From NCBI RefSeq assembly GCF_001475935.1, contig NZ_LDQA01000001.1:62001-126000 (forward strand): a stretch of 64,000 nt of DNA, in the 5' to 3' direction. Source of the DNA: Aureimonas ureilytica. Lineage in GTDB: Bacteria; Pseudomonadota; Alphaproteobacteria; Rhizobiales; Rhizobiaceae. Under the pieces are notes generated by a model, which made no database searches, was not told where the DNA came from, and saw only the letters and a list, made by a program, of their open reading frames with translations. Positions 1 to 64,000 of this stretch are shown here, piece by piece (within the stretch, counting starts at the first letter, position 1; the number at the start of each line of letters is the position of its first letter). The translations under genes and the position numbers were made by a program.

Positions 1-1062
1 GATTACGGCAAGGAGATGCTGCGAATCGAGGACCGCCACGAGCGGGATCTTTTGTTCGGTCCGACGAACGAAGAGATGATCACGGACATTTTCCGCTCCT
101 ATGTCCGCTCCTACAAGGACCTGCCGCTCAACCTCTACCATATTCAGTGGAAGTTCCGGGACGAGGTACGTCCGCGCTTCGGCGTCATGCGCTCACGCGA
201 ATTTCTGATGAAGGACGCTTATTCGTTCGACATCGATTACGAGTCCTCGAAGACGGCCTATGACCGGATGTTCGTGGCCTATCTGCGCACCTTCGAGCGG
301 ATGGGCTTGAAGGCCATCCCCATGCGCGCCGATACGGGGCCGATCGGCGGCAAGCTCAGCCACGAATTCATCATATTGGCCTCGACGGGCGAGAGTGAAG
401 TCTTCTGCCATCGCGATTATCTCGATATGGCCGCGCCTGGTGAGGGCGTCGATTTCACCGATGCGGCAGCTCTTGCCGATATCGTGAACACTTGGACGAC
501 GCCCTATGCGGCTACCGAAGAGATGCACGACGAAGCCGCTTGGAACGCGGTTCCCGAGGGCGAGAGGGTCGCAGCCCGAGGCATCGAAGTCGGGCACATC
601 TTCCATTTCGGTACGAAATATTCCGAGCCGATGAAAGCCTATGTCACCGGGCCTGATGGGAAGGACGTGCCCGTTTTCATGGGTTCCTACGGTATCGGTC
701 CGAGCCGGTTGATCGCTGCCATCATCGAAGCGTCTCACGACGAGAACGGTATCATCTGGCCGAAGGGCGTTGCGCCCTTCGATGTCGGTCTCATCAATAT
801 GAAGCCGGGCGACGCCGAATGCGACGTGGTCTGCGAGCGTCTTTATGCCGAGCTGCAGGCAGCGGGGCAGGACGTCCTTTACGACGACCAGGACACGCGA
901 GCGGGCGCGAAATTCGCGACGATGGACCTGATCGGCCTGCCGGTGCAGATCATTGTCGGGCCGCGCGGTGCCAAAGCAGGCGAGGTCGAATTGAAGCTGC
1001 GCGCCGGTGGCGAGCGCGAGACGCTGCCCGTTGGCGACGTCCTGCGTCGTCTCTCGGCTTGA
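1..1062 (+). CDS. proS: Proline--tRNA ligase, C-terminal part (5' end outside window)
   Basis: Charges tRNA(Pro) with proline in the cytosol. The frame is open from base 1, so the start codon lies left of the window; about 353 residues are present. Class II synthetase signatures are visible: motif 2 around [20 protein letters not shown], and the glycine-rich motif 3 around [20 protein letters not shown]. An anticodon-binding domain with [13 protein letters not shown] near the end follows. The distance between motifs 2 and 3 is short, as in the alphaproteobacterial ProRS form that lacks the large editing insertion. lolC follows immediately on the same strand, an order I recall from many Rhizobiales. 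Identity is very secure; only the N-terminus is unseen. Confidence 0.97.
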
Positions 1063-1075
1063 CGATCGGCGCCCG

Positions 1076-2377
1076 ATGACGGTCGGTCCCGCAGCCGGCA
1101 TCGCTCCGGAGCCCCTCATGAAGACCAAGCCTTTCTCGCGCTTCGAATGGATGATCGCGGGCCGGTATCTCCGGTCACGTCGGCGAGATGCGGGTGTCTC
1201 CGTCATCGCCGGCTTCTCCTTCGTGGGCATCATGCTCGGCGTGGCGGCACTGATCATCGTCATGTCGGTGATGAATGGATTTCGAGGGGAGTTGCTGACG
1301 CGCATTCTGGGCGTCAACGGGCATGTCATCATGCAGCCCATGGATCAGCCTCTGACCGACTATGACGAGGTGGCCAAGCGCATTGCGGCGGTGCCCGGCG
1401 TCGCCTTCACCATGCCCCTGGTACAGGGACAGGTTCTGGCGACGGGCACAAACAATGCCAGCACCGGCGCTCTGGTGAAAGGCGTTCGAGGCGCCGATCT
1501 CCTGCGGCTGAAGCCCATCGCGTCGAATATCAAACTCGGGACAATCGAGAATTTCGACACCAGCCAGGGTGTCGCGATCGGAAGCCGTCTGGCGGACTCG
1601 CTCGGGCTGCGCCTCGGCGACTCCATCACGCTCGTTTCGCCTGAGGGTGACGTGACGCCGCTGGGTGTCACGCCACGCGTCAAAGCCTATCCGATCGTCG
1701 CGATCTTCGAGATTGGTTTGTCGGAGTATGATGCCGCTTATGTCTATATGCCGCTCAGTGAAGCGCAGCTCTTCTTCAATTCGGAAAACCAAGCGCAGTC
1801 GATCGAGATCTTCGTGAACGACCCCGACAAGGTGTCGGCCATGCAGGCGCAGATCGAGCAGGCCGCCGGACGGCCGAATTACACCATCACATGGCAGCGT
1901 CAGAACGAGAGCTTCTTTTCGGCTCTGGAGGTCGAGCGCAACGTCATGTTCATCATCCTGACCCTGATCGTTCTGGTCGCCGCGCTGAACATCATCTCCG
2001 GTCTCTTCATGCTGGTGAAGGACAAGGGCCGGGACATCGCGATCATGCGAACCATGGGGGCTACGCGTGGATCGATCATGCGCGTGTTTCTGATCACGGG
2101 CGCCTCGATCGGCATTTCGGGAACGCTGGCGGGCTTCGTTCTGGGTACGGTTTTCTGCCTGAATATCGAAAATCTCCGTCAGTTCTTTTCTTGGGTCTCG
2201 GGCACGACCTTGTTCAATCCCGAATTCTACTTCCTCAGCCGGCTGCCGGCCGAGATCGATGCCCGTGAGGTCGCGACAGTCGTGCTCATGGCGGTCGGTT
2301 TGTCCTTTCTCGCGACGATCTTCCCCTCGTGGCAGGCATCGAAGCTCGATCCCGTCGAGGCATTGCGTTACGAATGA
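1076..2377 (+). CDS. lolC: Lipoprotein-releasing ABC transporter permease (LolC/LolE family)
   Basis: Inner-membrane permease that, with LolD, extracts outer-membrane-destined lipoproteins and hands them to LolA. About 433 residues. One N-terminal membrane helix follows the [14 protein letters not shown] segment (about residues 41-66), then comes a large periplasmic MacB-like domain, and three C-terminal FtsX-type helices begin near [18 protein letters not shown]. The protein ends with the typical [10 protein letters not shown]. The frame is open further upstream into proS, but homologues begin shortly before [13 protein letters not shown] 1076 is chosen and ATG 1118 is a credible alternative. 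The stop overlaps the lolD start (ATGA). Only one permease gene is present beside lolD, suggesting a homodimeric permease (inference). Confidence 0.93.
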
Positions 2378-3063
2378 TGGATCAGGCTTCTCTTCGTCTT
2401 GAGCGCGTCGAACGTCATTTCGCGCAAGGGGACGCTCGTCTCACGATCCTGGATCAGGCGGACCTCGCGATCATGCCGGGCGAGATGGTGGCGCTTGTCG
2501 CACCGTCGGGCTCGGGTAAGTCCACACTTCTGCACATTGCCGGCTTGCTGGAACGGCCAGACGCCGGGGACGTGGTCGTCAACGGGCAATCCTGCGGCGC
2601 GCTGGACGACGCCGGGCGCACGACCATGCGGCGCTCCGCCATCGGGTTCGTCTATCAGTTCCACCATCTCCTGCCGGAATTCTCGGCCCTTGAGAACGTC
2701 ATGCTGCCCCAGATGATCGGCGGTCTTCGCCGGGATCTGGCGGCGGATCGGGCACGGGAACTGCTCGATTATATGCGGCTGGGCCATCGCACCAAACATC
2801 GCCCCTCCGAACTCTCGGGCGGCGAGCAGCAGCGGGTCGCGATCGCTCGAGCGGTCGCCAACAATCCCTTTGTGCTTCTGGCGGACGAGCCGACCGGTAA
2901 TCTCGATCCAACCACGTCGAACTATGTGTTCGACGCCATGACCGCGCTGGTGCGCCAGTCCGGTGTGGCAGCGCTGATCGCGACACACAATCACGATCTG
3001 GCTCGTCGAATGGACCGCGCCGTGACGCTGTCCGAAGGGAAGATTCGGGATCATCGTCTCTGA
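2374..3063 (+). CDS. lolD: Lipoprotein-releasing ABC transporter ATP-binding protein LolD
   Basis: ATPase of the Lol lipoprotein-release complex. 229 residues, the usual LolD length. Walker A is APSGSGKST (about residues 43-51), the Q-loop region reads [20 protein letters not shown], the ABC signature is [14 protein letters not shown], and Walker B is [12 protein letters not shown], followed by the switch histidine in ATHNHDL. The start ATG 2374 overlaps the lolC stop as ATGA, implying translational coupling; a longer open frame upstream lies inside lolC and is not used. A second ATG follows directly at 2377. No convincing terminator is seen after the stop. Confidence 0.95.
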
Positions 3064-3203
3064 GACAACAGGTTCGTCGCCCTGCGAGGGGCGGCGGCTC
3101 CTGCATCATGCGGCAACTTGCCGAGCGATCCGATGCAGCGTTTTCGCATCCACGTAGTTAGACGGCCACATTCGAACCGTTCCAACTGCGTTAGGACCTG
3201 CCG

Positions 3204-3884
3204 TTGTCCACTGCGTCCCCAATCAAGACCTCGTCTCGACCTTTCCCTCTTTGTACGGATCTCGTCCCACCTAATCGCGTCAGCGATGCGCTGAAAGCCG
3301 AGCTGGCGCGGCGCGCTCTTCCGGACGATTCTGCGACGGCGCCTCGGTCGTTCGACCAACGACAGTTGGACACCTTACGAGCGATGGTTTCTCGTATTCT
3401 TCCGGATGCGGAAGCCTACGGCATCGACATCGCGCTGCGCCTCGACGCGATGATGGCAGATCAAGAGGGAAACGGCTGGCGCTACGAAGCTCTCCCGACC
3501 GATCCAGAAGCCTATCGCGCCGGCCTCGACACGTTGAACGCCTTGGCCGAGGCGAAGACCGGGCAGGGGTTCGATCTCCTGCCGGAGGCGGCGAGGGACG
3601 AATTGCTGGAAACGATCGGCCACGGCAATGCCGTCTCCCCGGTGCCGGGAGGGTGTTTCGATGCCGAGCAGATGAAGCTCTGGTTCGAAGAAGTCCGATC
3701 TGACGCGGTTCGTCATTATGTCGCGCATCCCGCCATTATGGCGCGGATTGGCTATTCCGGCTTTGCGAATGGCGGCGGCACCGGATTGGCGTTCCAAGGC
3801 TTCGAGAACGTCGGCATCGACGAACGCGAGGCTTGGGAGCCTGAGCCGGTCTCATCGTTCGACCAATCGGAGCACGCACGATGA
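3204..3884 (+). CDS. Gluconate 2-dehydrogenase subunit 3 family protein
   Basis: Small subunit partner of a membrane- or cofactor-linked GMC dehydrogenase. 226 residues. The region RSFDQRQLDTLRAMVSRILP and the later helix-rich stretch ending in HPAIMARIGYSGFANGGG match the gluconate 2-dehydrogenase subunit 3 family as I know it. The start is TTG at 3204, with AGGA about seven bases upstream; no in-frame ATG fits. Unlike many members it shows no twin-arginine or hydrophobic signal at the N-terminus, so export is not evident. The stop overlaps the start of the GMC gene (ATGA), so the two are almost certainly co-translated and form a complex (inference). Substrate unknown. Confidence 0.85.
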   Translation: MSTASPIKTSSRPFPLCTDLVPPNRVSDALKAELARRALPDDSATAPRSFDQRQLDTLRAMVSRILPDAEAYGIDIALRLDAMMADQEGNGWRYEALPTDPEAYRAGLDTLNALAEAKTGQGFDLLPEAARDELLETIGHGNAVSPVPGGCFDAEQMKLWFEEVRSDAVRHYVAHPAIMARIGYSGFANGGGTGLAFQGFENVGIDEREAWEPEPVSSFDQSEHAR

Positions 3885-5434
3885 AGCTCGACCGAATGGC
3901 ACATTATGGGCTGAATGAGGTTGTGGACGCTGTGATCATCGGGACGGGTGCCGGTGGATCGCCCCTTCTGGCGCGGCTGGCCGCAGCGGGCCTGCGCGTC
4001 GTGGCGCTGGAAGCCGGATCGAACCGAGACCCCAGAGAATACGCGGCGGACGAGGCGATGTCGTCCGATCTGTATTGGATGGATGAGCGCGTCAGCGGTG
4101 GCTCGATGCCGGAAGCGTTTGGTGCCAACAATAGCGGCGTCGGTGTCGGCGGCTCGATGCTGCATTGGGGCGCCTTCGTGCCGCGCGCCGACGCGCGCGA
4201 TCTGCGCTTGGCGAGCGAAACCGGGAAGGGGCGGGATTGGCCTTTGTCACTCGACGAGCTCATTCCCTACTATGAGGAAGTTGAGTCCTTCGTCGGCGTG
4301 TCAGGCCCGGCATCTTACCCTTGGGACTCGTCCCGTCGCTATGCGCTGCCGCCCGTTCTGCGGAACGCACCTGCGCAGGTTATGGCGAAAGGATGCGAGG
4401 CCGTTGGGGCGAAGGCGAGCGATGGTCCTGTCGCAGTCGTGTCACGCCGTTTCGAGCAACCGGATGCCCCAGTACGCGAGCCTTGCGTGAATTGCGGCTA
4501 TTGCCATCAGGGCTGTCGCAATGGTGCCAAGACGTCGATGGACGTCACCTATCTTCCCCTCGCCGTCGCGCGCGGTGCGGAGATTCGACCGGAGAGCTTC
4601 GCCGATCATTTCGAGTTCGACAGCCAAGGGCGGATCGCGGCGGTCGTCTATTGGCAGGCCGGCGCCATGATGCGTCAAAAATGCGCGCAGGTGTTTCTTT
4701 GCGCGGGGGCGATCGAGACACCGCGCCTTCTCCTGCGGCAGGGGATCGCCAATTCAAGCGGTCAGGTGGGGCGCAATTACACGGCGCATGTCGCAACGCA
4801 GGTCTGGGGAACGTTCCCACACGAGATGCGGATGAACAAAGGCTATCCGTCTTCGCTGATCACCGAAGACATGCTGCGACCGGAAGGCGCCGATTTCGCC
4901 GGTGGCTATCTCGTTCAAAGCCTGGGCGTGGTGCTCCAGACATGGGCGGACCAAGTGGCTCGCGGGCGAGGTCTCTGGGGGCAGAAGCTCACCGACTATC
5001 TCGACCGCTACAACCACGTCGCCGGCATCGGCATCAATGGCGAATGCCTTCCGAGCGACCAGAACGTGATGACCCTATCGGACGAGCTGGATGGGAGGGG
5101 CATGCCCAAGCCGCTGATCCGCTTCGGGTACGGCGAGAATGAAAAGGCGCTCCGCGCCCACGCGGTTCGATTCATGACATCGGTCTGGGAAGCCGCCGGG
5201 GCGAGCGACGTCTGGGTGCTCGATCGTACCGCCCATACGATCGGAACCTGCCGGATGGGCGTCGATGCGGGAGATAGCGTGGTCGATCCCTATGGCCGCA
5301 GCTTCGATGTGCCCAACCTCTGGATTGCCGACAATTCGGTCTTCCCCTCGGCCCTCGCAGCAAATCCGGCGCTGACCATCATGGCGCTGAGCCTTCGGAC
5401 GGCGGACCGCTTTCTCGGGCGTTTGAACGGCTGA
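3881..5434 (+). CDS. GMC-family FAD-dependent oxidoreductase with CxxCxxCxxxC motif
   Basis: Flavoprotein dehydrogenase or oxidase of an unknown alcohol, sugar or sugar acid. 517 residues. The FAD-binding Rossmann motif IIGTGAGG lies at residues 19-26 and the ribose-binding acidic end at VVALEAG. The C-terminal GMC signature is HTIGTCRMG followed by NLWIADNSVFPSALAANPA. Notably, cysteines 202, 205, 208 and 212 form CxxCxxCxxxC, a spacing able to hold an iron-sulfur cluster; related flavin dehydrogenases (FAD-glucose and fructose dehydrogenases) are known to carry one in a comparable place. It overlaps the preceding subunit-3 gene by ATGA. No cytochrome c subunit gene is adjacent. A strong terminator follows at 5462. 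Confidence 0.88.
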   Translation: MKLDRMAHYGLNEVVDAVIIGTGAGGSPLLARLAAAGLRVVALEAGSNRDPREYAADEAMSSDLYWMDERVSGGSMPEAFGANNSGVGVGGSMLHWGAFVPRADARDLRLASETGKGRDWPLSLDELIPYYEEVESFVGVSGPASYPWDSSRRYALPPVLRNAPAQVMAKGCEAVGAKASDGPVAVVSRRFEQPDAPVREPCVNCGYCHQGCRNGAKTSMDVTYLPLAVARGAEIRPESFADHFEFDSQGRIAAVVYWQAGAMMRQKCAQVFLCAGAIETPRLLLRQGIANSSGQVGRNYTAHVATQVWGTFPHEMRMNKGYPSSLITEDMLRPEGADFAGGYLVQSLGVVLQTWADQVARGRGLWGQKLTDYLDRYNHVAGIGINGECLPSDQNVMTLSDELDGRGMPKPLIRFGYGENEKALRAHAVRFMTSVWEAAGASDVWVLDRTAHTIGTCRMGVDAGDSVVDPYGRSFDVPNLWIADNSVFPSALAANPALTIMALSLRTADRFLGRLNG

Positions 5435-5461
5435 AGAGCGTCCATCCCAACCGCAAGCCTT

Positions 5462-5496
5462 CAAAGCCCCGCCCTGAATGCGGGGCTTTGTCATTT
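5462..5496 (+). terminator. Rho-independent terminator after the GMC oxidoreductase
   Basis: An 11-bp perfect stem (CAAAGCCCCGC / GCGGGGCTTTG, 5462-5472 and 5480-5490) with a 7-base loop is followed by TCATTT. It separates the GMC unit from the SOS-type control region and dnaE. Confidence 0.8.
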
Positions 5497-5515
5497 CAGC
5501 AACCATAGTGGACTT

Positions 5516-5530
5516 GTTCTTACTTTGTTC
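5516..5530 (+). promoter_or_regulatory. LexA (SOS) box 1, GTTC-N7-GTTC
   Basis: The bases read GTTCTTACTTTGTTC, an exact match to GTTC-N7-GTTC, the direct-repeat LexA operator known from Rhizobiales and Rhodobacterales. It lies 55 bp upstream of the small membrane-peptide start. A second box in the opposite orientation follows at 5551. Confidence 0.75.
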
Positions 5531-5544
5531 TTGCGTATCGCAAG
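5530..5544. repeat. Short inverted repeat between the two LexA boxes
   Basis: CTTGCG-TAT-CGCAAG is a perfect 6-bp inverted repeat with a 3-base centre. Its first base is shared with LexA box 1. It may be another operator half-pair or simply part of the promoter; no known factor is assigned. Confidence 0.5.
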
Positions 5545-5550
5545 GGAATG

Positions 5551-5565
5551 GAACAAATTGGGAAC
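5551..5565 (-). promoter_or_regulatory. LexA (SOS) box 2, GAAC-N7-GAAC
   Basis: The bases read GAACAAATTGGGAAC, which is the exact reverse-complement form of the alphaproteobacterial LexA operator. It ends 20 bp before the start codon of the 27-residue peptide and just ahead of its ribosome-binding site, a position suited to blocking transcription. Confidence 0.75.
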
Positions 5566-5585
5566 ACAGATCGACGGAGGTTGTC

Positions 5586-5669
5586 ATGCTGGTTCTCAGA
5601 GAAATCGCTTCGCTCACGGCCGTAGCCGCTTTCATCGCGAGCTTTGCCTTGATCCTTCATCTGATCTGA
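5586..5669 (+). CDS. 27-residue single-helix membrane peptide, probably SOS-controlled
   Basis: A very small gene with a textbook ribosome-binding site: GGAGG at 5576-5580, five bases before ATG 5586. The product begins MLVLREIASL and continues as an unbroken hydrophobic, alanine-rich helix ending in LILHLI, so a single inner-membrane segment is expected. Two LexA-type boxes directly upstream suggest induction by DNA damage. Known SOS-induced peptides of this size include Caulobacter SidA, a division inhibitor, and Escherichia coli TisB; I cannot show homology to either, only similarity of size, topology and control. The same frame is open from 5478, but that extension crosses the LexA boxes and is not credible. 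Function is inferred. Confidence 0.65.
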   Translation: MLVLREIASLTAVAAFIASFALILHLI

Positions 5670-5849
5670 TCCCACGCTTGCGGGAATGGTGAACAAGTCC
5701 GGATCGGGTCTGGACTTCGGCTCATGAATTGGAACACTGACGAATTCCTGGCTGCGGACTTCGAAACCGAATCGATCCTCGATCCGGTCTTCGAGCTTCG
5801 GCCTGACGGACCCTTCGATGAGGTCCGTGCCGAGATCGGGAACATCGTC

Positions 5850-8800
5850 ATGGCCGAAGAGAAAGGGGGCGCAGCGACGCCCCTGCGTTTCATTCATCTT
5901 CGGGTGCACAGCGCCTTTTCTTTGCTCGAAGGCGCGCTGCGCGTCGACCAGATCGTCAAATTCGCCAAGAGCGATGGAGCGCCTGCAATCGGGATTGCCG
6001 ATACAGGCAATCTTTTCGGGGCGCTGGAGTTTTCGGAAAAAGCGGCGAAATCTGGCATCCAGCCCATCATCGGGTGTCAGATTGAGGTCGACTTCCGCGA
6101 TGTGGAGGGCAATCCACGGGATCGCTCCGGCTTCGGATCGACAGGGTCGATCGTTCTCATCGCGGCGACGGAGCGTGGCTACGAGAACGTCGTGGAACTT
6201 GTGTCCCGCTCCTATCTGGAACATGATGGAAACACGCGTCCGCACGTTCTGGCGGAATGGCTGGCCGAGCATTCGGATGGCGTGATCGCTCTGACCGGAG
6301 GGCCGCTCGGGCCGATCGGGGCCGCCATCGCGTCGGGTCAAAGCACTGTTGCCCGCGCTCGGTTGGAAATGCTGGCGTCCGCCTTCGGCGATCGGCTCTA
6401 TGTCGAATTGCAGCGTCACGAAGGCCGTGCCCGGCGTACGGAGCCCGAAACCTGCGCGCTGGCCTACGAGCTGAATCTCCCGCTTGTCGCAACCAACGAG
6501 CCGTTCTTCTTCTGCAACGAAGATTTCGACGCGCATGACGCGTTGATCGCGGTGGCTTCGAATCGGCTCGTCAGCCACGAGGATCGCCGCCGCCTGACGC
6601 GTGACCACTGCCTGAAATCGCAGGAGCAGATGGCACTTCTCTTCGCCGATCTGCCCGAGGCGATCGAGAACACGGTCGAAATCGCGCGACGTTGCTCGTA
6701 TCGCGTCCGCACGCGCAAGCCCATCTTGCCCCGTTTCGCTGGCGCAGGTGCTGATGCGAGCGAGGCCGAGCTTGCCGAAGCGGCGGAACTGCGCGCCCAA
6801 GCTGAAGCCGGGCTCGAGGCGCGATTGGCAGCGCACGGTCCCGCACCGGGCCAGACCGTCGAGACCTACCGCGAGCGGCTTGAGTTCGAACTCTCGGTCA
6901 TCGAGCGGATGAAGTTCCCTGGCTACTTCCTGATCGTGTCGGACTTCATCAAATGGGCGAAGGCGCAGGGCATCCCGGTCGGACCCGGCCGTGGTTCGGG
7001 CGCGGGCTCGCTCGTCGCCTATTCGCTGACCATCACCGATCTCGATCCTCTCCGTTTCGCGCTTCTGTTTGAGCGCTTCCTCAATCCCGACCGCGTCTCG
7101 ATGCCCGATTTCGACATCGACTTCTGCCAAGATCGGCGCGAGGAGGTGATCCGCTACGTCCAGCAGAAATATGGGCGCGAGCAGGTGGCCCAGATCATCA
7201 CCTTCGGTTCCATGCAGGCGCGCGCCGTGCTGCGCGACGTCGGGCGTGTTTTGGAGATGAGCTACGGCCACGTGGACAAGCTCTGCAAGCTCGTGCCTCA
7301 AAACCCGGCCAATCCGGTGACGCTCGCGCAGGCACTGGAGGACGAACCGCGCCTTCAGGAAGAGCGGCGAAAGGAGGAGGTGGTGGACCGCCTTCTCAGC
7401 ATCGCGCTGAAACTCGAAGGTCTCTACCGCCACGCCTCGACCCACGCCGCCGGTATCGTGATCGGCGACCGGCCCCTGTCGAAGCTCGTGCCGATGTATC
7501 GAGATCCCAGATCCGATATGCCGGTCACCCAGTTCAACATGAAATGGGTGGAGCAGGCCGGGCTCGTGAAGTTCGACTTCCTCGGCCTGAAGACGCTGAC
7601 GACGCTGAAGACCGCTGTTGACCTGATCGCCCGGCGCGGTGAAAGGATCGATCTCGGTGCTGTTCCGCTGGAGGACAAGCCGACCTACGAACTCTTGACG
7701 CGCGGCGAGACGGTCGGCGTGTTTCAGGTGGAATCGGTTGGCATGCGCAAGGCGCTGATCGGCATGAAACCCGATCGGTTCGAGGATATCGTCGCTCTCG
7801 TCGCGCTCTATCGCCCCGGCCCGATGGAGAATATCCCGGTCTACAACGCCCGCAAGCACAAGGAGGAAGAGGTCGAGATCATCCACCCGAAGATCGAACC
7901 GATCCTTCGGGAAACGCAGGGCGTCATCATCTACCAGGAACAGGTGATGCAGATCGCGCAGGTTCTGTCCGGCTATACGCTGGGCGAGGCCGATCTGCTG
8001 CGCCGCGCCATGGGCAAAAAGATCCGCGCCGAAATGGATATTCAGCGCGTGCGCTTCGTGGATGGCTGCGTGAAGAACGGCATTCCAAAGGCGCAGGCCA
8101 ACACGATCTTCGATCTTCTGGCGAAGTTCGCCGACTATGGCTTCAACAAGAGCCATGCGGCGGCCTATGCGCTGGTCTCCTATCATACGGCCTATCTGAA
8201 GGCGAACTACCCGGTCGAGTTCCTGGCCGCGTCGATGACGCTCGATATGGGCAATACGGACAAGCTCAACGACTTCCGCCTTGATGCCAAGCGTCTGGGC
8301 ATTCCCGTCGTGCCGCCTTCGGTGCAACTCTCGCACCGGCCTTTCGAGGTTCGGGACGGGAAGATCATCTACGCGCTGGCAGCCATCAAGGGCGTCGGCG
8401 AGCAGGCGGTGGATCATATCGTCGAAAAGCGCGAGGAAGGCGGGACATTCAAAAGCCTCGAGGATTTCTGCGCGCGGATCGATCCCAAGATCGTCAACAA
8501 ACGCACGCTCGAACATCTGATCGCGGCGGGCGCGCTGGATTGTTTTGGCATCGACCGTGCTCGCTTGTGCGGTAATCTCGAAAAGCTCTCCGCCTATGCC
8601 GCGCTGGCGCAGGCGGGGCGCACGTCCGGCCAGCACGATATGTTCGGCGGTGGTGGGGAACCCGAACCCCTGCGGCTGGACGAAGTATCGGGATGGAGCA
8701 CGGCTGAAAAGCTACTGCGGGAGTTCCAGTCGATCGGCTTCTATCTCTCGGCTCACCCGCTGGACGAATACAAGGACGCCATGAAGCGCCTGAAGGTTCA

Positions 8801-9320
8801 GACCTACGCGGAAGTCGTCGCTGGCGTCCGCAAGGGGCAGACGGCGGGTCGCCTGGCCGGAACGGTGACATCGAGGCAGGAGCGCAAGACGCGCACCGGC
8901 GGCAAGATCGGTATCGTCCAGTTGTCCGACCCGACGGGGCAATATGAGATCGTGCTCTTCACCGAAACGCTCATCACCTTCCGCGACAAGCTGGAGCCGG
9001 GCGCTTCGGTGATTGTCACGGTCTCGGCAGAAGATCGGCCGGAAGGTATCTCGCTGCGCGCGTCCGGTGTCCAGTCGCTGGAAGCCGAGGCGGAGAAGAT
9101 GCAAAAAGCGCTGCGCATCTTCATGCGCGACGCCAAGCCGTTTTCGCTGTTCCAGAGTCAATTGCGCCAAGGCGGAGACAGCGACATCTCGCTGATCCTG
9201 TTGCGCGACGATGGCGAGCGCGAGGTGGAGATCACCCTGCCGGGCAAGTTCCGCGTTTCGCCGCAGATGGCAAGTGTGATCAAGGCGGCGCCCGGCGTCC
9301 TCGACGTCGAGCTGGCGTAA
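5850..9320 (+). CDS. dnaE: DNA polymerase III subunit alpha
   Basis: Replicative polymerase catalytic subunit. From ATG 5850 it has 1156 residues, the normal DnaE1 length. The N-terminal PHP domain starts at FIHLRVHSAFSLLEGAL. The polymerase core contains GPGRGSGAGSLVAYSL and the catalytic aspartates of PDFDIDFCQDRR, then the fingers region with YGFNKSHAAAYALVSYHTAY. A helix-hairpin-helix segment follows, and near the C-terminus an OB-fold around GRLAGTVTSRQERKTRTGGK. The frame is open upstream to ATG 5724, adding 42 acidic residues with coding-like base use. Family alignment favours 5850, but 5724 cannot be excluded. The length and the lolCD neighbourhood favour the housekeeping form over the mutagenic DnaE2. 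Confidence 0.95.
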   Translation: MAEEKGGAATPLRFIHLRVHSAFSLLEGALRVDQIVKFAKSDGAPAIGIADTGNLFGALEFSEKAAKSGIQPIIGCQIEVDFRDVEGNPRDRSGFGSTGSIVLIAATERGYENVVELVSRSYLEHDGNTRPHVLAEWLAEHSDGVIALTGGPLGPIGAAIASGQSTVARARLEMLASAFGDRLYVELQRHEGRARRTEPETCALAYELNLPLVATNEPFFFCNEDFDAHDALIAVASNRLVSHEDRRRLTRDHCLKSQEQMALLFADLPEAIENTVEIARRCSYRVRTRKPILPRFAGAGADASEAELAEAAELRAQAEAGLEARLAAHGPAPGQTVETYRERLEFELSVIERMKFPGYFLIVSDFIKWAKAQGIPVGPGRGSGAGSLVAYSLTITDLDPLRFALLFERFLNPDRVSMPDFDIDFCQDRREEVIRYVQQKYGREQVAQIITFGSMQARAVLRDVGRVLEMSYGHVDKLCKLVPQNPANPVTLAQALEDEPRLQEERRKEEVVDRLLSIALKLEGLYRHASTHAAGIVIGDRPLSKLVPMYRDPRSDMPVTQFNMKWVEQAGLVKFDFLGLKTLTTLKTAVDLIARRGERIDLGAVPLEDKPTYELLTRGETVGVFQVESVGMRKALIGMKPDRFEDIVALVALYRPGPMENIPVYNARKHKEEEVEIIHPKIEPILRETQGVIIYQEQVMQIAQVLSGYTLGEADLLRRAMGKKIRAEMDIQRVRFVDGCVKNGIPKAQANTIFDLLAKFADYGFNKSHAAAYALVSYHTAYLKANYPVEFLAASMTLDMGNTDKLNDFRLDAKRLGIPVVPPSVQLSHRPFEVRDGKIIYALAAIKGVGEQAVDHIVEKREEGGTFKSLEDFCARIDPKIVNKRTLEHLIAAGALDCFGIDRARLCGNLEKLSAYAALAQAGRTSGQHDMFGGGGEPEPLRLDEVSGWSTAEKLLREFQSIGFYLSAHPLDEYKDAMKRLKVQTYAEVVAGVRKGQTAGRLAGTVTSRQERKTRTGGKIGIVQLSDPTGQYEIVLFTETLITFRDKLEPGASVIVTVSAEDRPEGISLRASGVQSLEAEAEKMQKALRIFMRDAKPFSLFQSQLRQGGDSDISLILLRDDGEREVEITLPGKFRVSPQMASVIKAAPGVLDVELA

Positions 9321-9377
9321 GGCGGGAGCGCCGTTCTGAGCCGTTACCAACGTGGCACCGGATCGGCCGGATAGAAT

Positions 9378-10022
9378 TCAGCCTGCCAGAAGGCGCTGGA
9401 TCAGCCCTGCGGCCTCTGACCAGTTGTCGGCCCTCGCGGTTCCCTTCGGCATTGATGGAAGGTGAGCGCGGAACTCACGGTTCGCCATGAGATGGACGAG
9501 ATGAATATCCGGCGCGCTGCGCCGGGCTCCCTCCAGATTGGGCGGGAGATCATCCACAAACACGATCGGCCCCTTCCAGCGCTGGCGCATTTCGGCGAGA
9601 AGGCCACCTTTGGATCGCTCGGTGGCTATCATCGGATCGGTCAGCCCATGCTGGTCGAGGAGGGTACGGCGCTGCGCGTAATAGTGCGGCGTCATCGCCG
9701 TCAGGAACACGATGTCGGCGCTTTCGCGAAGCTCACTTAGCGCTTCGGCGACACCCGCCACCGGCCGCTGCCGCTCGACCTGCTCTGTGTAGAGAAGGTC
9801 GGTGATGCGATCGAGCTCATGACCGGAGACGGCCGCGCCCGTCGAAAGCGATCGAACATTGCCGGTCAGCCGAAAGCTTTCGAAATGCAGTTGCGCGCCA
9901 TGCTCGGCCAAGAGTTCGCAGAAGGGCGCGATGAAATGCAGCACGACCTCATCGACATCCAGGACGAGCAAGGCGTCATGGCGCTTGGGCAGCGCATCGA
10001 TCGAAGGGCCGATCGTCGTCAT
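9378..10022 (-). CDS. HAD-superfamily hydrolase-like protein
   Basis: 214 residues. The first HAD motif is LLVLDVDEVVLHF, with the nucleophile and acid/base aspartates in D-x-D-x-V form. Motif II is probably IVFLTAMT, and motif IV is IVFVDDLPPNLEGA with paired aspartates. A phosphatase of unknown substrate is likely. The start ATG shares one base with the stop of the DUF3572 gene upstream (TGATG), so the two are translationally coupled. The pair is divergent from divK-pleD. The substrate cannot be read from sequence. Confidence 0.75.
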   Translation of the reverse strand: MTTIGPSIDALPKRHDALLVLDVDEVVLHFIAPFCELLAEHGAQLHFESFRLTGNVRSLSTGAAVSGHELDRITDLLYTEQVERQRPVAGVAEALSELRESADIVFLTAMTPHYYAQRRTLLDQHGLTDPMIATERSKGGLLAEMRQRWKGPIVFVDDLPPNLEGARRSAPDIHLVHLMANREFRAHLPSMPKGTARADNWSEAAGLIQRLLAG

Positions 10023-10333
10023 CAGGAGTAGGACTCCGCGTAGGGAAGCGCCAGGACACGGCGCGCGGCCGAGATCCGCACGGCTGGGATGTCGAGATGG
10101 GCGGCGAGGTCCGTAACGAGTTTTTCGTCTGAAAGAACGAAATCCAGAACGCCCGCAAGAAACGCCGGCTCGCCCGCCGCTTGCCGAAGATTCTCGAGTT
10201 CGAGCCCGGTGAGGCGCAGAAACCGATTGAACAGAAGTCGATCGGTTGAGATGAAGGTCAGGGCTTCGATCGCGAGACCGGCCGCCGTCTGTTCCAGATC
10301 GTCGCTTCCGCTGCGGTAGGTCTTGTTAATCAT
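10022..10333 (-). CDS. DUF3572 domain-containing protein
   Basis: 103 residues, mostly helical, no membrane segment. The segment AAGLAIEALTFISTDRLLFNRFLRLTG and the later EPAFLAGVLDFVLSDE match the DUF3572 family as I recall it from Rhizobiales, where it sits divergently from divK. The start ATG is preceded by AAAGGA on the minus strand. Function unknown; coupling to the HAD-like protein and shared intergenic control with divK are the only clues. Confidence 0.8.
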   Translation of the reverse strand: MINKTYRSGSDDLEQTAAGLAIEALTFISTDRLLFNRFLRLTGLELENLRQAAGEPAFLAGVLDFVLSDEKLVTDLAAHLDIPAVRISAARRVLALPYAESYS

Positions 10334-10451
10334 AACTGATTCCTTTCGCGGTCGAAGGACCGAATTGCCGAATTGTTAAATCAAATTACCCTAGCTTTGC
10401 CTATTGAAGGTCGGGAAACCGGACGAGTCACGTTCGGAAGAGGGTATTCGT

Positions 10452-10823
10452 ATGACCAAGACCGTCATGATCGTCGAAGACAACGAGCTGAATATGAAGC
10501 TCTTTCGCGATCTGATCGAGGCTCACGGTTACCGCACGGTCCAAACCCGTTCGGGTTTGACGGCTGTCGATCTGGCGCGCGAGCATCGTCCCGACCTGAT
10601 TCTGATGGATATCCAACTGCCTGAGGTCTCCGGGCTGGATGTCACGCGAGATTTGAAGGCCGATCCTGAACTGCGCTCGATTCCCGTTATTGCCGTCACG
10701 GCCTTCGCGATGAAGGGCGATGAAGAGCGCATTCGGAAGGGCGGTTGCGAAGCTTATATCTCCAAGCCCATCTCGGTTCTGAAATTCATCGAGACCATCA
10801 AGTCCTTCCTTGGCGATGCTTGA
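10452..10823 (+). CDS. divK: Single-domain response regulator DivK
   Basis: Cell-cycle response regulator that, in Caulobacter and Rhizobiales, is phosphorylated by DivJ/PleC-type kinases and acts through DivL-CckA on CtrA. 123 residues consisting only of a receiver domain. The acidic pocket is VED (residues 8-10), the phospho-acceptor is Asp53 in LMDIQLP, and the conserved switch residues lie in VTAFAMK and YISKPIS. ATG 10452 is preceded by GGAAGAGGG about seven bases upstream; an upstream in-frame extension to 10404 is not used. Three bases separate its stop from pleD, so they form an operon. Confidence 0.94.
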
Positions 10824-10826
10824 CGC

Positions 10827-12197
10827 ATGTCCGCCCGGATTCTGATCGTCGATGATATGCCCGTCAATTTGCGCCTGATGCAGGCGCAGTTGGCGGAAGA
10901 ATATTACGACGTTCTCCTCGCGACGTCCGGGCAGGAGGCGCTGGATATATGCGGCCGCGAGATGATCGATCTCGTTCTGCTCGACGTGATGATGCCGGGC
11001 ATGGATGGTTTCGAAGTTTGTCGGCGGCTCAAAAGCGATCCGCGCACCATGCATCTGCCTGTCGTGCTCGTGACGGCGCTGGACCAGCAGCAGGACCGTG
11101 TCCGAGGGCTGGAAGCTGGCGCCGACGATTTTCTGACCAAGCCGGTGCGCGGCCTGCCGCTTTTCTCCCGAATCAGAAGTCTCACCCGTCTCAAGATGTT
11201 GACGGACGAGCTGCGGATGCGTGCCGAGACGAGCACGAAGCTGACGGCGGCGCTCCAGCCCCCTCCCCCTCTCGATTCGGGGCTCAAGGGTCGGGTCTAC
11301 GCCATTCTGGATGCGTCGGATCAGTCGCAGCGGCTGGCCCGCCTGATCGGCACCGAGCATAATTTGATCGCGATGAGCGAGCCGGACGCGGCGGTACAGA
11401 CCACAGAGACGGTGGATCTTTTTATCATCGACCTGCGCTCGACCGGGTTCGACCCTCTGCGCCTGTGTTCGCGGCTGCGCTCTCAGGAAGCGACGCGGCA
11501 AATCCCCATTCTGTTGTTGGCCGCTCCGGAAGATGAGGCGCGGGTGGGGCGTGGTTTGGAACTTGGCGCCAATGACTACTGCCAGACGCCGCTCGACAAG
11601 AACGAGCTTCTGGCCCGTATTCGCACGCAGGTGCGTCGCCGGCGCTATGATGAAGGTCTGCGCCGCAGCTTTCAATCAACGCTCGAACTCGCGATCACCG
11701 ACCCTTTGACGGGCTTGCACAACAGGCGCTTCTTCGACACCCATCTCAGGCCATTGATCGATCAATCCCGCCAGAGCGGACGGCCGCTCTGCGTCATGAT
11801 GCTCGACATCGACCACTTCAAACACATCAATGACGCGTTCGGCCACGATGCCGGTGACGAGGTGCTGCGGCAGTTCGCCCATCACATCCTCGCCAATTCT
11901 CGGGGAAGCGACTTGGCCGCGCGGATGGGGGGCGAGGAGTTTGCGCTCCTCATGCCCGATCTTAGCGAGGATGAGGCGTTGCAGGCTGCCGACCGTCTGC
12001 GTGAGGTCATTGCGGCGAGCCCCTTTGGTGCGGGAGACAAGGAGCTCCCCGTGACGGCAAGTTTTGGGCTGGCCATGTGGGCGGGGGAAGAGCCGCGCGA
12101 GTTTCTCAAGCGGGCTGATCTGGCCCTTTACCAAGCCAAGCGGGAAGGCCGCAATCGCGTGGTCCGGTCCACGCTTACAAGTATGGTCCAGCTTTAA
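10827..12197 (+). CDS. pleD: PleD diguanylate cyclase response regulator
   Basis: Makes cyclic di-GMP during cell differentiation. 456 residues with the diagnostic REC-REC-GGDEF layout. REC1 (about 1-120) has Asp53 in LLDVMMPGMD and the lysine in FLTKPVRG. REC2 (about 150-275) is degenerate, as expected of the PleD dimerisation adaptor. The GGDEF domain (about 285-450) has the active-site GGEEF and the upstream RGSD, a plausible RxxD inhibitory site for product feedback. Lies three bases after divK in the same transcript. Confidence 0.95.
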   Translation: MSARILIVDDMPVNLRLMQAQLAEEYYDVLLATSGQEALDICGREMIDLVLLDVMMPGMDGFEVCRRLKSDPRTMHLPVVLVTALDQQQDRVRGLEAGADDFLTKPVRGLPLFSRIRSLTRLKMLTDELRMRAETSTKLTAALQPPPPLDSGLKGRVYAILDASDQSQRLARLIGTEHNLIAMSEPDAAVQTTETVDLFIIDLRSTGFDPLRLCSRLRSQEATRQIPILLLAAPEDEARVGRGLELGANDYCQTPLDKNELLARIRTQVRRRRYDEGLRRSFQSTLELAITDPLTGLHNRRFFDTHLRPLIDQSRQSGRPLCVMMLDIDHFKHINDAFGHDAGDEVLRQFAHHILANSRGSDLAARMGGEEFALLMPDLSEDEALQAADRLREVIAASPFGAGDKELPVTASFGLAMWAGEEPREFLKRADLALYQAKREGRNRVVRSTLTSMVQL

Positions 12198-12573
12198 CCA
12201 TTCCTGAATAGATCAAGATCAATTTTCAGCTTCTGGATTGATTCCCTGCCGATTCTCGGCAAGTCTACGAAGCAGGGCGATATCAATAGACAGGCGAAAG
12301 CCTGATCTCTGGTTCCCCCATGGAATGCTCAGGTCCGCCGCATCTCCTGGGTCCCGTGGGGCGGTCGGTCGGCAGCTGGTCATATGCGGTATCCTCGTGC
12401 CGCGATCGGCAGTCGGCCGACCACTTTCGAGCCGCGCGCGCGTCCCATCCCCAACCCCTAATTGGAACGACTGCGACGCAAGCGTATCATGCGGTGTGTC
12501 GTCGTGCTGCAAGGCACAAACGAAAACGCCGCCCCGAAAGGGAGCGGCGCATCGTCAGTCTATGAGACAGATC
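12198..12573. other. Intergenic region between pleD and rpmG
   Basis: 376 bases between two convergent genes. The only element I can support is the rpmG terminator near its right end. Short open frames exist on both strands, but none has a good ribosome-binding site or a recognisable product. No tRNA-like fold was noticed. Confidence 0.6.
12523..12550 (-). terminator. Rho-independent terminator of rpmG
   Basis: Read on the minus strand, a GC-rich stem (CGCCGCTCCC paired with CGGGGCGGCG around a short loop, with one wobble) is followed by GTTTTC. It lies 24 bases past the rpmG stop. Confidence 0.75.
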
Positions 12574-12741
12574 TTACTTGATCTTGGTCTCGCGGAACTC
12601 GACATGCTTGCGAGCAACCGGATCGTACTTCGTCTTGACCATCTTGTCGGTCATCGTACGGCTGTTCTTCGTCGTGACGTAGAAGAAGCCCGTGTCAGCC
12701 GTGCTGAGCAGCTTGATCTTGATCGTTGTAGCCTTGGCCAT
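12574..12741 (-). CDS. rpmG: 50S ribosomal protein L33
   Basis: Large-subunit ribosomal protein of 55 residues. [20 protein letters not shown] and the C-terminal [18 protein letters not shown] are typical of alphaproteobacterial L33. It lacks the zinc-binding cysteines of the other L33 type, so it is the zinc-independent form. A much longer in-frame extension upstream is not part of the gene. Followed by a terminator. The DUF983 and rnr genes lie upstream on the same strand after a 211-base gap, so rpmG probably has its own promoter. Confidence 0.95.
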
Positions 12742-12952
12742 TGTGCGTCCATCCTGGCGTATCGTGGCCCTGCGTCTGACGGCGGGCCGGGCAGGCGTCG
12801 CACGGGGCATGCAGGACATGAGAGATTGTGTCTGGTCCATACCGCCGAAGCGGACAGAACCGAACGGAAGCGTGAAACCACGTTTCCTTATCGTCGCGGA
12901 CACTACGCATGGGAGCGGCGAAGTCAAGATGCAGGCCTCGTGGGCCGAGCTT

Positions 12953-13396
12953 TCAGGCGTCGCTTTCCTCCGATCGGCCTCCGAAACCATGCATTCGCAT
13001 GGCCCATTGCAGACCGATCGTCGCGCCTTTTAACGGGCGCAGGAGCACCAGCGACAAGGCGATCGTTACGGGAATCCAGATCGCCAGATGCGCCCAGAGC
13101 GGCAGGTCGCTCACCTGTTCCACGCCCATGAAAAGGGCGACCACGAGATGGCCGACGATGAAGATCGTGAGATACGGCGGCAGATCGTCGGCACGGTGAT
13201 GATGGAACACCTCGCCGCAGGCCTCACACTTGTCCACGCTTTTCAGGAAGCCGTGGAAGAGCGGCCCGCGTCCGCAGCGAGGGCAGCGCATCAGGAAGCC
13301 ACGCGCCATGGCTTGGAGCGTATCCCGCGGCTCGCCCAGATCTGCGACAGCCTCAGCGAGATGAGGATCGTCCGCTGGATGATCCGAAACGTTCAT
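12953..13396 (-). CDS. DUF983 domain-containing membrane protein
   Basis: 147 residues. Two CxxC pairs (Cys38/41 in [11 protein letters not shown] and Cys57/60 in KCEACGEVF) look like a zinc ribbon. Two membrane helices follow, around [17 protein letters not shown] and [16 protein letters not shown]. This is the DUF983 family; its function is not known to me. The start codon overlaps the rnr stop (ATGA), so it is translated with RNase R. Confidence 0.85.
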
Positions 13397-15672
13397 CGCT
13401 TCTTCCTCCCGCCCTTGCCGGCGATCTTGGGCTGGCGGCCGGGCCTGTGCAAGCGATGAGAACGTCGGGCTGCTTTGTGGAAGGAGCCGGTCGTCGCTGG
13501 CAAGTCGCGGGCTTCGGACAGCATTTCGAAGCGCATGGAGCCTGCCAGGGGAATCGCCTCGACCAGTTTGACCTCGACCGTATCGCCCAGCCGGAAGCCG
13601 CGCTTGGTGCGTTCCCCGATCAGGGCATGTCCCACTTCGTCATAGTGGTAATAGTCGGTGCCGAGCGTCGAGATTGGAATGAAGCCGTCCGCGCCGAAGG
13701 TCGGCAACTGGACGAAAAGCCCCGACTTCGTGACACCCTGAATCTTGCCCGTGAACTGGTCGCCCAGCCGCTCGGCCAGATGATGCGCGATCAGACGGTC
13801 GATCGTGTCGCGCTCGGCGGCCATGGCCCGGCGCTCGGCCTGGCTGATGGCTTCGGCCGTTTCCTCCAGATGCTCTTCGTCCTCCTTGGACAGGCCGCCG
13901 TCTCCGAGGCCCAAGGCTTTCACCAGAGCGCGGTGCACGATCAGATCGGCGTAGCGTCGGATCGGCGAAGTGAAATGCGCGTAGCGCGCGAGGTTCAGCC
14001 CGAAATGCCCGAGATTGTCTTGCGCGTAGACGGCTTGGCTTTGTGAACGGAGGATCACCTCGTTCACAAGGCTCTCGTGCTCGGTCTCTTTCACGGCATG
14101 GAGAATGCCGTTGAAATGCGAGGGCCGCAGCGCGCCGGCCTTGGCCAAAGGCAGGTCCAGCGTCCGAAGGAAGTCCCGAAGCGTTTCCAGACGGGCGAGG
14201 GAGGGCGAGTCGTGCACGCGGTAGATCAACGCCTGTTTGCGTTGCTCCAGCACTTCGGCAGCCGCGACATTGGCCTGGATCATGAACTCTTCGATGAGCT
14301 TATGCGCATCGAGCCGCTCCGGTAGAATGACCCGATCAACCCGCCCGGCCGCGTTCAAAAGGATTTTGCGCTCCGGCAGGTCGAGGTCGAGCGGGCCACG
14401 CTGGTTTCGAGCCCGCTTCAAAGCCGCGTAGGCTGACCAGAGTGGGCGAAGAACAGTCTCGACAATGGTGGGGTCGACGAGATCCGGCGCTCCATCGATC
14501 GCCCCTTGAGCATCCTGATAGGCGATCTTGGCATGGCTTCGCATCATGATGCGGTGGAAGCGATGATCGCGCTTATGCCCGTCGCGATCGAAGATCATGC
14601 GGACGGCGAGGGCAGGGCGATCCACGCCGTCGCGCAGCGAGCAGAGATCGTTGGAGATTCGCTCCGGCAGCATCGGAACCACTCGGTCTGGAAAGTAGAC
14701 CGAGTTGCCGCGCAGCTTGGCTTCGGCGTCGAGCTTGGAGCCGGGTCGGATATACCAGGAGACATCGGCGATCGCGACGGTCACGACGAAGCCGCCGGGA
14801 TTGGACGGGTCGGTATCATCAGCCGCATGAACGGCGTCGTCGTGATCCTTCGCGTCCCGCGGATCGATGGTGATGAGCGGCAGCGCGCGCCAATCCTCCC
14901 GATCCTGCATACTGGCCGGTCCGGCCGCTTCGGCTTCCGCCAGCACGGATTTGGGAAACACGTGCGGGATCGAATGCGCGTGAAGCGCGATGGTGGAGAT
15001 CGCCTTCTCCGTATGGAGGGAGCCGATGACCTCGGCAACGGAGCCGAGCGGCAGGCCCGATTTGACACGCGACGAGGGCTCCACCTCGACCAGATCGCCG
15101 TCCTTGGCGCCGCGCGTTTCTCCAGCCCCGATCAGATACTCGCTCTGCCGCCGCTCCACGGGCTCGACGCGGCCACCGCCGCCCGGCGCCGCGCGGAAGA
15201 CGCCGAGCGCACGAGCGGTCTTTCGCTCCAAGAGCCGAATGACATGAGCGAGCGGACCGTCCGGCGCCTCGAAGTCGAGCTGCGCGAGGACGCGATCCCC
15301 GACGCCCGCAATGGCGGCTTGGTCGCGCTTCTGACGAATGGCGAAGCGAGGGCGCGGGCCGAGATCGTTCTCGTCCCATCCGACGGGATCGGCCAAGAGA
15401 CCGCCTTCATCGTCCCGGTCTCGGATTTCCAGAACCGTCATGGACGGGAGGGCACCTGGCTGGGTGAACTGCTTGCGCGTTCCCGCCAGAAGACCTTCCG
15501 ACTGAAGATCGGCGATGATGTCCTTCAACGTCACCCGCGCCGCGCCCTTGACCCCGAAGGCCTTGGCAAGATCGCGTTTCGTCGCCCGCTGCGGATTGTC
15601 CGCGATGAAACGCAGAACGGCTTCCCGGCTCAGCGAGCGCTCGTCGGTGGTCGGGATCGCTCGCTTGGCCAT
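13393..15672 (-). CDS. rnr: Ribonuclease R
   Basis: Processive 3'-5' exoribonuclease able to degrade structured RNA. 759 residues. N-terminal winged-helix/cold-shock region (about 1-200), then the RNB catalytic domain with metal-binding aspartates in IDPRDAKDHDDAVHA and the family motif FTSPIRRYADLIVHRAL. A C-terminal S1 domain begins near GDQFTGKIQGVTKSGLFVQL, and a basic tail is rich in His, Arg and Lys. AAGGAG lies just upstream of ATG 15672. Its stop overlaps the DUF983 start, and topA ends nine bases upstream of its start, giving a topA-rnr-DUF983 transcription unit. Confidence 0.95.
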   Translation of the reverse strand: MAKRAIPTTDERSLSREAVLRFIADNPQRATKRDLAKAFGVKGAARVTLKDIIADLQSEGLLAGTRKQFTQPGALPSMTVLEIRDRDDEGGLLADPVGWDENDLGPRPRFAIRQKRDQAAIAGVGDRVLAQLDFEAPDGPLAHVIRLLERKTARALGVFRAAPGGGGRVEPVERRQSEYLIGAGETRGAKDGDLVEVEPSSRVKSGLPLGSVAEVIGSLHTEKAISTIALHAHSIPHVFPKSVLAEAEAAGPASMQDREDWRALPLITIDPRDAKDHDDAVHAADDTDPSNPGGFVVTVAIADVSWYIRPGSKLDAEAKLRGNSVYFPDRVVPMLPERISNDLCSLRDGVDRPALAVRMIFDRDGHKRDHRFHRIMMRSHAKIAYQDAQGAIDGAPDLVDPTIVETVLRPLWSAYAALKRARNQRGPLDLDLPERKILLNAAGRVDRVILPERLDAHKLIEEFMIQANVAAAEVLEQRKQALIYRVHDSPSLARLETLRDFLRTLDLPLAKAGALRPSHFNGILHAVKETEHESLVNEVILRSQSQAVYAQDNLGHFGLNLARYAHFTSPIRRYADLIVHRALVKALGLGDGGLSKEDEEHLEETAEAISQAERRAMAAERDTIDRLIAHHLAERLGDQFTGKIQGVTKSGLFVQLPTFGADGFIPISTLGTDYYHYDEVGHALIGERTKRGFRLGDTVEVKLVEAIPLAGSMRFEMLSEARDLPATTGSFHKAARRSHRLHRPGRQPKIAGKGGRKKR

Positions 15673-15680
15673 GGAACTCC

Positions 15681-18413
15681 TTACGTCGCCTTCTTGGCTT
15701 TGATCAGTTCGGTCTTGGGCGCAGCGGCTCTCGGTGCCGCCGCCTCTTTATCTGCAGTCTTGGGTGCGGCCTTGCGCGTGGTGGCGCGCTTGGGCTTCTC
15801 CGCGGCCTCGCCATCGGCAGCAGCCTTCTTCGTGCTCGCCTTCTTCGGAGCGGCTTTTTTCGGCGTCTTGCCCGACTTCTCAGCGCGCTCGTTCAGAAGC
15901 TGAATCGCCTCCTCCAGCGTGACGGACGCAGGGTCCTTCGATTTCGGAAGGGTCGCGTTCACCTTGCCGACATTCACGTAAGGACCGAAGCGCCCCTCGC
16001 GCACCGTGATCGTGCCGCCGAAATCGGGATGCTCGCCCAGCGTCGCCAAGGCGGCCGGAGTCGAGCGGCTACGTCCGCCCTTTTCCTTCTTCTCGGCGAT
16101 TACGGTCACGGCGCGGTTGAGGCCGATCGTCAGAACGTCCTCGACGGTTTCTAGATTGGCATAGGCGCCATCGTGCTGGAGGAAGGGGCCGTAACGGCCA
16201 AGGCCGGCCAGGATCGGTTTGCCGGATTCGGGGTGCAAACCGACCTCACGCGGGAGCGAGAGAAGCTGGCGGGCCTTTTCGAAATCGATATCGGCGACCT
16301 GCCAGCCCTTGGGCAGCGAAGAGCGCTTGGCCTCCTTGCCGTCGCCGCGCTGGACATAGGGGCCGAAGCGCCCCGAGCGAAGCGTGACAGGTTCGCCGGA
16401 TTCGGGATCGACACCCAGATCCTTCGGCTCGTTCAGTCCGCCATCGCCCTCTGCCGCCTCGGCCGAAAGATTGGAGCCGAGCTGACGCGTGAAGCCGCAC
16501 TCAGGATAATTCGAGCACCCGACGAACGCACCGAACTTGCCGAGCTTGAGGCTCAACTTGCCGTTGCCGCATCGCGGACAGGCGCGCGGGTCGGTTCCGT
16601 CGCCGCGATCCGGGAAGACGAGCGGCGCGAGTTCCTCATTCAGCGCATCGAGAACATCGGTGACTCGGAGTTCCTTGGTCCCGTCTATCTGAGCCGAAAA
16701 GTCCTTCCAGAACTCGCGCAGGACCTCCTTCCAGGACAACTCGCCGGAGGAAATGCCGTCGAGCTTGCCTTCGAGGTCGGCCGTGAAATCGTACTCGACA
16801 TACTTCTCGAAGAAATTGTGCAGGAAGGCGGTGACGAGCCGCCCCTTGGAATCGGGCAGAAGCTTGCGCTTGTCCTGCACGATATATTGACGGTCCTGCA
16901 GCGTCTGAAGCGTTGCGGCATAGGTCGACGGGCGACCGATCCCGAGTTCTTCCATCCGCTTGATAAGCGAGGCTTCGGAGAAGCGCGGCGGGGGTTCGGT
17001 GAAGTGCTGGCTCGGGTCGATCGAGAGCTTCTTCAGCGGGTCCTGCGCCGTGATTTCCGGCAGGCGAGCGGAATCATCGTCATCCGACTCTTGTTCGATC
17101 GTCGTCTTCGAGTCGTCGCGATGATCCTGATAGGCGCCGATGAAGCCTTCGAAGCGGATGACGGAGCCTGTGGCGCGCAGTTGCGCCTTCTGACCACCGT
17201 TCTCCGCCACGATCTCGGCCGTCGTGCGCTCGATCTCGGCGGACGCCATCTGGCTGGCGATGGCGCGCTTCCAGATCAGGTCATAGAGCCGTGCCTGATC
17301 ACGATCGAGAAAGCGCTCCATGTCCTTGGGATGGCGCATAAAGCTGGTGGGGCGGATCGCTTCGTGTGCTTCCTGCGCGTTCTTGGCCTTGGTCGAATAA
17401 GCACGCGGCTTCTCCGGCACGTAGCGCGCGCCGAAGGTCTCCGCAATCGCAGAGCGGGCAGCATCGATGGCTTCAGGCGCCATCTGCACGCCGTCGGTTC
17501 GCATATAAGTGATGAGACCGACCGTCTCGCCGCCGATGTCCATGCCCTCGTACAGGCGCTGCGCAATCTGCATCGTGCGGGACGCGCCGAAGCCGAGCTT
17601 GGCCGAAGCCGCCTGCTGGAGGCTCGACGTGGTGAAGGGAGGCGAAGGGTTGCGCTTGGTCGGCTTGGCCTCGACGCTCACAGCCCGGAACGAGGCTCCG
17701 TTCAGCATGTCGCGAATGGCGAAAGCGCGCGCTTCGTTGTTGATCGAAAGGCGCTGGAGGCGCTCGCCCTCGAAGCCGGTCAGGCGGGCCTCGAAATCAT
17801 CACCGCGCGGCGTCGCGAGCTTGGCAGCGATCTGCCAATATTCCTCGGAGTTGAAGCGCTCGATTTCACTTTCACGGTCGCAGACAAGACGTAGCGCGAC
17901 GGACTGGACGCGGCCCGCCGAGCGCGCGCCCGGCAGCTTGCGCCAGAGAACGGGCGACAAGTTAAAGCCGACGAGATAGTCGAGCGCCCGGCGCGCCAGA
18001 TAGGCGTCCACCAGTGGCGCGTCGATCTCGCGCGGATTGGCCATCGCGTCGAGCACCGCCTTCTTGGTGATGGCGTTGAAGACGACGCGGCTGACGGGCT
18101 TGTCCTTCAGAACCTTCTTCTGGCGCAGAACTTCGAGCACATGCCAGGAAATCGCTTCTCCTTCGCGATCCGGGTCGGTCGCGAGAATCAAGGCGTCGGC
18201 GTTTTTCACGGCCTGGGCGATCTCGGTAAGGCGCTTCTGCGAAGGCTTGTCGACCTCCCAGTCCATGGAGAAGTCTTCGTCCGGGCGCACGGAGCCGTCT
18301 TTCGCCGGGAGATCCCGAACGTGCCCGAAGGAGGCCAGCACCGTGTAGTTGCTGCCCAGATATTTATTGATCGTCTTCGCTTTTGCAGGCGATTCGACGA
18401 TGACCACTTCCAT
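15681..18413 (-). CDS. topA: DNA topoisomerase I
   Basis: Type IA enzyme that relaxes negative supercoils. 910 residues. N-terminal Toprim domain begins VVIVESPAKAKTINKYLG. The catalytic tyrosine is in GLITYMRTDGV. One four-cysteine zinc finger is visible (ACPRCGNGKLSLKLGKF then GCSNYPECGF), followed by several C-terminal repeats of the type GRFGPYVQ. A low-complexity tail rich in Lys, Ala and Pro ends the protein, as common in alphaproteobacteria. ATG 18413 has GGGA seven bases upstream; a GTG at 18419 would add two residues. Confidence 0.95.
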   Translation of the reverse strand: MEVVIVESPAKAKTINKYLGSNYTVLASFGHVRDLPAKDGSVRPDEDFSMDWEVDKPSQKRLTEIAQAVKNADALILATDPDREGEAISWHVLEVLRQKKVLKDKPVSRVVFNAITKKAVLDAMANPREIDAPLVDAYLARRALDYLVGFNLSPVLWRKLPGARSAGRVQSVALRLVCDRESEIERFNSEEYWQIAAKLATPRGDDFEARLTGFEGERLQRLSINNEARAFAIRDMLNGASFRAVSVEAKPTKRNPSPPFTTSSLQQAASAKLGFGASRTMQIAQRLYEGMDIGGETVGLITYMRTDGVQMAPEAIDAARSAIAETFGARYVPEKPRAYSTKAKNAQEAHEAIRPTSFMRHPKDMERFLDRDQARLYDLIWKRAIASQMASAEIERTTAEIVAENGGQKAQLRATGSVIRFEGFIGAYQDHRDDSKTTIEQESDDDDSARLPEITAQDPLKKLSIDPSQHFTEPPPRFSEASLIKRMEELGIGRPSTYAATLQTLQDRQYIVQDKRKLLPDSKGRLVTAFLHNFFEKYVEYDFTADLEGKLDGISSGELSWKEVLREFWKDFSAQIDGTKELRVTDVLDALNEELAPLVFPDRGDGTDPRACPRCGNGKLSLKLGKFGAFVGCSNYPECGFTRQLGSNLSAEAAEGDGGLNEPKDLGVDPESGEPVTLRSGRFGPYVQRGDGKEAKRSSLPKGWQVADIDFEKARQLLSLPREVGLHPESGKPILAGLGRYGPFLQHDGAYANLETVEDVLTIGLNRAVTVIAEKKEKGGRSRSTPAALATLGEHPDFGGTITVREGRFGPYVNVGKVNATLPKSKDPASVTLEEAIQLLNERAEKSGKTPKKAAPKKASTKKAAADGEAAEKPKRATTRKAAPKTADKEAAAPRAAAPKTELIKAKKAT

Positions 18414-18540
18414 GTGCACGTCCCGGAAAGGGCGGCCGGCCGGTGCCGACGCGCCGTAATATCGCTTTGTTCACATGGACAGCCGAGCCGCGTGGGTCAA
18501 CCCATCGGCTGCAACAGGCGAGCTTCGTGTCAGGCCGGTG

Positions 18541-19662
18541 TCAAGGAAGAAGCGAGATTCGCCCGCCCGAATGACGCTCCAGGCGCCCGGCGAGTTCGAG
18601 TTCCAGAAGCGTCATATGGACCGTCGACGGCGATACGGAGCTGTGGAGGATCAGATCGTCGAGAGACACGGGAGCGACCCCGAGCGAGCGGAGAATACGT
18701 GCTCGCTCGTCTGCATTCGCCTCATCCGGGTCGCTCAGCTCGTCGGGATGGAGCGCCTCTCGAATAGATGAAGAGCAGCGCGCCATCGGCTCGAGCGCCT
18801 GAAGCAGGTCCGCCGTTTCCGTGGCGAGTTGCGCGCCGTCCTTCAAAAGCGCGTTGGTGCCGGCCGAACGCGGTTCGAGTGGTGAGCCGGGGACGGCGAA
18901 GACAAGGCGGCCCAGCTCGCCGCCGAGACGCGCGCTGATCAGCGAGCCCGACCGCAGAGACGCTTCCACCACCAGAACAGCCAGGGAGAGGCCTACGACG
19001 ATGCGATTGCGCCGGGGAAAGTCTACGGCGCGTGGCTCCCAGCCGAACGGCATTTCCGTCGCAAGACAACCGCCCTCATCCACGATCCGGCGCATCAGAG
19101 GCTTGTTCTGCGGCGGATAGGGGCGGTCGAGTCCGCCCGCGAAAATGCCGACCGTGCCGCGGGCCAGAGCCGCCTCATGGGCGACCGTATCGATGCCGCG
19201 CGCAAGGCCGGAGGTCACGACGTAGCCGGCCTCGCCAAGTTCCGAGGCGAACATGCGCGTGAGCCGCGCCCCGGCGGCGGAGGCGTTGCGCGACCCAACG
19301 ATTGCGACGCCAGGTTGGGTGAGGCGAGCGGCATCGCCCATCACGGAGATAAGTGGCGGCGAGCCTTCGGCGGCGCGCAGGGCCGGCGAGAAATCTGGCT
19401 CGTCGTGGCAGATCAGTCGCGCGCCGAAGCGGGCCAAACGCGCAAGTTCCGCTTCGGCGGTACCCGGGTCGCAAAGCTGGATGCGGCGCTTTCCCCCCTT
19501 CGCCGCGAGGGCGGGGATCTCCGGGAGGGCGGCTTGCGCCGTGCCGAAGCGGCGCAGGAGCCCATGATAGGTTACGGGCCCAATGTTTTCGCTGCGGATC
19601 AGCCGCAGACGGGCGAGGCGCTCGCTGTCGGAAATGCCCTCACGCCCGCCTGTGGGATTCAT
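18541..19662 (-). CDS. dprA: DNA-processing protein DprA
   Basis: Loads RecA on incoming single-stranded DNA in transformation. 373 residues. A short helical N-terminus (LARLRLIRSENIGPVTYHGL) precedes the Rossmann-like core with VAIVGSRNASAAG, SGLARGIDTVAHEAAL, GGLDRPYPPQN and FPRRNRIVVGLS. A C-terminal winged-helix segment (about 310-373) follows. ATG 19662 shares a base with the plsY stop (TGATG); the open frame continues upstream inside plsY but is not used. The gene is widespread in bacteria not known to be competent, so no competence claim follows. Confidence 0.92.
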   Translation of the reverse strand: MNPTGGREGISDSERLARLRLIRSENIGPVTYHGLLRRFGTAQAALPEIPALAAKGGKRRIQLCDPGTAEAELARLARFGARLICHDEPDFSPALRAAEGSPPLISVMGDAARLTQPGVAIVGSRNASAAGARLTRMFASELGEAGYVVTSGLARGIDTVAHEAALARGTVGIFAGGLDRPYPPQNKPLMRRIVDEGGCLATEMPFGWEPRAVDFPRRNRIVVGLSLAVLVVEASLRSGSLISARLGGELGRLVFAVPGSPLEPRSAGTNALLKDGAQLATETADLLQALEPMARCSSSIREALHPDELSDPDEANADERARILRSLGVAPVSLDDLILHSSVSPSTVHMTLLELELAGRLERHSGGRISLLP

Positions 19663-20267
19663 CAGCCTTTCGACCCGATCCGGCTTTCCGTGCCCGCGAG
19701 GAGCCGTCGGATATTCGGGATATGCTTGAGATAGACCAACACGGTGAGGACGGTCGTCAAGGCTGCGGCCATGCTGTTGCCGATGATGAGATAGACCATG
19801 GGTACCAGGAGCGTTGCGGTCAGCGCGGCGAGAGAGGAGTAGCGGAAGATCTTGGCCATGCCGAGCCAGGCGGCGGCAAAGACCAGAACGCCGATCGGCG
19901 CGAAGCCCAAGAGAACGCCGATATAGGTCGCTACACCCTTGCCGCCCTTGAAGCCGAGCCAGATCGGAAAGAGATGCCCCAGAAAGGCGCCGAAGCCTGC
20001 AGCGGCTGCGGCAGGCGCGCCCCATTTCCAGGCCACCCAGATCGGCACCGTGGCCTTCAGAAGGTCGCCGAGCAGCGTCATCGCCGCGACCTTCTTGTTG
20101 CCCGTGCGCAGGACATTGGTCGCGCCGATATTGCCCGAGCCGATGGAGCGCAGGTCCCCCAATCCGAAGAGCTTGGTGAGGATTAGCCCGAAGGCGATCG
20201 TTCCGCAGAGATAGCCGAGGATCAGAAAGACGATGACCGCCGTTGGATCGCTATGGTCCCAGGTCAT
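19662..20267 (-). CDS. plsY: Glycerol-3-phosphate acyltransferase PlsY
   Basis: Inner-membrane enzyme transferring acyl groups from acyl-phosphate to glycerol-3-phosphate, the first step of phospholipid synthesis. 201 residues, with about five membrane helices. The three PlsY motifs are visible: [36 protein letters not shown], and a later YSSLAALTA region. ATG 20267 is preferred because GAGG lies six bases upstream; a GTG at 20279 overlapping the pyrC stop is the alternative. Tight spacing with pyrC and dprA indicates one operon. Confidence 0.93.
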
Positions 20268-20275
20268 ATCGATCC

Positions 20276-21592
20276 TCACACCGTTCCGGCGGTTGCATCG
20301 AACACGGTTCGACCCGCGACGACCGTTCGCATCACTTCGCCTTGGAAGCGCGCATTCTCGAAGGCCGAGTTTTTCGAGCGCGAACGGATTCGCGACTTGT
20401 CAAAAATAAAGGGCGCATCGAGATCCACCAAGGTGAAATCCGCCGGCCGGCCGGGGAGCAACGTTCCACGATCGAGCTTCAGGAGTGCGGCGGGCGCCGA
20501 GGTAAGGCACTCTACCACGCGCGAGAGCGACACGCGGCCCGAATGATACAGGCGCAGCGCGGCCGGCAACAGCGTCTCGAGACCGACCGAGCCCGCCTCC
20601 GCTTCCGAGAACGGGCGACGTTTCCCGTCGGCGTCCTGCGGATCGTGGGAGGAAACGATAATGTCCAGGGCACCGTCCGCGATCCCTTCGATCATCGCCT
20701 GACGGTCGTCTTCGGAGCGCAGCGGCGGGGACAGGCGGAAGAAGGTTCGGTATTCGCCGATGTCGTTTTCGTTGAGCGACAGCGAATTGATCGAGACGCC
20801 CGCCGTCACGAGCGGGTTCTCGGCTTTGGCGCGGCGCAGAACGTCAAGGGACAAAGCGGTCGAGAGTTTGGCCGCGTGGTATCGGCAGCGCGTCAGGGCC
20901 GCCAGTCTCAAATCGCGCTCAAGCGGAATGATCTCCGCCTCGCGCGGAATACCGGGAAGGCCGAGCCAGGAGGCGAGGAGGCCTTCGTTCATGACACCGG
21001 AGCCGGTCAGGTCGGCATCCTGCGTCTCGTGCATGAAGAGAGCGTCGAAATCCCGGATATAGGTCATGATCCGGCGGATCAGCGCGGGATCGTGCAGGGT
21101 CTTGCGCCCTTCGGTGAAGGCGGGAACACCGGCCTGCGTCAGGACGCCGATCTCCGTCATCTCCTTGCCGAGCAGGCCCTTTGTGAGGGCGGCGGACGGA
21201 AAGACGTTGACGATGGCCGTTTCGCGCGCCGTGCGGCTGACGAATTGCGCCAGCGCCACGTCGTCGATCACCGGATCGGTGTCGGGCATGGTGAGAATGG
21301 ACGTGACGCCCCCGGCGGCAGCCGCGCGCGAGACCGAGCGGATGGTCTCGCGGTGCTCTCCGCCGGGCTCGCCCATGAAGACGCGCGCGTCCACGACGCC
21401 GGGAATCAGCAGCAGGCCCTTGGCGTCGATGATCTGGGCGCCTTCGGGGCGGCCTTGCTGGCGTGCAGAAGCGCCGGCGGCGCGGATGACGCCGTCTTCG
21501 GCAATCAGTGTGCCGATCTCGTCAATCCCTCGGGAGGGGTCGAATATCCTAGCGTTTTCGACAACCAGGGGAGGATGAGTGTCCGCTTTCAT
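20276..21592 (-). CDS. pyrC: Dihydroorotase-like protein, probably non-catalytic
   Basis: Belongs to the class I dihydroorotase family by overall sequence (438 residues, amidohydrolase fold) and by coupling to pyrB (ATGA overlap). The catalytic centre is degraded. Where active enzymes have D-x-H-V-H, this has [10 protein letters not shown] (residues 68-77), so both first-site histidines are missing. The usual SDDG-like aspartate region reads FTEGRK (159-164), the HVST-like motif reads AAKLST (240-245), and the catalytic DHAPH is replaced by SSHDPQD (314-320). Such pseudo-dihydroorotases are known as structural partners of aspartate carbamoyltransferase (for example PyrC' of Pseudomonas). I recall the same changes in other Rhizobiales. 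A true dihydroorotase should be encoded elsewhere (inference). Confidence 0.88.
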
Positions 21593-22542
21593 GCGCGCAT
21601 CTCCGCATGGTCTCCGACCAGCCATTCCATGACGGCCATGCGCACGGCGACGCCCATCTCGACCTGTTCCTCGATGACGCTCTGCGGACCGTCGGCAATA
21701 TCGGAGGCGATCTCGACGCCGCGATTCATCGGGCCGGGATGCATGACGAGCGCGTCCGGCTTGGCGTACGAGAGCTTCTGCGCATCGAGGCCGAAAAAGC
21801 GAAAATATTCGCGCACCGAAGGCACGAAGGAACCTTCCATCCGCTCGCGCTGAAGCCGCAGCATCATCACGACATCGGCCCCCTTCAATCCGTCTTCCAT
21901 GTTTCGGAAGACCGTGACGCCCATCTGCTCGATCCCGGCCGGCAGCAGCGTCGAGGGCGCGACGACCCGGACATCCGCCCCGAGGGCATTCAGGAGAAGG
22001 ATGTTGGAGCGGGCCACTCGGCTGTGCAGAACATCGCCGCAGATCGCGACGACGAGCCGCGCCACCCGGCCTTTGCGGCGTCGAATGGTGAGGGCGTCGA
22101 GAAGGGCCTGAGTCGGATGCTCGTGCGCGCCGTCGCCGGCATTCACCACCGAGCAGCCGACCTTCTGCGCGAGAAGCGCTACAGCGCCGGCCGCGTGATG
22201 CCGGACGACAAGAAGGTCCGGACGCATGGCGTTCAGCGTCATCGCCGTGTCGATGAGTGTTTCGCCCTTCTTCACCGACGAGTTGGCGACCGCCATGTTC
22301 ATGACATCGGCGCCGAGCCGCTTTCCGGCCAGCTCGAAGGACGCCTGAGTGCGCGTCGAGGCTTCGAAGAAGAGGTTGATCTGGGTCCGCCCGCGAAGGG
22401 CGGACTTTTTCTTGTCCCGGCCAAGGCTCACCGCGATCTCGCTTTCTGCAAGATCCATGAGCTGGTGAATATCGGGGAGCGACAACCCGGCAATGCCGAG
22501 AAGATGTCGACGGGCGAGCGGAGTGGGCGAGGGCGCTGACAT
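21589..22542 (-). CDS. pyrB: Aspartate carbamoyltransferase catalytic subunit
   Basis: Joins carbamoyl phosphate and aspartate in the committed step of pyrimidine synthesis. 317 residues. Carbamoyl-phosphate loop [13 protein letters not shown], the lysine loop [17 protein letters not shown], the [10 protein letters not shown] motif and HPGPMNRG are all intact, so the enzyme should be active. No regulatory pyrI gene is adjacent. Its stop overlaps the start of the dihydroorotase-like gene, consistent with a PyrB-PyrC' complex. It is the first gene of the pyrB-pyrC-plsY-dprA cluster. Confidence 0.96.
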
Positions 22543-22665
22543 GTCGAGATCCGCCTATAGGAGAAAGCCCTCGCGGCCACAAGCGAAAGCGGCTCGCAGG
22601 CGTGGCCGTTAACCCTAACAATGTCTTTCGTTTGCGTCCAACGAACGAGTGCGGGACTAACTTCG

Positions 22666-22681
22666 TTAAGAAAGCGCTAAC
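22666..22681 (+). promoter_or_regulatory. Possible CtrA-type site
   Basis: TTAA-GAAAGCG-CTAAC matches the CtrA consensus TTAA-N7-TTAAC except for one base. It ends 15 bp before ATG 22697, overlapping the region just upstream of the ribosome-binding site. A single imperfect match of this simple motif can arise by chance. Confidence 0.3.
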
Positions 22682-22696
22682 GATAGGAGCCGCAGG

Positions 22697-23215
22697 ATGA
22701 CCAAGGTCGCTTCCAGTTTCGCATTGAGTCTGTGGCTGGGGTTCTACGCCGTCACCGGCCTGTCGGAGCTCGCCCATCTGGCCGGCATCGACCATATCGG
22801 CTCCCAACCGCTGGAGCCCGCGGCCGGCGCGACCGTGGCACAGTCCGCTTTCGTCGCCCTCGTGGCGTTGAGCGCGGCGGGCGTCATGGCCGCCACCTTG
22901 GCCTTCCTGCGCTCCAGCAACGTGCGTATTGCAAGGCGGGGCGAGGCGTTCGCCTTCGGTTCGATCGGTCTGGCGTCGGCGACCGTTGTCGCCGCCTATC
23001 TTTTCGGCGCACCCTTCTCCCATGTGTTCGATCGGGTGGACCTGGCCTTCTGGGCCCTCTTCCTCAGTGCCGTGGCCCTGGTGTTCGACCATGCCGTCGC
23101 GATCCGGGACGATGCGGATGACGATATGGCGTTCCGCAAGGCTCTCGCAGCCTTGGAGCGGCCATCGGATCATCGCTCGGCCATCGGCGGATCGCACGAG
23201 AAGGATCGCGGCTGA
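22697..23215 (+). CDS. Uncharacterised four-helix membrane protein
   Basis: 172 residues, not recognised. Four hydrophobic segments are visible: near the N-terminus (about 5-25), VAQSAFVALVALSAAGVMAA (47-66), FAFGSIGLASATVVAAYLFG (85-104) and LAFWALFLSAVALVFDHAVA (116-135). An acidic, charged cytosolic tail follows, with DDADDDMAFRKAL. A good AGGAG ribosome-binding site precedes ATG 22697. Its stop shares a base with the next gene (TGATG), so the two membrane proteins are made together. Divergent from pyrB. Function unknown. Confidence 0.7.
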   Translation: MTKVASSFALSLWLGFYAVTGLSELAHLAGIDHIGSQPLEPAAGATVAQSAFVALVALSAAGVMAATLAFLRSSNVRIARRGEAFAFGSIGLASATVVAAYLFGAPFSHVFDRVDLAFWALFLSAVALVFDHAVAIRDDADDDMAFRKALAALERPSDHRSAIGGSHEKDRG

Positions 23216-23547
23216 TGCGCTGGCTTCTCAGCCTCTGGTTCACGCCGATCGCAATCCTTGTCACCTGGCTGGTGCTGGCCTCGCGCGATCTGAGCTTCGG
23301 CCTCTTTTTCCTGACGCGGGATTTCTACGATCTCGTTTTCTCGATCTACGCGCAGACGCTTGGGATTCCGGCCGAAGAGCTTCCTCCGCTGGTGGTTCGC
23401 GCGCTGATCGTGGATAGTGCGATCGTACTCGGCCTTTATGCTCTGCGTCGTCGCAAGCGCATCCAAGCCCTCGTCATGCAGGCCTATTCGAAACTCTCGT
23501 CTTCGGCCCGCGCGGCCAGTGCGGAGAGCCTGTCGAGCGCGCCCTGA
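23215..23547 (+). CDS. Small two-helix membrane protein (possibly DUF6105)
   Basis: 110 residues. Helices at about 4-23 ([20 protein letters not shown]) and 60-78 ([20 protein letters not shown]), then a positively charged tail. The pattern resembles a small Rhizobiales family that I recall as DUF6105; this is from memory and only moderately sure. Translationally coupled to the preceding gene. Its last 64 bases overlap the 3' end of ruvX on the opposite strand. Confidence 0.65.
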
Positions 23548-23978
23548 AGAATGAACGACGCGGCGGCCGAGTCGATTCGCTCTGCCCGCTTCGCCCGCGA
23601 CACATCCATTTCCAACATGCCGCGCTCCGCGGCGACCGTGGACAGACGCTCGTCCCAGAATGCAATGGGGCGGGCGTCGAGTTGTGTGTAGTTTCGCACG
23701 AAGGCGCGGGTCGATTGCGCACGCGGACCCTCGCTCCCATCCATGTTGAGGGGCAGGCCGATGATGACGCCGCCGCACTCGGCTTCGTCCAAAAGCTTGC
23801 GAAGGGCTGCGGCGTCGATCCCGAATTTGACGCGGCGGATGACCGGGCGGGGCGAGGCGAATCGCCAGCTGAGGTCGGAGACCGAAAGGCCGATGGTCTT
23901 GGTACCGAGATCCAGCCCGGCCAAGGTCCGGCCTTCACCGACCAGCGTATTCAGCTCTTCGATGCCTACCAATGCCAC
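23484..23978 (-). CDS. ruvX: Putative pre-16S rRNA nuclease / Holliday junction resolvase-like protein RuvX (YqgF)
   Basis: RNase H-fold protein implicated in 16S rRNA 5'-end maturation. 164 residues. Motifs in order: [17 protein letters not shown] with the first catalytic aspartate, [30 protein letters not shown] with the second acid, and the C-terminal [15 protein letters not shown] with the third. Length fits the family (about 140-165). Its 3' end overlaps the convergent small membrane-protein gene by 64 bases. Confidence 0.92.
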
Positions 23979-24075
23979 CGGCTTCTCCTTGACCTGATAC
24001 CGAGCGCGCTACCTAATCGCCCGCGAACACGATCCCCGGCCGAGCGGCATCGGCGAGGCGACGGAGACCCATAAC

Positions 24076-24777
24076 ATGAAGATGACCTATTTCGGCCATT
24101 CGGCCTTTCGGATCGAAACCGGCGAGTCGGTGATTCTGATTGACCCGTTTCTGACCGGCAATCCGCATTTCAAAGGTGACGTCACTCACGCGACCGAAGG
24201 CGTGACGCATATCCTGCTCTCGCATGGTCATTCCGATCACGTGGGCGACACGATCGAGATTGCCAAGCGGACGGGAGCCAAAGTCGTCGGAACTTTCGAG
24301 CTGGTCCAGTGGCTGAAATCGAAGGGCGTCGAGACGATCGAGCCGGCCAATACGGGCGGCACCGTGAAGTTCGGCGATTTTTCGGTGACGCTGACCCAGG
24401 CGTTCCATTCGTCGGCTTCGATCGAAGAGAATGGACGCATCACCTATCTTGGGATGCCGAACGGGTTGGTGCTGCACTTCGCCGATGGTCAAAGCGTCTA
24501 TCATATGGGCGACACCGACATCTTCGGCGACATGGCCCTGATCGAGGAACTGCACCATCCTCGGATCGGGCTGGTGCCGATCGGTGATCGTCTGACGATG
24601 GGCGCTGCGGTCGCAGCGCTCGCCTGCCGACGCTATTTCAACTTCGAGACGATCATCCCGCTGCATTGGGGCACGATGCCGATCCTCGACCCCAGCCCGG
24701 ATGCGTTCATCGAAGCGATGGAAGACGAGGCGAGTCAGGTTCGTCTGCCGGAGATCGGCGTTCCCTTCGACATCTGA
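24076..24777 (+). CDS. UPF0173 metal-dependent hydrolase (metallo-beta-lactamase fold)
   Basis: 233 residues. The metal-binding motif HGHSDH lies around residues 55-60 (LLSHGHSDHVGDT). Further ligands are likely in QAFHSS, HMGDTDIF and the C-terminal PLHWGTM. These features and the length define the UPF0173 family (YtkL-like); the natural substrate is unknown. It stands alone: ruvX is divergent upstream and gatC follows after about 100 bases. Confidence 0.9.
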   Translation: MKMTYFGHSAFRIETGESVILIDPFLTGNPHFKGDVTHATEGVTHILLSHGHSDHVGDTIEIAKRTGAKVVGTFELVQWLKSKGVETIEPANTGGTVKFGDFSVTLTQAFHSSASIEENGRITYLGMPNGLVLHFADGQSVYHMGDTDIFGDMALIEELHHPRIGLVPIGDRLTMGAAVAALACRRYFNFETIIPLHWGTMPILDPSPDAFIEAMEDEASQVRLPEIGVPFDI

Positions 24778-24875
24778 CGCCACTGTGATCTAACACCCCT
24801 GGGTCGGCCGACATTGCGTCGCGCCGGCCCTCCCGATATAGCGTTGGACGCAAGCTCTCCGCTTCAAGAGGTCCA

Positions 24876-25163
24876 ATGTCTGTCGATACCGCCACCGTTC
24901 GCCGTGTCGCGCGCCTCGCGCGCATTGCCGTCAGCGACGAAGACGTCGCGACGATGGAAGGCGAGCTGAACGCCATTCTCGGCTTCGTTGAGCAGCTGCG
25001 CGAGGTGGATGTCACGGGCATCGCGCCGATGACCTCCGTCATTCCCATGCAGATGAAGAAGCGGCAGGACGCGGTGACCGACGGTCGCAAGTCCGATGAC
25101 ATCGTGGCCAACGCGCCCGCGACCGAAGATCATTATTTCCTCGTTCCCAAAGTGGTCGAGTAG
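24876..25163 (+). CDS. gatC: Asp-tRNA(Asn)/Glu-tRNA(Gln) amidotransferase subunit GatC
   Basis: Small scaffold subunit that stabilises GatA and GatB. 95 residues. [17 protein letters not shown] and the central [19 protein letters not shown] are characteristic, as is the C-terminal [17 protein letters not shown] precedes the ATG. First gene of a gatC-GNAT-gatA-gatB cluster that should supply Gln-tRNA and probably Asn-tRNA by amidation. Confidence 0.95.
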
Positions 25164-25165
25164 CC

Positions 25166-25645
25166 GTGTCTTTTGTTGAAATCCGCGAAGAGTCGCCGCT
25201 TCAGGATGATGTGCGCGCGCTGATCGCGGAACTCAACGAGGTGCTGCTGGCGCTGACTCCGCCTGAATTCTGTTTTCACATGACGGCCGACGAAATGGCC
25301 GAGAGGGCCACCACCGTTTGGATCGCACGTCGCGACGGCGAGGCCATCGGCTGCGGAGCGCTGAAGCGCCACGATGCCCATCTGGCCGAAGTGAAGCGGA
25401 TGTATGTGCGCCCTGCCGAACAGGGACATGGCATTGGCGGCGCTCTTCTGAATGAGATCGTCTCGCGTGCGGCCCAGGAGGGAATCGCTGTTTTGAAACT
25501 CGAAACCGGCGATCGACACCCCGCCGCCTGGAGAGTTTACGAGCGCGCGGGTTTCCAGCGTTGCGGTGCTTTCGCCGATTACCCGGAAAGCACTTATTCC
25601 GTTTTTTATGAGAAGCCGCTCACCGCGCGCCCTGCCGCAGCCTGA
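25166..25645 (+). CDS. GNAT-family N-acetyltransferase
   Basis: 159 residues starting at GTG 25166, two bases after the gatC stop. The acetyl-CoA binding motif A is visible as VKRMYVRPAEQGHGIGGALL (Q/R-x-x-G-x-G/A region), and the end of the fold is YERAGFQRCGAFADYP. The acceptor is unknown. It lies inside the gatCAB operon between gatC and gatA; I recall the same arrangement in other Rhizobiales, so a role connected with translation is possible but unproven. Confidence 0.88.
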   Translation: MSFVEIREESPLQDDVRALIAELNEVLLALTPPEFCFHMTADEMAERATTVWIARRDGEAIGCGALKRHDAHLAEVKRMYVRPAEQGHGIGGALLNEIVSRAAQEGIAVLKLETGDRHPAAWRVYERAGFQRCGAFADYPESTYSVFYEKPLTARPAAA

Positions 25646-25672
25646 GTCGCAGAACCGACCGAACAAGAGCTC

Positions 25673-27154
25673 ATGACCGATCTCACCGCCCTTACGATCG
25701 CCGAAGCCCGAGACGCGCTGAAGGCCAAGCAGTTTTCCGCCGTCGAACTGACGGACGCTTATCTTTCTGCCATCGACGCCGCGAACGCGACGCTGAATGC
25801 CTATGTCGCGACAACGCCCGATCAGGCACGCGCGATGGCTGCGGCTGCCGACGAGCGGTTGGCCAAGGGCGAGGCGCGATCCCTCGAAGGTATCCCGCTC
25901 GGCGTGAAGGATCTGTTCGCCACCGAGGGCGTGCACACGCAAGCCTGTTCCCATATTCTGGATGGGTTCAAACCGCGCTACGAATCCACCGTCACGTCCA
26001 ATCTCTGGGCGGAGGGCGCGGTGATGCTTGGCAAGCTCAATATGGACGAGTTCGCCATGGGCTCGTCCAACGAGAGCAGCTATTACGGTCCCGTCATCAA
26101 TCCCTGGCGCCGCAACGGCTCCGATCTCGCGCTCGTTCCAGGTGGATCGTCGGGTGGCTCGTCGGCAGCCGTAGCCGCGCGGCTTTGCGCTGGAGCAACT
26201 GCGACCGATACGGGCGGCTCCATCCGTCAGCCTGCCGCCTTCACTGCGACGGTCGGGATCAAGCCGACCTATGGCCGTTGCTCGCGCTGGGGCGTCGTCG
26301 CCTATGCGTCGTCGCTGGATCAGGCCGGGCCGGTGGCGCGCGACGTGCGGGATGCCGCAATCCTTTTGAAATCGATGGCGTCGGTCGATGCGAAGGACAC
26401 GACATCGGTCGATCTTCCTGTGCCGGATTACGAGGCGGCGGTCGGTCGCTCGCTCAAGGGCCTGCGCATCGGTATTCCCAAGGAATACCGCGTCGACGGA
26501 ATGCCCGCCGAGATTGAGGCGCTCTGGGCTCAAGGTATTGCCTGGGCCAAGGAGGCCGGCGCCGAGATCGTGGAAGTCTCGCTGCCGCACACGAAATATG
26601 CTCTGCCGGCCTATTACATTGTTGCCATGGCGGAAGCGTCCTCGAACCTCGCGCGATATGACGGAGTTCGATACGGCCTCCGCGTGCCCGGCCGCGACAT
26701 TGCTGATATGTATGAGCAGACTCGCGCTGCGGGTTTCGGCCGCGAGGTCAAGCGCCGCATCATGATCGGCACCTACGTTCTCTCTGCCGGCTATTACGAT
26801 GCCTATTATCTGCAAGCGCAGAAGGTTCGCACGCTGATCAAGCGGGATTTCGAACTGGCGTTCGAGGCGGGTGTCGATGCCTTGCTCACGCCGGCAACGC
26901 CGTCCGCAGCCTTCGCCATCAACGACCAGACGCTCGCGGCCGATCCGGTCGCCATGTACCTGAACGACGTCTTCACGGTAACCGTCAACCTGGCGGGCCT
27001 TCCGGCGATTTCCGTTCCCGCCGGCCTGTCGAGCGAGGGAACGCCGCTGGGACTCCAACTGATTGGACGCCCCTTTGGCGAAGAAACGCTGTTCACCGCC
27101 GCGTCCGCCATCGAAAAGGCTGCTGGCCGCTTTGAGCCGAAGCGCTGGTGGTAA
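25673..27154 (+). CDS. gatA: Asp-tRNA(Asn)/Glu-tRNA(Gln) amidotransferase subunit GatA
   Basis: Glutaminase subunit releasing ammonia for tRNA-bound Glu or Asp. 493 residues. Amidase-signature catalytic triad is present: Lys in [14 protein letters not shown], the serines of [16 protein letters not shown], and the nucleophile in [13 protein letters not shown]. The C-terminal [22 protein letters not shown] is typical. It follows the GNAT gene by 27 bases and precedes gatB by 55. Confidence 0.97.
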
Positions 27155-27209
27155 GCTCTCGCCCCCTCTCGTTCGCCGCTGCCGCTGATATTCTGATCCG
27201 AGTTCGCCC

Positions 27210-28709
27210 ATGACCCTCGTCGATACCCGCACGCCCGATCCGCGAAAGTTCATCTCCGGCCTCACCGGAGACTGGGAAATCGTCATCGGCATGGAAGTTC
27301 ATGCGCAGGTCCTGTCCGAAGCCAAGCTGTTTTCGGGCGCGAGCACCCAGTTCGGCTCCGAGCCCAACGACAACGTGTCGCTGGTCGATGCGGCGATGCC
27401 GGGCATGCTCCCGGTCATCAACGAGGAGTGCGTTCGCCAGGCCGTGCGCACGGGTCTCGGTCTGAAGGCGGCGATCAACAATCGCTCGGTCTTCGATCGC
27501 AAGAACTATTTCTACCCCGACCTGCCGCAGGGCTATCAGATCTCGCAGTTCAAGGATCCGATCGTCGGCGAGGGCAATGTCATCGTCTCGGTCGGGCCGG
27601 ACTCCAAGGGCCAGTTCGAGGATCTCGAAGTCGGCGTCGAGCGCCTGCATCTGGAACAGGATGCCGGCAAGTCATTGCATGACCAGCATCCGACCATGTC
27701 TTTCGTGGACCTGAACCGGTCCGGCGTCGCGCTGATGGAGATCGTCTCCAAGCCGGACATGCGCTCGGCCGATGAGGCGAAGGCCTATCTGACCAAGCTG
27801 CGCACGATCCTGCGCTATCTCGGCACGTGCGACGGTAACATGGACGAAGGCTCGATGCGCGCCGACGTCAACGTGTCGGTTCGCCGGCCGGGCGGCGAAT
27901 TCGGAACGCGCTGCGAAATCAAGAATGTGAACTCGATCCGTTTCGTGGGGCAGGCCATCGAGTCCGAAGCGCGTCGTCAGATCGCGCTGATCGAGGATGG
28001 CGGCACGGTCGATCAGGAAACACGGCTCTTCGACCCCGTGAAGGGCGAAACGCGGGCCATGCGCTCCAAGGAAGACGCGCATGACTATCGCTATTTTCCC
28101 GACCCGGACCTCCTGCCACTCGAGTTCGATGCTTCCTTCGTCGAGGCACTGAGGGCGGAGCTGCCGGAGCTTCCCGATGACAAGCGCCAGCGCTTGATGG
28201 ACGTGGCGGGCCTGTCGGCCTACGACGCGTCGATCCTCGTTTCCGAAAAGGCGATCGCCGACTTCTTCGAAAAGACGGCGGCAGGCCGCGACGCGAAGCA
28301 GGCGGCTAACTGGGTTATCAACGATCTTCTGGGCGCGCTGAACAAGTCCGGTAAGACGATCGAGGACACGCCCGTTTCCGCCGAGCAACTCGGCGCCATT
28401 CTCGATCTCATCCGCGAGGAGGTCATCTCGGGCAAGATCGCCAAGGATCTCTTCGAAATCGTTTGGAACGAGGGCGGCGACCCGCGCGAGCTGGTGGAAA
28501 GCCGCGGCATGAAGCAGGTCACGGACACCGGCGCCATCGAGAAGGCCGTGGACGACATCATCGCTGCCAACCCGGACAAGGTGGCGCAGGCGCAGGCCAA
28601 GCCGACCCTCGCCGGCTGGTTCGTCGGGCAGGTGATGCGCGCCATGGGCGGCAAAGCCAATCCGCAGGCCGTCAACGATCTGGTCAAGGCCAAGCTCGGC
28701 CTGGAGTAA
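27210..28709 (+). CDS. gatB: Asp-tRNA(Asn)/Glu-tRNA(Gln) amidotransferase subunit GatB
   Basis: tRNA-binding kinase/amidation subunit. 499 residues. The N-terminal core shows [34 protein letters not shown], the LHLEQDAGK segment, and [18 protein letters not shown] helical YqeY-like tail (about 350-499) ends with [19 protein letters not shown]. Last member of the gatCAB cluster; no obvious terminator follows. Confidence 0.97.
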
Positions 28710-28777
28710 GCCCGGTTTGCGATGGACAATCCATTCGCACGCGATCATAACCCTTGCCGATGCGAGGAACGAGCCCG

Positions 28778-29167
28778 ATGAGTAAAGTGAACCCTCTGCT
28801 CCTACAGATCTTCACCTGGTGGAACGGCCAGACGATCGGCACACGTTTCTATACGTGGCGCTTCGGCCAGCCGGTCGGCGAGGATGAACGGGGCAACCGC
28901 TTCTACCAGACGGCCGACGGCCAACGCCGCTGGGTGATCTACAAGGGAGCGGCTGAGCCGACGTCTATCGGGCCGGGTTGGCACGGTTGGATGCATCATC
29001 GCGTCGATACCCCGCCTTCCAAGGAAGATTACCGCGCGCATGGGTGGGAGCAGCCGCATCAGGAAAATCTGACAGGCACCGGCCGCGCCTATCGCCCCAA
29101 GGGCTCGCTTCTCAATACCGCCGAACGTCCGCGCGTGTCGGGCGATTACGATGCGTGGCAGCCCTGA
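28778..29167 (+). CDS. NADH:ubiquinone oxidoreductase subunit NDUFA12-like protein
   Basis: Supernumerary complex I subunit or assembly factor of alphaproteobacteria, homologous to mitochondrial NDUFA12 (B17.2). About 129 residues. Diagnostic segments are FTWWNGQTIGTRFYTW, GNRFYQTADGQRRWVIYKG, GWHGWMHHRVDTPP and the C-terminal RPRVSGDYDAWQP. ATG 28778 is chosen because homologues begin just before this hydrophobic start; an ATG at 28760 and a TTG at 28754 are also in frame. Confidence 0.92.
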   Translation: MSKVNPLLLQIFTWWNGQTIGTRFYTWRFGQPVGEDERGNRFYQTADGQRRWVIYKGAAEPTSIGPGWHGWMHHRVDTPPSKEDYRAHGWEQPHQENLTGTGRAYRPKGSLLNTAERPRVSGDYDAWQP

Positions 29168-29184
29168 TTGGGCTGAAGGACCTC

Positions 29185-29595
29185 ATGACATCGCGCATTC
29201 TGGGCCGGCTCCTATCGACTGGTCTCCTTACGTTGGCGCTGCTGCCCGCACCGGCATCGGCTGAACGCATCGCCAACAAAGTGGCGGTGTTTTCGGGGCT
29301 CGACAAGATCACCGGCCGTATCACGACCTTCGACGTCTATGTGAATGAGACGGTGCAGTTCGGCACGCTACAGGTGACGCCACGCGCCTGCTACACGCGC
29401 TCGCAGAACGAAGCGCCGAAAACCGACAGTTTCGTGGAAGTGGACGAGATCACGCTGGATCGACAGATCAGGCGGATCTTTTCCGGCTGGATGTTTGCGG
29501 ACTCGCCCGGTCTCAACGCGGTCGAGCATCCTGTCTACGACGTCTGGCTCAAAGATTGCAAAACAGAGTCCATCGTTCCAGCGCCGGCCGGATAG
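29185..29595 (+). CDS. DUF2155 domain-containing secreted protein
   Basis: 136 residues. A signal peptide is clear (about residues 1-25, ending APASA). The mature part contains [20 protein letters not shown] and [13 protein letters not shown], the pattern of the DUF2155 family, which often sits beside the complex I NDUFA12 gene in Rhizobiales. GAAGGA precedes ATG 29185 by four bases. Two cysteines (in RACYTR and LKDCKTE) could form a disulfide. Its 3' end overlaps the convergent aat gene by 61 bases. Function unknown. Confidence 0.85.
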
Positions 29596-30206
29596 AAGGT
29601 CGCGTTGCGTTCCAGCGCTTCGTCCAACATGAGACGATAATCCGCGCGCGGAATTTCGGTGGCCCCGAAGCGCGAGAGATGCGCGGTGATGAATTGCGTG
29701 TCGAGCAGCGTATAGCCGCCGCGCCTTAGACGATCCCAGAGATAGACGAGCGGGACTTTCGAAGCATCGGTGCAGCGGGAGAACATGCTCTCGCCGAAGA
29801 AGGCGCCGCCGAGGCTGACGCCGTAAAGCCCGCCCATCAGCTGGCCATCCATCCAAGCTTCGACGCAATGCGCATATCCCATTGCGTGTAGCGAGAGATA
29901 GAGGTCGCGAATCTGGGCGTTGATCCAGGTATGCTCGCGACCGGGCGCAGGCTCAGCGCACCCATCCACAACAGCCGCAAAAGCCGTGTCGACCCGAACA
30001 TCGAACGGCTGTCGTTTGATCGTCTTGATCAAGCTGCGCGGGACGTGGAACCCATCCAAGGGCAGGATGCCGCGCATGGTGGGATCGACCCAATAGATCG
30101 AATCGTCGTTGGCATCTTCCGCCATGGGGAAGATGCCAGCTGCATAGGCTCTCAACAGGATTTCCGGCGTTAGCCGGAAATCATCGTCGCGCCGTCCGGA
30201 GACCAA
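29535..30206 (-). CDS. aat: Leucyl/phenylalanyl-tRNA--protein transferase
   Basis: N-degron enzyme that adds Leu or Phe to proteins with N-terminal Arg or Lys, marking them for ClpS-ClpAP. 223 residues. Hallmarks are [15 protein letters not shown], the [21 protein letters not shown] stretch, [31 protein letters not shown] and [11 protein letters not shown]. The start is TTG 30206, with GAGG five bases upstream and no better ATG. It is seven bases downstream of accC and so lies in the accB-accC transcript. The 3' end overlaps the DUF2155 gene. Confidence 0.94.
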
Positions 30207-30213
30207 ATCCGCC

Positions 30214-31566
30214 TCAAGCCGCCGGAGCGGACCGAGCGAGATACTGTTCCAACCAGTGAATGTCGTACTGGCCGGCTTGGATGTCCGGGTTCTCCACGAG
30301 GTCCTGGAACAGGGGCAGGGTGGTCTTCACACCGTCGACGACGATCTCGTCCAAGGCGCGCCGAAGACGCATCAGGCACTCATTGCGCGTGCGGCCATGA
30401 ACGATCAGCTTGCCGATCAAGCTGTCGTAGAAGGGCGGGATCGAGTAGCCCTGATAGACACCCGAATCGACGCGAATGCCAAGGCCACCCGGCGCGTGAT
30501 AATAGGTGATCTGCCCGGGCGATGGCGCGAAGGTTCGTGGGTCTTCCGCATTAATGCGGCACTCGATCGCGTGGCCGAGAAAGTTGATATCGGACTGCTG
30601 CACGGACAAGCCGAGGCCGGCCGCCACTCGAATCTGTTCATGCACGAGATCGAGACCGGTGATCGCCTCCGTCACGGGATGCTCGACCTGAAGGCGGGTG
30701 TTCATTTCGATGAAATAGAACTCGCCATTCTCGTAAAGGAACTCGATCGTGCCGGCGCCTCGATAGCGCATTTCCGCCATGGCGTTGGCGCAGATCTCGC
30801 CGATCCGCTTGCGCTGCGCATCATCAAGCGCGGGGGAGCGCGCCTCTTCCCAGACCTTCTGATGGCGGCGCTGGAGCGAGCAGTCTCGCTCGCCCAAATG
30901 AATGGCCTTGCCCATTCCGTCGCCGAAAACCTGCACCTCGATATGGCGAGGCTTCTCCAGATATTTCTCGATGTAGACCGCGTCGTCACCGAAGGCCGCG
31001 CCCGCTTCGGAGCGGGCCGTGGCCAGAGCGACCGAGAGATCGGCCGCCGTCTTGGCCACCTTCATGCCGCGCCCACCGCCGCCAGCCGAGGCCTTGATGA
31101 TGACGGGGAAGCCGATTTCCGTCGCGATCCGGGCTGCCTCGCCATCGTCCGTCACCGCGCCGGCCGAGCCGGGCACCACCGGAATGCCCAGCTTCTGGGC
31201 CGTCCGCTTGGCTTCGATCTTATCGCCCATCACGCGGATATGGTCGGCCGTCGGGCCAATGAAGGTAATGTTGTGGGCGTCGAGAATATCGGCGAAGCGC
31301 GCGTTTTCCGACAGGAAGCCATAACCTGGATGAACGGCGTCCGCCCCGGAGATTTCGCAGGCTGCAAGGATCTGCGGAATGTTCAGGTAGCTGTCGCGAG
31401 CGGGCGGGGGTCCGATGCAAACGCTTTCGTCCGCGAGGCGGACATGCATGGCGGCGTTGTCGGCGGTCGAGTGGACCGCGACGGTGGCGATGCCGAGCTC
31501 CTTGCAGGCGCGCAGAACGCGCAACGCGATCTCGCCACGGTTGGCGATCAGAACCTTGTTGAACAT
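30214..31566 (-). CDS. accC: Acetyl-CoA carboxylase biotin carboxylase subunit
   Basis: Carboxylates the biotin on AccB with bicarbonate and ATP, the first half-reaction of fatty-acid synthesis. 450 residues, standard length. N-terminal [20 protein letters not shown], the ATP-grasp glycine loop [12 protein letters not shown], the biotin-carboxylase motif [15 protein letters not shown], and the C-terminal ATP-grasp domain are intact. It is 52 bases downstream of accB and seven bases upstream of aat. Confidence 0.97.
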
Positions 31567-31618
31567 GACGGGCCTTTCATCGGTCGGCTGGGCACTGAGT
31601 GCGGAAGGCAGGATCGGC

Positions 31619-32098
31619 TCAGCCGATCACCACCAGCGCTTCGCCGTATTCGACGGGCTGTCCATTATCGACGCAGATGCGCTTGATTGTTCCCGAGCGC
31701 GGCGCCGGAATCTGATTCATCGTCTTCATGGCTTCGATGATCAGCAGCGTGTCCCCCTCGTTCACCGACTGGCCGATCTCGATGAAGGCTTTCGCGCCGG
31801 GCGCAGGCGAGAGATAGGCCGTACCAACCATGGGCGAGGGGACGGAGCCGACCTCAGGTCCAGCGGATGGTGCTGCCGTGCCGGGGGCAGCGGCGGGGGT
31901 TGCTGCGGGCATCATGGGCGCCGCGACCGGCATTGGGATGCTCGCGGCGTAGCCGCCTTGGATATATTCTTTCTTGCGAGAGACCCGAATGCGAAGCTCA
32001 CCCTGTTCAATTTCGATCTCCGTCAGATCGGTGTCATTCAGGATGTCGGCGAGTTCGCGGACGAGAGACCGATCAACTTTCGTTTCCGGGTTCTGCAT
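31619..32098 (-). CDS. accB: Biotin carboxyl carrier protein of acetyl-CoA carboxylase
   Basis: Swinging-arm carrier of acetyl-CoA carboxylase. 159 residues: a short helical N-terminus, an Ala/Pro/Met-rich flexible linker (about 50-85), then the biotinyl domain with Lys125 in the EAMKTMNQI motif. AAGGA precedes ATG 32098. A perfect 18-bp palindrome lies 32 bp upstream of the start, suggesting control at the promoter or leader. Confidence 0.97.
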
Positions 32099-32129
32099 GG
32101 GGATCCTTCGAAATCAAATCATGGGAGAT

Positions 32130-32147
32130 CGCGGCGACGTCGCCGCG
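32130..32147. repeat. 18-bp perfect palindrome upstream of accB
   Basis: CGCGGCGAC/GTCGCCGCG is a perfect inverted repeat without spacer, 32 bp before the accB start codon. It could be an operator or a leader hairpin; no factor is known to me for this sequence. Confidence 0.5.
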
Positions 32148-32336
32148 CAACGGTTGCGGTGTCGCTCCCGTCGAGAAAGAAGTCCGTTGGCCTGGAACTC
32201 TTCTCGCGTGAACGTCTGTTCGTCTCGTTCGCAACCGCGCGCCATGCACTGTCGGGCCGCGATCCTGTCTCCCACGGCGTATAGACCGGGGCAGGTTGCG
32301 GGAAAAGCTCCCTTTTTACGCCTTTGGCAAGGAATC

Positions 32337-33116
32337 TTAGCAGGACGCCTTCCCGCATTGGCGCACGTTGGCGATTTTCTGAGCCAAGGCATCGGCTCCA
32401 ACCGCGCCAGCGACCACTTCATCCCCGACGACGTAGCTGGGGGTTCCGTCGATGCCGAGGGCCATGGCCAAGGCGCCGGCCTGTTGCAGTTCCGTCTGAA
32501 TGCTGGAGCTCTGGAGAAGCGGCTTCAAAGCGGATGCTTCGACGCCAAAGTCTTTGGCCACTTGTAGGGCACGCGCCTCGTCGACCTGCGCCTTGCTCGC
32601 CAGCAACTGGCGTTGGAACGCTCCATAGCTTTCGGGCTTCAGCGAACGAAACGCGAGGCTGACACGGCTCGCAGCCTCGGACGCAGGCCCGAGCACGGGA
32701 ATTTCCTTCAGAACCACACGAAGCTTCTTGTCGCTGTCGAGCAGCACTTCCATATCGCTGGCCGCGCGTTTGCAGTAGCCACAATTGTAGTCGAAGAACT
32801 CCACCAGCGTGACGTCGCTGTCCTTCGCGCCGAGCGCTGTGCCAGCGGGCGTGGATTCCAGGGCGGCTCGGGACGTTTCGATCGTTTGGCGGCGGCTATG
32901 GGTTTCCTCGGCCGTACGTTTGGCCTCTAGAGCCTGCATCGATTCGATGAGGATCTCCGGGTGCGTCAGCAGATAGTTGCGCACGATCCCTTCGATGTCC
33001 TTGGTCTGGGCGTCATCGAACGCTTGGGCGGGGACCGCGCTTGCGACGAATGTCAGCGCCAGAAGAAGAGAGCCGGCTCGGCGAAGGCGAGTCGACGAGC
33101 GGCGTGGAGATGTCAT
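32337..33116 (-). CDS. DsbA-family thiol:disulfide oxidoreductase, periplasmic
   Basis: 259 residues. A signal peptide (about 1-32, ending AVPAQA) is followed by a helical segment and then a thioredoxin fold with the redox motif CGYC in FFDYNCGYCKRA. The cis-proline loop is probably IDGTPSYVVG. This matches the DsbA/ScsC-like group of Rhizobiales. Two further cysteines lie at the extreme C-terminus (RQCGKASC), an unusual addition. ATG 33116 overlaps the stop of the M48 protease gene (ATGA), so the two are co-translated. Confidence 0.88.
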   Translation of the reverse strand: MTSPRRSSTRLRRAGSLLLALTFVASAVPAQAFDDAQTKDIEGIVRNYLLTHPEILIESMQALEAKRTAEETHSRRQTIETSRAALESTPAGTALGAKDSDVTLVEFFDYNCGYCKRAASDMEVLLDSDKKLRVVLKEIPVLGPASEAASRVSLAFRSLKPESYGAFQRQLLASKAQVDEARALQVAKDFGVEASALKPLLQSSSIQTELQQAGALAMALGIDGTPSYVVGDEVVAGAVGADALAQKIANVRQCGKASC

Positions 33117-34504
33117 GGACGCTTGACCTTTGTGACGAGGATATCTTGGGCCCTTCGCCATTGCGGCGAGTTCGGGCGGAATTTTTGCTGAGCGCGAGCC
33201 GCGAAGACCTTCGCGTCCTTGAAGTTGCCGGCCTCCCAATAGCCCTCGGCGGTCGCGAGTTCTGCGTCCCCGATCTGGCCGAGCTTGCCATAGGCCATGG
33301 CCAGGAAACGGTAGGCGGACGAGTTGCCGGGATCGGCTTCCAAGCCGCGCTGGATCTGGGCCACGGCGTCCTTCATCTTCTCGGGCCGGCCCCCGGTGAC
33401 GATGGCTTGACCAATGGAGGCTTGAATGAGCCCGGACTTCCAAGGGTCGAGTTTGGCCGCCTTGCTGAAGGCAGCTTCGGCCTCGTTGGCGCGACCAGCG
33501 GTCATCAGAATCTCACCGCGAAATTCATGAAACCAAGGATTATTCGGCTGCTTGACGATGAGAGCGTCGATCTTGTCGAGCGCCGCTTTCGGCGAGCCCG
33601 CCAGATGCGTTGCGATCGCGTCGCCGTAGAGGGCGGGAAGTGAGTGAAGCTGCCGTCCGAAGCTGCGACGCACCTGCGCGGCACCACCATTATAGGCGGC
33701 GATCTTGGCGCGGGCGAAGTCGTGTCGCAACTGGAGGTCTGGCGAGTCTTTCTTGTCGAAGAAAGGGCTCTCGTGCGCAGCCGTCTGCAGGAAGCCGATC
33801 CGGTCCTGCGGGGCCGGATGCGAGGAAAGATAAGTGTCGCGCGAGATGCCAGCGAGCATGTTCTTGCGCATCAGCCCTTCGAAACTGTCGAGAAGACCTT
33901 TAGGAGACTGATTGGTCTTTTGGAGATATGTGAGGGCGGAGCGGTCGGCTGTGGTTTCTTCGGTGCGCTGATAGGAGAACAATCCGCGCTGCGCGATGCC
34001 GCTTCCGCTTGTCATCAGGCCGCTGCCTAGGCCTGCGACAGCGCCCGAACCCGACGCCGCGCCCGCCGCCGCGACACCCGCACCGATCAGACCTGCGACA
34101 ACGGCGATGGTCTGCGCGCGTGCGATCTGATCTCGCAGTCGCTCTTGGTGGCCGCCGGCCAAATGGCCCACCTCGTGGGCAATCACGCCGATGGTTTCGT
34201 TGGGGGTTTCGGAATCGAGCAGCGTTCCCGTATTGATGAAGATACGGCGGCCCGCCACGAAGGCGTTGAAGTTGAGATCGTTGACGAGGACGATCTCGAC
34301 CCGGCTCGGCGACAGCCCGGCAGCCTTCAGGATCGGCGACGCGTAGTCTCGAACGAGGCTTTCAATTTCCGCGTCGCGGACCACCGGCAGGCGACGCTGC
34401 CCGGCGGACTGAGCGAAGGATGGCGTAGCGGTCGGCATCACGCAGGAAAAGGCGAGCGCAACCGCGAGGCAGGCTGTCGACAATTGCCGGCGCCATTCTT
34501 TCAT
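33113..34504 (-). CDS. M48 family zinc metalloprotease with C-terminal TPR region (BepA-like)
   Basis: Periplasmic quality-control protease/chaperone by analogy with BepA (YfgC), which handles outer-membrane proteins. About 463 residues. Signal peptide ends near PSFAQ. The zinc motif HEVGH lies in IGVIAHEVGHLAGGHQ, and the third ligand is probably the glutamate in RTEETTADRSAL. TPR-like repeats occupy the C-terminal half (for example NNPWFHEFRGEILMTAGRANEAEAAF). ATG 34504 has AAGGG upstream; an ATG at 34519 is in frame. Coupled to the downstream DsbA-like gene by ATGA. Confidence 0.88.
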   Translation of the reverse strand: MKEWRRQLSTACLAVALAFSCVMPTATPSFAQSAGQRRLPVVRDAEIESLVRDYASPILKAAGLSPSRVEIVLVNDLNFNAFVAGRRIFINTGTLLDSETPNETIGVIAHEVGHLAGGHQERLRDQIARAQTIAVVAGLIGAGVAAAGAASGSGAVAGLGSGLMTSGSGIAQRGLFSYQRTEETTADRSALTYLQKTNQSPKGLLDSFEGLMRKNMLAGISRDTYLSSHPAPQDRIGFLQTAAHESPFFDKKDSPDLQLRHDFARAKIAAYNGGAAQVRRSFGRQLHSLPALYGDAIATHLAGSPKAALDKIDALIVKQPNNPWFHEFRGEILMTAGRANEAEAAFSKAAKLDPWKSGLIQASIGQAIVTGGRPEKMKDAVAQIQRGLEADPGNSSAYRFLAMAYGKLGQIGDAELATAEGYWEAGNFKDAKVFAARAQQKFRPNSPQWRRAQDILVTKVKRP

Positions 34505-34606
34505 TGCGACCCTTCCCATGCTCCCCGACCGGCCCCTATGAACGGATTACAGACACCCTTTCCCTTGCCGGGAAAATAAGGCGCCTTGGCGATTGTGAGA
34601 CCAGAC

Positions 34607-35776
34607 ATGTACACCAGCCGTCCCATCAAAGCATCCCGACGCTCCGAAATCGACCCATTCCGGGCGATGGACGTTCTGGCGGAAGCGAACCGGATGATGG
34701 CAGCGGGCGTCAATGTCATTTCTCTCGCTGTCGGCCAGCCCTCCGCGCCCATACCGCCCCATGCGGGCGAAGCGGCGGAGGCGTTTCTTCGCGCCGGCCG
34801 CATCGGCTACACGGACGCTCTGGGCCGGATCGGACTGAGACGGCGCATCGCGCGCCATTACGCCGAGACCTACGGCGTCGACGTGCCGCCCGAACGAATC
34901 ATGGTCACGACCGGTTCGTCGGCGGGCTTCAATCTCGCGTTCTTGACGGCCTTCGATGTCGGGGACCGTGTTGCCATCGCCAATCCGGGTTACCCCGCCT
35001 ATCGCAATATCCTGAAAGCTCTTGGACTGGTGCCCGTGGAGATCCCGGTCGGCGCGGACGAGGATTACATCCTGACGGCGGAACGGCTGCTCGAAGCGCA
35101 TCGCCAGGAACCGATCCATGGCGTCCTCATTGCCAGCCCTGCCAATCCGACAGGGACGGTCACCCCACGCAGCGAGTTGAAGGCGCTGATCGAGCTTTGC
35201 GATAGGGAAGGGATCGCCTTCATCTCGGACGAAATCTACCACGGCTTGACCTATGGCGAGCGTGACACGTCCGCGCTGGAATTTTCCGACCGCGCCATCA
35301 TCGTCAATTCGTTTTCGAAATATTACTGCATGACCGGCTGGCGCATCGGCTGGCTCGTCTTGCCCGGTTCGCTGGTGCGAGCCTCGGAGCGGATCGGACA
35401 AAGCCTCTATATCTCCGCGCCCGAACTCAGTCAGGTCGCGGCCGAAGCGGTATTCGAAACGCGCGATCAACTCGAAGAGATCAAGCAGACCTACATTCGC
35501 AATCGTGCGATCCTTGCGCAGCGTCTACCGTCGCTCGGATTTTCCGATATCGCTCCGATCGACGGCGCCTTCTACGCCTATGCGCGCCTTCCTGCTGGGA
35601 TGGGGAGCGCGAGCGAGTTCTCGAGCCGCGTCCTCAAAAGCTGTCACGTCGCGCTGACGCCTGGGATCGACTTCGATCCGGTGGCGGGGGAGCATTTCGT
35701 GCGCTTGTCCTATGCCGGCTCCACATCCGAACTGGCTGAAGCGACCGAAAGGTTGGCGGGCTTTCTGAAGGCCTGA
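34607..35776 (+). CDS. Class I/II pyridoxal-phosphate-dependent aminotransferase
   Basis: About 389 residues, aspartate/aromatic aminotransferase fold type I. The PLP-lysine is in the IIVNSFSKYYCMTGWRIGW segment. SLAVGQPSAPIP, GYTDALGRIGLRRRIARHY, NPTGTV and the C-terminal arginine region FVRLSYAGS support the family. Substrate cannot be fixed; aspartate, aromatic or branched substrates are all possible. Start uncertain: ATG 34607 is preferred for alignment, while TTG 34586 has the better AAGG ribosome-binding site. Divergent from the M48 gene. Ends at a bidirectional terminator shared with rne. Confidence 0.9.
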   Translation: MYTSRPIKASRRSEIDPFRAMDVLAEANRMMAAGVNVISLAVGQPSAPIPPHAGEAAEAFLRAGRIGYTDALGRIGLRRRIARHYAETYGVDVPPERIMVTTGSSAGFNLAFLTAFDVGDRVAIANPGYPAYRNILKALGLVPVEIPVGADEDYILTAERLLEAHRQEPIHGVLIASPANPTGTVTPRSELKALIELCDREGIAFISDEIYHGLTYGERDTSALEFSDRAIIVNSFSKYYCMTGWRIGWLVLPGSLVRASERIGQSLYISAPELSQVAAEAVFETRDQLEEIKQTYIRNRAILAQRLPSLGFSDIAPIDGAFYAYARLPAGMGSASEFSSRVLKSCHVALTPGIDFDPVAGEHFVRLSYAGSTSELAEATERLAGFLKA

Positions 35777-35797
35777 GAGGCGGCAAGACACTCGATG

Positions 35798-35830
35798 CAA
35801 AAAGGGCGGCTCGAGAGCCGCCCTTTTGGT
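35798..35830. terminator. Bidirectional terminator between the aminotransferase gene and rne
   Basis: AAAGGGCGGCT and AGCCGCCCTTT (35801-35811 and 35816-35826) form an 11-bp perfect stem with a 4-base loop. It is flanked by A-runs on the left and T-runs on the right, so it can serve both convergent genes. Confidence 0.85.
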
Positions 35831-35835
35831 TTCAA

Positions 35836-38691
35836 TCAGAGGAAGCCGCGACGCGACCACCAGCCCGTGCGCTTGGGACGATCGTCCTGTTCGCTTTCTT
35901 GATCGACGCCGTTGGTCGTCAGTCGTGGACCGCGGGAGGACTCTTCAGCCGAGTTGTCTTCGGCTTCGGTCGAGGGCGTGCTGTCCGACGGGAAGACCTC
36001 ATCCAGAGGCGGGTTTCCGTCGATCAATGCGCCTGCTTCGGCTGTGGCTGCCATGACTTCGTTTTCATCCGGCACATCGCTGTTCCGGTCCGCCTCGAGT
36101 TCACCGAGCGGGCGAGCATCGAGATCGGCTCCCGCCATGGCGTCGACGGCGTCCGTCATCTCCGGCTCGAACGAGCGTTCGGCCACGTCGCCAATCTCGA
36201 CGGGAGCAGTCGCATCGACCTCCACCGGTTCCTCGGCAACATCGTCCGACACGACATCTGGCAAAGCTTCGTTCGAGCCAGCACCTTCGGCGACATCCAT
36301 GACCGGCGCGTCATTGGCCTCGTCCTCACGGGTGCGACGGCCACCCCGCCGACCACGGCGACGACGCTTGCGGTTCTTGCCATCTTCATCGTGACCTGCC
36401 GACGCTTCGGACTCGGCATCCTCACCATCCACCTCTACGTCTGCTTCCGACGAGGTGGTTTCGTCATCGGCGGCGATGTCTTCCTCGTCGGAGGCGCTTT
36501 CGATGTCGTTGTCCTGACCAGCGGCATCGGACTTGCGTCCGTTGCGACGACGGCGACGACGGCGACGCGAACCGTCGCGGCGATCGTCATCGGAGCCTTC
36601 CGTCTCGGTCGCGGCCTCCGTGTCGTCCATCACCTCGGCAACGATCTCGTCTTCCTCCGGCATGACCTCGATCAGATCATCCGGGGCGAGGCTGATGGGG
36701 CGAACCGGCTGGGGGCGCGGACGCTGAACCGCCTCGGCGCCGTGTTCGATCGCGATATGCTGATGGCCGTGACCTTCCACGGCTTCCAGCATGATATGGA
36801 GCCCATAATGGGCCTCAAGTTCATCGATCGTGCGACGCTTCTCGTTCAAGATATAAAGCGCTGTCGCGGTCGGCACTCGGACGATGAGATCGTGCGTCCC
36901 GTGCTTCTGCAGATGCTCTTCAACCGTGCGCAGGACATGCAGCGCCAGCGAGGACGCCGAACGAATAAAGCCGTTGCCGTTGCAGACGGGGCAGGTCTGC
37001 ATGGTGGATTCGAGCACACTCGCGCGGATGCGCTGGCGGCTCATTTCCAGAAGGCCGAAATGCGAGATGCGGCCCACCTGGATGCGAGCGCGATCGTCCT
37101 TCAGGCAATCCTTCAGGCGCTTCTCGACGTTCCGGTTGTTGCGCTTCTCCTCCATGTCGATGAAGTCGATAACGATCAGACCCGCGAGATCGCGCAGGCG
37201 AAGCTGGCGTGCGATCTCCTCGGAGGCCTCCAGATTGGTCTGGTAAGCCGTATCCTCGATGGAGTGCTCGCGGGTCGAGCGGCCCGAGTTGACGTCGATC
37301 GACACCAGCGCTTCCGTCTGGTTGATGATGATGTAGCCGCCGGACTTCAGCGTCACGTTCGGCTGCACCATCTTGTCGAGCTGCGCTTCGATGCCCTGGC
37401 GCGCGAAGATCGGCGTCGGGTCCCGGTAGGGCTGCACCACCTTGGCTTGGCTTGGCATCAGCATCCGCATGAAGTCCTTGGCTTCGCGGTAGCCGGCTTC
37501 ACCCGCCACAAGAACCTGATCGATGTCCTTGTTGTAGAGATCGCGGATCGAGCGCTTGATCAGGCTGCCTTCCTCGTAGACGAGGGTCGGCGCCATCGAT
37601 TGAAGCGTCAGAGTGCGCACCGTCTCCCAGAGACGCATCAGATATTCGTAGTCCCGCTTCACCTCGGCCTTGGTGCGATTGGCACCGGCCGTGCGCAGGA
37701 TAATGCCCATGCCGCGCGGCACGTCGAGATCGCGCACGACATCCTTCAGCCGCTTGCGATCCGCAGCGTTGGTGATCTTGCGCGAAATTCCGCCGCCTCG
37801 CGCCGTGTTCGGCATGAGAACCGAATAGCGGCCCGCCAGCGAGAGATAGGTCGTCAGCGCGGCGCCCTTGGAGCCACGTTCCTCCTTGACCACCTGAACG
37901 AGCAGAATCTGCCGGCGACGGATAACTTCCTGAATCTTGTAGTTCTTGCGCGGAGCGCGGGTGCGAACCGGCACCTCTTCCATCGCGTCTTCGCTGCCGA
38001 GATCGTCGATCTGTTCCGCCTCGTCCTCGCCGGACGGCGCATCGTCGTCCGACCCACGCGTGCGACGGCGCGGCCGACGCCGACGATTACCATCCTTCTG
38101 CGCTTCGTCAGAGGCTACAGGCTCAGCGGGCTGCTCGCCCAAATCCTCTTCGTCGGACGTGTCGGCGCTCTCGGATGCGGAACTGTCCTCGCCATCCGTT
38201 TCGCCGTAATTGCCGACCTGGGCCGAGCCCACTTCGGAGATTTCCTCCTCGGTATCAGGGACGTCCTCGATGCCGGAGACGTTTTCCGAGACGCTGTCGT
38301 CACCCGCGTCAGCGGCTTTCGCCTCCGTTTCACGCGAGCGGCGCGAGCGCGCGCGATTGTCTCGGGCGGATTTGCGTTCGGTTTCTTCTTCTTCCTCGGC
38401 CGCGCGGGCGAGTTCGTCCTCGATCAGGGCCTGACGATCCGCCACAGGGATCTGGTAGTAGTCGGGATGGATTTCGCTGAAGGCGAGGAAGCCATGCCGG
38501 TTTCCGCCATATTCGACAAAGGCGGCCTGCAGCGACGGCTCGACCCGCGTTACCTTCGCGAGATAGATATTGCCCTTGATCTGCTTCTTGTGTTCGGACT
38601 CGAAATCGAATTCTTCGATCCGGTTACCCTTGACGACGACGACCCGGGTTTCTTCCGGATGCGACGCATCGATCAACATCTTGTTTGCCAT
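35836..38691 (-). CDS. rne: Ribonuclease E/G
   Basis: Endoribonuclease that starts mRNA decay and processes rRNA and tRNA. 951 residues. The S1 domain begins near residue 37 and is split by a long acidic and arginine-rich insert (about residues 95-240), resuming at IQEVIRRRQILLVQVVKEERG. The catalytic domain has SIDVNSGRSTREHSIEDTA and the second metal aspartate in GLIVIDFIDMEEKRNNRNVE. The zinc-link CPVC is in TCPVCNGNGF. The C-terminal third is acidic with arginine-rich blocks ([12 protein letters not shown] and RKRRRRGRRGGRR), likely RNA-binding and degradosome scaffold. It has an unusually long, structured upstream region. Confidence 0.95.
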   Translation of the reverse strand: MANKMLIDASHPEETRVVVVKGNRIEEFDFESEHKKQIKGNIYLAKVTRVEPSLQAAFVEYGGNRHGFLAFSEIHPDYYQIPVADRQALIEDELARAAEEEEETERKSARDNRARSRRSRETEAKAADAGDDSVSENVSGIEDVPDTEEEISEVGSAQVGNYGETDGEDSSASESADTSDEEDLGEQPAEPVASDEAQKDGNRRRRPRRRTRGSDDDAPSGEDEAEQIDDLGSEDAMEEVPVRTRAPRKNYKIQEVIRRRQILLVQVVKEERGSKGAALTTYLSLAGRYSVLMPNTARGGGISRKITNAADRKRLKDVVRDLDVPRGMGIILRTAGANRTKAEVKRDYEYLMRLWETVRTLTLQSMAPTLVYEEGSLIKRSIRDLYNKDIDQVLVAGEAGYREAKDFMRMLMPSQAKVVQPYRDPTPIFARQGIEAQLDKMVQPNVTLKSGGYIIINQTEALVSIDVNSGRSTREHSIEDTAYQTNLEASEEIARQLRLRDLAGLIVIDFIDMEEKRNNRNVEKRLKDCLKDDRARIQVGRISHFGLLEMSRQRIRASVLESTMQTCPVCNGNGFIRSASSLALHVLRTVEEHLQKHGTHDLIVRVPTATALYILNEKRRTIDELEAHYGLHIMLEAVEGHGHQHIAIEHGAEAVQRPRPQPVRPISLAPDDLIEVMPEEDEIVAEVMDDTEAATETEGSDDDRRDGSRRRRRRRRNGRKSDAAGQDNDIESASDEEDIAADDETTSSEADVEVDGEDAESEASAGHDEDGKNRKRRRRGRRGGRRTREDEANDAPVMDVAEGAGSNEALPDVVSDDVAEEPVEVDATAPVEIGDVAERSFEPEMTDAVDAMAGADLDARPLGELEADRNSDVPDENEVMAATAEAGALIDGNPPLDEVFPSDSTPSTEAEDNSAEESSRGPRLTTNGVDQESEQDDRPKRTGWWSRRGFL

Positions 38692-38968
38692 GAAATCTCA
38701 ACTCCGAGACCCGGAGCCTGCCGAACGATCCGGCGGATAACGCCGGTTGAAAGATCGGAAAGGGCGGGCCGGCAGGTGCCGAGCGGTTTGCAAACAGCAT
38801 GGTCCCGGTCAAAGGATGCTTCGCCTGCCCAATCTGGCGGCGGTCTATCCGGGATGAAAACACTGCTGACGACACGCGCTCGCGACCTGCAATAAATGGG
38901 TGGCCGTTTCATCGGCCGATGAAAGACATGCAGCCAACCTGACGGCCGTCCCGCATGATGGAAGTCCG

Positions 38969-38983
38969 TCGAGACTGTCTCGA
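38969..38983. repeat. Inverted repeat in the rne upstream region
   Basis: TCGAGAC-T-GTCTCGA is a perfect 7-bp inverted repeat around a single central base, a shape more like a dimeric operator than a hairpin. Confidence 0.5.
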
Positions 38984-39053
38984 ACGGAGAAAATTTGTCG
39001 AAGGCTCGTCACGATCGATCGCTGGTTCGGTCGGGCCTCGCGTCTCGGCTCGG

Positions 39054-39069
39054 AGACGAGATCTCGTCT
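39054..39069. repeat. 16-bp perfect palindrome in the rne/amidase intergenic region
   Basis: AGACGAGA/TCTCGTCT is a perfect palindrome without spacer, about 170 bp upstream of the amidase start. It could be an operator for either gene. Confidence 0.5.
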
Positions 39070-39239
39070 TTCCGATCGGTCGCGAAGCCGTTCCGCAATC
39101 GACGCGGTAGCCTCACTTCTGCTTTTATGGCGTGGGACGCGCCTAAACAAGTGCCAGGCCTCTCCAGAGGGCAGTTCCCACCCATGTTCGTCGCCTAGAA
39201 CCGGCTCAACTTGCCGCCAGACCCCCGGTTGCCAACTGC

Positions 39240-40421
39240 ATGTCTCAAACTCTTCGTTGCCTTGCGGTGCTTTTTCTTCTGTTCGTCCACGGTTTGCTGC
39301 CAGCGCGCGCCGCCGACCCCTCCGTCATTACGGCGATTCGACTGACATCGGTGGATGAGGGCGACGACGTGGAGATCGAGTTGGACGGTGCGGCGCAACC
39401 CGATCTTCTGACGCTCAAGTCGCCCTATCGATTGGCGTTGGATTTCGACGCCACGCTCTCGGCGGCCGCAGCGCCGGTTACGAAAGGCGCGCATTGGGTG
39501 CGGGGGGTGAAGCAGGGGCTGGTCGCCGCCGATCGCTACCGATTGCTTCTCGAACTCAATAGTGCGGTCAAACCAAAGCTCACGTCTCGACAGGAGGATG
39601 GGCGAACGCTGATCCTCCTGACGCTGCGCAAAGGCCGGGAGGCGGATTTCGTGGTGCCGGCGAAAGCCCGCGAAGCGTCCGTCGCGGGTCACGTTGAGCC
39701 GCGCCGGGCGTCCGATCCTTTCGTCATCGTCATCGATCCGGGCCATGGGGGAATCGATCGCGGGGCTACCGGCGAGAAGGGGACGGAGGAGAAGGCCGTC
39801 AATCTCGCGTTCGGTCTTGCTCTTCGCGACGCGCTCTCGGCTTATCCGAATATTAAAGTGCTGATGACGCGCGAGGACGACACGTTCATTCCCTTGAACG
39901 AGCGGGCGGCTATTGCCCGCAGGGCGAAGGCGGGCCTTTTCGTCTCGCTCCATGCCGACTCGATCCGTTACAAGGATCTGCGGGGGGCGACCGTTTATAC
40001 CCTTTCGGAGAAGGCGTCGGATGGCTTGGCGCGCGAACTGGCGGACAGCGAAAACTCCGCTGATCGTTTTGCCGGCGCCGAGTGGGATCAGGATGCGCCG
40101 GAAATCCATGACATCCTCGTGGACCTCGTTCGACAGGAGACCGAGGGCTTCTCGGAGCATTTCGCCCTTGGGCTGGTAGCGCAACTGAAGGACGGCGGCG
40201 TTCGCCTGATCAACAATCCCAAGCGGTCGGCCGGCTTTCGCGTTCTGCGAGCCCCCGATGTGCCCTCGGTCTTGGTCGAGATGGGATACCTTTCGAACGA
40301 ACAGGAGGAGAAACTCCTGACCTCGCCCGACTGGCAGAAGAAGGTCGCGTCCATTCTAGCGCGGTCGATCGAGGCGTTTTCCCGGCATCGCTCGATCGTG
40401 GATCAACGCAGCGCGAATTGA
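39240..40421 (+). CDS. N-acetylmuramoyl-L-alanine amidase (AmiC type)
   Basis: Periplasmic enzyme that cuts peptide stems from glycan strands to split daughter cells. 393 residues: signal peptide (1-24, ending ARA), AMIN domain (about 27-135), then Amidase_3. Zinc ligands are the His of IDPGHGGIDRGATG, the Glu in TEEKAVNLAF and the His of SLHADS, and the catalytic Glu is in SVLVEMGYLSN. Such AMIN amidases are usually switched on by LytM/EnvC proteins; an M23 protein is encoded nearby at 44359. Followed by pbpC1A-type gene on the same strand. Confidence 0.94.
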   Translation: MSQTLRCLAVLFLLFVHGLLPARAADPSVITAIRLTSVDEGDDVEIELDGAAQPDLLTLKSPYRLALDFDATLSAAAAPVTKGAHWVRGVKQGLVAADRYRLLLELNSAVKPKLTSRQEDGRTLILLTLRKGREADFVVPAKAREASVAGHVEPRRASDPFVIVIDPGHGGIDRGATGEKGTEEKAVNLAFGLALRDALSAYPNIKVLMTREDDTFIPLNERAAIARRAKAGLFVSLHADSIRYKDLRGATVYTLSEKASDGLARELADSENSADRFAGAEWDQDAPEIHDILVDLVRQETEGFSEHFALGLVAQLKDGGVRLINNPKRSAGFRVLRAPDVPSVLVEMGYLSNEQEEKLLTSPDWQKKVASILARSIEAFSRHRSIVDQRSAN

Positions 40422-40465
40422 CGCGAGCGTTCCGCGTGGCGCAATTGCCACAGCAAACACGCATT

Positions 40466-40496
40466 GGCGCCTCGCAACATCGGGGCGCCTCATTTA
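40466..40496 (+). terminator. Probable terminator after the amidase gene
   Basis: GGCGCCTCG (40466-40474) pairs with CGGGGCGCC (40481-40489) with one wobble and a 6-base loop, followed by TCATTT. The T-tract is weak. Confidence 0.55.
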
Positions 40497-40604
40497 TGAA
40501 GGAAGTCCAAACTCCCGGCCATATCGCGCACTCGCGGGTTCGGGACCGCGCGACCCGGTCGCGTGCTGTTCGGGCGAATCCAGAATGCAGGCGATAGGGT
40601 CACG

Positions 40605-43046
40605 ATGATCAAGCTGCTCGGCTATTTCTTCGGCATCGGGTCGGTGCTCGCGCTGATCGGGGCAGGTGGCGTCGGCGTCTATGTCGCCAAGATGAGCGAA
40701 GACCTGCCGGACTATCAGGTTCTGGAGAAATACGAGCCGCCGGTGATGACGCGCATCCACGCGTCCGATGGCGGGCTCATGGCCGAGTATGCCAAGCAGC
40801 GGCGTCTTTACCTGCCGATCCAGGCGATCCCTGATCGGCTGAAGAATGCGTTCTTATCGGCCGAAGACAAGAATTTTTACGAACATCACGGCGTCGATCC
40901 CGAGGGGATCGTGCGCGCCGCCGTCGTCTCCATCAAGGGCGGCCCGATGCAGGGCGGTTCGACCATCACGCAGCAGGTCGCCAAGAACTTTCTTCTGACC
41001 AACGAGCGCTCGATGGAGCGCAAGGTCAAGGAAGCCATCCTGTCGCTGCGCATCGAGCAGGCCTACTCCAAGGATCGGATCCTCGAACTCTATCTGAACG
41101 AAATCTATCTCGGGCTGGGTGCCTATGGCGTGGCAGCCGCGTCCTTGTCCTATTTCGACAAGTCCGTGAACGAGCTGGAAATCCAAGAGGTCGCCTACCT
41201 CGCGGCTCTGCCCAAGGCGCCTGAAAACTACAATCCATTCCGAAACCCGAACGAGGCGTTGGCGCGCCGCAATTGGGTCATCCAGCGCATGGCCGAGAAC
41301 GGCTTCATCACGCAGGACGAAGCCAATAAGGCCATCGCGAAGCCGCTTGGGATCAAGACGCGCTCCAACAACGCCTACGTGCCGTCGGCGGAATATTTCA
41401 CCGAAGAGGTTCGGCGCGACATCATCTCGCGCTATGGCGTGAACGCCCTCTACGAAGGTGGCCTCTCGGTGCGGACCACGATCGATCCGCATATGCAGGT
41501 CGAGGCGCGCAAAGCGTTGCAACATGCCCTCGTCCAATACGACCAGGCCAAGGGGTTCCGGGGGCCGGTCAAGACCATCGAACTCGGCAATGACTGGGGC
41601 ACGCCGCTGGGTGAGATCGAAGGCCTGTCGGACGTTCCCGAATGGCAGCTCGCGGTGGTTCTGACCACGGACGCGAATTCGGTGAGCATCGGCCTCCAGC
41701 CTGACAAACTGCCCTCGGGCCGGCGCGGTCCGGAGCGCGAGATCGGCACGATCGCGCTATCGGACATGCGCTGGGCGCTCTCGATGGTCGAGGGCGGTCG
41801 GCGCGCCTCGGTGAAGACCGCCGATCGGGTGCTTCAACGCGGCGATGTCGTCTATGTCGAGAAGAAGGGCGATGGCAGCGAATACCGCCTGCGTCAGCCG
41901 CCTCGCGTGCAGGGCGCGCTGGTTGCGATGGACCCACATACGGGCCGCGTTCTCGCCATGGTCGGCGGATTCTCCTATGCCCAGTCCGAGTTCAACCGAG
42001 CAACGCAAGCCTATCGTCAACCTGGCTCGTCGTTCAAGCCGATCGTCTATGCGGCCGCGCTCGATAATGGCTACACGCCGGCGTCCGTCATTCTCGATGC
42101 GCCGATCTCGATCCCGAACGGAACGGGCGGTTTCTGGGAGCCAAAGAATTATGGCGGCGAGTTCGCCGGCCCTTCGACTCTGCGCACAGGCATCGAGAAA
42201 AGCCGCAATCTCATGACCGTTCGCCTCGCGCAGGACATGGGCATGAAACTCGTGGCCGAATATGCGGAGCGGTTCGGCATCTATGACAAGATGATGCCCT
42301 ATCTCCCGATGGCGCTCGGTTCCGGCGAAACAACGGTCATGCGCATGGTCTCGGCTTATTCGGTGATGGCGAATGGCGGGCGGTCCATCGAGCCTTCCTT
42401 GATCGACCGGGTGCAGGACCGCTATGGGCGCACCGTCTACAAGCATGACAACCGCAAGTGCGATCAGTGCAATGACGCGGCCTGGTCCGATCAGCCCGAA
42501 CCCGAACTCATCGATGATCGCCAGCAGGTTCTCGATCCCATGACCGCCTATCAGATCACCTCGATGATGGAAGGCGTGGTCCAGCGCGGCACGGCGACCG
42601 TCGTCAAGGAACTGGGCGTGCCTGCGGCCGGTAAGACGGGGACGACCAATGACGAGAAGGATGCCTGGTTCGTTGGTTTCACCCCGAATCTCGTGACGGG
42701 CGTCTATCTTGGCTACGACAACCCTCAGCCTCTGGGCCATGGCGGAACCGGTGGCGGTTTCGCGGCGCCGGTCTTTGTCGATTTCATGAAGGATGCGATC
42801 GCCGGCAAGCCCGTCGCCGATTTCCGTATTCCCGAGGGCATGACTCAGGTTGCCGTCGACAGGCGAACCGGTATGGCGGCCGACCCCAATTCCAAGGATG
42901 CGATCATCGAGGCGTTCAAGCCCGGCACGGGCCCGTCCAATGTCTATCAAGTGATCGGCGAAGGGGGCGGCGGCCCGGTCGCCTCGCAGCCGCTGCCGGC
43001 CGAGGCGCAGCAGGCGATCGTGTCGGGCGCGGGCGGTCTGTTCTAA
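40605..43046 (+). CDS. mrcA: Penicillin-binding protein 1A (class A, bifunctional)
   Basis: Polymerises glycan strands and cross-links peptides. 813 residues: N-terminal membrane anchor (about 3-28), then a GT51 glycosyltransferase domain with its catalytic glutamate in SAEDKNFYEHHGVDPEG and the GGSTITQQVAKNFLL motif. An OB-like insert follows, and then the transpeptidase domain with SxxK in RQPGSSFKPIVY and KTG in AAGKTGTTNDEKDAWFVG. ATG 40605 has AGGG five bases upstream; a GTG at 40563 is in frame but less likely. The amidase lies upstream and prfB follows on the same strand. Confidence 0.95.
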   Translation: MIKLLGYFFGIGSVLALIGAGGVGVYVAKMSEDLPDYQVLEKYEPPVMTRIHASDGGLMAEYAKQRRLYLPIQAIPDRLKNAFLSAEDKNFYEHHGVDPEGIVRAAVVSIKGGPMQGGSTITQQVAKNFLLTNERSMERKVKEAILSLRIEQAYSKDRILELYLNEIYLGLGAYGVAAASLSYFDKSVNELEIQEVAYLAALPKAPENYNPFRNPNEALARRNWVIQRMAENGFITQDEANKAIAKPLGIKTRSNNAYVPSAEYFTEEVRRDIISRYGVNALYEGGLSVRTTIDPHMQVEARKALQHALVQYDQAKGFRGPVKTIELGNDWGTPLGEIEGLSDVPEWQLAVVLTTDANSVSIGLQPDKLPSGRRGPEREIGTIALSDMRWALSMVEGGRRASVKTADRVLQRGDVVYVEKKGDGSEYRLRQPPRVQGALVAMDPHTGRVLAMVGGFSYAQSEFNRATQAYRQPGSSFKPIVYAAALDNGYTPASVILDAPISIPNGTGGFWEPKNYGGEFAGPSTLRTGIEKSRNLMTVRLAQDMGMKLVAEYAERFGIYDKMMPYLPMALGSGETTVMRMVSAYSVMANGGRSIEPSLIDRVQDRYGRTVYKHDNRKCDQCNDAAWSDQPEPELIDDRQQVLDPMTAYQITSMMEGVVQRGTATVVKELGVPAAGKTGTTNDEKDAWFVGFTPNLVTGVYLGYDNPQPLGHGGTGGGFAAPVFVDFMKDAIAGKPVADFRIPEGMTQVAVDRRTGMAADPNSKDAIIEAFKPGTGPSNVYQVIGEGGGGPVASQPLPAEAQQAIVSGAGGLF

Positions 43047-43136
43047 ACCGCTTTTGTGTCAGCTTTACAGGGCGTGACGTGGTGCCTATGGTCCGCGCCA
43101 TTCCAACCCTTTTCATTGCAAACGAGGGAGAGCGGC

Positions 43137-44265
43137 GTGCGAGCCGAGATCCAATCCATTGTCGACGAAATCCAGCAGGCCGTAAGCCTGCTGAGGAGGC
43201 ATCTTTGACTGGGATCAGTCCCTTCGAGAACTCGATCGGCTGAACGCGGCCGCCGAAGACCCGTCCATCTGGAACGATCCGCAGGAGGCTCAGCGCCTCA
43301 TGAAGGAGCGCCAGCGTCTGGACTCGGGCATCAACGGCATTCTCGCGATCGAACGCGGTCTTCGCGACAACATCGAACTCATCGCCATGGGCGACGAGGA
43401 AGGTGACGAGTCGATCGTGACCGAGGCCGAGGCCGGTATTCGCGCGCTTCAGAAGGAAGTCGCCGAACGCCAGATCGAGACGCTTCTGTCCGGCGAAGTT
43501 GACGGCAACGACACCTATGTCGAAATCCATTCCGGCGCAGGTGGCACCGAAAGCCAGGACTGGGCCTCCATGCTCCTTCGCATGTATATGCGCTGGGGCG
43601 AGCGGGCGAAGCTGAAGGTCGAAGTGCTGGAACAGCATTCGGGAGAAGAAGCGGGCATCAAGTCCGCGACCATTCTTCTGAAGGGCCACAACGCCTATGG
43701 CCGCATGAAGGTCGAGTCCGGCGTGCATCGTCTCGTGCGCATCTCGCCGTACGACAGTCAGGCGCGGCGGCACACGTCCTTCGCTTCGGTCTGGGTTTAT
43801 CCGGTCGTGGACGACTCGATCGAAATCGATGTCAGCGAAGCCGATGTTCGCATCGACACCTATCGCGCCTCGGGTGCGGGTGGTCAGCACGTCAACACGA
43901 CCGACTCGGCGGTGCGTATCACGCATCTGGCGACCGGGATCGTGGTGCAGTGTCAGAGCGAGCGCTCGCAGCACAAGAACCGCGCCACGGCCTGGAACAT
44001 GCTTCGTGCCCGCCTTTACGAGGAAGAGCTGCGAAAGCAGGAAGAAAAGGCGAACGCCGCCGCCGCCTCCAAGACCGACATCGGCTGGGGGCACCAGATC
44101 CGGTCCTACGTCCTCCAGCCCTATCAGCTGGTGAAGGATCTGCGAACCGGCAGGGAAAGCACGGCACCGCAACAGGTGCTGGACGGCAGTCTGGATGACT
44201 TCATCGAAGCCGCGCTCGCGCAACGTGTTTTCGGTGGTGACGTCGAAGTCGCCGACATCGACTAA
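43137..44265 (+). CDS. prfB: Peptide chain release factor 2, made by +1 programmed frameshift
   Basis: Releases finished proteins at UGA and UAA. The gene is split between two frames: GTG 43137 starts a 23-codon segment (43137-43205) that ends at TGA 43206-43208. A +1 slip at CTT-TGA continues from 43207 to the stop at 44265, giving 375 residues. The peptidyl-release motif GGQ is at residues 248-250 (SGAGGQHVN). The stop-codon recognition tripeptide is SPY (203-205) in place of the enterobacterial SPF. Reading only the long downstream frame from an internal ATG would lose the N-terminal domain. A terminator follows. Confidence 0.95.
43194..43209 (+). promoter_or_regulatory. RF2 programmed +1 frameshift site
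   Basis: AGGAGG-CAT-CTT-TGA-C: a strong internal Shine-Dalgarno-like sequence sits three bases before the slippery CTT and the in-frame TGA followed by C. This is the same layout as in Escherichia coli prfB. Low RF2 slows termination at TGA and promotes slipping, giving feedback control. Confidence 0.95.
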
Positions 44266-44307
44266 TATCACTTCGGGCGATGCGGTAACGCGTCGCTCAT
44301 CTTTCTG

Positions 44308-44343
44308 AACCTCCGTTCGGCTGGGCCGGGCGGAGGTTTTTTT
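44308..44343 (+). terminator. Rho-independent terminator of prfB
   Basis: AACCTCCG (44308-44315) pairs with CGGAGGTT (44331-44338) and is followed by a run of seven T (44337-44343). Confidence 0.85.
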
Positions 44344-44358
44344 GCAACGTGCGGTGAC

Positions 44359-45618
44359 TTAGAGTTTGGCGAGCTTGCGTCCGACGCGAATATATCGCTC
44401 TGGATCGACCGGCGTTTCATCCGTCCGCACTTCGTAATGAAGATGCGAGCCTGTGCTTCGGCCCGTGCTCCCGACGCGTCCGACGATTTGCCCGGCGTTG
44501 ATTGCCGAACCACTGGCAACGTCGATTTCGGAGAGATGTGCGTAGCGCGTGCTGAACCCGTTGCCATGGTCGATCTCGACCATCATCCCATACCCGCCAG
44601 CCTCGCCGGCCGACACGACCTTGCCGCTCGCGGTGGCTCTGACCAGAGTGCCGGTGGGAGCTGCCAGATCAACTCCGCTGTGCAGCGCCGCGCGTCGGAA
44701 AAACGGATCGGGCCTCACGCCGAAGGTCGATGTGACCCGTGCGCCGGGCAGCGGGTCTGCCAGGGGCACGCGGGCCGATTTGGTTTTCAGTCGGCCATAG
44801 GTCTGCAAGGCCTGATCCAGAAGGTTGAGGCTGTTTGAGAAAGACAGCTCGCCGTCGGCCGGAATGTAGGGGCCGCCGATGGCGGGTTTCGTCTCCTCGA
44901 CCCGGATGCCCACCGACCCCAGAACCTCTGCCAAGTGATCGGCGCGGGACCGCGTTGTCCGGGCCAGTTCGGCGATCGTCGATGTCTGCTCGTCGCTGAC
45001 CATGTCTACCGATTTTCGAATCGTCGGCAGAACGAGGCCTGCGATCTCGCTGACATCCGCATGCCGCAGGGATAAAGCGCTAATGTCTTCGGGATGCCGT
45101 GTTGGGGTGGATGGGGATGAACTGTTTGACGCGGTGGGAAGGGCCGATGGCTCTCGGCCGGCTGCCGATGCGTCATCCGACGCGGCATTGGGGCTCGCCT
45201 TCGTCAGGACGCCCATGTCCCGCGCTTTCTCCAGCAAGGGCTGAAGCTGCTCGAACCGTCCAGTCAGTTCCGCCTGTTGGGTCAGAAGCGCCTTCACCTG
45301 CGCCGACACGGTTTCGCGAACCTTCGTCTGCCCAGTCTTCAGACGGTCGATCTCGGTGCGGAGTGTTGCCATGCGCTCTTCGTAAGCGTTCGTCATGCGC
45401 GTTTCGCGAGCGAGCAGAGCGCGAACGATATTGTCGTTGAAGAAGAAGAGGCCGCCGAACACGAGGCAGCCGATGAGGGCGCAAATGCCAAGCCCCGCAA
45501 TCGATGCGGCAACCCAGGGGCGAACGGTCCAACGTCGACCGAGGCTGCCACGCGATATGATGATCGTCCGTGCGGCAGCTCCGCTGCCGAAAACGTTCCC
45601 CTGGCTTGAGGGTGCCAT
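44359..45618 (-). CDS. M23 family metallopeptidase (LytM type), membrane-anchored
   Basis: Peptidoglycan hydrolase or amidase activator. About 419 residues: cytosolic N-terminus, one membrane helix (roughly 40-65, AASIAGLGICALIGCLVFGG), a coiled coil (about 70-140), a low-complexity Ser/Pro/Thr linker, and a C-terminal LytM domain. Zinc-site residues are visible in ALHSGVDLAAP (H-x3-D) and SHLHYEVR (HxH), so it is probably catalytic, not an EnvC-like degenerate activator. ATG 45618 has GAGG upstream; a TTG at 45633 is in frame. Confidence 0.88.
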   Translation of the reverse strand: MAPSSQGNVFGSGAAARTIIISRGSLGRRWTVRPWVAASIAGLGICALIGCLVFGGLFFFNDNIVRALLARETRMTNAYEERMATLRTEIDRLKTGQTKVRETVSAQVKALLTQQAELTGRFEQLQPLLEKARDMGVLTKASPNAASDDASAAGREPSALPTASNSSSPSTPTRHPEDISALSLRHADVSEIAGLVLPTIRKSVDMVSDEQTSTIAELARTTRSRADHLAEVLGSVGIRVEETKPAIGGPYIPADGELSFSNSLNLLDQALQTYGRLKTKSARVPLADPLPGARVTSTFGVRPDPFFRRAALHSGVDLAAPTGTLVRATASGKVVSAGEAGGYGMMVEIDHGNGFSTRYAHLSEIDVASGSAINAGQIVGRVGSTGRSTGSHLHYEVRTDETPVDPERYIRVGRKLAKL

Positions 45619-45706
45619 CCGCCTCGACTCCAAACCACACGGACTTCCGCCGTTCGGCGCGATTAGAGTTGATTAGGGTTAATGGAGCGTTGATACCTTG
45701 CTTCGC

Positions 45707-46525
45707 TCAGCTCGAAAGCGGCGAAAGCGAGCGATAGAAGGTCGGTGTCAGACCGGCTTCGGCCCGAGCGCGGTCATTGAAGGGCGGCTTCACCTCGCCG
45801 CGGAAACACTCCCGAACGATCTCCTGAAAGCGCCGGGCCGGGTCGATCCGGTGACGCGCGCATAGGAAGCGGAACCATTTCGCCCCGATCGCGACGTGCT
45901 TCTTCTCGTCATTGTAGATGATCTCGAGAATGGCTCCTGTTTGCGGATCGCCGACCTCCTTCAGCTTGGCCAGAAGGGAGGGCGTTACGTCCAAACCGCG
46001 CGCTTCGAGCACCAGAGGGACGATGGCGAGCCGAGAGGGCAGATCATGGGACGTGACTTCCACGGCCTGCCAGAGACCGTCATGGGCGGGCAGGGCGCCG
46101 TAGAATGAGCCGAGATCGACAAGGCGTGCCGAAAGGAGGCCGAAATGCTTCGCCTCCTCCATCGCGACTGTCATCCAGCCATCGAAAAAGGATCGCGGAA
46201 CCGGCTGGCCACAAAACCGAGCGACAATGTCCAGCGCCAGGTCGATGGCGTTCAGTTCGATATGGGCGAGGGCATGAATCATGGCGATCCGACCCTCCAG
46301 CGTGTGGACCGAACGACGCGGCACGTCGCGCGGCGGCACGAGATCGGGCTTTAGAGGCCGGCCAGGCCGGGACGGAGAGGGCGGATCGGTCGGCGCGGAG
46401 AGGCCAAGCTTGCGGGCGAACCAGAACTCAGCCGTCGCCGTCGTGAGTCTCGCCTTTTCAGACAGATCGGCGGTCGAAAGTGCTTTAATCGCCGCAGCCC
46501 GAAGCGTGCCGGGAACGTCGGTCAC
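45707..46525 (-). CDS. DUF455 ferritin-like domain protein
   Basis: 272 residues, helical. Iron-ligand-like pairs are visible: the HALAHIELNAIDLALD helix, EEAKHFGLLSARL and YNDEKKHVAIGAKWF, the E-x2-H pattern of ferritin-like four-helix bundles. Members are annotated as DUF455; biochemical function is not established to my knowledge. The start is GTG 46525 and overlaps the bcp stop (GTGA), so this protein is co-translated with a peroxiredoxin. Confidence 0.88.
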   Translation of the reverse strand: MTDVPGTLRAAAIKALSTADLSEKARLTTATAEFWFARKLGLSAPTDPPSPSRPGRPLKPDLVPPRDVPRRSVHTLEGRIAMIHALAHIELNAIDLALDIVARFCGQPVPRSFFDGWMTVAMEEAKHFGLLSARLVDLGSFYGALPAHDGLWQAVEVTSHDLPSRLAIVPLVLEARGLDVTPSLLAKLKEVGDPQTGAILEIIYNDEKKHVAIGAKWFRFLCARHRIDPARRFQEIVRECFRGEVKPPFNDRARAEAGLTPTFYRSLSPLSS

Positions 46526-47037
46526 GCCTGCGGGCTCTTGAAGCTCTGGGCGGCTTCTAGAACCTCGGCCGCGTGGCCACCCGCCTTAACCTTTTGCCAC
46601 ACGCGTACAACGCGGCCATCGGCATCGATCAAGGCCGTGGTACGCTCGACACCCCAATATTTGCGGCCATACATGCTTTTCTCGGCCCAGACACCGAAGG
46701 CCTGAAGCAGGTTCTTATCCTCATCGGCCAGAAGGTGAACCTTCAAATCGTGCTTGTCGCGAAAGCGGCAATGTTTCTGCACGCTATCGGGCGACACGCC
46801 GAAGACGGAAACGCCGAGAGCCTCGAACTGACGGATCAACGCCGTAAACTCGATCGCCTCGGTGGTGCAGCCAGATGTATCGTCCTTTGGGTAGAAATAA
46901 AGAACGAAGGCTCGACCCTTGAGCGAAGCTTTGGTGACGATTGAGCCGTCACTTTCCGGGAGAGCGAAATCAGGACATTCTTGTCCAGCATTCGGGATCG
47001 ACACGGGAGCCTTCCTTTCGGCCAAATGGATCGGCAT
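46522..47037 (-). CDS. bcp: Thiol peroxidase BCP/PrxQ family
   Basis: Thioredoxin-linked peroxiredoxin reducing H2O2 and organic peroxides. 171 residues. The peroxidatic cysteine is Cys57 in KDDTSGCTTEAIEF. The Escherichia coli-type resolving cysteine five residues on is isoleucine here. Cys90, in DSVQKHCRFRD, is placed where the alpha-3 resolving cysteine lies in other PrxQ proteins, so an atypical two-cysteine mechanism through Cys90 is likely (inference). Coupled by GTGA to the DUF455 gene. Confidence 0.92.
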   Translation of the reverse strand: MPIHLAERKAPVSIPNAGQECPDFALPESDGSIVTKASLKGRAFVLYFYPKDDTSGCTTEAIEFTALIRQFEALGVSVFGVSPDSVQKHCRFRDKHDLKVHLLADEDKNLLQAFGVWAEKSMYGRKYWGVERTTALIDADGRVVRVWQKVKAGGHAAEVLEAAQSFKSPQA

Positions 47038-47250
47038 GACGAGCGAGGCGACGATAGAGTTCGCTAGTCATTCGTCGGCTATACCACCCGGCCGAGGCGA
47101 TCGCAGCCCGGAGTCGGACGAAATCGCAGACCCACTTTGCCTAATCTCAGGCGTTCGAGACGTTAAGGACCGATGCTTCCCGACATCGCAAGCCGCCGCG
47201 ACGCCCAATGGCCGATCTCACGCCCGTCTCTGGACGAGCAGGCCCGCTGA

Positions 47251-50200
47251 ATGATGAGATTCGTTCGCCTGTTGGGCGGTCTCGTCAGCCTTGCGATCAT
47301 TCTTCTTCTGGTCTTGGGTTCCGGCGTCTTCCTTCTGCTGGGAACGTCTACCGGCGAGGCGTTCGTCCAAGGGCAGACCAAGGCGGCTCTGTCCCGCCTT
47401 TTCGGCCCGGCCTACGAAGTGTCGTTGGGGGATCAGCGGTTCGAAGTTCGCAACGACGGTCTCCTCGCCCTCACATGGGACGACGTGTCTCTGCATCGAA
47501 AGGACCACCCCGACCTTAGTTCTGAAATCGGCCGCGTGTCCGTGGCGGTTCGACTTCTTCCCCTGGTGGGCGGTTCGCTGGAATTCGGCCGGCTGGAGAT
47601 CGAACGGGCGCGGATTGATCTGGCGGCATTCGGAGAGACATCCGCCGTCCGGTCCCCGAGTTCGCAGCCCGTTAGCCTCCCGCAAGCGGCTGAGAGTGGA
47701 GCGGGGCGTTCGCCCATGTCTCGCGTGGCCGAACGCGCGATCCGAACGCTCGAGCGCCAACTTCAGGCGCTGCAGGCCTATCATTTCGATACGGTCGCTT
47801 TTGTCGACATCACGGTGGAAGGCTTTGCCGGCGCTTTTGCCGACATTCCCGACATCCATCTGGACCGCGCGGAACTCCACCGTGCGCTGGACGGATCGCT
47901 GTCCCTTTACTCGAAAGTGGATGTCGGAGCCGTTCCGATTTCGATCGGGGGTGCTGCGAATTTCGATAGCGAGACGGGGCGGCTCGTGTCCTTCTCGCTG
48001 CGGTCGAGCGAAATCGATCTGGGCTCCGTTCTTCCGCCGGCAGCGCTGGATAACTTGACCGACGATCGACCCTTCGGCAGCGACGCGTCTGTCTCGCTGG
48101 AAGCGGGGATGCATCGGCAGAGTGAGACCGGCATGGCCGTTCTCGGCTTGGCTCTCCACGCAAGCGGTGGCCATCTACAACTCGGGCTCAACCGGACGAC
48201 TCTGGAGCCCTCCAGCGTCCGGGTGGAATATCGGGAAGGCGAGGACCGCTTCCAGATCTTGCCAAGCCCCGTACGCTTCGAAGATGTCGCCTTCGATCTC
48301 GAAGGTGTCCTGGAACCCGTCGCGATGGCTGGCTCCGAGGCTGATAGGGAGCGGTTGAAGTTCCGGATCGGGAGCCGGCAAATTCTCTCCCGTGTCGGCC
48401 GGCCCGAGGGAGAGCCTCCCATGGATGGGACGTTCTGGATCGATGGTTCGATCGATCCGTCCGCTCAGTCGCTCGAACTGACGCAACTCGAACTGGTAAC
48501 GCCCAAAGGGCGGCTGACGGGCCATGCCATCTATCGCGGCCACGCGCCCTCGGATGTGACCTCCCTCATGGTCGAGGCAGATCAGCTTTCGGTACCATCG
48601 GTGAAGGCCTTCTGGCCCTTCATGATCTCCGGTAAGGCACGTCACTGGGTGCTAGCCCATGTCGGCGACGAAGGTGCCGTGCCGAGCGGTTCCATTCGGA
48701 TCAATGTGCTGCGATCTCGGTTAGGCGAAGCCTTCAAGCCCACGCAGTCCCCCGCCGACAGCGAATTGCAGCTCGACCTCGATCTTCGCGACATGGACCT
48801 TTCGACGGCCGGTACGGTTCCACGCTTGATCGATGCCAATGGTCGCTTGGAAACCAGAGGTGGCAAGACGACGGTTTTCGTGGACCGTGCCGGCATGATG
48901 GATCATCCCGATCTTGTTTTGGGGCCGGCTTCCGTCACCCTTCAGAAGCCTGCGAGCGGAAACCCGCGCGACCTCGCATTGGGAATCGATCTGAAGGCAG
49001 AGGGCCCGCTGCGCGACGCCCTGGATGTGGCGAACTCGGAGCCGATTCGGGCGCTACGCTCGCTCGATCTGGATACTGCGAAGATCAAGGGAAATGCGAC
49101 GGTTCACGTCGAGGCGAGCCTGCGCTTCGGCGAGCATATCGCCGCCGATCGTCAGGTGGAAAGCTGGGCTGTCGAAGCCAATCTGGAAAAGGTTGATCCC
49201 GGCCAATCCATCCAGGGCCGCAGACTCACCAATCTGGACGGTTTGATCCATGTGATCCCGGGACAGGCGAGCGGCTCGCTCGATGCAGACATCGAAAGCA
49301 TTCCGGCCGATATCAGCTTCATCCTCCCTTTCGGTGAGAGGCCCGTCGGCGAAAGACGGATCGACCTTTCCGCAACCGTGGGCGGCAAGAAACTGGTCGA
49401 ACTCGTTCCCAGTCTGAAGGGTGTCGTTGGCGGCAACACGAAGGCTTCCGTGACCCAAGGTGCCTCCGGCTTCGACGTCGAACTCGACCTACGCGACGCG
49501 ACGCTCGATCTGCCCTTCATTGCCTGGAAAAAGGGGGCTGGCGTACCGGCGCGACTGTCCTTCGATCTCGATCAGGACGGCGGCAGCACGACGCTCAAAG
49601 ACGTCGCGCTGAAGGGCGAGGGTTTTGCGGCAAGCGGTACGGTCCTTCTCACCAATGACGGGCTCTCAACTGCCAAGCTGACGCATGTTGCACTCAATCC
49701 GGGAGATGAGGTTGAGGTCGCGGTGACGCGCCATCGGAACGGTTATGGCGTGGAACTCAAGGGATCGCAGTTCGATGCTCGGCCGATCCTGGCCGAATTG
49801 AAGGCAAGCGTCGGAAAGAAAGATCGCAAGCTCGGCGGCGGCACGTTCGACATCAATGCCGACATCGACCGATTGAACGGTTTCAACGGCCAGACCATTC
49901 AAGGGTTCGAGATGAATTATGCCAGCGCGGGCGGGAAACTTGCCGCGCTCAATCTTGGCGGAACGCTCAGTGGCGGCTCGCTGTCCGGCGATCTTTCGCC
50001 GCGCGGCGTTGTTCAAGCCATACGACTTCGTAGCGGCGACCTCGGGGCGCTTCTCGCTTTTGCGGGTCTTTATCAGCATATGGAGGGGGGGCAAGCTTCG
50101 CTCGATCTCCTGGGAACGGCGGATACGTCTTATGTCGGCGCGCTGCAGGTCGCCAATTTCACCTTGGTGGACGAGCCACGTCTGTCGCGCATTGTCGGGT

Positions 50201-50610
50201 CCTCAGGCGGACAAAACGGGCAGACCCTGTCCCAGGCCGTCGGGCAAAATCTCCAGGCGGAGCGTGCCTTCTTCGATCAAGCGTCAGCCAAGCTGAGCTA
50301 TTCCGGCACCGCCTTGAAAGTGTCGGACGGCATCCTGCGAGGCCCCGTCTTCGGGTCCAGCTTCAACGGAACGCTCTATGACGGCCGAGGACAGATCGAC
50401 GTTTCCGGCTCCTTCATGCCGGCCTACGGGATCAACCGGATGTTCGGTGCGATCCCCGTCCTCGGCCAGATTCTCGGCAATGGCAATGAGGGCGGGCTGA
50501 TCGGCATCACCTATCGATTGGACGGGCCTTTCGCGTCTCCAACCCTCGTGGTGAATCCGATCTCCGTCATCGCGCCCGGCATCTTCCGGCAGATCTTCTC
50601 CTACAAATGA
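47251..50610 (+). CDS. AsmA-like/DUF3971 domain protein (YhdP-type envelope lipid transport family)
   Basis: 1119 residues with one N-terminal membrane helix (about 8-31, LGGLVSLAIILLLVLGSGVF) and a very long beta-rich periplasmic region. The C-terminal part (about 960-1110, with RAFFDQASAKLSYSG and VSGSFMPAYGINRMFGAIPVLGQIL) matches the AsmA-like C-terminal region and the DUF3971/YhdP group. These proteins are thought to form hydrophobic grooves bridging the membranes for phospholipid transport; that role is from the family, not shown here. Divergent from bcp, convergent with tyrS through a shared terminator. Confidence 0.85.
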   Translation: MMRFVRLLGGLVSLAIILLLVLGSGVFLLLGTSTGEAFVQGQTKAALSRLFGPAYEVSLGDQRFEVRNDGLLALTWDDVSLHRKDHPDLSSEIGRVSVAVRLLPLVGGSLEFGRLEIERARIDLAAFGETSAVRSPSSQPVSLPQAAESGAGRSPMSRVAERAIRTLERQLQALQAYHFDTVAFVDITVEGFAGAFADIPDIHLDRAELHRALDGSLSLYSKVDVGAVPISIGGAANFDSETGRLVSFSLRSSEIDLGSVLPPAALDNLTDDRPFGSDASVSLEAGMHRQSETGMAVLGLALHASGGHLQLGLNRTTLEPSSVRVEYREGEDRFQILPSPVRFEDVAFDLEGVLEPVAMAGSEADRERLKFRIGSRQILSRVGRPEGEPPMDGTFWIDGSIDPSAQSLELTQLELVTPKGRLTGHAIYRGHAPSDVTSLMVEADQLSVPSVKAFWPFMISGKARHWVLAHVGDEGAVPSGSIRINVLRSRLGEAFKPTQSPADSELQLDLDLRDMDLSTAGTVPRLIDANGRLETRGGKTTVFVDRAGMMDHPDLVLGPASVTLQKPASGNPRDLALGIDLKAEGPLRDALDVANSEPIRALRSLDLDTAKIKGNATVHVEASLRFGEHIAADRQVESWAVEANLEKVDPGQSIQGRRLTNLDGLIHVIPGQASGSLDADIESIPADISFILPFGERPVGERRIDLSATVGGKKLVELVPSLKGVVGGNTKASVTQGASGFDVELDLRDATLDLPFIAWKKGAGVPARLSFDLDQDGGSTTLKDVALKGEGFAASGTVLLTNDGLSTAKLTHVALNPGDEVEVAVTRHRNGYGVELKGSQFDARPILAELKASVGKKDRKLGGGTFDINADIDRLNGFNGQTIQGFEMNYASAGGKLAALNLGGTLSGGSLSGDLSPRGVVQAIRLRSGDLGALLAFAGLYQHMEGGQASLDLLGTADTSYVGALQVANFTLVDEPRLSRIVGSSGGQNGQTLSQAVGQNLQAERAFFDQASAKLSYSGTALKVSDGILRGPVFGSSFNGTLYDGRGQIDVSGSFMPAYGINRMFGAIPVLGQILGNGNEGGLIGITYRLDGPFASPTLVVNPISVIAPGIFRQIFSYK

Positions 50611-50640
50611 AAAAGGCGGCCCGAGGGACCGCCTTCCGGA
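50611..50640. terminator. Bidirectional terminator between the AsmA-like gene and tyrS
   Basis: AAGGCGGCCC and GGGACCGCCTT form a GC-rich stem (one mismatch) around a short GA loop, with an A-run on the left serving tyrS on the minus strand. The right-hand T-tract is poor, so termination of the plus-strand gene may be weaker. Confidence 0.65.
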
Positions 50641-50665
50641 AGAACTGTTCTTCGGTTCGTGCTGG

Positions 50666-51916
50666 TCAGTCCGCCACACGCACCAGCACATGGCGCTTCC
50701 TGCCCAGCGAGAGCTTGACGACGCCATCCTGAATTTCCGCCTCGCCCACGATTTTGCGGTCATCGGCGATGGCTTGGTCCGCAAGGCGGACGGCTCCACC
50801 CGACACATGCCGCCGAGCCTCGCCGTTCGACGCGGCCAAGCCGGCCTTGACAAGCAGGGACAGGATGCCGATGCCGCTGGCAAGCTCATCCTTCGTGACT
50901 TCCACCGTCGGAAGATTATCCGCCAGAGCGCCTTCCTCGAAGGTCGTGCGCGCCGTCTCGGCGGCTTGGCTCGCCGCGTCGCGGCCATGCACAATCGCCG
51001 TGGCTTCCGTCGCCAGAATCTTCTTCGCCTCGTTGATCTCCGAGCCGCCGAGGTTGGCCAGACGAGCGATCTCGTCCAAGGGAAGGCGCGTGAAAATCTT
51101 CAGGAAGCGACCGACATCGGCATCTTCCGTGTTGCGCCAATATTGCCAGAAATCATAGGGGCTGAAGAGATCTCCGTTGAGCCAGACCGCGCCCGAGGCC
51201 GACTTGCCCATCTTCTCGCCGCTGGATTTGGTGAGAAGCGGCGTCGTCAGCGCGTAGAGCTGAGGGCCGCCCATACGGTGCGACAGGTCGACGCCATTGA
51301 TGATGTTGCCCCACTGGTCCGACCCGCCCATCTGCAGAACCGCGCCATACTGGCGGTTCAACTCGGTGAAGTCGTAGCCCTGCATGATCATGTAATTGAA
51401 TTCGAGGAAGCTGAGCGACTGCTCCCGGTCGAGCCGCAGCTTCACCGAATCGAAGGACAGCATGCGATTGACGGAGAAATGCCGGCCGACATCCCGCAGG
51501 AACTCGACATAATTGAGCTTCAGAAGCCAATCGGCGTTGTTGACCATGATGGCAGGGTTGGAGCCGTCATATCGGAGGATATTGCCGAACACCCTCTGAA
51601 TGCCATCGATATTGGTCTGAATCTGCTCGGTCGTCAGCAGGCGGCGCTGGTCGTCGCGGAACGAGGGGTCGCCGACCATGGAGGTGCCGCCGCCCATCAG
51701 GCTGATCGCCTTATGCCCGGTCTCCTGCATCCAGTAGAGCATCGTGACGGTGATCAGGTTGCCGATATGGATCGACGTCGCCGTTGCGTCGTAGCCAACA
51801 TATCCGGTGATCGGCCCTTTCAGGGCAAGCGCGTCCAGACCCTCGGGATCGGAGATCTGATGGATGAAGCCGCGCTCGTCGAGGACGCGCAGAAAATCGG
51901 ACTTGAACTTCGGCAT
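50666..51916 (-). CDS. tyrS: Tyrosine--tRNA ligase
   Basis: Class I synthetase for tyrosine. 416 residues. HIGH-like motif is ATSIHIGNL (about residues 42-50), the tyrosine pocket includes MQGYDFTEL and GGSDQWGN, and the KMSKS loop appears as [10 protein letters not shown]. The C-terminal S4 RNA-binding domain spans about 345-410. ATG 51916 ([12 protein letters not shown]) is chosen; the frame stays open 14 codons further. The alpha/beta hydrolase gene lies just upstream on the same strand. Confidence 0.96.
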
Positions 51917-51968
51917 GGTCTTTCTTTCCCATCGGGGTAGCGTCGGCCCGCCACCCACGAAAACGATC

Positions 51969-52643
51969 TTACTTTAGGCGCTTGGGTCGAATGTCGGAGA
52001 GTTCGCCAGCCAAACGGCGATCGAGATACTCCGTGCACTCGGCCATCAGCTCGGGCGTATGGTCGGTGAAGAAATGGTTCGCCCCCTCGATCGTCTTCTG
52101 TGTGATGAGGATGCCCTTCTGCGTCTTCAGCTTGTCGACGAGACCCTGCACATCCTTGGGCGGCGCGACCTTGTCCTTGTCGCCATGGATGATGAGGCCG
52201 GACGAGGGGCAAGGTGCCAGGAACGAGAAATCGTAGGAATTGGGCTGCGGCGCGATCGACATGAAGCCCTCGATCTCCGGCCGGCGCATCAGGAGCTGCA
52301 TCCCGATCCAGGAGCCGAAGGAGTAGCCCGCCACCCAGCAATTCTTGGAATCGGGGTGGATGGCCTGAATCCAGTCGAGTGCGGCGGCTGCGTCCGACAA
52401 CTCGCCCGAGCCATGGTCGAACTCGCCCTGGCTGCGGCCGATGCCGCGGAAGTTGAAGCGCAGCGTGGTGAAGCCGCGTTCCACGAACATATAGAAGAGC
52501 TGGTAGACGATCTGATTGTTCATCGTCCCGCCGAAGCGGGGATGCGGATGAAGGACGAGCGCAATCGGCGCGTTCTTTTCCTTCGCCGCCTGATAGCGGC
52601 CTTCCAAACGTCCGGCAGGACCGTTGAAGATGACTTCGGGCAT
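51969..52643 (-). CDS. Alpha/beta hydrolase (COG2945-like)
   Basis: 224 residues. The nucleophile elbow is GYSFGS (within [18 protein letters not shown]), the oxyanion region is [17 protein letters not shown], and the histidine of the triad is probably in GANHFFTDH near the end. The short, lidless fold with [10 protein letters not shown] fits the COG2945 group of predicted hydrolases. Substrate unknown. The ATG 52643 start precedes [15 protein letters not shown]. Transcribed toward tyrS. Confidence 0.85.
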
Positions 52644-52713
52644 CTCTCGCAAACCTCAAGGAAGCGGCGCCGGAGAAGGCCGGCACCTTGACGGAGGATA
52701 GGCAGCCTCGTAG

Positions 52714-52738
52714 GTTCTAGGCTTAGAACGATTCAAAA
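52714..52738 (+). promoter_or_regulatory. Iron-control-like operator upstream of the SUF operon
   Basis: Two overlapping symmetric elements are present. GTTCTA-GGCT-TAGAAC (52714-52729) is a perfect inverted repeat. CTTAGAA-CGA-TTCAAAA (52722-52738) matches the Irr-box consensus I recall for Rhizobiales, TTTAGAA-N3-TTCTAAA, at 12 of 14 positions. They lie about 100 bp before the cysteine desulfurase start, in the only sizeable gap ahead of the operon. Confidence 0.5.
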
Positions 52739-52838
52739 CTACACGCTTCCCTCAAGGGGGCTATGTAGTCTGCGGACTGGATCGAATACAACGATTTTCG
52801 CGTACCCCTTTCAGTTCCATCCATAACGAAGGTTTGGG

Positions 52839-54011
52839 ATGACGGCTTTCGGGCGACGCATCTATCTAGATTACAACGCGAGTGCACCGCTTCTGCCGGA
52901 GGTTCGAGAGGCCCTGGTGGTTGCGCTCGACCTCGTGGGCAATCCGTCCTCCGTTCACTTCGAGGGACGCTCGGCGCGCGCGGCGCTGTCGCGTGCTCGT
53001 GGCCAGATCGCCGAGCTTGTCGGTTCATCGCCAGAAAATGTCGTCTTCACGAGCGGCGCTAGCGAAGCCGCCGCTACCTGTCTCACGCCGAATTGGCTGA
53101 CGGCTGGTGAGGATGTGGTTTTGCCTCGTCTGGCTGTTCTCGACACCGATCATCCGTGCATCCGGGATGGGGGACGCTTTCCTGCGGCTACACTTATTCG
53201 CTTGCCGGTCACAGCGGACGGGATCGTTGATCCTCAAGCCCTTGAAGACTGGGCCCACCTTGGACCGGGCCTTCTGGCCATAACGCTCGCGAATAGCGAA
53301 ACCGGTGTGATCCAGCCCCTCGGTCCGATCGCCGAAATTTGCCGCCGGTTCGCGATCCGTCTCGTGATCGATGCGGTACAGATGGCCGGGCGGCTGTCCA
53401 TCTCGCATTGCTTGGAACATGCGGATGCGGTGATCCTGTCCGCTCATAAGATCGGCGGCCCGAAGGGAACCGGGGCCTTCGTGTTGCGCAGCGACGGGTT
53501 TCGCCCGGCTCCTTTGATTCTTGGAGGCGCCCAAGAAAAGCGCCAGCGTGCAGGAACGGAGGCTCTTCCTCTTATCGTGGGTTTCGGCATGGCAGCCGAA
53601 TTGGCGACGGTACGGGCGCAACGCCACGAAGAGCTTGCGGTTCTCAAGAGCTATCTCCGAGCGCGTTTGGCAACGTTCGATGAGAGCCTTCTCGTCAATC
53701 AGGGCGAATTGGCTTTGCCACAGACCTTGTCGCTGCATCACCCCAAGCTGCGGGCCGAGACCGTGCAGATCGCGCTGGATCTCGAAGGCATCGCCGTATC
53801 GGCCGGCTCGGCCTGTTCATCGGGAAAGATCGGCGCGAGCCACGTTCTGACCGCGCTCCATCGAGCCGGCGTTCGCATCGATCCTGATGCAGGAGCGATT
53901 CGGGTCAGCTTCGGGCTCGAAACGTCCGAGCGCGACATCGAGACATTCGCCGCTGCCTACGAGCGGATTTGGCGACGAAGCGTGACTGGCGGCAACCCGA
54001 AAGCCGCCTGA
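52839..54011 (+). CDS. Cysteine desulfurase, NifS/IscS type (group I)
   Basis: Removes sulfur from cysteine for iron-sulfur cluster building. 390 residues. DYNASAPL at the N-terminus, PLP-contacting D178/Q181 (LVIDAVQMAGR), PLP-lysine K204 in SAHKIGGPKGTGAF and the catalytic Cys326 in the long flexible loop AGSACSSGKIG show group I chemistry. It heads the SUF operon 141 bases before sufB, as in other alphaproteobacteria. A second desulfurase of the SufS type is encoded at the far end. No iscR-like regulator gene is adjacent. Confidence 0.92.
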   Translation: MTAFGRRIYLDYNASAPLLPEVREALVVALDLVGNPSSVHFEGRSARAALSRARGQIAELVGSSPENVVFTSGASEAAATCLTPNWLTAGEDVVLPRLAVLDTDHPCIRDGGRFPAATLIRLPVTADGIVDPQALEDWAHLGPGLLAITLANSETGVIQPLGPIAEICRRFAIRLVIDAVQMAGRLSISHCLEHADAVILSAHKIGGPKGTGAFVLRSDGFRPAPLILGGAQEKRQRAGTEALPLIVGFGMAAELATVRAQRHEELAVLKSYLRARLATFDESLLVNQGELALPQTLSLHHPKLRAETVQIALDLEGIAVSAGSACSSGKIGASHVLTALHRAGVRIDPDAGAIRVSFGLETSERDIETFAAAYERIWRRSVTGGNPKAA

Positions 54012-54152
54012 AAACAAACGACGAATCTAATCTGGCTGGGCATCTTCAACTTTTTCCAGCGGATCACCATTTCAACGGTCGTGCGCAATCGATATATGCC
54101 GACCGAATAACCGACCACCGGACTTTGAATCCGGCGAGTATGGAGAACGAGC

Positions 54153-55691
54153 ATGCCAGCAGTCCAGGAGACCATTGATCAGGTCCGCCGGATCGACGTC
54201 GACCAGTACAAGTACGGCTTCGAGACGCAGATCGAAATGGACGTCGCTCCCAAAGGTCTGACGGAAGATACGATCCGTCTGATCTCCGGCAAGAAGGGCG
54301 AGCCGGAGTGGATGCTGGAATGGCGGCTCCAAGCCTTCGAACGCTGGAAGACGATGGAAAGCCCGTCCTGGGCTCGCCTCGATTACCCCGAGATCGACTT
54401 TCAGGACATCCATTACTACGCCGCTCCCAAATCCATGTCGGGTCCGGCCTCGCTGGCCGAGGTCGATCCGGAGATCCTGCGGACCTATGAAAAGCTCGGC
54501 ATCCCGCTGAAGGAACAGGAAATCCTGGCCGGTGTGCGCCGGGCCGACGAGCCGTCCGCGTTCGAAAGCGATGATGACTCCGGGGTGCCGCCGTCGGAGG
54601 GCAGTTATGGCGGGCGCGTCGCCGTCGACGCCGTCTTCGACTCCGTTTCGGTCGCCACGACCTTCAAGAAAGAGCTTCAGAAAGCCGGCGTGATCTTCAT
54701 GCCGATCTCCGAGGCGATCCGCGATCATCCCGATCTCGTGCGCAAATATCTCGGCACGGTCGTTCCGGTGTCGGACAATTTCTTCGCGACGATGAATTCG
54801 GCCGTGTTTACGGACGGCTCCTTCGTCTACATTCCGCCGGGCGTGCGCTGCCCGATGGAACTGTCCACCTATTTCCGCATCAACGAGCGTAACACGGGCC
54901 AGTTCGAGCGCACGCTGATCATCGCCGACGCCGGCTCCTACGTGTCCTATCTCGAAGGCTGCACGGCGCCGCAGCGCGACGAGAACCAGCTTCATGCGGC
55001 CGTTGTCGAACTCGTCGCGCTTGATGACGCGGAGATCAAATACTCGACCGTCCAGAACTGGTATCCCGGTGACAAGGACGGGAAAGGTGGCATCTACAAT
55101 TTCGTGACTAAGCGTGGCGATTGCCGGGGCACGAACTCGCGCATTTCTTGGACGCAGGTCGAGACAGGATCGGCCATCACCTGGAAGTACCCGTCCTGCA
55201 TCCTGCGCGGCGACAATTCGCGCGGCGAGTTCTATTCGATCGCGGTGTCGAACGGACGCCAGCAGATCGATTCCGGCACGAAGATGATCCACATCGGCAA
55301 GAATACGTCGAGCCGCATCATCTCCAAGGGCATCTCGGCGGGGCATTCCAACAACACCTATCGCGGTCAGGTCACGGCGATGAAGAAGGCGGCGAACGCA
55401 CGCAACTTCACGCAGTGCGACTCTCTTCTGATTGGCGAGGAGTGCGGCGCGCATACCGTGCCTTACATCGAGGCGAAGAATTCCTCGGCGCAGTTCGAGC
55501 ATGAAGCGACCACGTCGAAGATTTCAGAGGATCAGCTGTTCTACTGCATGCAGCGAGGCATTCCCGAGGAGGAAGCTGTCGCGCTGATCGTGAATGGCTT
55601 CGTAAAGGACGTGATCCAGCAACTGCCCATGGAATTTGCCGTGGAAGCGCAGAAGCTGATCGGCATCTCGCTGGAAGGCAGCGTGGGCTGA
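54153..55691 (+). CDS. sufB: Fe-S cluster assembly protein SufB
   Basis: Scaffold core of the SufBCD complex. 512 residues including the [20 protein letters not shown] helix and the beta-helix core with [47 protein letters not shown] and [16 protein letters not shown]. The conserved Cys in GEECGAHT is the expected cluster/sulfur-handling residue. The C-terminal domain [21 protein letters not shown] binds SufC. Second gene of the operon. Confidence 0.97.
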
Positions 55692-55766
55692 GGCTCACGC
55701 GCAGGCGCTAACAATTCGAGACGCTGCGCGCTGCGCGGCTCCTTACCACTCATCAGAAGAACGACG

Positions 55767-56522
55767 ATGCTGGAAATCAAGAACCTTCATGCTCGGGTCG
55801 CCGAGACCGGAACCGAAATCCTTCGTGGGCTCGACCTGACTGTCGAGTCGGGCGAAGTCGCCGCGATCATGGGACCGAACGGTTCGGGTAAATCGACGCT
55901 CTCCTACATCATCGCGGGTCGCGAGGATTACGAAGTTACCGAGGGCGACATCCTCTATAATGGCGAGTCGATCCTGGAGATGGATGCGGCCGAGCGTGCC
56001 GCATCCGGCGTGTTCCTCGCCTTCCAGTATCCGCTGGAAATTCCCGGTGTCGCCACGATGACTTTCCTCAAGACGGCGTTGAACTCTCAGCGCAAGGCGC
56101 GCGGCGAAGGCGAGTTGACGACGCCGGACTTCCTGCGCCGGGTGAAGGAGTCGGCCGCTGAATTGAAGATCGACATGGACATGCTCAAGCGTCCTCTGAA
56201 TGTCGGCTTCTCCGGCGGCGAAAAGAAACGGGCCGAAATTTTGCAGATGGCGCTTCTTCAGCCGCATCTCTGCGTCCTCGACGAGACCGATTCCGGCCTT
56301 GACATTGATGCGCTGAAGATCGTGGCGGACGGCGTCAATGCGTTGCGCGGCGCGGATCGCTCCTTCCTCGTCATCACCCATTATCAGCGCCTGCTGGACT
56401 ATATCGTGCCCGACAAGGTGCATGTTCTCTACAAGGGACGCATCATCAAGTCCGGTGACAAGAACCTTGCGCTTCAACTCGAGAACGAAGGTTATGCGCA
56501 GATCATCGGCGAGGCGGCCTGA
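55767..56522 (+). CDS. sufC: Fe-S cluster assembly ATPase SufC
   Basis: ABC-type ATPase driving SufBCD. 251 residues. Walker A is GPNGSGKST (36-44), the signature is VGFSGGEKKRAEIL, Walker B is LCVLDETDSGLDIDAL (note ETDSGLD, usual for SufC), and the switch His is in VITHYQRLLDYI. The stop shares a base with the sufD start (TGATG). Confidence 0.97.
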   Translation: MLEIKNLHARVAETGTEILRGLDLTVESGEVAAIMGPNGSGKSTLSYIIAGREDYEVTEGDILYNGESILEMDAAERAASGVFLAFQYPLEIPGVATMTFLKTALNSQRKARGEGELTTPDFLRRVKESAAELKIDMDMLKRPLNVGFSGGEKKRAEILQMALLQPHLCVLDETDSGLDIDALKIVADGVNALRGADRSFLVITHYQRLLDYIVPDKVHVLYKGRIIKSGDKNLALQLENEGYAQIIGEAA

Positions 56523-57769
56523 TGTCTCTCAGCAAGACGCAGCCGCGCACGGCGGCTGAACTCACTTTGATCGACCGGGCCGAAACGCGATTGTCCAACG
56601 AGACCTCGCGGGAAGCTCTGGAGGTTTTGCGCACGGAAGGTCTTCCGAGCCGCCGTGTGGAAGCTTGGCACTACACGGATCTGCGCGCTTTGCTCGGCCG
56701 CGTGAATGTTCAGGATGGAGAGCAGAAGCCTGCTCAGCCGTCCTACCTCACGCCTCTTCTGCCGCATTCGCTGGTCGTGGAACTCGATCGTCCCGCGGCC
56801 GGAAACGACGTGGCATCCGGGTTGAAGGTTTCCGAAGGCAAGCGCATTGCACCTTGGAACAAGACGGTCAACCATCTCGATCGCGGCATTGATACGATCC
56901 GTGTTCTGAACGAGGCGATGGAAGCCAAGGGCGTCGACATCGAGGTCGCGTCGGGCCTCGTTCTGGCGACGCCTGTCGAACTGCGCCCTGAGTCGAACTC
57001 CACGGGTGGGCAGAGCTATGCCAACGTCGTGGCGGGTGCTGGGTCGTCCGCGACCTTCGTGGAGCGCGCGCCTCCCGCCTCGGCCGGTGCCGTGTCGACG
57101 GCGGTCTATACGCTCGATATCGGCGATGGCGCGGACGTTCTCTGGATCGTCGTTCAGGAAAAGGGCAGCGACGAGAGCCATTTGGGCCAGCTCAACGTCA
57201 CGCTTCGGGCCGATGCCAAGCTGCGGCTGTTCGTTCTGAACGCGGGCGGCGCGGTTGTGCGTCAGGAAGTCCATGCGGTGACGGAAGGCGAGGGCGCCGA
57301 CATCAAGATCCGTGGCGTGAACCTTCTGGATGAAGGCCAGCATATCGACGTGACGACCACCTTGAACCACAATGTCGCGCACACGACCTCGACGGAAATT
57401 TTCCGGAACGTGGTGCTGGGCGGTCATGGTGTGTTCCAGGGGATGATCCGTGTCGCCAAAGGCGCGCAGAAGACCGACGCCCGGTTGGCCTGCAACACGC
57501 TGCTTCTCTCTGACGATGGCGACTTTTCGGCCAAGCCGGAGTTGGAGATCTTCGCGGACGATGTGCAGTGCGGCCACGGCGCGACGGCGGGCGAGATCAA
57601 TGCCGATCATCTCTTCTATCTCATGAGCCGAGGTATTCCCGAGGCCCGCGCCCGATCGCTTCTGGTAAAGGCTTTCGTTGGAGAAGTGGTGGAAGAGCTC
57701 GAAGACGAGACGATCGTCGAGGCGTTGGAAACGCGGATCGACGCTTGGCTCGATAGCAGGCATTCGTAA
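56522..57769 (+). CDS. sufD: Fe-S cluster assembly protein SufD
   Basis: Partner of SufB in the scaffold, needed for iron entry. 415 residues. The helical N-terminus has SRRVEAWHYTDLRALL, the beta-helix core HIDVTTTLNHNVAHTTSTEIFRN-like repeats, and the C-terminal segment CGHGATAGEINADHLFYLMSRGIPEARARSLLVKAF, where the conserved His and Cys for cluster assembly lie. One-base overlap with sufC. Confidence 0.96.
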   Translation: MSLSKTQPRTAAELTLIDRAETRLSNETSREALEVLRTEGLPSRRVEAWHYTDLRALLGRVNVQDGEQKPAQPSYLTPLLPHSLVVELDRPAAGNDVASGLKVSEGKRIAPWNKTVNHLDRGIDTIRVLNEAMEAKGVDIEVASGLVLATPVELRPESNSTGGQSYANVVAGAGSSATFVERAPPASAGAVSTAVYTLDIGDGADVLWIVVQEKGSDESHLGQLNVTLRADAKLRLFVLNAGGAVVRQEVHAVTEGEGADIKIRGVNLLDEGQHIDVTTTLNHNVAHTTSTEIFRNVVLGGHGVFQGMIRVAKGAQKTDARLACNTLLLSDDGDFSAKPELEIFADDVQCGHGATAGEINADHLFYLMSRGIPEARARSLLVKAFVGEVVEELEDETIVEALETRIDAWLDSRHS

Positions 57770-57825
57770 TCAGACCTTCGCTCCGGACCCTCGGAGCGAA
57801 CTCGTCTCAGGAAGGATCGGCAGCG

Positions 57826-59079
57826 ATGAACGCCCCGTTCAACTCCCAGGACCTCGACCAGCGGCCCTACGACGTCGAAGCGATCAGACGCGACTTTCCT
57901 ATCCTGTCACGGACCGTCTACGGCAAACCTCTTGTCTATCTCGACAACGGTGCGTCGGCTCAAAAACCGACTGCGATGCTCGAAGCCGTTCATCGCGCCT
58001 ATAGCGAAGAGTACGCGAACGTGCATCGCGGCCTTCATTTTCTCTCGAACGCCGCAACGGAGGCGTTCGAAGCCTCGCGCGAGACCGTCCGTCATTTCCT
58101 GAACGCCTCGTCGGTCGATGAGATCATCTTCACGCGATCGGCGACCGAAGCGATCAACCTCGTGTCCTACGGGTTCGAGCAGGAAATCGGCGAGGGCGAT
58201 GAGATCGTCCTGACGATCATGGAGCATCACTCGAATCTCGTTCCATGGCACTTCCTGCGAGAGCGTCGGGGCGCCAAGCTCGTGTTCGTACCGGTCGGCG
58301 ACGACGGCTCCATCTCGATGGATGAGTTCGAGAAGGCGATCGGGCCGCGTACGAAGCTCGTCGCCATAACTCATATGTCGAACGTCTTGGGGACGGTGAC
58401 GCCGGTCAAGGACGTCTGTGCACTGGCACAGGCACATGGCATCCCGGTTCTGGTGGATGGCAGCCAAGGTGCTGTGCATCTGAACGTCGATGTTCAGGAC
58501 ATCGGCTGCGATTTTTATATCTTCACCGGCCACAAGGTTTACGGCCCCACCGGGATCGGCGTCCTATACGGTCGTGGCGAGCGATTGGACGCCATGCGCC
58601 CGTTCAATGGCGGCGGCGAAATGATCATCGAGGTGACGGAGGACAGTGTCACCTACAACGCGCCTCCGCATCGCTTCGAAGCCGGCACACCACCGATCGT
58701 TCAAGCGATCGGTCTGGCGGCATCCTTGAACTACATGATGTCGATCGGTCGAGATCGCATCAGCGCGCATGAGCACGACCTTCTCTCCTACGCGACGGAT
58801 CGGCTCAGCGCGATCAATTCGCTTCGAATTTACGGGAATGCGCCGGGCAAGGGCGGCATCATTTCCTTCGACCTCGAAGGCATTCACTCTCATGATGTGG
58901 CCATGCTCATCGACCGCGAGGGCGTGGCCGTTCGAGCGGGAACGCACTGCGCGCAACCGCTCCTCAAGCGGTTTGGTGCGACTTCGACATGCCGGGCTTC
59001 CTTCGCGCTCTATAATACGCGCGCCGAAGTCGATAGTTTGGCAGAAGCTCTAGAAAAGGCTCGGCGGTTTTTCGCCTGA
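57826..59079 (+). CDS. sufS: Cysteine desulfurase SufS (group II)
   Basis: Sulfur donor dedicated to the SUF scaffold. 417 residues. YLDNGASAQKP, HRGLHFLSNAAT, the PLP-lysine K237 in FTGHKVYGPTG and the catalytic Cys375 in the short RAGTHCAQPL loop define group II. AGGAAGG precedes ATG 57826. No sufE is adjacent; a SufE partner would be expected elsewhere because group II enzymes have weak activity alone (family knowledge). Confidence 0.96.
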   Translation: MNAPFNSQDLDQRPYDVEAIRRDFPILSRTVYGKPLVYLDNGASAQKPTAMLEAVHRAYSEEYANVHRGLHFLSNAATEAFEASRETVRHFLNASSVDEIIFTRSATEAINLVSYGFEQEIGEGDEIVLTIMEHHSNLVPWHFLRERRGAKLVFVPVGDDGSISMDEFEKAIGPRTKLVAITHMSNVLGTVTPVKDVCALAQAHGIPVLVDGSQGAVHLNVDVQDIGCDFYIFTGHKVYGPTGIGVLYGRGERLDAMRPFNGGGEMIIEVTEDSVTYNAPPHRFEAGTPPIVQAIGLAASLNYMMSIGRDRISAHEHDLLSYATDRLSAINSLRIYGNAPGKGGIISFDLEGIHSHDVAMLIDREGVAVRAGTHCAQPLLKRFGATSTCRASFALYNTRAEVDSLAEALEKARRFFA

Positions 59080-59087
59080 GAAATCGG

Positions 59088-59516
59088 ATGATGGAAAACA
59101 ATCCTCAAACAGCGGCAGACGCTGGCGAGCAGGCGGTCGAGGACGACCGCGCGGAGGCTAATCGGAGCTTGGCCGATCCTGCCTCCACGTCATCAATCCC
59201 GGCCGACGAGTTGTCGCGTCTGACTGACGACATTATCTCTTCGCTCAAGACCGTCTACGACCCTGAGATCCCTGCCGACATTTACGAGTTGGGCCTGATC
59301 TACAAGATCGACATCGATGACGATCGCAATGTCGCGATCGACATGACTTTGACCGCTCCCGGATGCCCGGTTGCGGGGGAAATGCCGGGCTGGGTGGAAA
59401 ACGCTGTTGGGAGCGTTGAAGGAATTCAGGCCGTGAAGGTCGAGTTGGTTTTCGATCCGCCTTGGACGCCGGAGCGGATGAGCGAAGAGGCGCAGGTGGC
59501 GGTCGGTTGGTACTGA
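59088..59516 (+). CDS. SUF system assembly protein, DUF59/MIP18 family (SufT-like)
   Basis: 142 residues: an acidic, probably disordered N-terminus (1-40), then a DUF59 domain with SLKTVYDPEIPADIYELGLI, the single conserved Cys in TLTAPGCPVAGEMP, and VELVFDPPWTPERMSEEA. DUF59 proteins assist maturation or transfer of Fe-S clusters. Eight bases after sufS, so in the same transcript. Confidence 0.92.
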   Translation: MMENNPQTAADAGEQAVEDDRAEANRSLADPASTSSIPADELSRLTDDIISSLKTVYDPEIPADIYELGLIYKIDIDDDRNVAIDMTLTAPGCPVAGEMPGWVENAVGSVEGIQAVKVELVFDPPWTPERMSEEAQVAVGWY

Positions 59517-59584
59517 CGAAAGCCTGAAATGGTGAAGGGCGATACGACCCTTCGCCATCCAATGAGAACGAAAAGGAATCTCAC

Positions 59585-59956
59585 ATGGCGCGCTTTTCCA
59601 TCATGACCCTGAGTCCCGCAGCCGCAGAACGGGTTCGCGCGCTGGTAAGTGCTTCATCCTCGCCGGCCGACGGCATTCGTGTCGGAGTGAAGAAGGGCGG
59701 CTGTGCCGGCATGGAATACACGATCGCTCTGGCGGATGCCGCCAAGCCGGGCGAAGACGTGGTGGAACAGGACGGAGCGAAGGTCTTCGTGGCCCCTGAG
59801 GCCGTGCTCTTTTTGCTGGGCACACGCATGGACTACGAAGAAACGATTCTTCGCTCCGGCTTCGTGTTCAACAACCCCAATCAGACCTCCGCTTGTGGTT
59901 GCGGCGAATCGGTCGAACTGAAGCCCGCTGACGCGGCGCGTCTTCAGTCCGCTTAA
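59585..59956 (+). CDS. sufA: A-type iron-sulfur carrier protein (SufA/IscA family)
   Basis: 123 residues. The three cluster-binding cysteines are present: Cys40 in KKGGCAGMEY, and Cys104 and Cys106 in SACGCGES. Takes clusters from SufBCD to target enzymes. Last gene of the SUF operon; a strong terminator lies 22 bases past the stop. Confidence 0.95.
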   Translation: MARFSIMTLSPAAAERVRALVSASSSPADGIRVGVKKGGCAGMEYTIALADAAKPGEDVVEQDGAKVFVAPEAVLFLLGTRMDYEETILRSGFVFNNPNQTSACGCGESVELKPADAARLQSA

Positions 59957-59977
59957 ATCCCGTCGATTTGAGATAAA

Positions 59978-60012
59978 AAACGCAGCGCTCCTTACGGGGC
60001 GCTGCGTTTCAC
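59978..60012. terminator. Bidirectional terminator between sufA and the DEAD-box gene
   Basis: AAACGCAGCGC (59978-59988) pairs perfectly with GCGCTGCGTTT (59999-60009) around a short loop, with an A-run on one side and TTT on the other. It ends the SUF operon and the convergent helicase gene. Confidence 0.85.
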
Positions 60013-60039
60013 ATTTGATGTAGGACCGCTTGCGCCTTT

Positions 60040-61593
60040 TCAGGCGCTTGCGCTCGTGCGGATCAGCATGAAGGCAGGAATATCGTCCCCGAAGCCGACT
60101 GGCGTCGGCTCGTCCGCGTTCGATGCGCGTCCTCCGCCACGACGATCGCTCCCTTGGGATGAACCAAATGTGCGACGGCTGCTATCGCGAGGCGTGCGGT
60201 CCCGGTCGCGGCGCGACGACAATCTCTCATCAGCGATCACGTCCATATTGGTCTCCAAGCTCTCCAGTGAACGTTCGGCCGCCTTCTCGATATCGAAGTC
60301 CGGTTGTTCGATCGAAGCTTCCGTTGTCTCAACGTCTCGCGTGGATCGGTTTCGGCCGCGACTACGACCGGATTTTCCCCGAGACTCGCCGGCACCCCGT
60401 TTGCTGCCGCGACGCTCCGAGCGCTCGCCGTCTTCGTCGCCAGCCGATGGTGCGGGCAGTGAAGCGATATCGCCATCAAGCCATTCGATCGACTGCGCGG
60501 TCATGGACAGGATCGCATCGAGATATTTTTGATCCGGTTTCGAAACCAGCGTGAAGGCCTTGCCGGAGCGTCCGGCGCGACCGGTACGGCCAATCCGATG
60601 GACATAGTCTTCGGCGTGAATGGGGACGTCGAAATTGAAGACGTGGCTCACCATGGGAATGTCGAGACCTCGCGCCGCCACGTCCGAGGCGACGAGGAAG
60701 GTGATCTTTCCGTCGCGAAACGCCTGCAGCGTCATCATGCGCGATCTTTGATCCATATCGCCATGCAGGGCGCCGACGGAGAAGCCATGCTTCTCCATCG
60801 ACCGGAACAACAAGGAGACATCGCGTTTCCGGTTGCAGAAGATGATGGCGTTGGTCAGCTCCTCGCCTTGGCTGCGGATGATCTGGCGCAACGCCTCGCG
60901 CTTGGCGTAATCTTCCTTTCGGGTCGCAACCAGACGCTGCTCGATCGTGTTCGCCGTCGAGGCGGGCTTGGCAACTTCCACCCGAACTGGGTTCTGAAGG
61001 AACTGATCGGTCAAGCGCGTGATTTCGGGCGGCATGGTGGCCGAGAAAAACAGCGTTTGCCGGGTGAAGGGGATGAGCTTGCAGATGCGCTCGATGTCCG
61101 GGATGAAGCCCATGTCGAGCATACGATCGGCTTCGTCGATGACCAGGATCTCGACGCCGGTCATCAGCAATCGGCCGCGCTCGAAATGGTCGAGAAGGCG
61201 ACCGGGCGTCGCGATCAGAACATCGACACCCCGTTCGAGTTTCTTGTTCTGATCCTCGAAGGACACGCCGCCGATCAAGAGAGCAACGCTCAAGCGCTGG
61301 TTGGCGCCATATTTGACGAAGGATTCTTCGACTTGTGCTGCCAGTTCGCGTGTCGGCTCGACAATCACCGTGCGGGGCATTCGAGCGCGCGCACGGCCCT
61401 GCTCCAGTAGGGTGAGCATGGGAAGCACGAAAGACGCGGTCTTTCCGGTCCCGGTCTGCGCGATTCCCAGCACGTCGCGTCGAGCGAGCGCGTGAGGAAT
61501 GGCCTCTGCCTGAATAGGAGTTGGCTGCGAGTAGCCTGCCGCCTCGACAGCGGAAAGAACTTTCGCGCTCAAGCCTAGTTCTGAGAAGTGCAT
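60040..61593 (-). CDS. DEAD-box RNA helicase (RhlE-like)
   Basis: ATP-dependent RNA remodelling protein. 517 residues. Q-motif FSELGLSAKVLSAVEAAGYSQ..PIQ, motif I AQTGTGKT, Ia PTRELA, II DEAD, III SAT, and VI HRIGRTGRAGR are all intact. The C-terminal tail (about 375-517) is rich in Arg, Ser, Gly and Glu, likely for non-specific RNA binding. ATG 61593 (MHFSELGL) fits the family; an ATG at 61626 is also in frame and neither has a strong ribosome-binding site. Confidence 0.93.
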   Translation of the reverse strand: MHFSELGLSAKVLSAVEAAGYSQPTPIQAEAIPHALARRDVLGIAQTGTGKTASFVLPMLTLLEQGRARARMPRTVIVEPTRELAAQVEESFVKYGANQRLSVALLIGGVSFEDQNKKLERGVDVLIATPGRLLDHFERGRLLMTGVEILVIDEADRMLDMGFIPDIERICKLIPFTRQTLFFSATMPPEITRLTDQFLQNPVRVEVAKPASTANTIEQRLVATRKEDYAKREALRQIIRSQGEELTNAIIFCNRKRDVSLLFRSMEKHGFSVGALHGDMDQRSRMMTLQAFRDGKITFLVASDVAARGLDIPMVSHVFNFDVPIHAEDYVHRIGRTGRAGRSGKAFTLVSKPDQKYLDAILSMTAQSIEWLDGDIASLPAPSAGDEDGERSERRGSKRGAGESRGKSGRSRGRNRSTRDVETTEASIEQPDFDIEKAAERSLESLETNMDVIADERLSSRRDRDRTPRDSSRRTFGSSQGSDRRGGGRASNADEPTPVGFGDDIPAFMLIRTSASA

Positions 61594-61811
61594 GAGGTCG
61601 CTATGTCTTTCTCTTGGCGAGGACATAGCCGAGGCCAGATCCCCACGCATCGGTTCCTTGCGCCATAGGCGCGAGCGGCCAAGTTGTCAAGCGAAGGGCC
61701 GTTGTTGCTTGTGGACAGCGGACGGATCTACCTCAACCGGCGAGCAGAACGGACCTGGCAGATTGACGACCAATCTTCCACGTCCGCTGGAGCGTACCGC
61801 TCAGTTTGTTC

Positions 61812-62396
61812 TCAGTTCGAGGCGGGGCCGAAGCGGTAAGGTGTATTGGGCGCGATGAAGAGCTCATACGTATCGGTGACTTCTCCATCGAGCGGCAGAA
61901 TGTCGAAGAAAAGTGTCAAGTTGCTTTCCTGACCCTCAGCCGGCGGATCGGCTCGGTACCCGACGACGGCGCCTTTCACGTCCGCAATCTCGGTGATCTC
62001 CACGGACGAGGACACTCGCGAGCCCTCGGCGGATTGTTCGATCTGCTGGACGAAAAACCTGTTGCCGCCGTCTTCCTTGGCAGGCTGGGTCATCACGGTT
62101 CTCCAGACCCCATGTCGTTCACCATCCGTCCAAGGACCGACGAGTTGCACGTCCCCGATCATAGGGTCGAGAGCCGAGATGGCAGCCAGAGCCTTGATAT
62201 CGGGTCCAGCCTTGCTTTCGGTCGGGGCAGGGGCTTTCGCGTCCGGTTGACCGTCGCTTTTGGGCGCCGTCGGAGCGCCAGCGGCGGGAGTAGGCGCTTC
62301 GGGCAACGCGGGAGCCTGAGCCCATGCAAAGCCACCCAACGAAGCCAGAAGCAAGGCCATCGCGACTGACGGGAGGAGGCTCTGTGTTCTACGCAT
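61812..62396 (-). CDS. Uncharacterised secreted protein
   Basis: 194 residues, not recognised. Signal peptide about 1-26 (ending FAWA). A Pro/Ala-rich spacer (about 27-68) follows, and then a compact domain with VGPWTDGERHGVWRTVMTQ, NRFFVQQIEQS and NLTLFFDILPLDG. No cysteines in the mature part, so it does not look like an IalB-type protein. It lies 14 bases downstream of parE on the same strand, so it is probably co-transcribed with it. Function unknown. Confidence 0.7.
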   Translation of the reverse strand: MRRTQSLLPSVAMALLLASLGGFAWAQAPALPEAPTPAAGAPTAPKSDGQPDAKAPAPTESKAGPDIKALAAISALDPMIGDVQLVGPWTDGERHGVWRTVMTQPAKEDGGNRFFVQQIEQSAEGSRVSSSVEITEIADVKGAVVGYRADPPAEGQESNLTLFFDILPLDGEVTDTYELFIAPNTPYRFGPASN

Positions 62397-62410
62397 CGTA
62401 TCAGCCTTCT

Positions 62411-64000
62411 CTAGATATCGAGATCGTTTGCAAACGCGGCCCGCTCTTGAATGAACCGAAAGCGAGCCTCAGGCTTGTTGCCCATCAGAGCATCGACGAC
62501 ACCCGCCGTTCCCGCCTCGGGCGCCGGATCAGCTTGGACACGCAGGAGCGTTCTGCGCTTGGGATCCATCGTGGTTTCTTTCAACTGGGACGGCAGCATC
62601 TCGCCAAGGCCTTTGAACCGGCTGACTTCCACCTTGCCTTTGCCCTTGAACTCTTTCGAGACGATGCGCTCCCTGTCTCGGTCGTCGCGGGCGTAGATCG
62701 TTTTACCGCCCTGGCTGAGCTTGTAGAGCGGCGGGACGGCGAGAAAAAGGTGCCCCTCTTGGATCAGCTCGGGCATCTCCTGGAAGAAGAAGGTGATCAG
62801 AAGAGACGCGATATGAGCACCATCGACGTCAGCGTCGGTCATGATGATAACGCGTTCGTAGCGCAGATCCGCTTCGCGATACTTGGTCCGCGTTCCGCAC
62901 CCTAACGCCTGGATCAGATCCGCCAGCTGCTGATTGGCGCCGAGCTTCTCCCGACCCGCCGACGCGACGTTCAGGATTTTTCCGCGCAGAGGCAGAACGG
63001 CCTGTCGTGCCCGGTCGCGCGCTTGCTTGGCGGAGCCACCGGCCGAGTCGCCCTCGACGATGAAGATCTCGGCGTTGGCCGCGCCCGACTGCGAACAGTC
63101 CGCCAGCTTGCCCGGCAGCCTGAGCTTGCGTGTCGCGGTCTTGCGACTGACTTCCTTTTCCTGCTTGCGCCGCAAACGTTCGTCGGCCCGTTCCACGACC
63201 CAATCGATCAACCGGGCCGCATCTTGTGGCGAGGATGCGAGCCAGATGTCGAATGAGTCTCGCAACGTGCTTTCGACGATGCGCTGAGCCTCGGCCGTGG
63301 CCAAGCGATCCTTGGTTTGCCCGACGAATTCCGGCTCGCGAATGAAGACCGAGAGCATGGCCGACGCTGTGATCATGACGTCGTCCGCTGTAATCGCGGC
63401 CGCGCGCTTGTTGCCGGACAGTTCGGCGAAGGCCTTCAGGCCGCGCAGCAGAACGTTGCGCAGGCCGGTTTCATGCGTACCGCCTTCAGGCGTCGGGATC
63501 GTGTTGCAATAGGATCGGACCGTTCCGTCCCCTGCAGTCCAGCACACCGCCCATTCTACGGCGCCGTGACCGGACGCCCGCTCGGTTCGTCCCGAGAATA
63601 TCTGGTTGGTGATCCGCTGCTCGCCTTCCAGTGAGGCGTCGAGATAATCCTTGAGGCCGCCGGGGAAGTGAAAGACGGCCTTGGCCGGCGTCTTGCTACT
63701 CTCGCCGAGAAGAGAGGCGTCGCAGCTCCAGCGAATTTCGACGCCGCCGAAGAGATAGGCCTTCGAGCGCGCCATCCCGAACAGCCGCGTCGGATCGAAG
63801 CGTGCACTCTCGCCGAAGATCGCAGGATCCGGGTGGAATCGAACCTTCGTTCCACGCCGATTCTGAACGTCGCCGATCTCCTGAAGGTCAGTCACGGCAT
63901 GACCGCGAGAGTAGCTCTGGCGATAGAGCTTTCGATTGCGTGCGATCTCGACATCCAACACGTCGGACAAGGCGTTTACGACCGAGACGCCAACGCCATG
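62411..64000 (-). CDS. parE: DNA topoisomerase IV subunit B, C-terminal part (5' end outside window)
   Basis: ATPase subunit that with ParC decatenates daughter chromosomes. About 529 residues are present; the frame runs to the window edge, where the residues HGVGVSVVNALS of the ATP-binding domain are seen. The Toprim motif EGDSAGGSAKQARDR, MTDADVDGAHIASLL and the ParE-type C-terminus SRFKGLGEMLPSQLKETTM are clear. ParE and not GyrB is favoured by the short C-terminal half and the SRFKGLGEM-PSQLKETTM wording. Confidence 0.94.
   Translation of the reverse strand, partial: HGVGVSVVNALSDVLDVEIARNRKLYRQSYSRGHAVTDLQEIGDVQNRRGTKVRFHPDPAIFGESARFDPTRLFGMARSKAYLFGGVEIRWSCDASLLGESSKTPAKAVFHFPGGLKDYLDASLEGEQRITNQIFSGRTERASGHGAVEWAVCWTAGDGTVRSYCNTIPTPEGGTHETGLRNVLLRGLKAFAELSGNKRAAAITADDVMITASAMLSVFIREPEFVGQTKDRLATAEAQRIVESTLRDSFDIWLASSPQDAARLIDWVVERADERLRRKQEKEVSRKTATRKLRLPGKLADCSQSGAANAEIFIVEGDSAGGSAKQARDRARQAVLPLRGKILNVASAGREKLGANQQLADLIQALGCGTRTKYREADLRYERVIIMTDADVDGAHIASLLITFFFQEMPELIQEGHLFLAVPPLYKLSQGGKTIYARDDRDRERIVSKEFKGKGKVEVSRFKGLGEMLPSQLKETTMDPKRRTLLRVQADPAPEAGTAGVVDALMGNKPEARFRFIQERAAFANDLDI

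Follow-up and report, generated by a model that had tools for sequence, protein, structure and literature searches.

A 27-codon gene behind two putative LexA boxes upstream of dnaE in Aureimonas ureilytica is best read as a divergent homologue of the Caulobacter division inhibitor SidA

The window, the whole 64,000-nucleotide stretch of Aureimonas ureilytica DNA analysed here, carries a very short open frame directly upstream of the gene for the replicative DNA polymerase. Its parts lie in the following order:

1007 to 2377, + strand: lolC/E permease gene, a context common with Caulobacter
2329 to 3063, + strand: gene for a LolD-like ABC transporter ATPase, likewise common context; it scores under the LolD equivalog cut-off, as does that of Caulobacter
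3204 to 3884: gene for a gluconate-2-dehydrogenase subunit-3 protein
3881 to 5434: GMC oxidoreductase gene
5462 to 5490, + strand: intrinsic-terminator-like hairpin with 11-nt perfect arms, 3' of the GMC-oxidoreductase gene
5516 to 5530, + strand: putative LexA box 1, GTTCTTACTTTGTTC, with the same spacing retained in the two nearest relatives
5531 to 5543: palindrome TTGCG-TAT-CGCAA between the boxes, not conserved
5551 to 5565, − strand: putative LexA box 2, GTTCCCAATTTGTTC, read on the + strand as GAACAAATTGGGAAC
5576 to 5580, + strand: GGAGG ribosome-binding site
5586 to 5669, + strand: 27-codon gene for the candidate divergent SidA homologue, MLVLREIASLTAVAAFIASFALILHLI, then the stop
5724 to 9320, + strand: dnaE, replicative DNA polymerase III alpha subunit

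An earlier, sequence-only reading had reported two exact LexA boxes of opposite orientation, the GGAGG motif and the 27-codon frame, and we confirmed both boxes and found the other two elements where it had put them. It had also drawn attention to an inverted repeat between the boxes. The repeat is indeed present, but it is not conserved in the two closest relatives (L026 and L027), which retain all four half-sites of the boxes and have a changed intervening stretch, palindrome included. We therefore rejected the palindrome as a functional element. The terminator-like hairpin behind the GMC-oxidoreductase gene suggests that a new transcription unit starts with the peptide gene; no consensus sigma-70 promoter was found in the window at the threshold of the scan. 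Between 5400 and 5800 no Rfam family reached its gathering score, and the sub-gathering matches all lay over or near the hairpin, so an RNA element of a known family was rejected as well.

The predicted peptide has 27 residues and one hydrophobic stretch, with a best 17-residue Kyte-Doolittle mean of 2.32. It has no match in Pfam or NCBIfam and none among phage families. With the replicative alpha-subunit model the dnaE product reaches 1489.8 bits (cut-off 1002); the error-prone model gives it 628 bits, short of the cut-off of 939, and it is not of the DnaE2 type. Upstream of the peptide gene, the gluconate-2-dehydrogenase subunit-3 and GMC-oxidoreductase pair (3204-5434) separates it from lolD; among the loci listed, many other Aureimonas differ in the sequence directly 5' of the peptide.

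By itself the box pattern says little. It occurs four times in the window, where chance predicts 2.24, and 23 of 100 shuffles have at least as many, so that this count is not significant and was dropped as evidence. Since the eight-base pattern is common on its own, the weight comes from the close pairing of the boxes and from their conservation: at chance density, only about 0.005 pairs within 60 bp would be expected per 64 kb. Genome-wide, the pattern is found 154 times (69+85), and its backward reading 92 times (54+38). An exact box of this operator type precedes the sole LexA DNA-binding-domain match in the window's genome (G000). Eleven further boxes of this genome with A+T-rich spacers were picked by eye from the first 100 of the 154. 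One of them is flanked by a UvrA-domain gene and an SSB gene, with the longest UvrA frame running into the box; none of the other ten marks a recognised SOS pair. The others lie near a gyrase/topoisomerase IV subunit A-type gene, a MazE-type antitoxin, DUF3572, radical-SAM and sulfate permease genes, among others, and the remainder near frames with no Pfam match; none of these neighbours is claimed as a LexA target.

Two of the picked sites can be described more closely. In L166 (G000:C79:21495-23895), at 1189-1215, an exact box lies 12 bases before the DNA gyrase/topoisomerase IV subunit A-type frame. In L169 (G000:C105:237803-240203), at 1201-1534, an exact LexA-type box lies 53 bases before the MazE-type antitoxin frame, a possible SOS-linked toxin-antitoxin pair.

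We examined conservation with dnaE as bait, which gave upstream DNA from 129 loci of distinct genomes; 127 were used, after removal of L064 and L129 because their upstream sequence was too short. Named dnaE loci were excluded from the count because many duplicate the same genomes. The sample is non-random, being made up of the best dnaE matches, 40 hand-picked places and the best 30 of 59 Caulobacter-genus genomes. Within 1000 bases upstream, each locus was scanned for an exact box and, no more than 130 bases behind it, a frame of 20 to 60 codons with a hydrophobic stretch. Boxes and peptide frame, whose conservation across relatives the sequence-only reading had proposed to check, proved to be conserved: 19 of 21 Aureimonas loci carry the combination, where shuffles predict 0.05 and the opposite strand shows it in 1 of 21. 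Beyond the genus it was found in 8 of 14 loci from the rest of the family, 8 of 18 from the rest of the order and 9 of 45 from the rest of the class, a patchy distribution outside the order, and in 29 of 29 Caulobacter loci. Overall, 73 of 127 loci have it, with 2 of 127 on the opposite strand and 0.1 expected from dinucleotide shuffles.

Both Aureimonas loci that missed the combination retain the peptide. In L040 the box has one mismatch, as read from L014, whose contig has the same length, and in L044 the box lies at -1020, just beyond the 1000 bases scanned. In the latter locus (genome G005), the intact peptide gene (-984) is separated from dnaE by several degenerate copies, in tandem, of its 3' half and the bases that follow. 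Of the 19 passing Aureimonas genomes, 14 carry a pair of exact boxes no more than 130 bases from the start, and 5 carry a single one. The second box points in the same direction as the first in most Aureimonas, and opposed pairs at other spacings were seen in L035, L083 and L118; box 2 of the window is the counterpart of the gene-nearest box in other Aureimonas and beyond. Additionally, 31 of 44 non-Caulobacter loci and 4 of 29 Caulobacter loci have TTGAC in the 32 bases that precede the first box, the background being 4% of random 32-mers from non-Caulobacter regions. The motif thus precedes the box in many relatives, which indicates that the box often lies at or overlaps the promoter.

The frame is conserved as a protein. 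Among 21 distinct Aureimonas sequences, pN/pS is 0.47 in frame versus 0.95 and 2.21 in the shifted frames, and the codon-position entropies are 0.97, 0.38 and 1.25, the second position being the least variable. For 28 distinct Caulobacter sequences, pN/pS is 0.27. The peptide frame is under purifying selection.

The identity of the Caulobacter peptide bears directly on the reading of the window. Caulobacter genomes were located with a CtrA sequence. One of them, G502, is of the Caulobacter vibrioides type: its GcrA is one residue of 160 off the GcrA of PDB 7ye1, which we take to be the C. crescentus protein. In G502 a 29-residue peptide is encoded behind a LexA box directly upstream of dnaE on the lolC-lolD side, and lolD and lolC/E follow about 1.1 kb further upstream, beyond an opposite-strand frame with no family match. 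By NCBIfam NF033228 this peptide is the cell division inhibitor SidA, scoring 72.3 bits against a cut-off of 35; together, three Caulobacter peptides gave 72.3, 57.5 and 52.9 bits. SidA is a 29-residue, SOS-induced inner-membrane protein that binds FtsW (PMC4211646). The sequence-only reading knew of no SOS peptide described at a lolCD-dnaE locus; in Caulobacter, SidA itself occupies that place. The published locus numbers for C. crescentus are CCNA_02004 for sidA (PMC10769358) and CC1926 for dnaE (PMC1839093); the CCNA and CC numberings differ, so these numbers alone are no proof of adjacency.

Across the order around Caulobacter, the SidA model matched 30 of 120 genomes at E ≤0.1, 14 of them over the cut-off, and some of the weaker matches are short pieces within long frames and look like chance. 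The match lies directly upstream of dnaE in all six genomes in which the two places were compared: G457, G383, G403, G358, G407 and G123 (below cut-off). We collected 24 SidA-side genes; an exact box lies no more than 200 bases away in 20 of them, and the other four (L178, L179, L180 and L186) have one-mismatch boxes; the 29 of 29 given above is therefore not to be taken as an exact box in every Caulobacter genome. In seven loci of genus g107 (L193-L197, L199 and L200), SidA-like peptides under the cut-off have two exact same-direction boxes 18 bases apart.

The curated model does not reach the window peptide. NF033228 gave no match to it at E up to 10, and none of 61 relatives exceeded the cut-off, the weak matches there lying away from dnaE. 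We thus compared the two groups through profiles built from either side. The order profile was made from 16 peptides of the window's order and none from Caulobacter. Among 2145 upstream pieces, it matched the peptide in each of the 29 Caulobacter loci, with E values from 0.005 to 3.5; unrelated forward pieces appeared from about E 1 and the reverse strand gave four matches, the best at E 3.4, so that the weakest Caulobacter matches do not surpass the reverse-strand control. When 18 distinct Caulobacter peptides were shuffled by residue, between 0 and 16 of 1000 shuffles of each reached the real score, and when the 29-residue Caulobacter peptides were subjected to a common permutation, 0 of 1000 reached the real mean score. 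The order profile also matched L111 (E 3.5e-9) and L117 (E 8e-5), two loci without an exact box.

In the reverse direction, we used a SidA-side profile of 24 peptides, 14 over the curated cut-off and the rest below it. It yielded 19 matches among 1605 upstream pieces of non-Caulobacter loci and none among 1522 reverse-strand pieces. Judged by eye from the printed sequences, 17 of the 19 are the dnaE-upstream peptide, with a best E of 3.7e-4; the other two, from L081 and the second piece of L108, are not. Missing from these matches at E 3 is the upstream piece of the window itself; that of its near relative L027 is present (E 0.31). Taken alone, the window peptide scores 8.0 bits with this profile, which 0 of 1000 shuffles reached. 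For seven other peptides the corresponding numbers per 1000 were 0 (L041), 1 (L046), 3 (L027), 3 (L052), 31 (L026), 284 (L028) and 292 (L032); the last two, both from Aureimonas, thus do no better than about 29% of their own shuffles.

In a profile comparison, hhalign aligned the first 19 columns with 88.7% probability and E 2.6e-6. The similarity covers the N-terminal half, with the motif [RK][DE]xx(A/S)LxxVxxF, and the FVWMM part of SidA is not common to both. The gene position directly upstream of dnaE on the lolC-lolD side, a LexA-type box in front, a tiny peptide (27 residues in the window, 29 in SidA) with a single hydrophobic stretch, and a detectable homology are all common to the window peptide and the wider SidA family. 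The window gene differs in its two opposed boxes, and in having the gluconate-dehydrogenase/GMC pair where Caulobacter has the opposite-strand frame. The relation thus runs through the N-terminal half via intermediate sequences, together with locus and operator. We use the name divergent SidA homologue and do not place the peptide in the NF033228 equivalog. In our best reading of these comparisons, the window peptide would be a divergent, unannotated SidA homologue at the same chromosomal position.

Other explanations account for part of these observations. The boxes could serve mainly dnaE, damage raising transcription of the replicative polymerase and the short frame being a leader or passenger; only 54 nt separate the peptide stop from dnaE, and this gap has no terminator-like site. 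Yet purifying selection acts on the peptide, which is kept as a protein across families, and the distance from its start down to the dnaE match ranges from 138 to 689 bases in non-Caulobacter loci and is 984 bases in L044. The term dnaE is also absent from the main text of a 2025 Caulobacter SOS regulon paper (PMC12700426). We consider this explanation very unlikely. The idea, raised in the sequence-only reading, that the same promoter may increase dnaE transcription after damage is possible in itself, but because the distance between peptide and dnaE varies so widely among relatives, SOS control of dnaE is not supported.

TisB is an SOS-induced single-helix peptide, and TisB and DinQ are membrane-active toxins accompanied by antisense RNAs in enterobacteria. 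The window gene might encode such a peptide, lowering the proton motive force and slowing growth with no block of FtsW: size class, single hydrophobic helix and LexA boxes would all match, and DinQ is described as an SOS-regulated toxic single-helix peptide (PMC3567139). However, the window peptide has its N-terminal motif and its locus in common with SidA, and the search of 5400-5800, which covers known Rfam families, found no such antisense element at the gathering score; a peptide of this type is unlikely here. A further alternative is that an unrelated single-helix peptide with another job came under SOS control at dnaE by convergence. The blindness of the curated SidA model to the window peptide, the differing C-terminal halves, and the L028 and L032 peptides, whose scores with the SidA-side profile do not exceed those of shuffles, would all agree with convergence. 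Set against them are the address, operator and N-terminal motif in common with SidA, the controlled profile matches, and a window peptide that beats 1000 of 1000 shuffles, and we regard convergence as very unlikely.

Homology to SidA thus remains the preferred reading, and the SOS-induced single-helix division inhibitor suggested in the sequence-only reading is well supported by this homology and by the locus common with Caulobacter SidA. Judging from boxes, frame, conservation, locus and homology, the gene likely encodes a LexA-repressed, divergent SidA homologue that would block the late divisome after damage. In undamaged cells, LexA would sit on the two boxes and keep the promoter off, box 2 giving the repression and box 1 reinforcing it in this clade; such doubled operators would fit a division inhibitor that needs silence without damage. 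Upon DNA damage, RecA-driven cleavage of LexA would free the promoter, and the peptide would enter the inner membrane as one helix. There it would block the late divisome, with FtsW/FtsI/FtsN as the most likely target, and septation would be delayed until repair is done. The peptide thus probably stalls septation through FtsW/FtsI/FtsN after damage.

In Caulobacter, changes at FtsW F145 and A246 suppress SidA (PMC4211646). Aureimonas FtsW carries F and A at these positions, as aligned to a Caulobacter protein numbered from an internal Met. Such conservation would be expected if the target is the same and is not proof of it, as the two residues may be kept for other reasons. In addition, G000 has one FtsW/RodA-family match (G000:C105:295125-296156, L174), and G502 has two clear ones. 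The single match in G000 would fit the loss of RodA in polar growers.

Among known systems besides SidA, DidA of Caulobacter is likewise a small protein with a single helix that is induced by damage and inhibits division through the FtsW/I/N complex, but it has 71 residues, is controlled by DriD and is SOS-independent (PMC4211646). YneA of Bacillus and SosA of Staphylococcus, from other phyla and set beside the window peptide by description, are SOS-induced membrane division inhibitors, and YneA is reported to act on FtsW.

In the literature, as far as titles and the starts of abstracts tell, we found no homologue of Caulobacter SidA outside Caulobacter and no rhizobial SOS inhibitor; the founding SidA paper (Modell 2011) may discuss distribution. 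Our comparisons suggest that a damage brake of the SidA type may be more widespread than current annotation shows. The chances are about even that a LexA-controlled brake of this type beside dnaE is ancestral to much of the Alphaproteobacteria, at least to the window's order and the Caulobacterales. It would then have been overlooked because it spans about 30 codons and because the curated model hardly extends beyond Caulobacter's family, and its lasting linkage to dnaE would reflect a coupling of replication and septation after damage. If the reading as a SidA homologue is right, the window's order, in which polar growth is frequent, would gain a concrete candidate for an SOS division checkpoint, and the divergent C-terminal half of the helix would serve as a natural experiment for finding the part of SidA in contact with FtsW.
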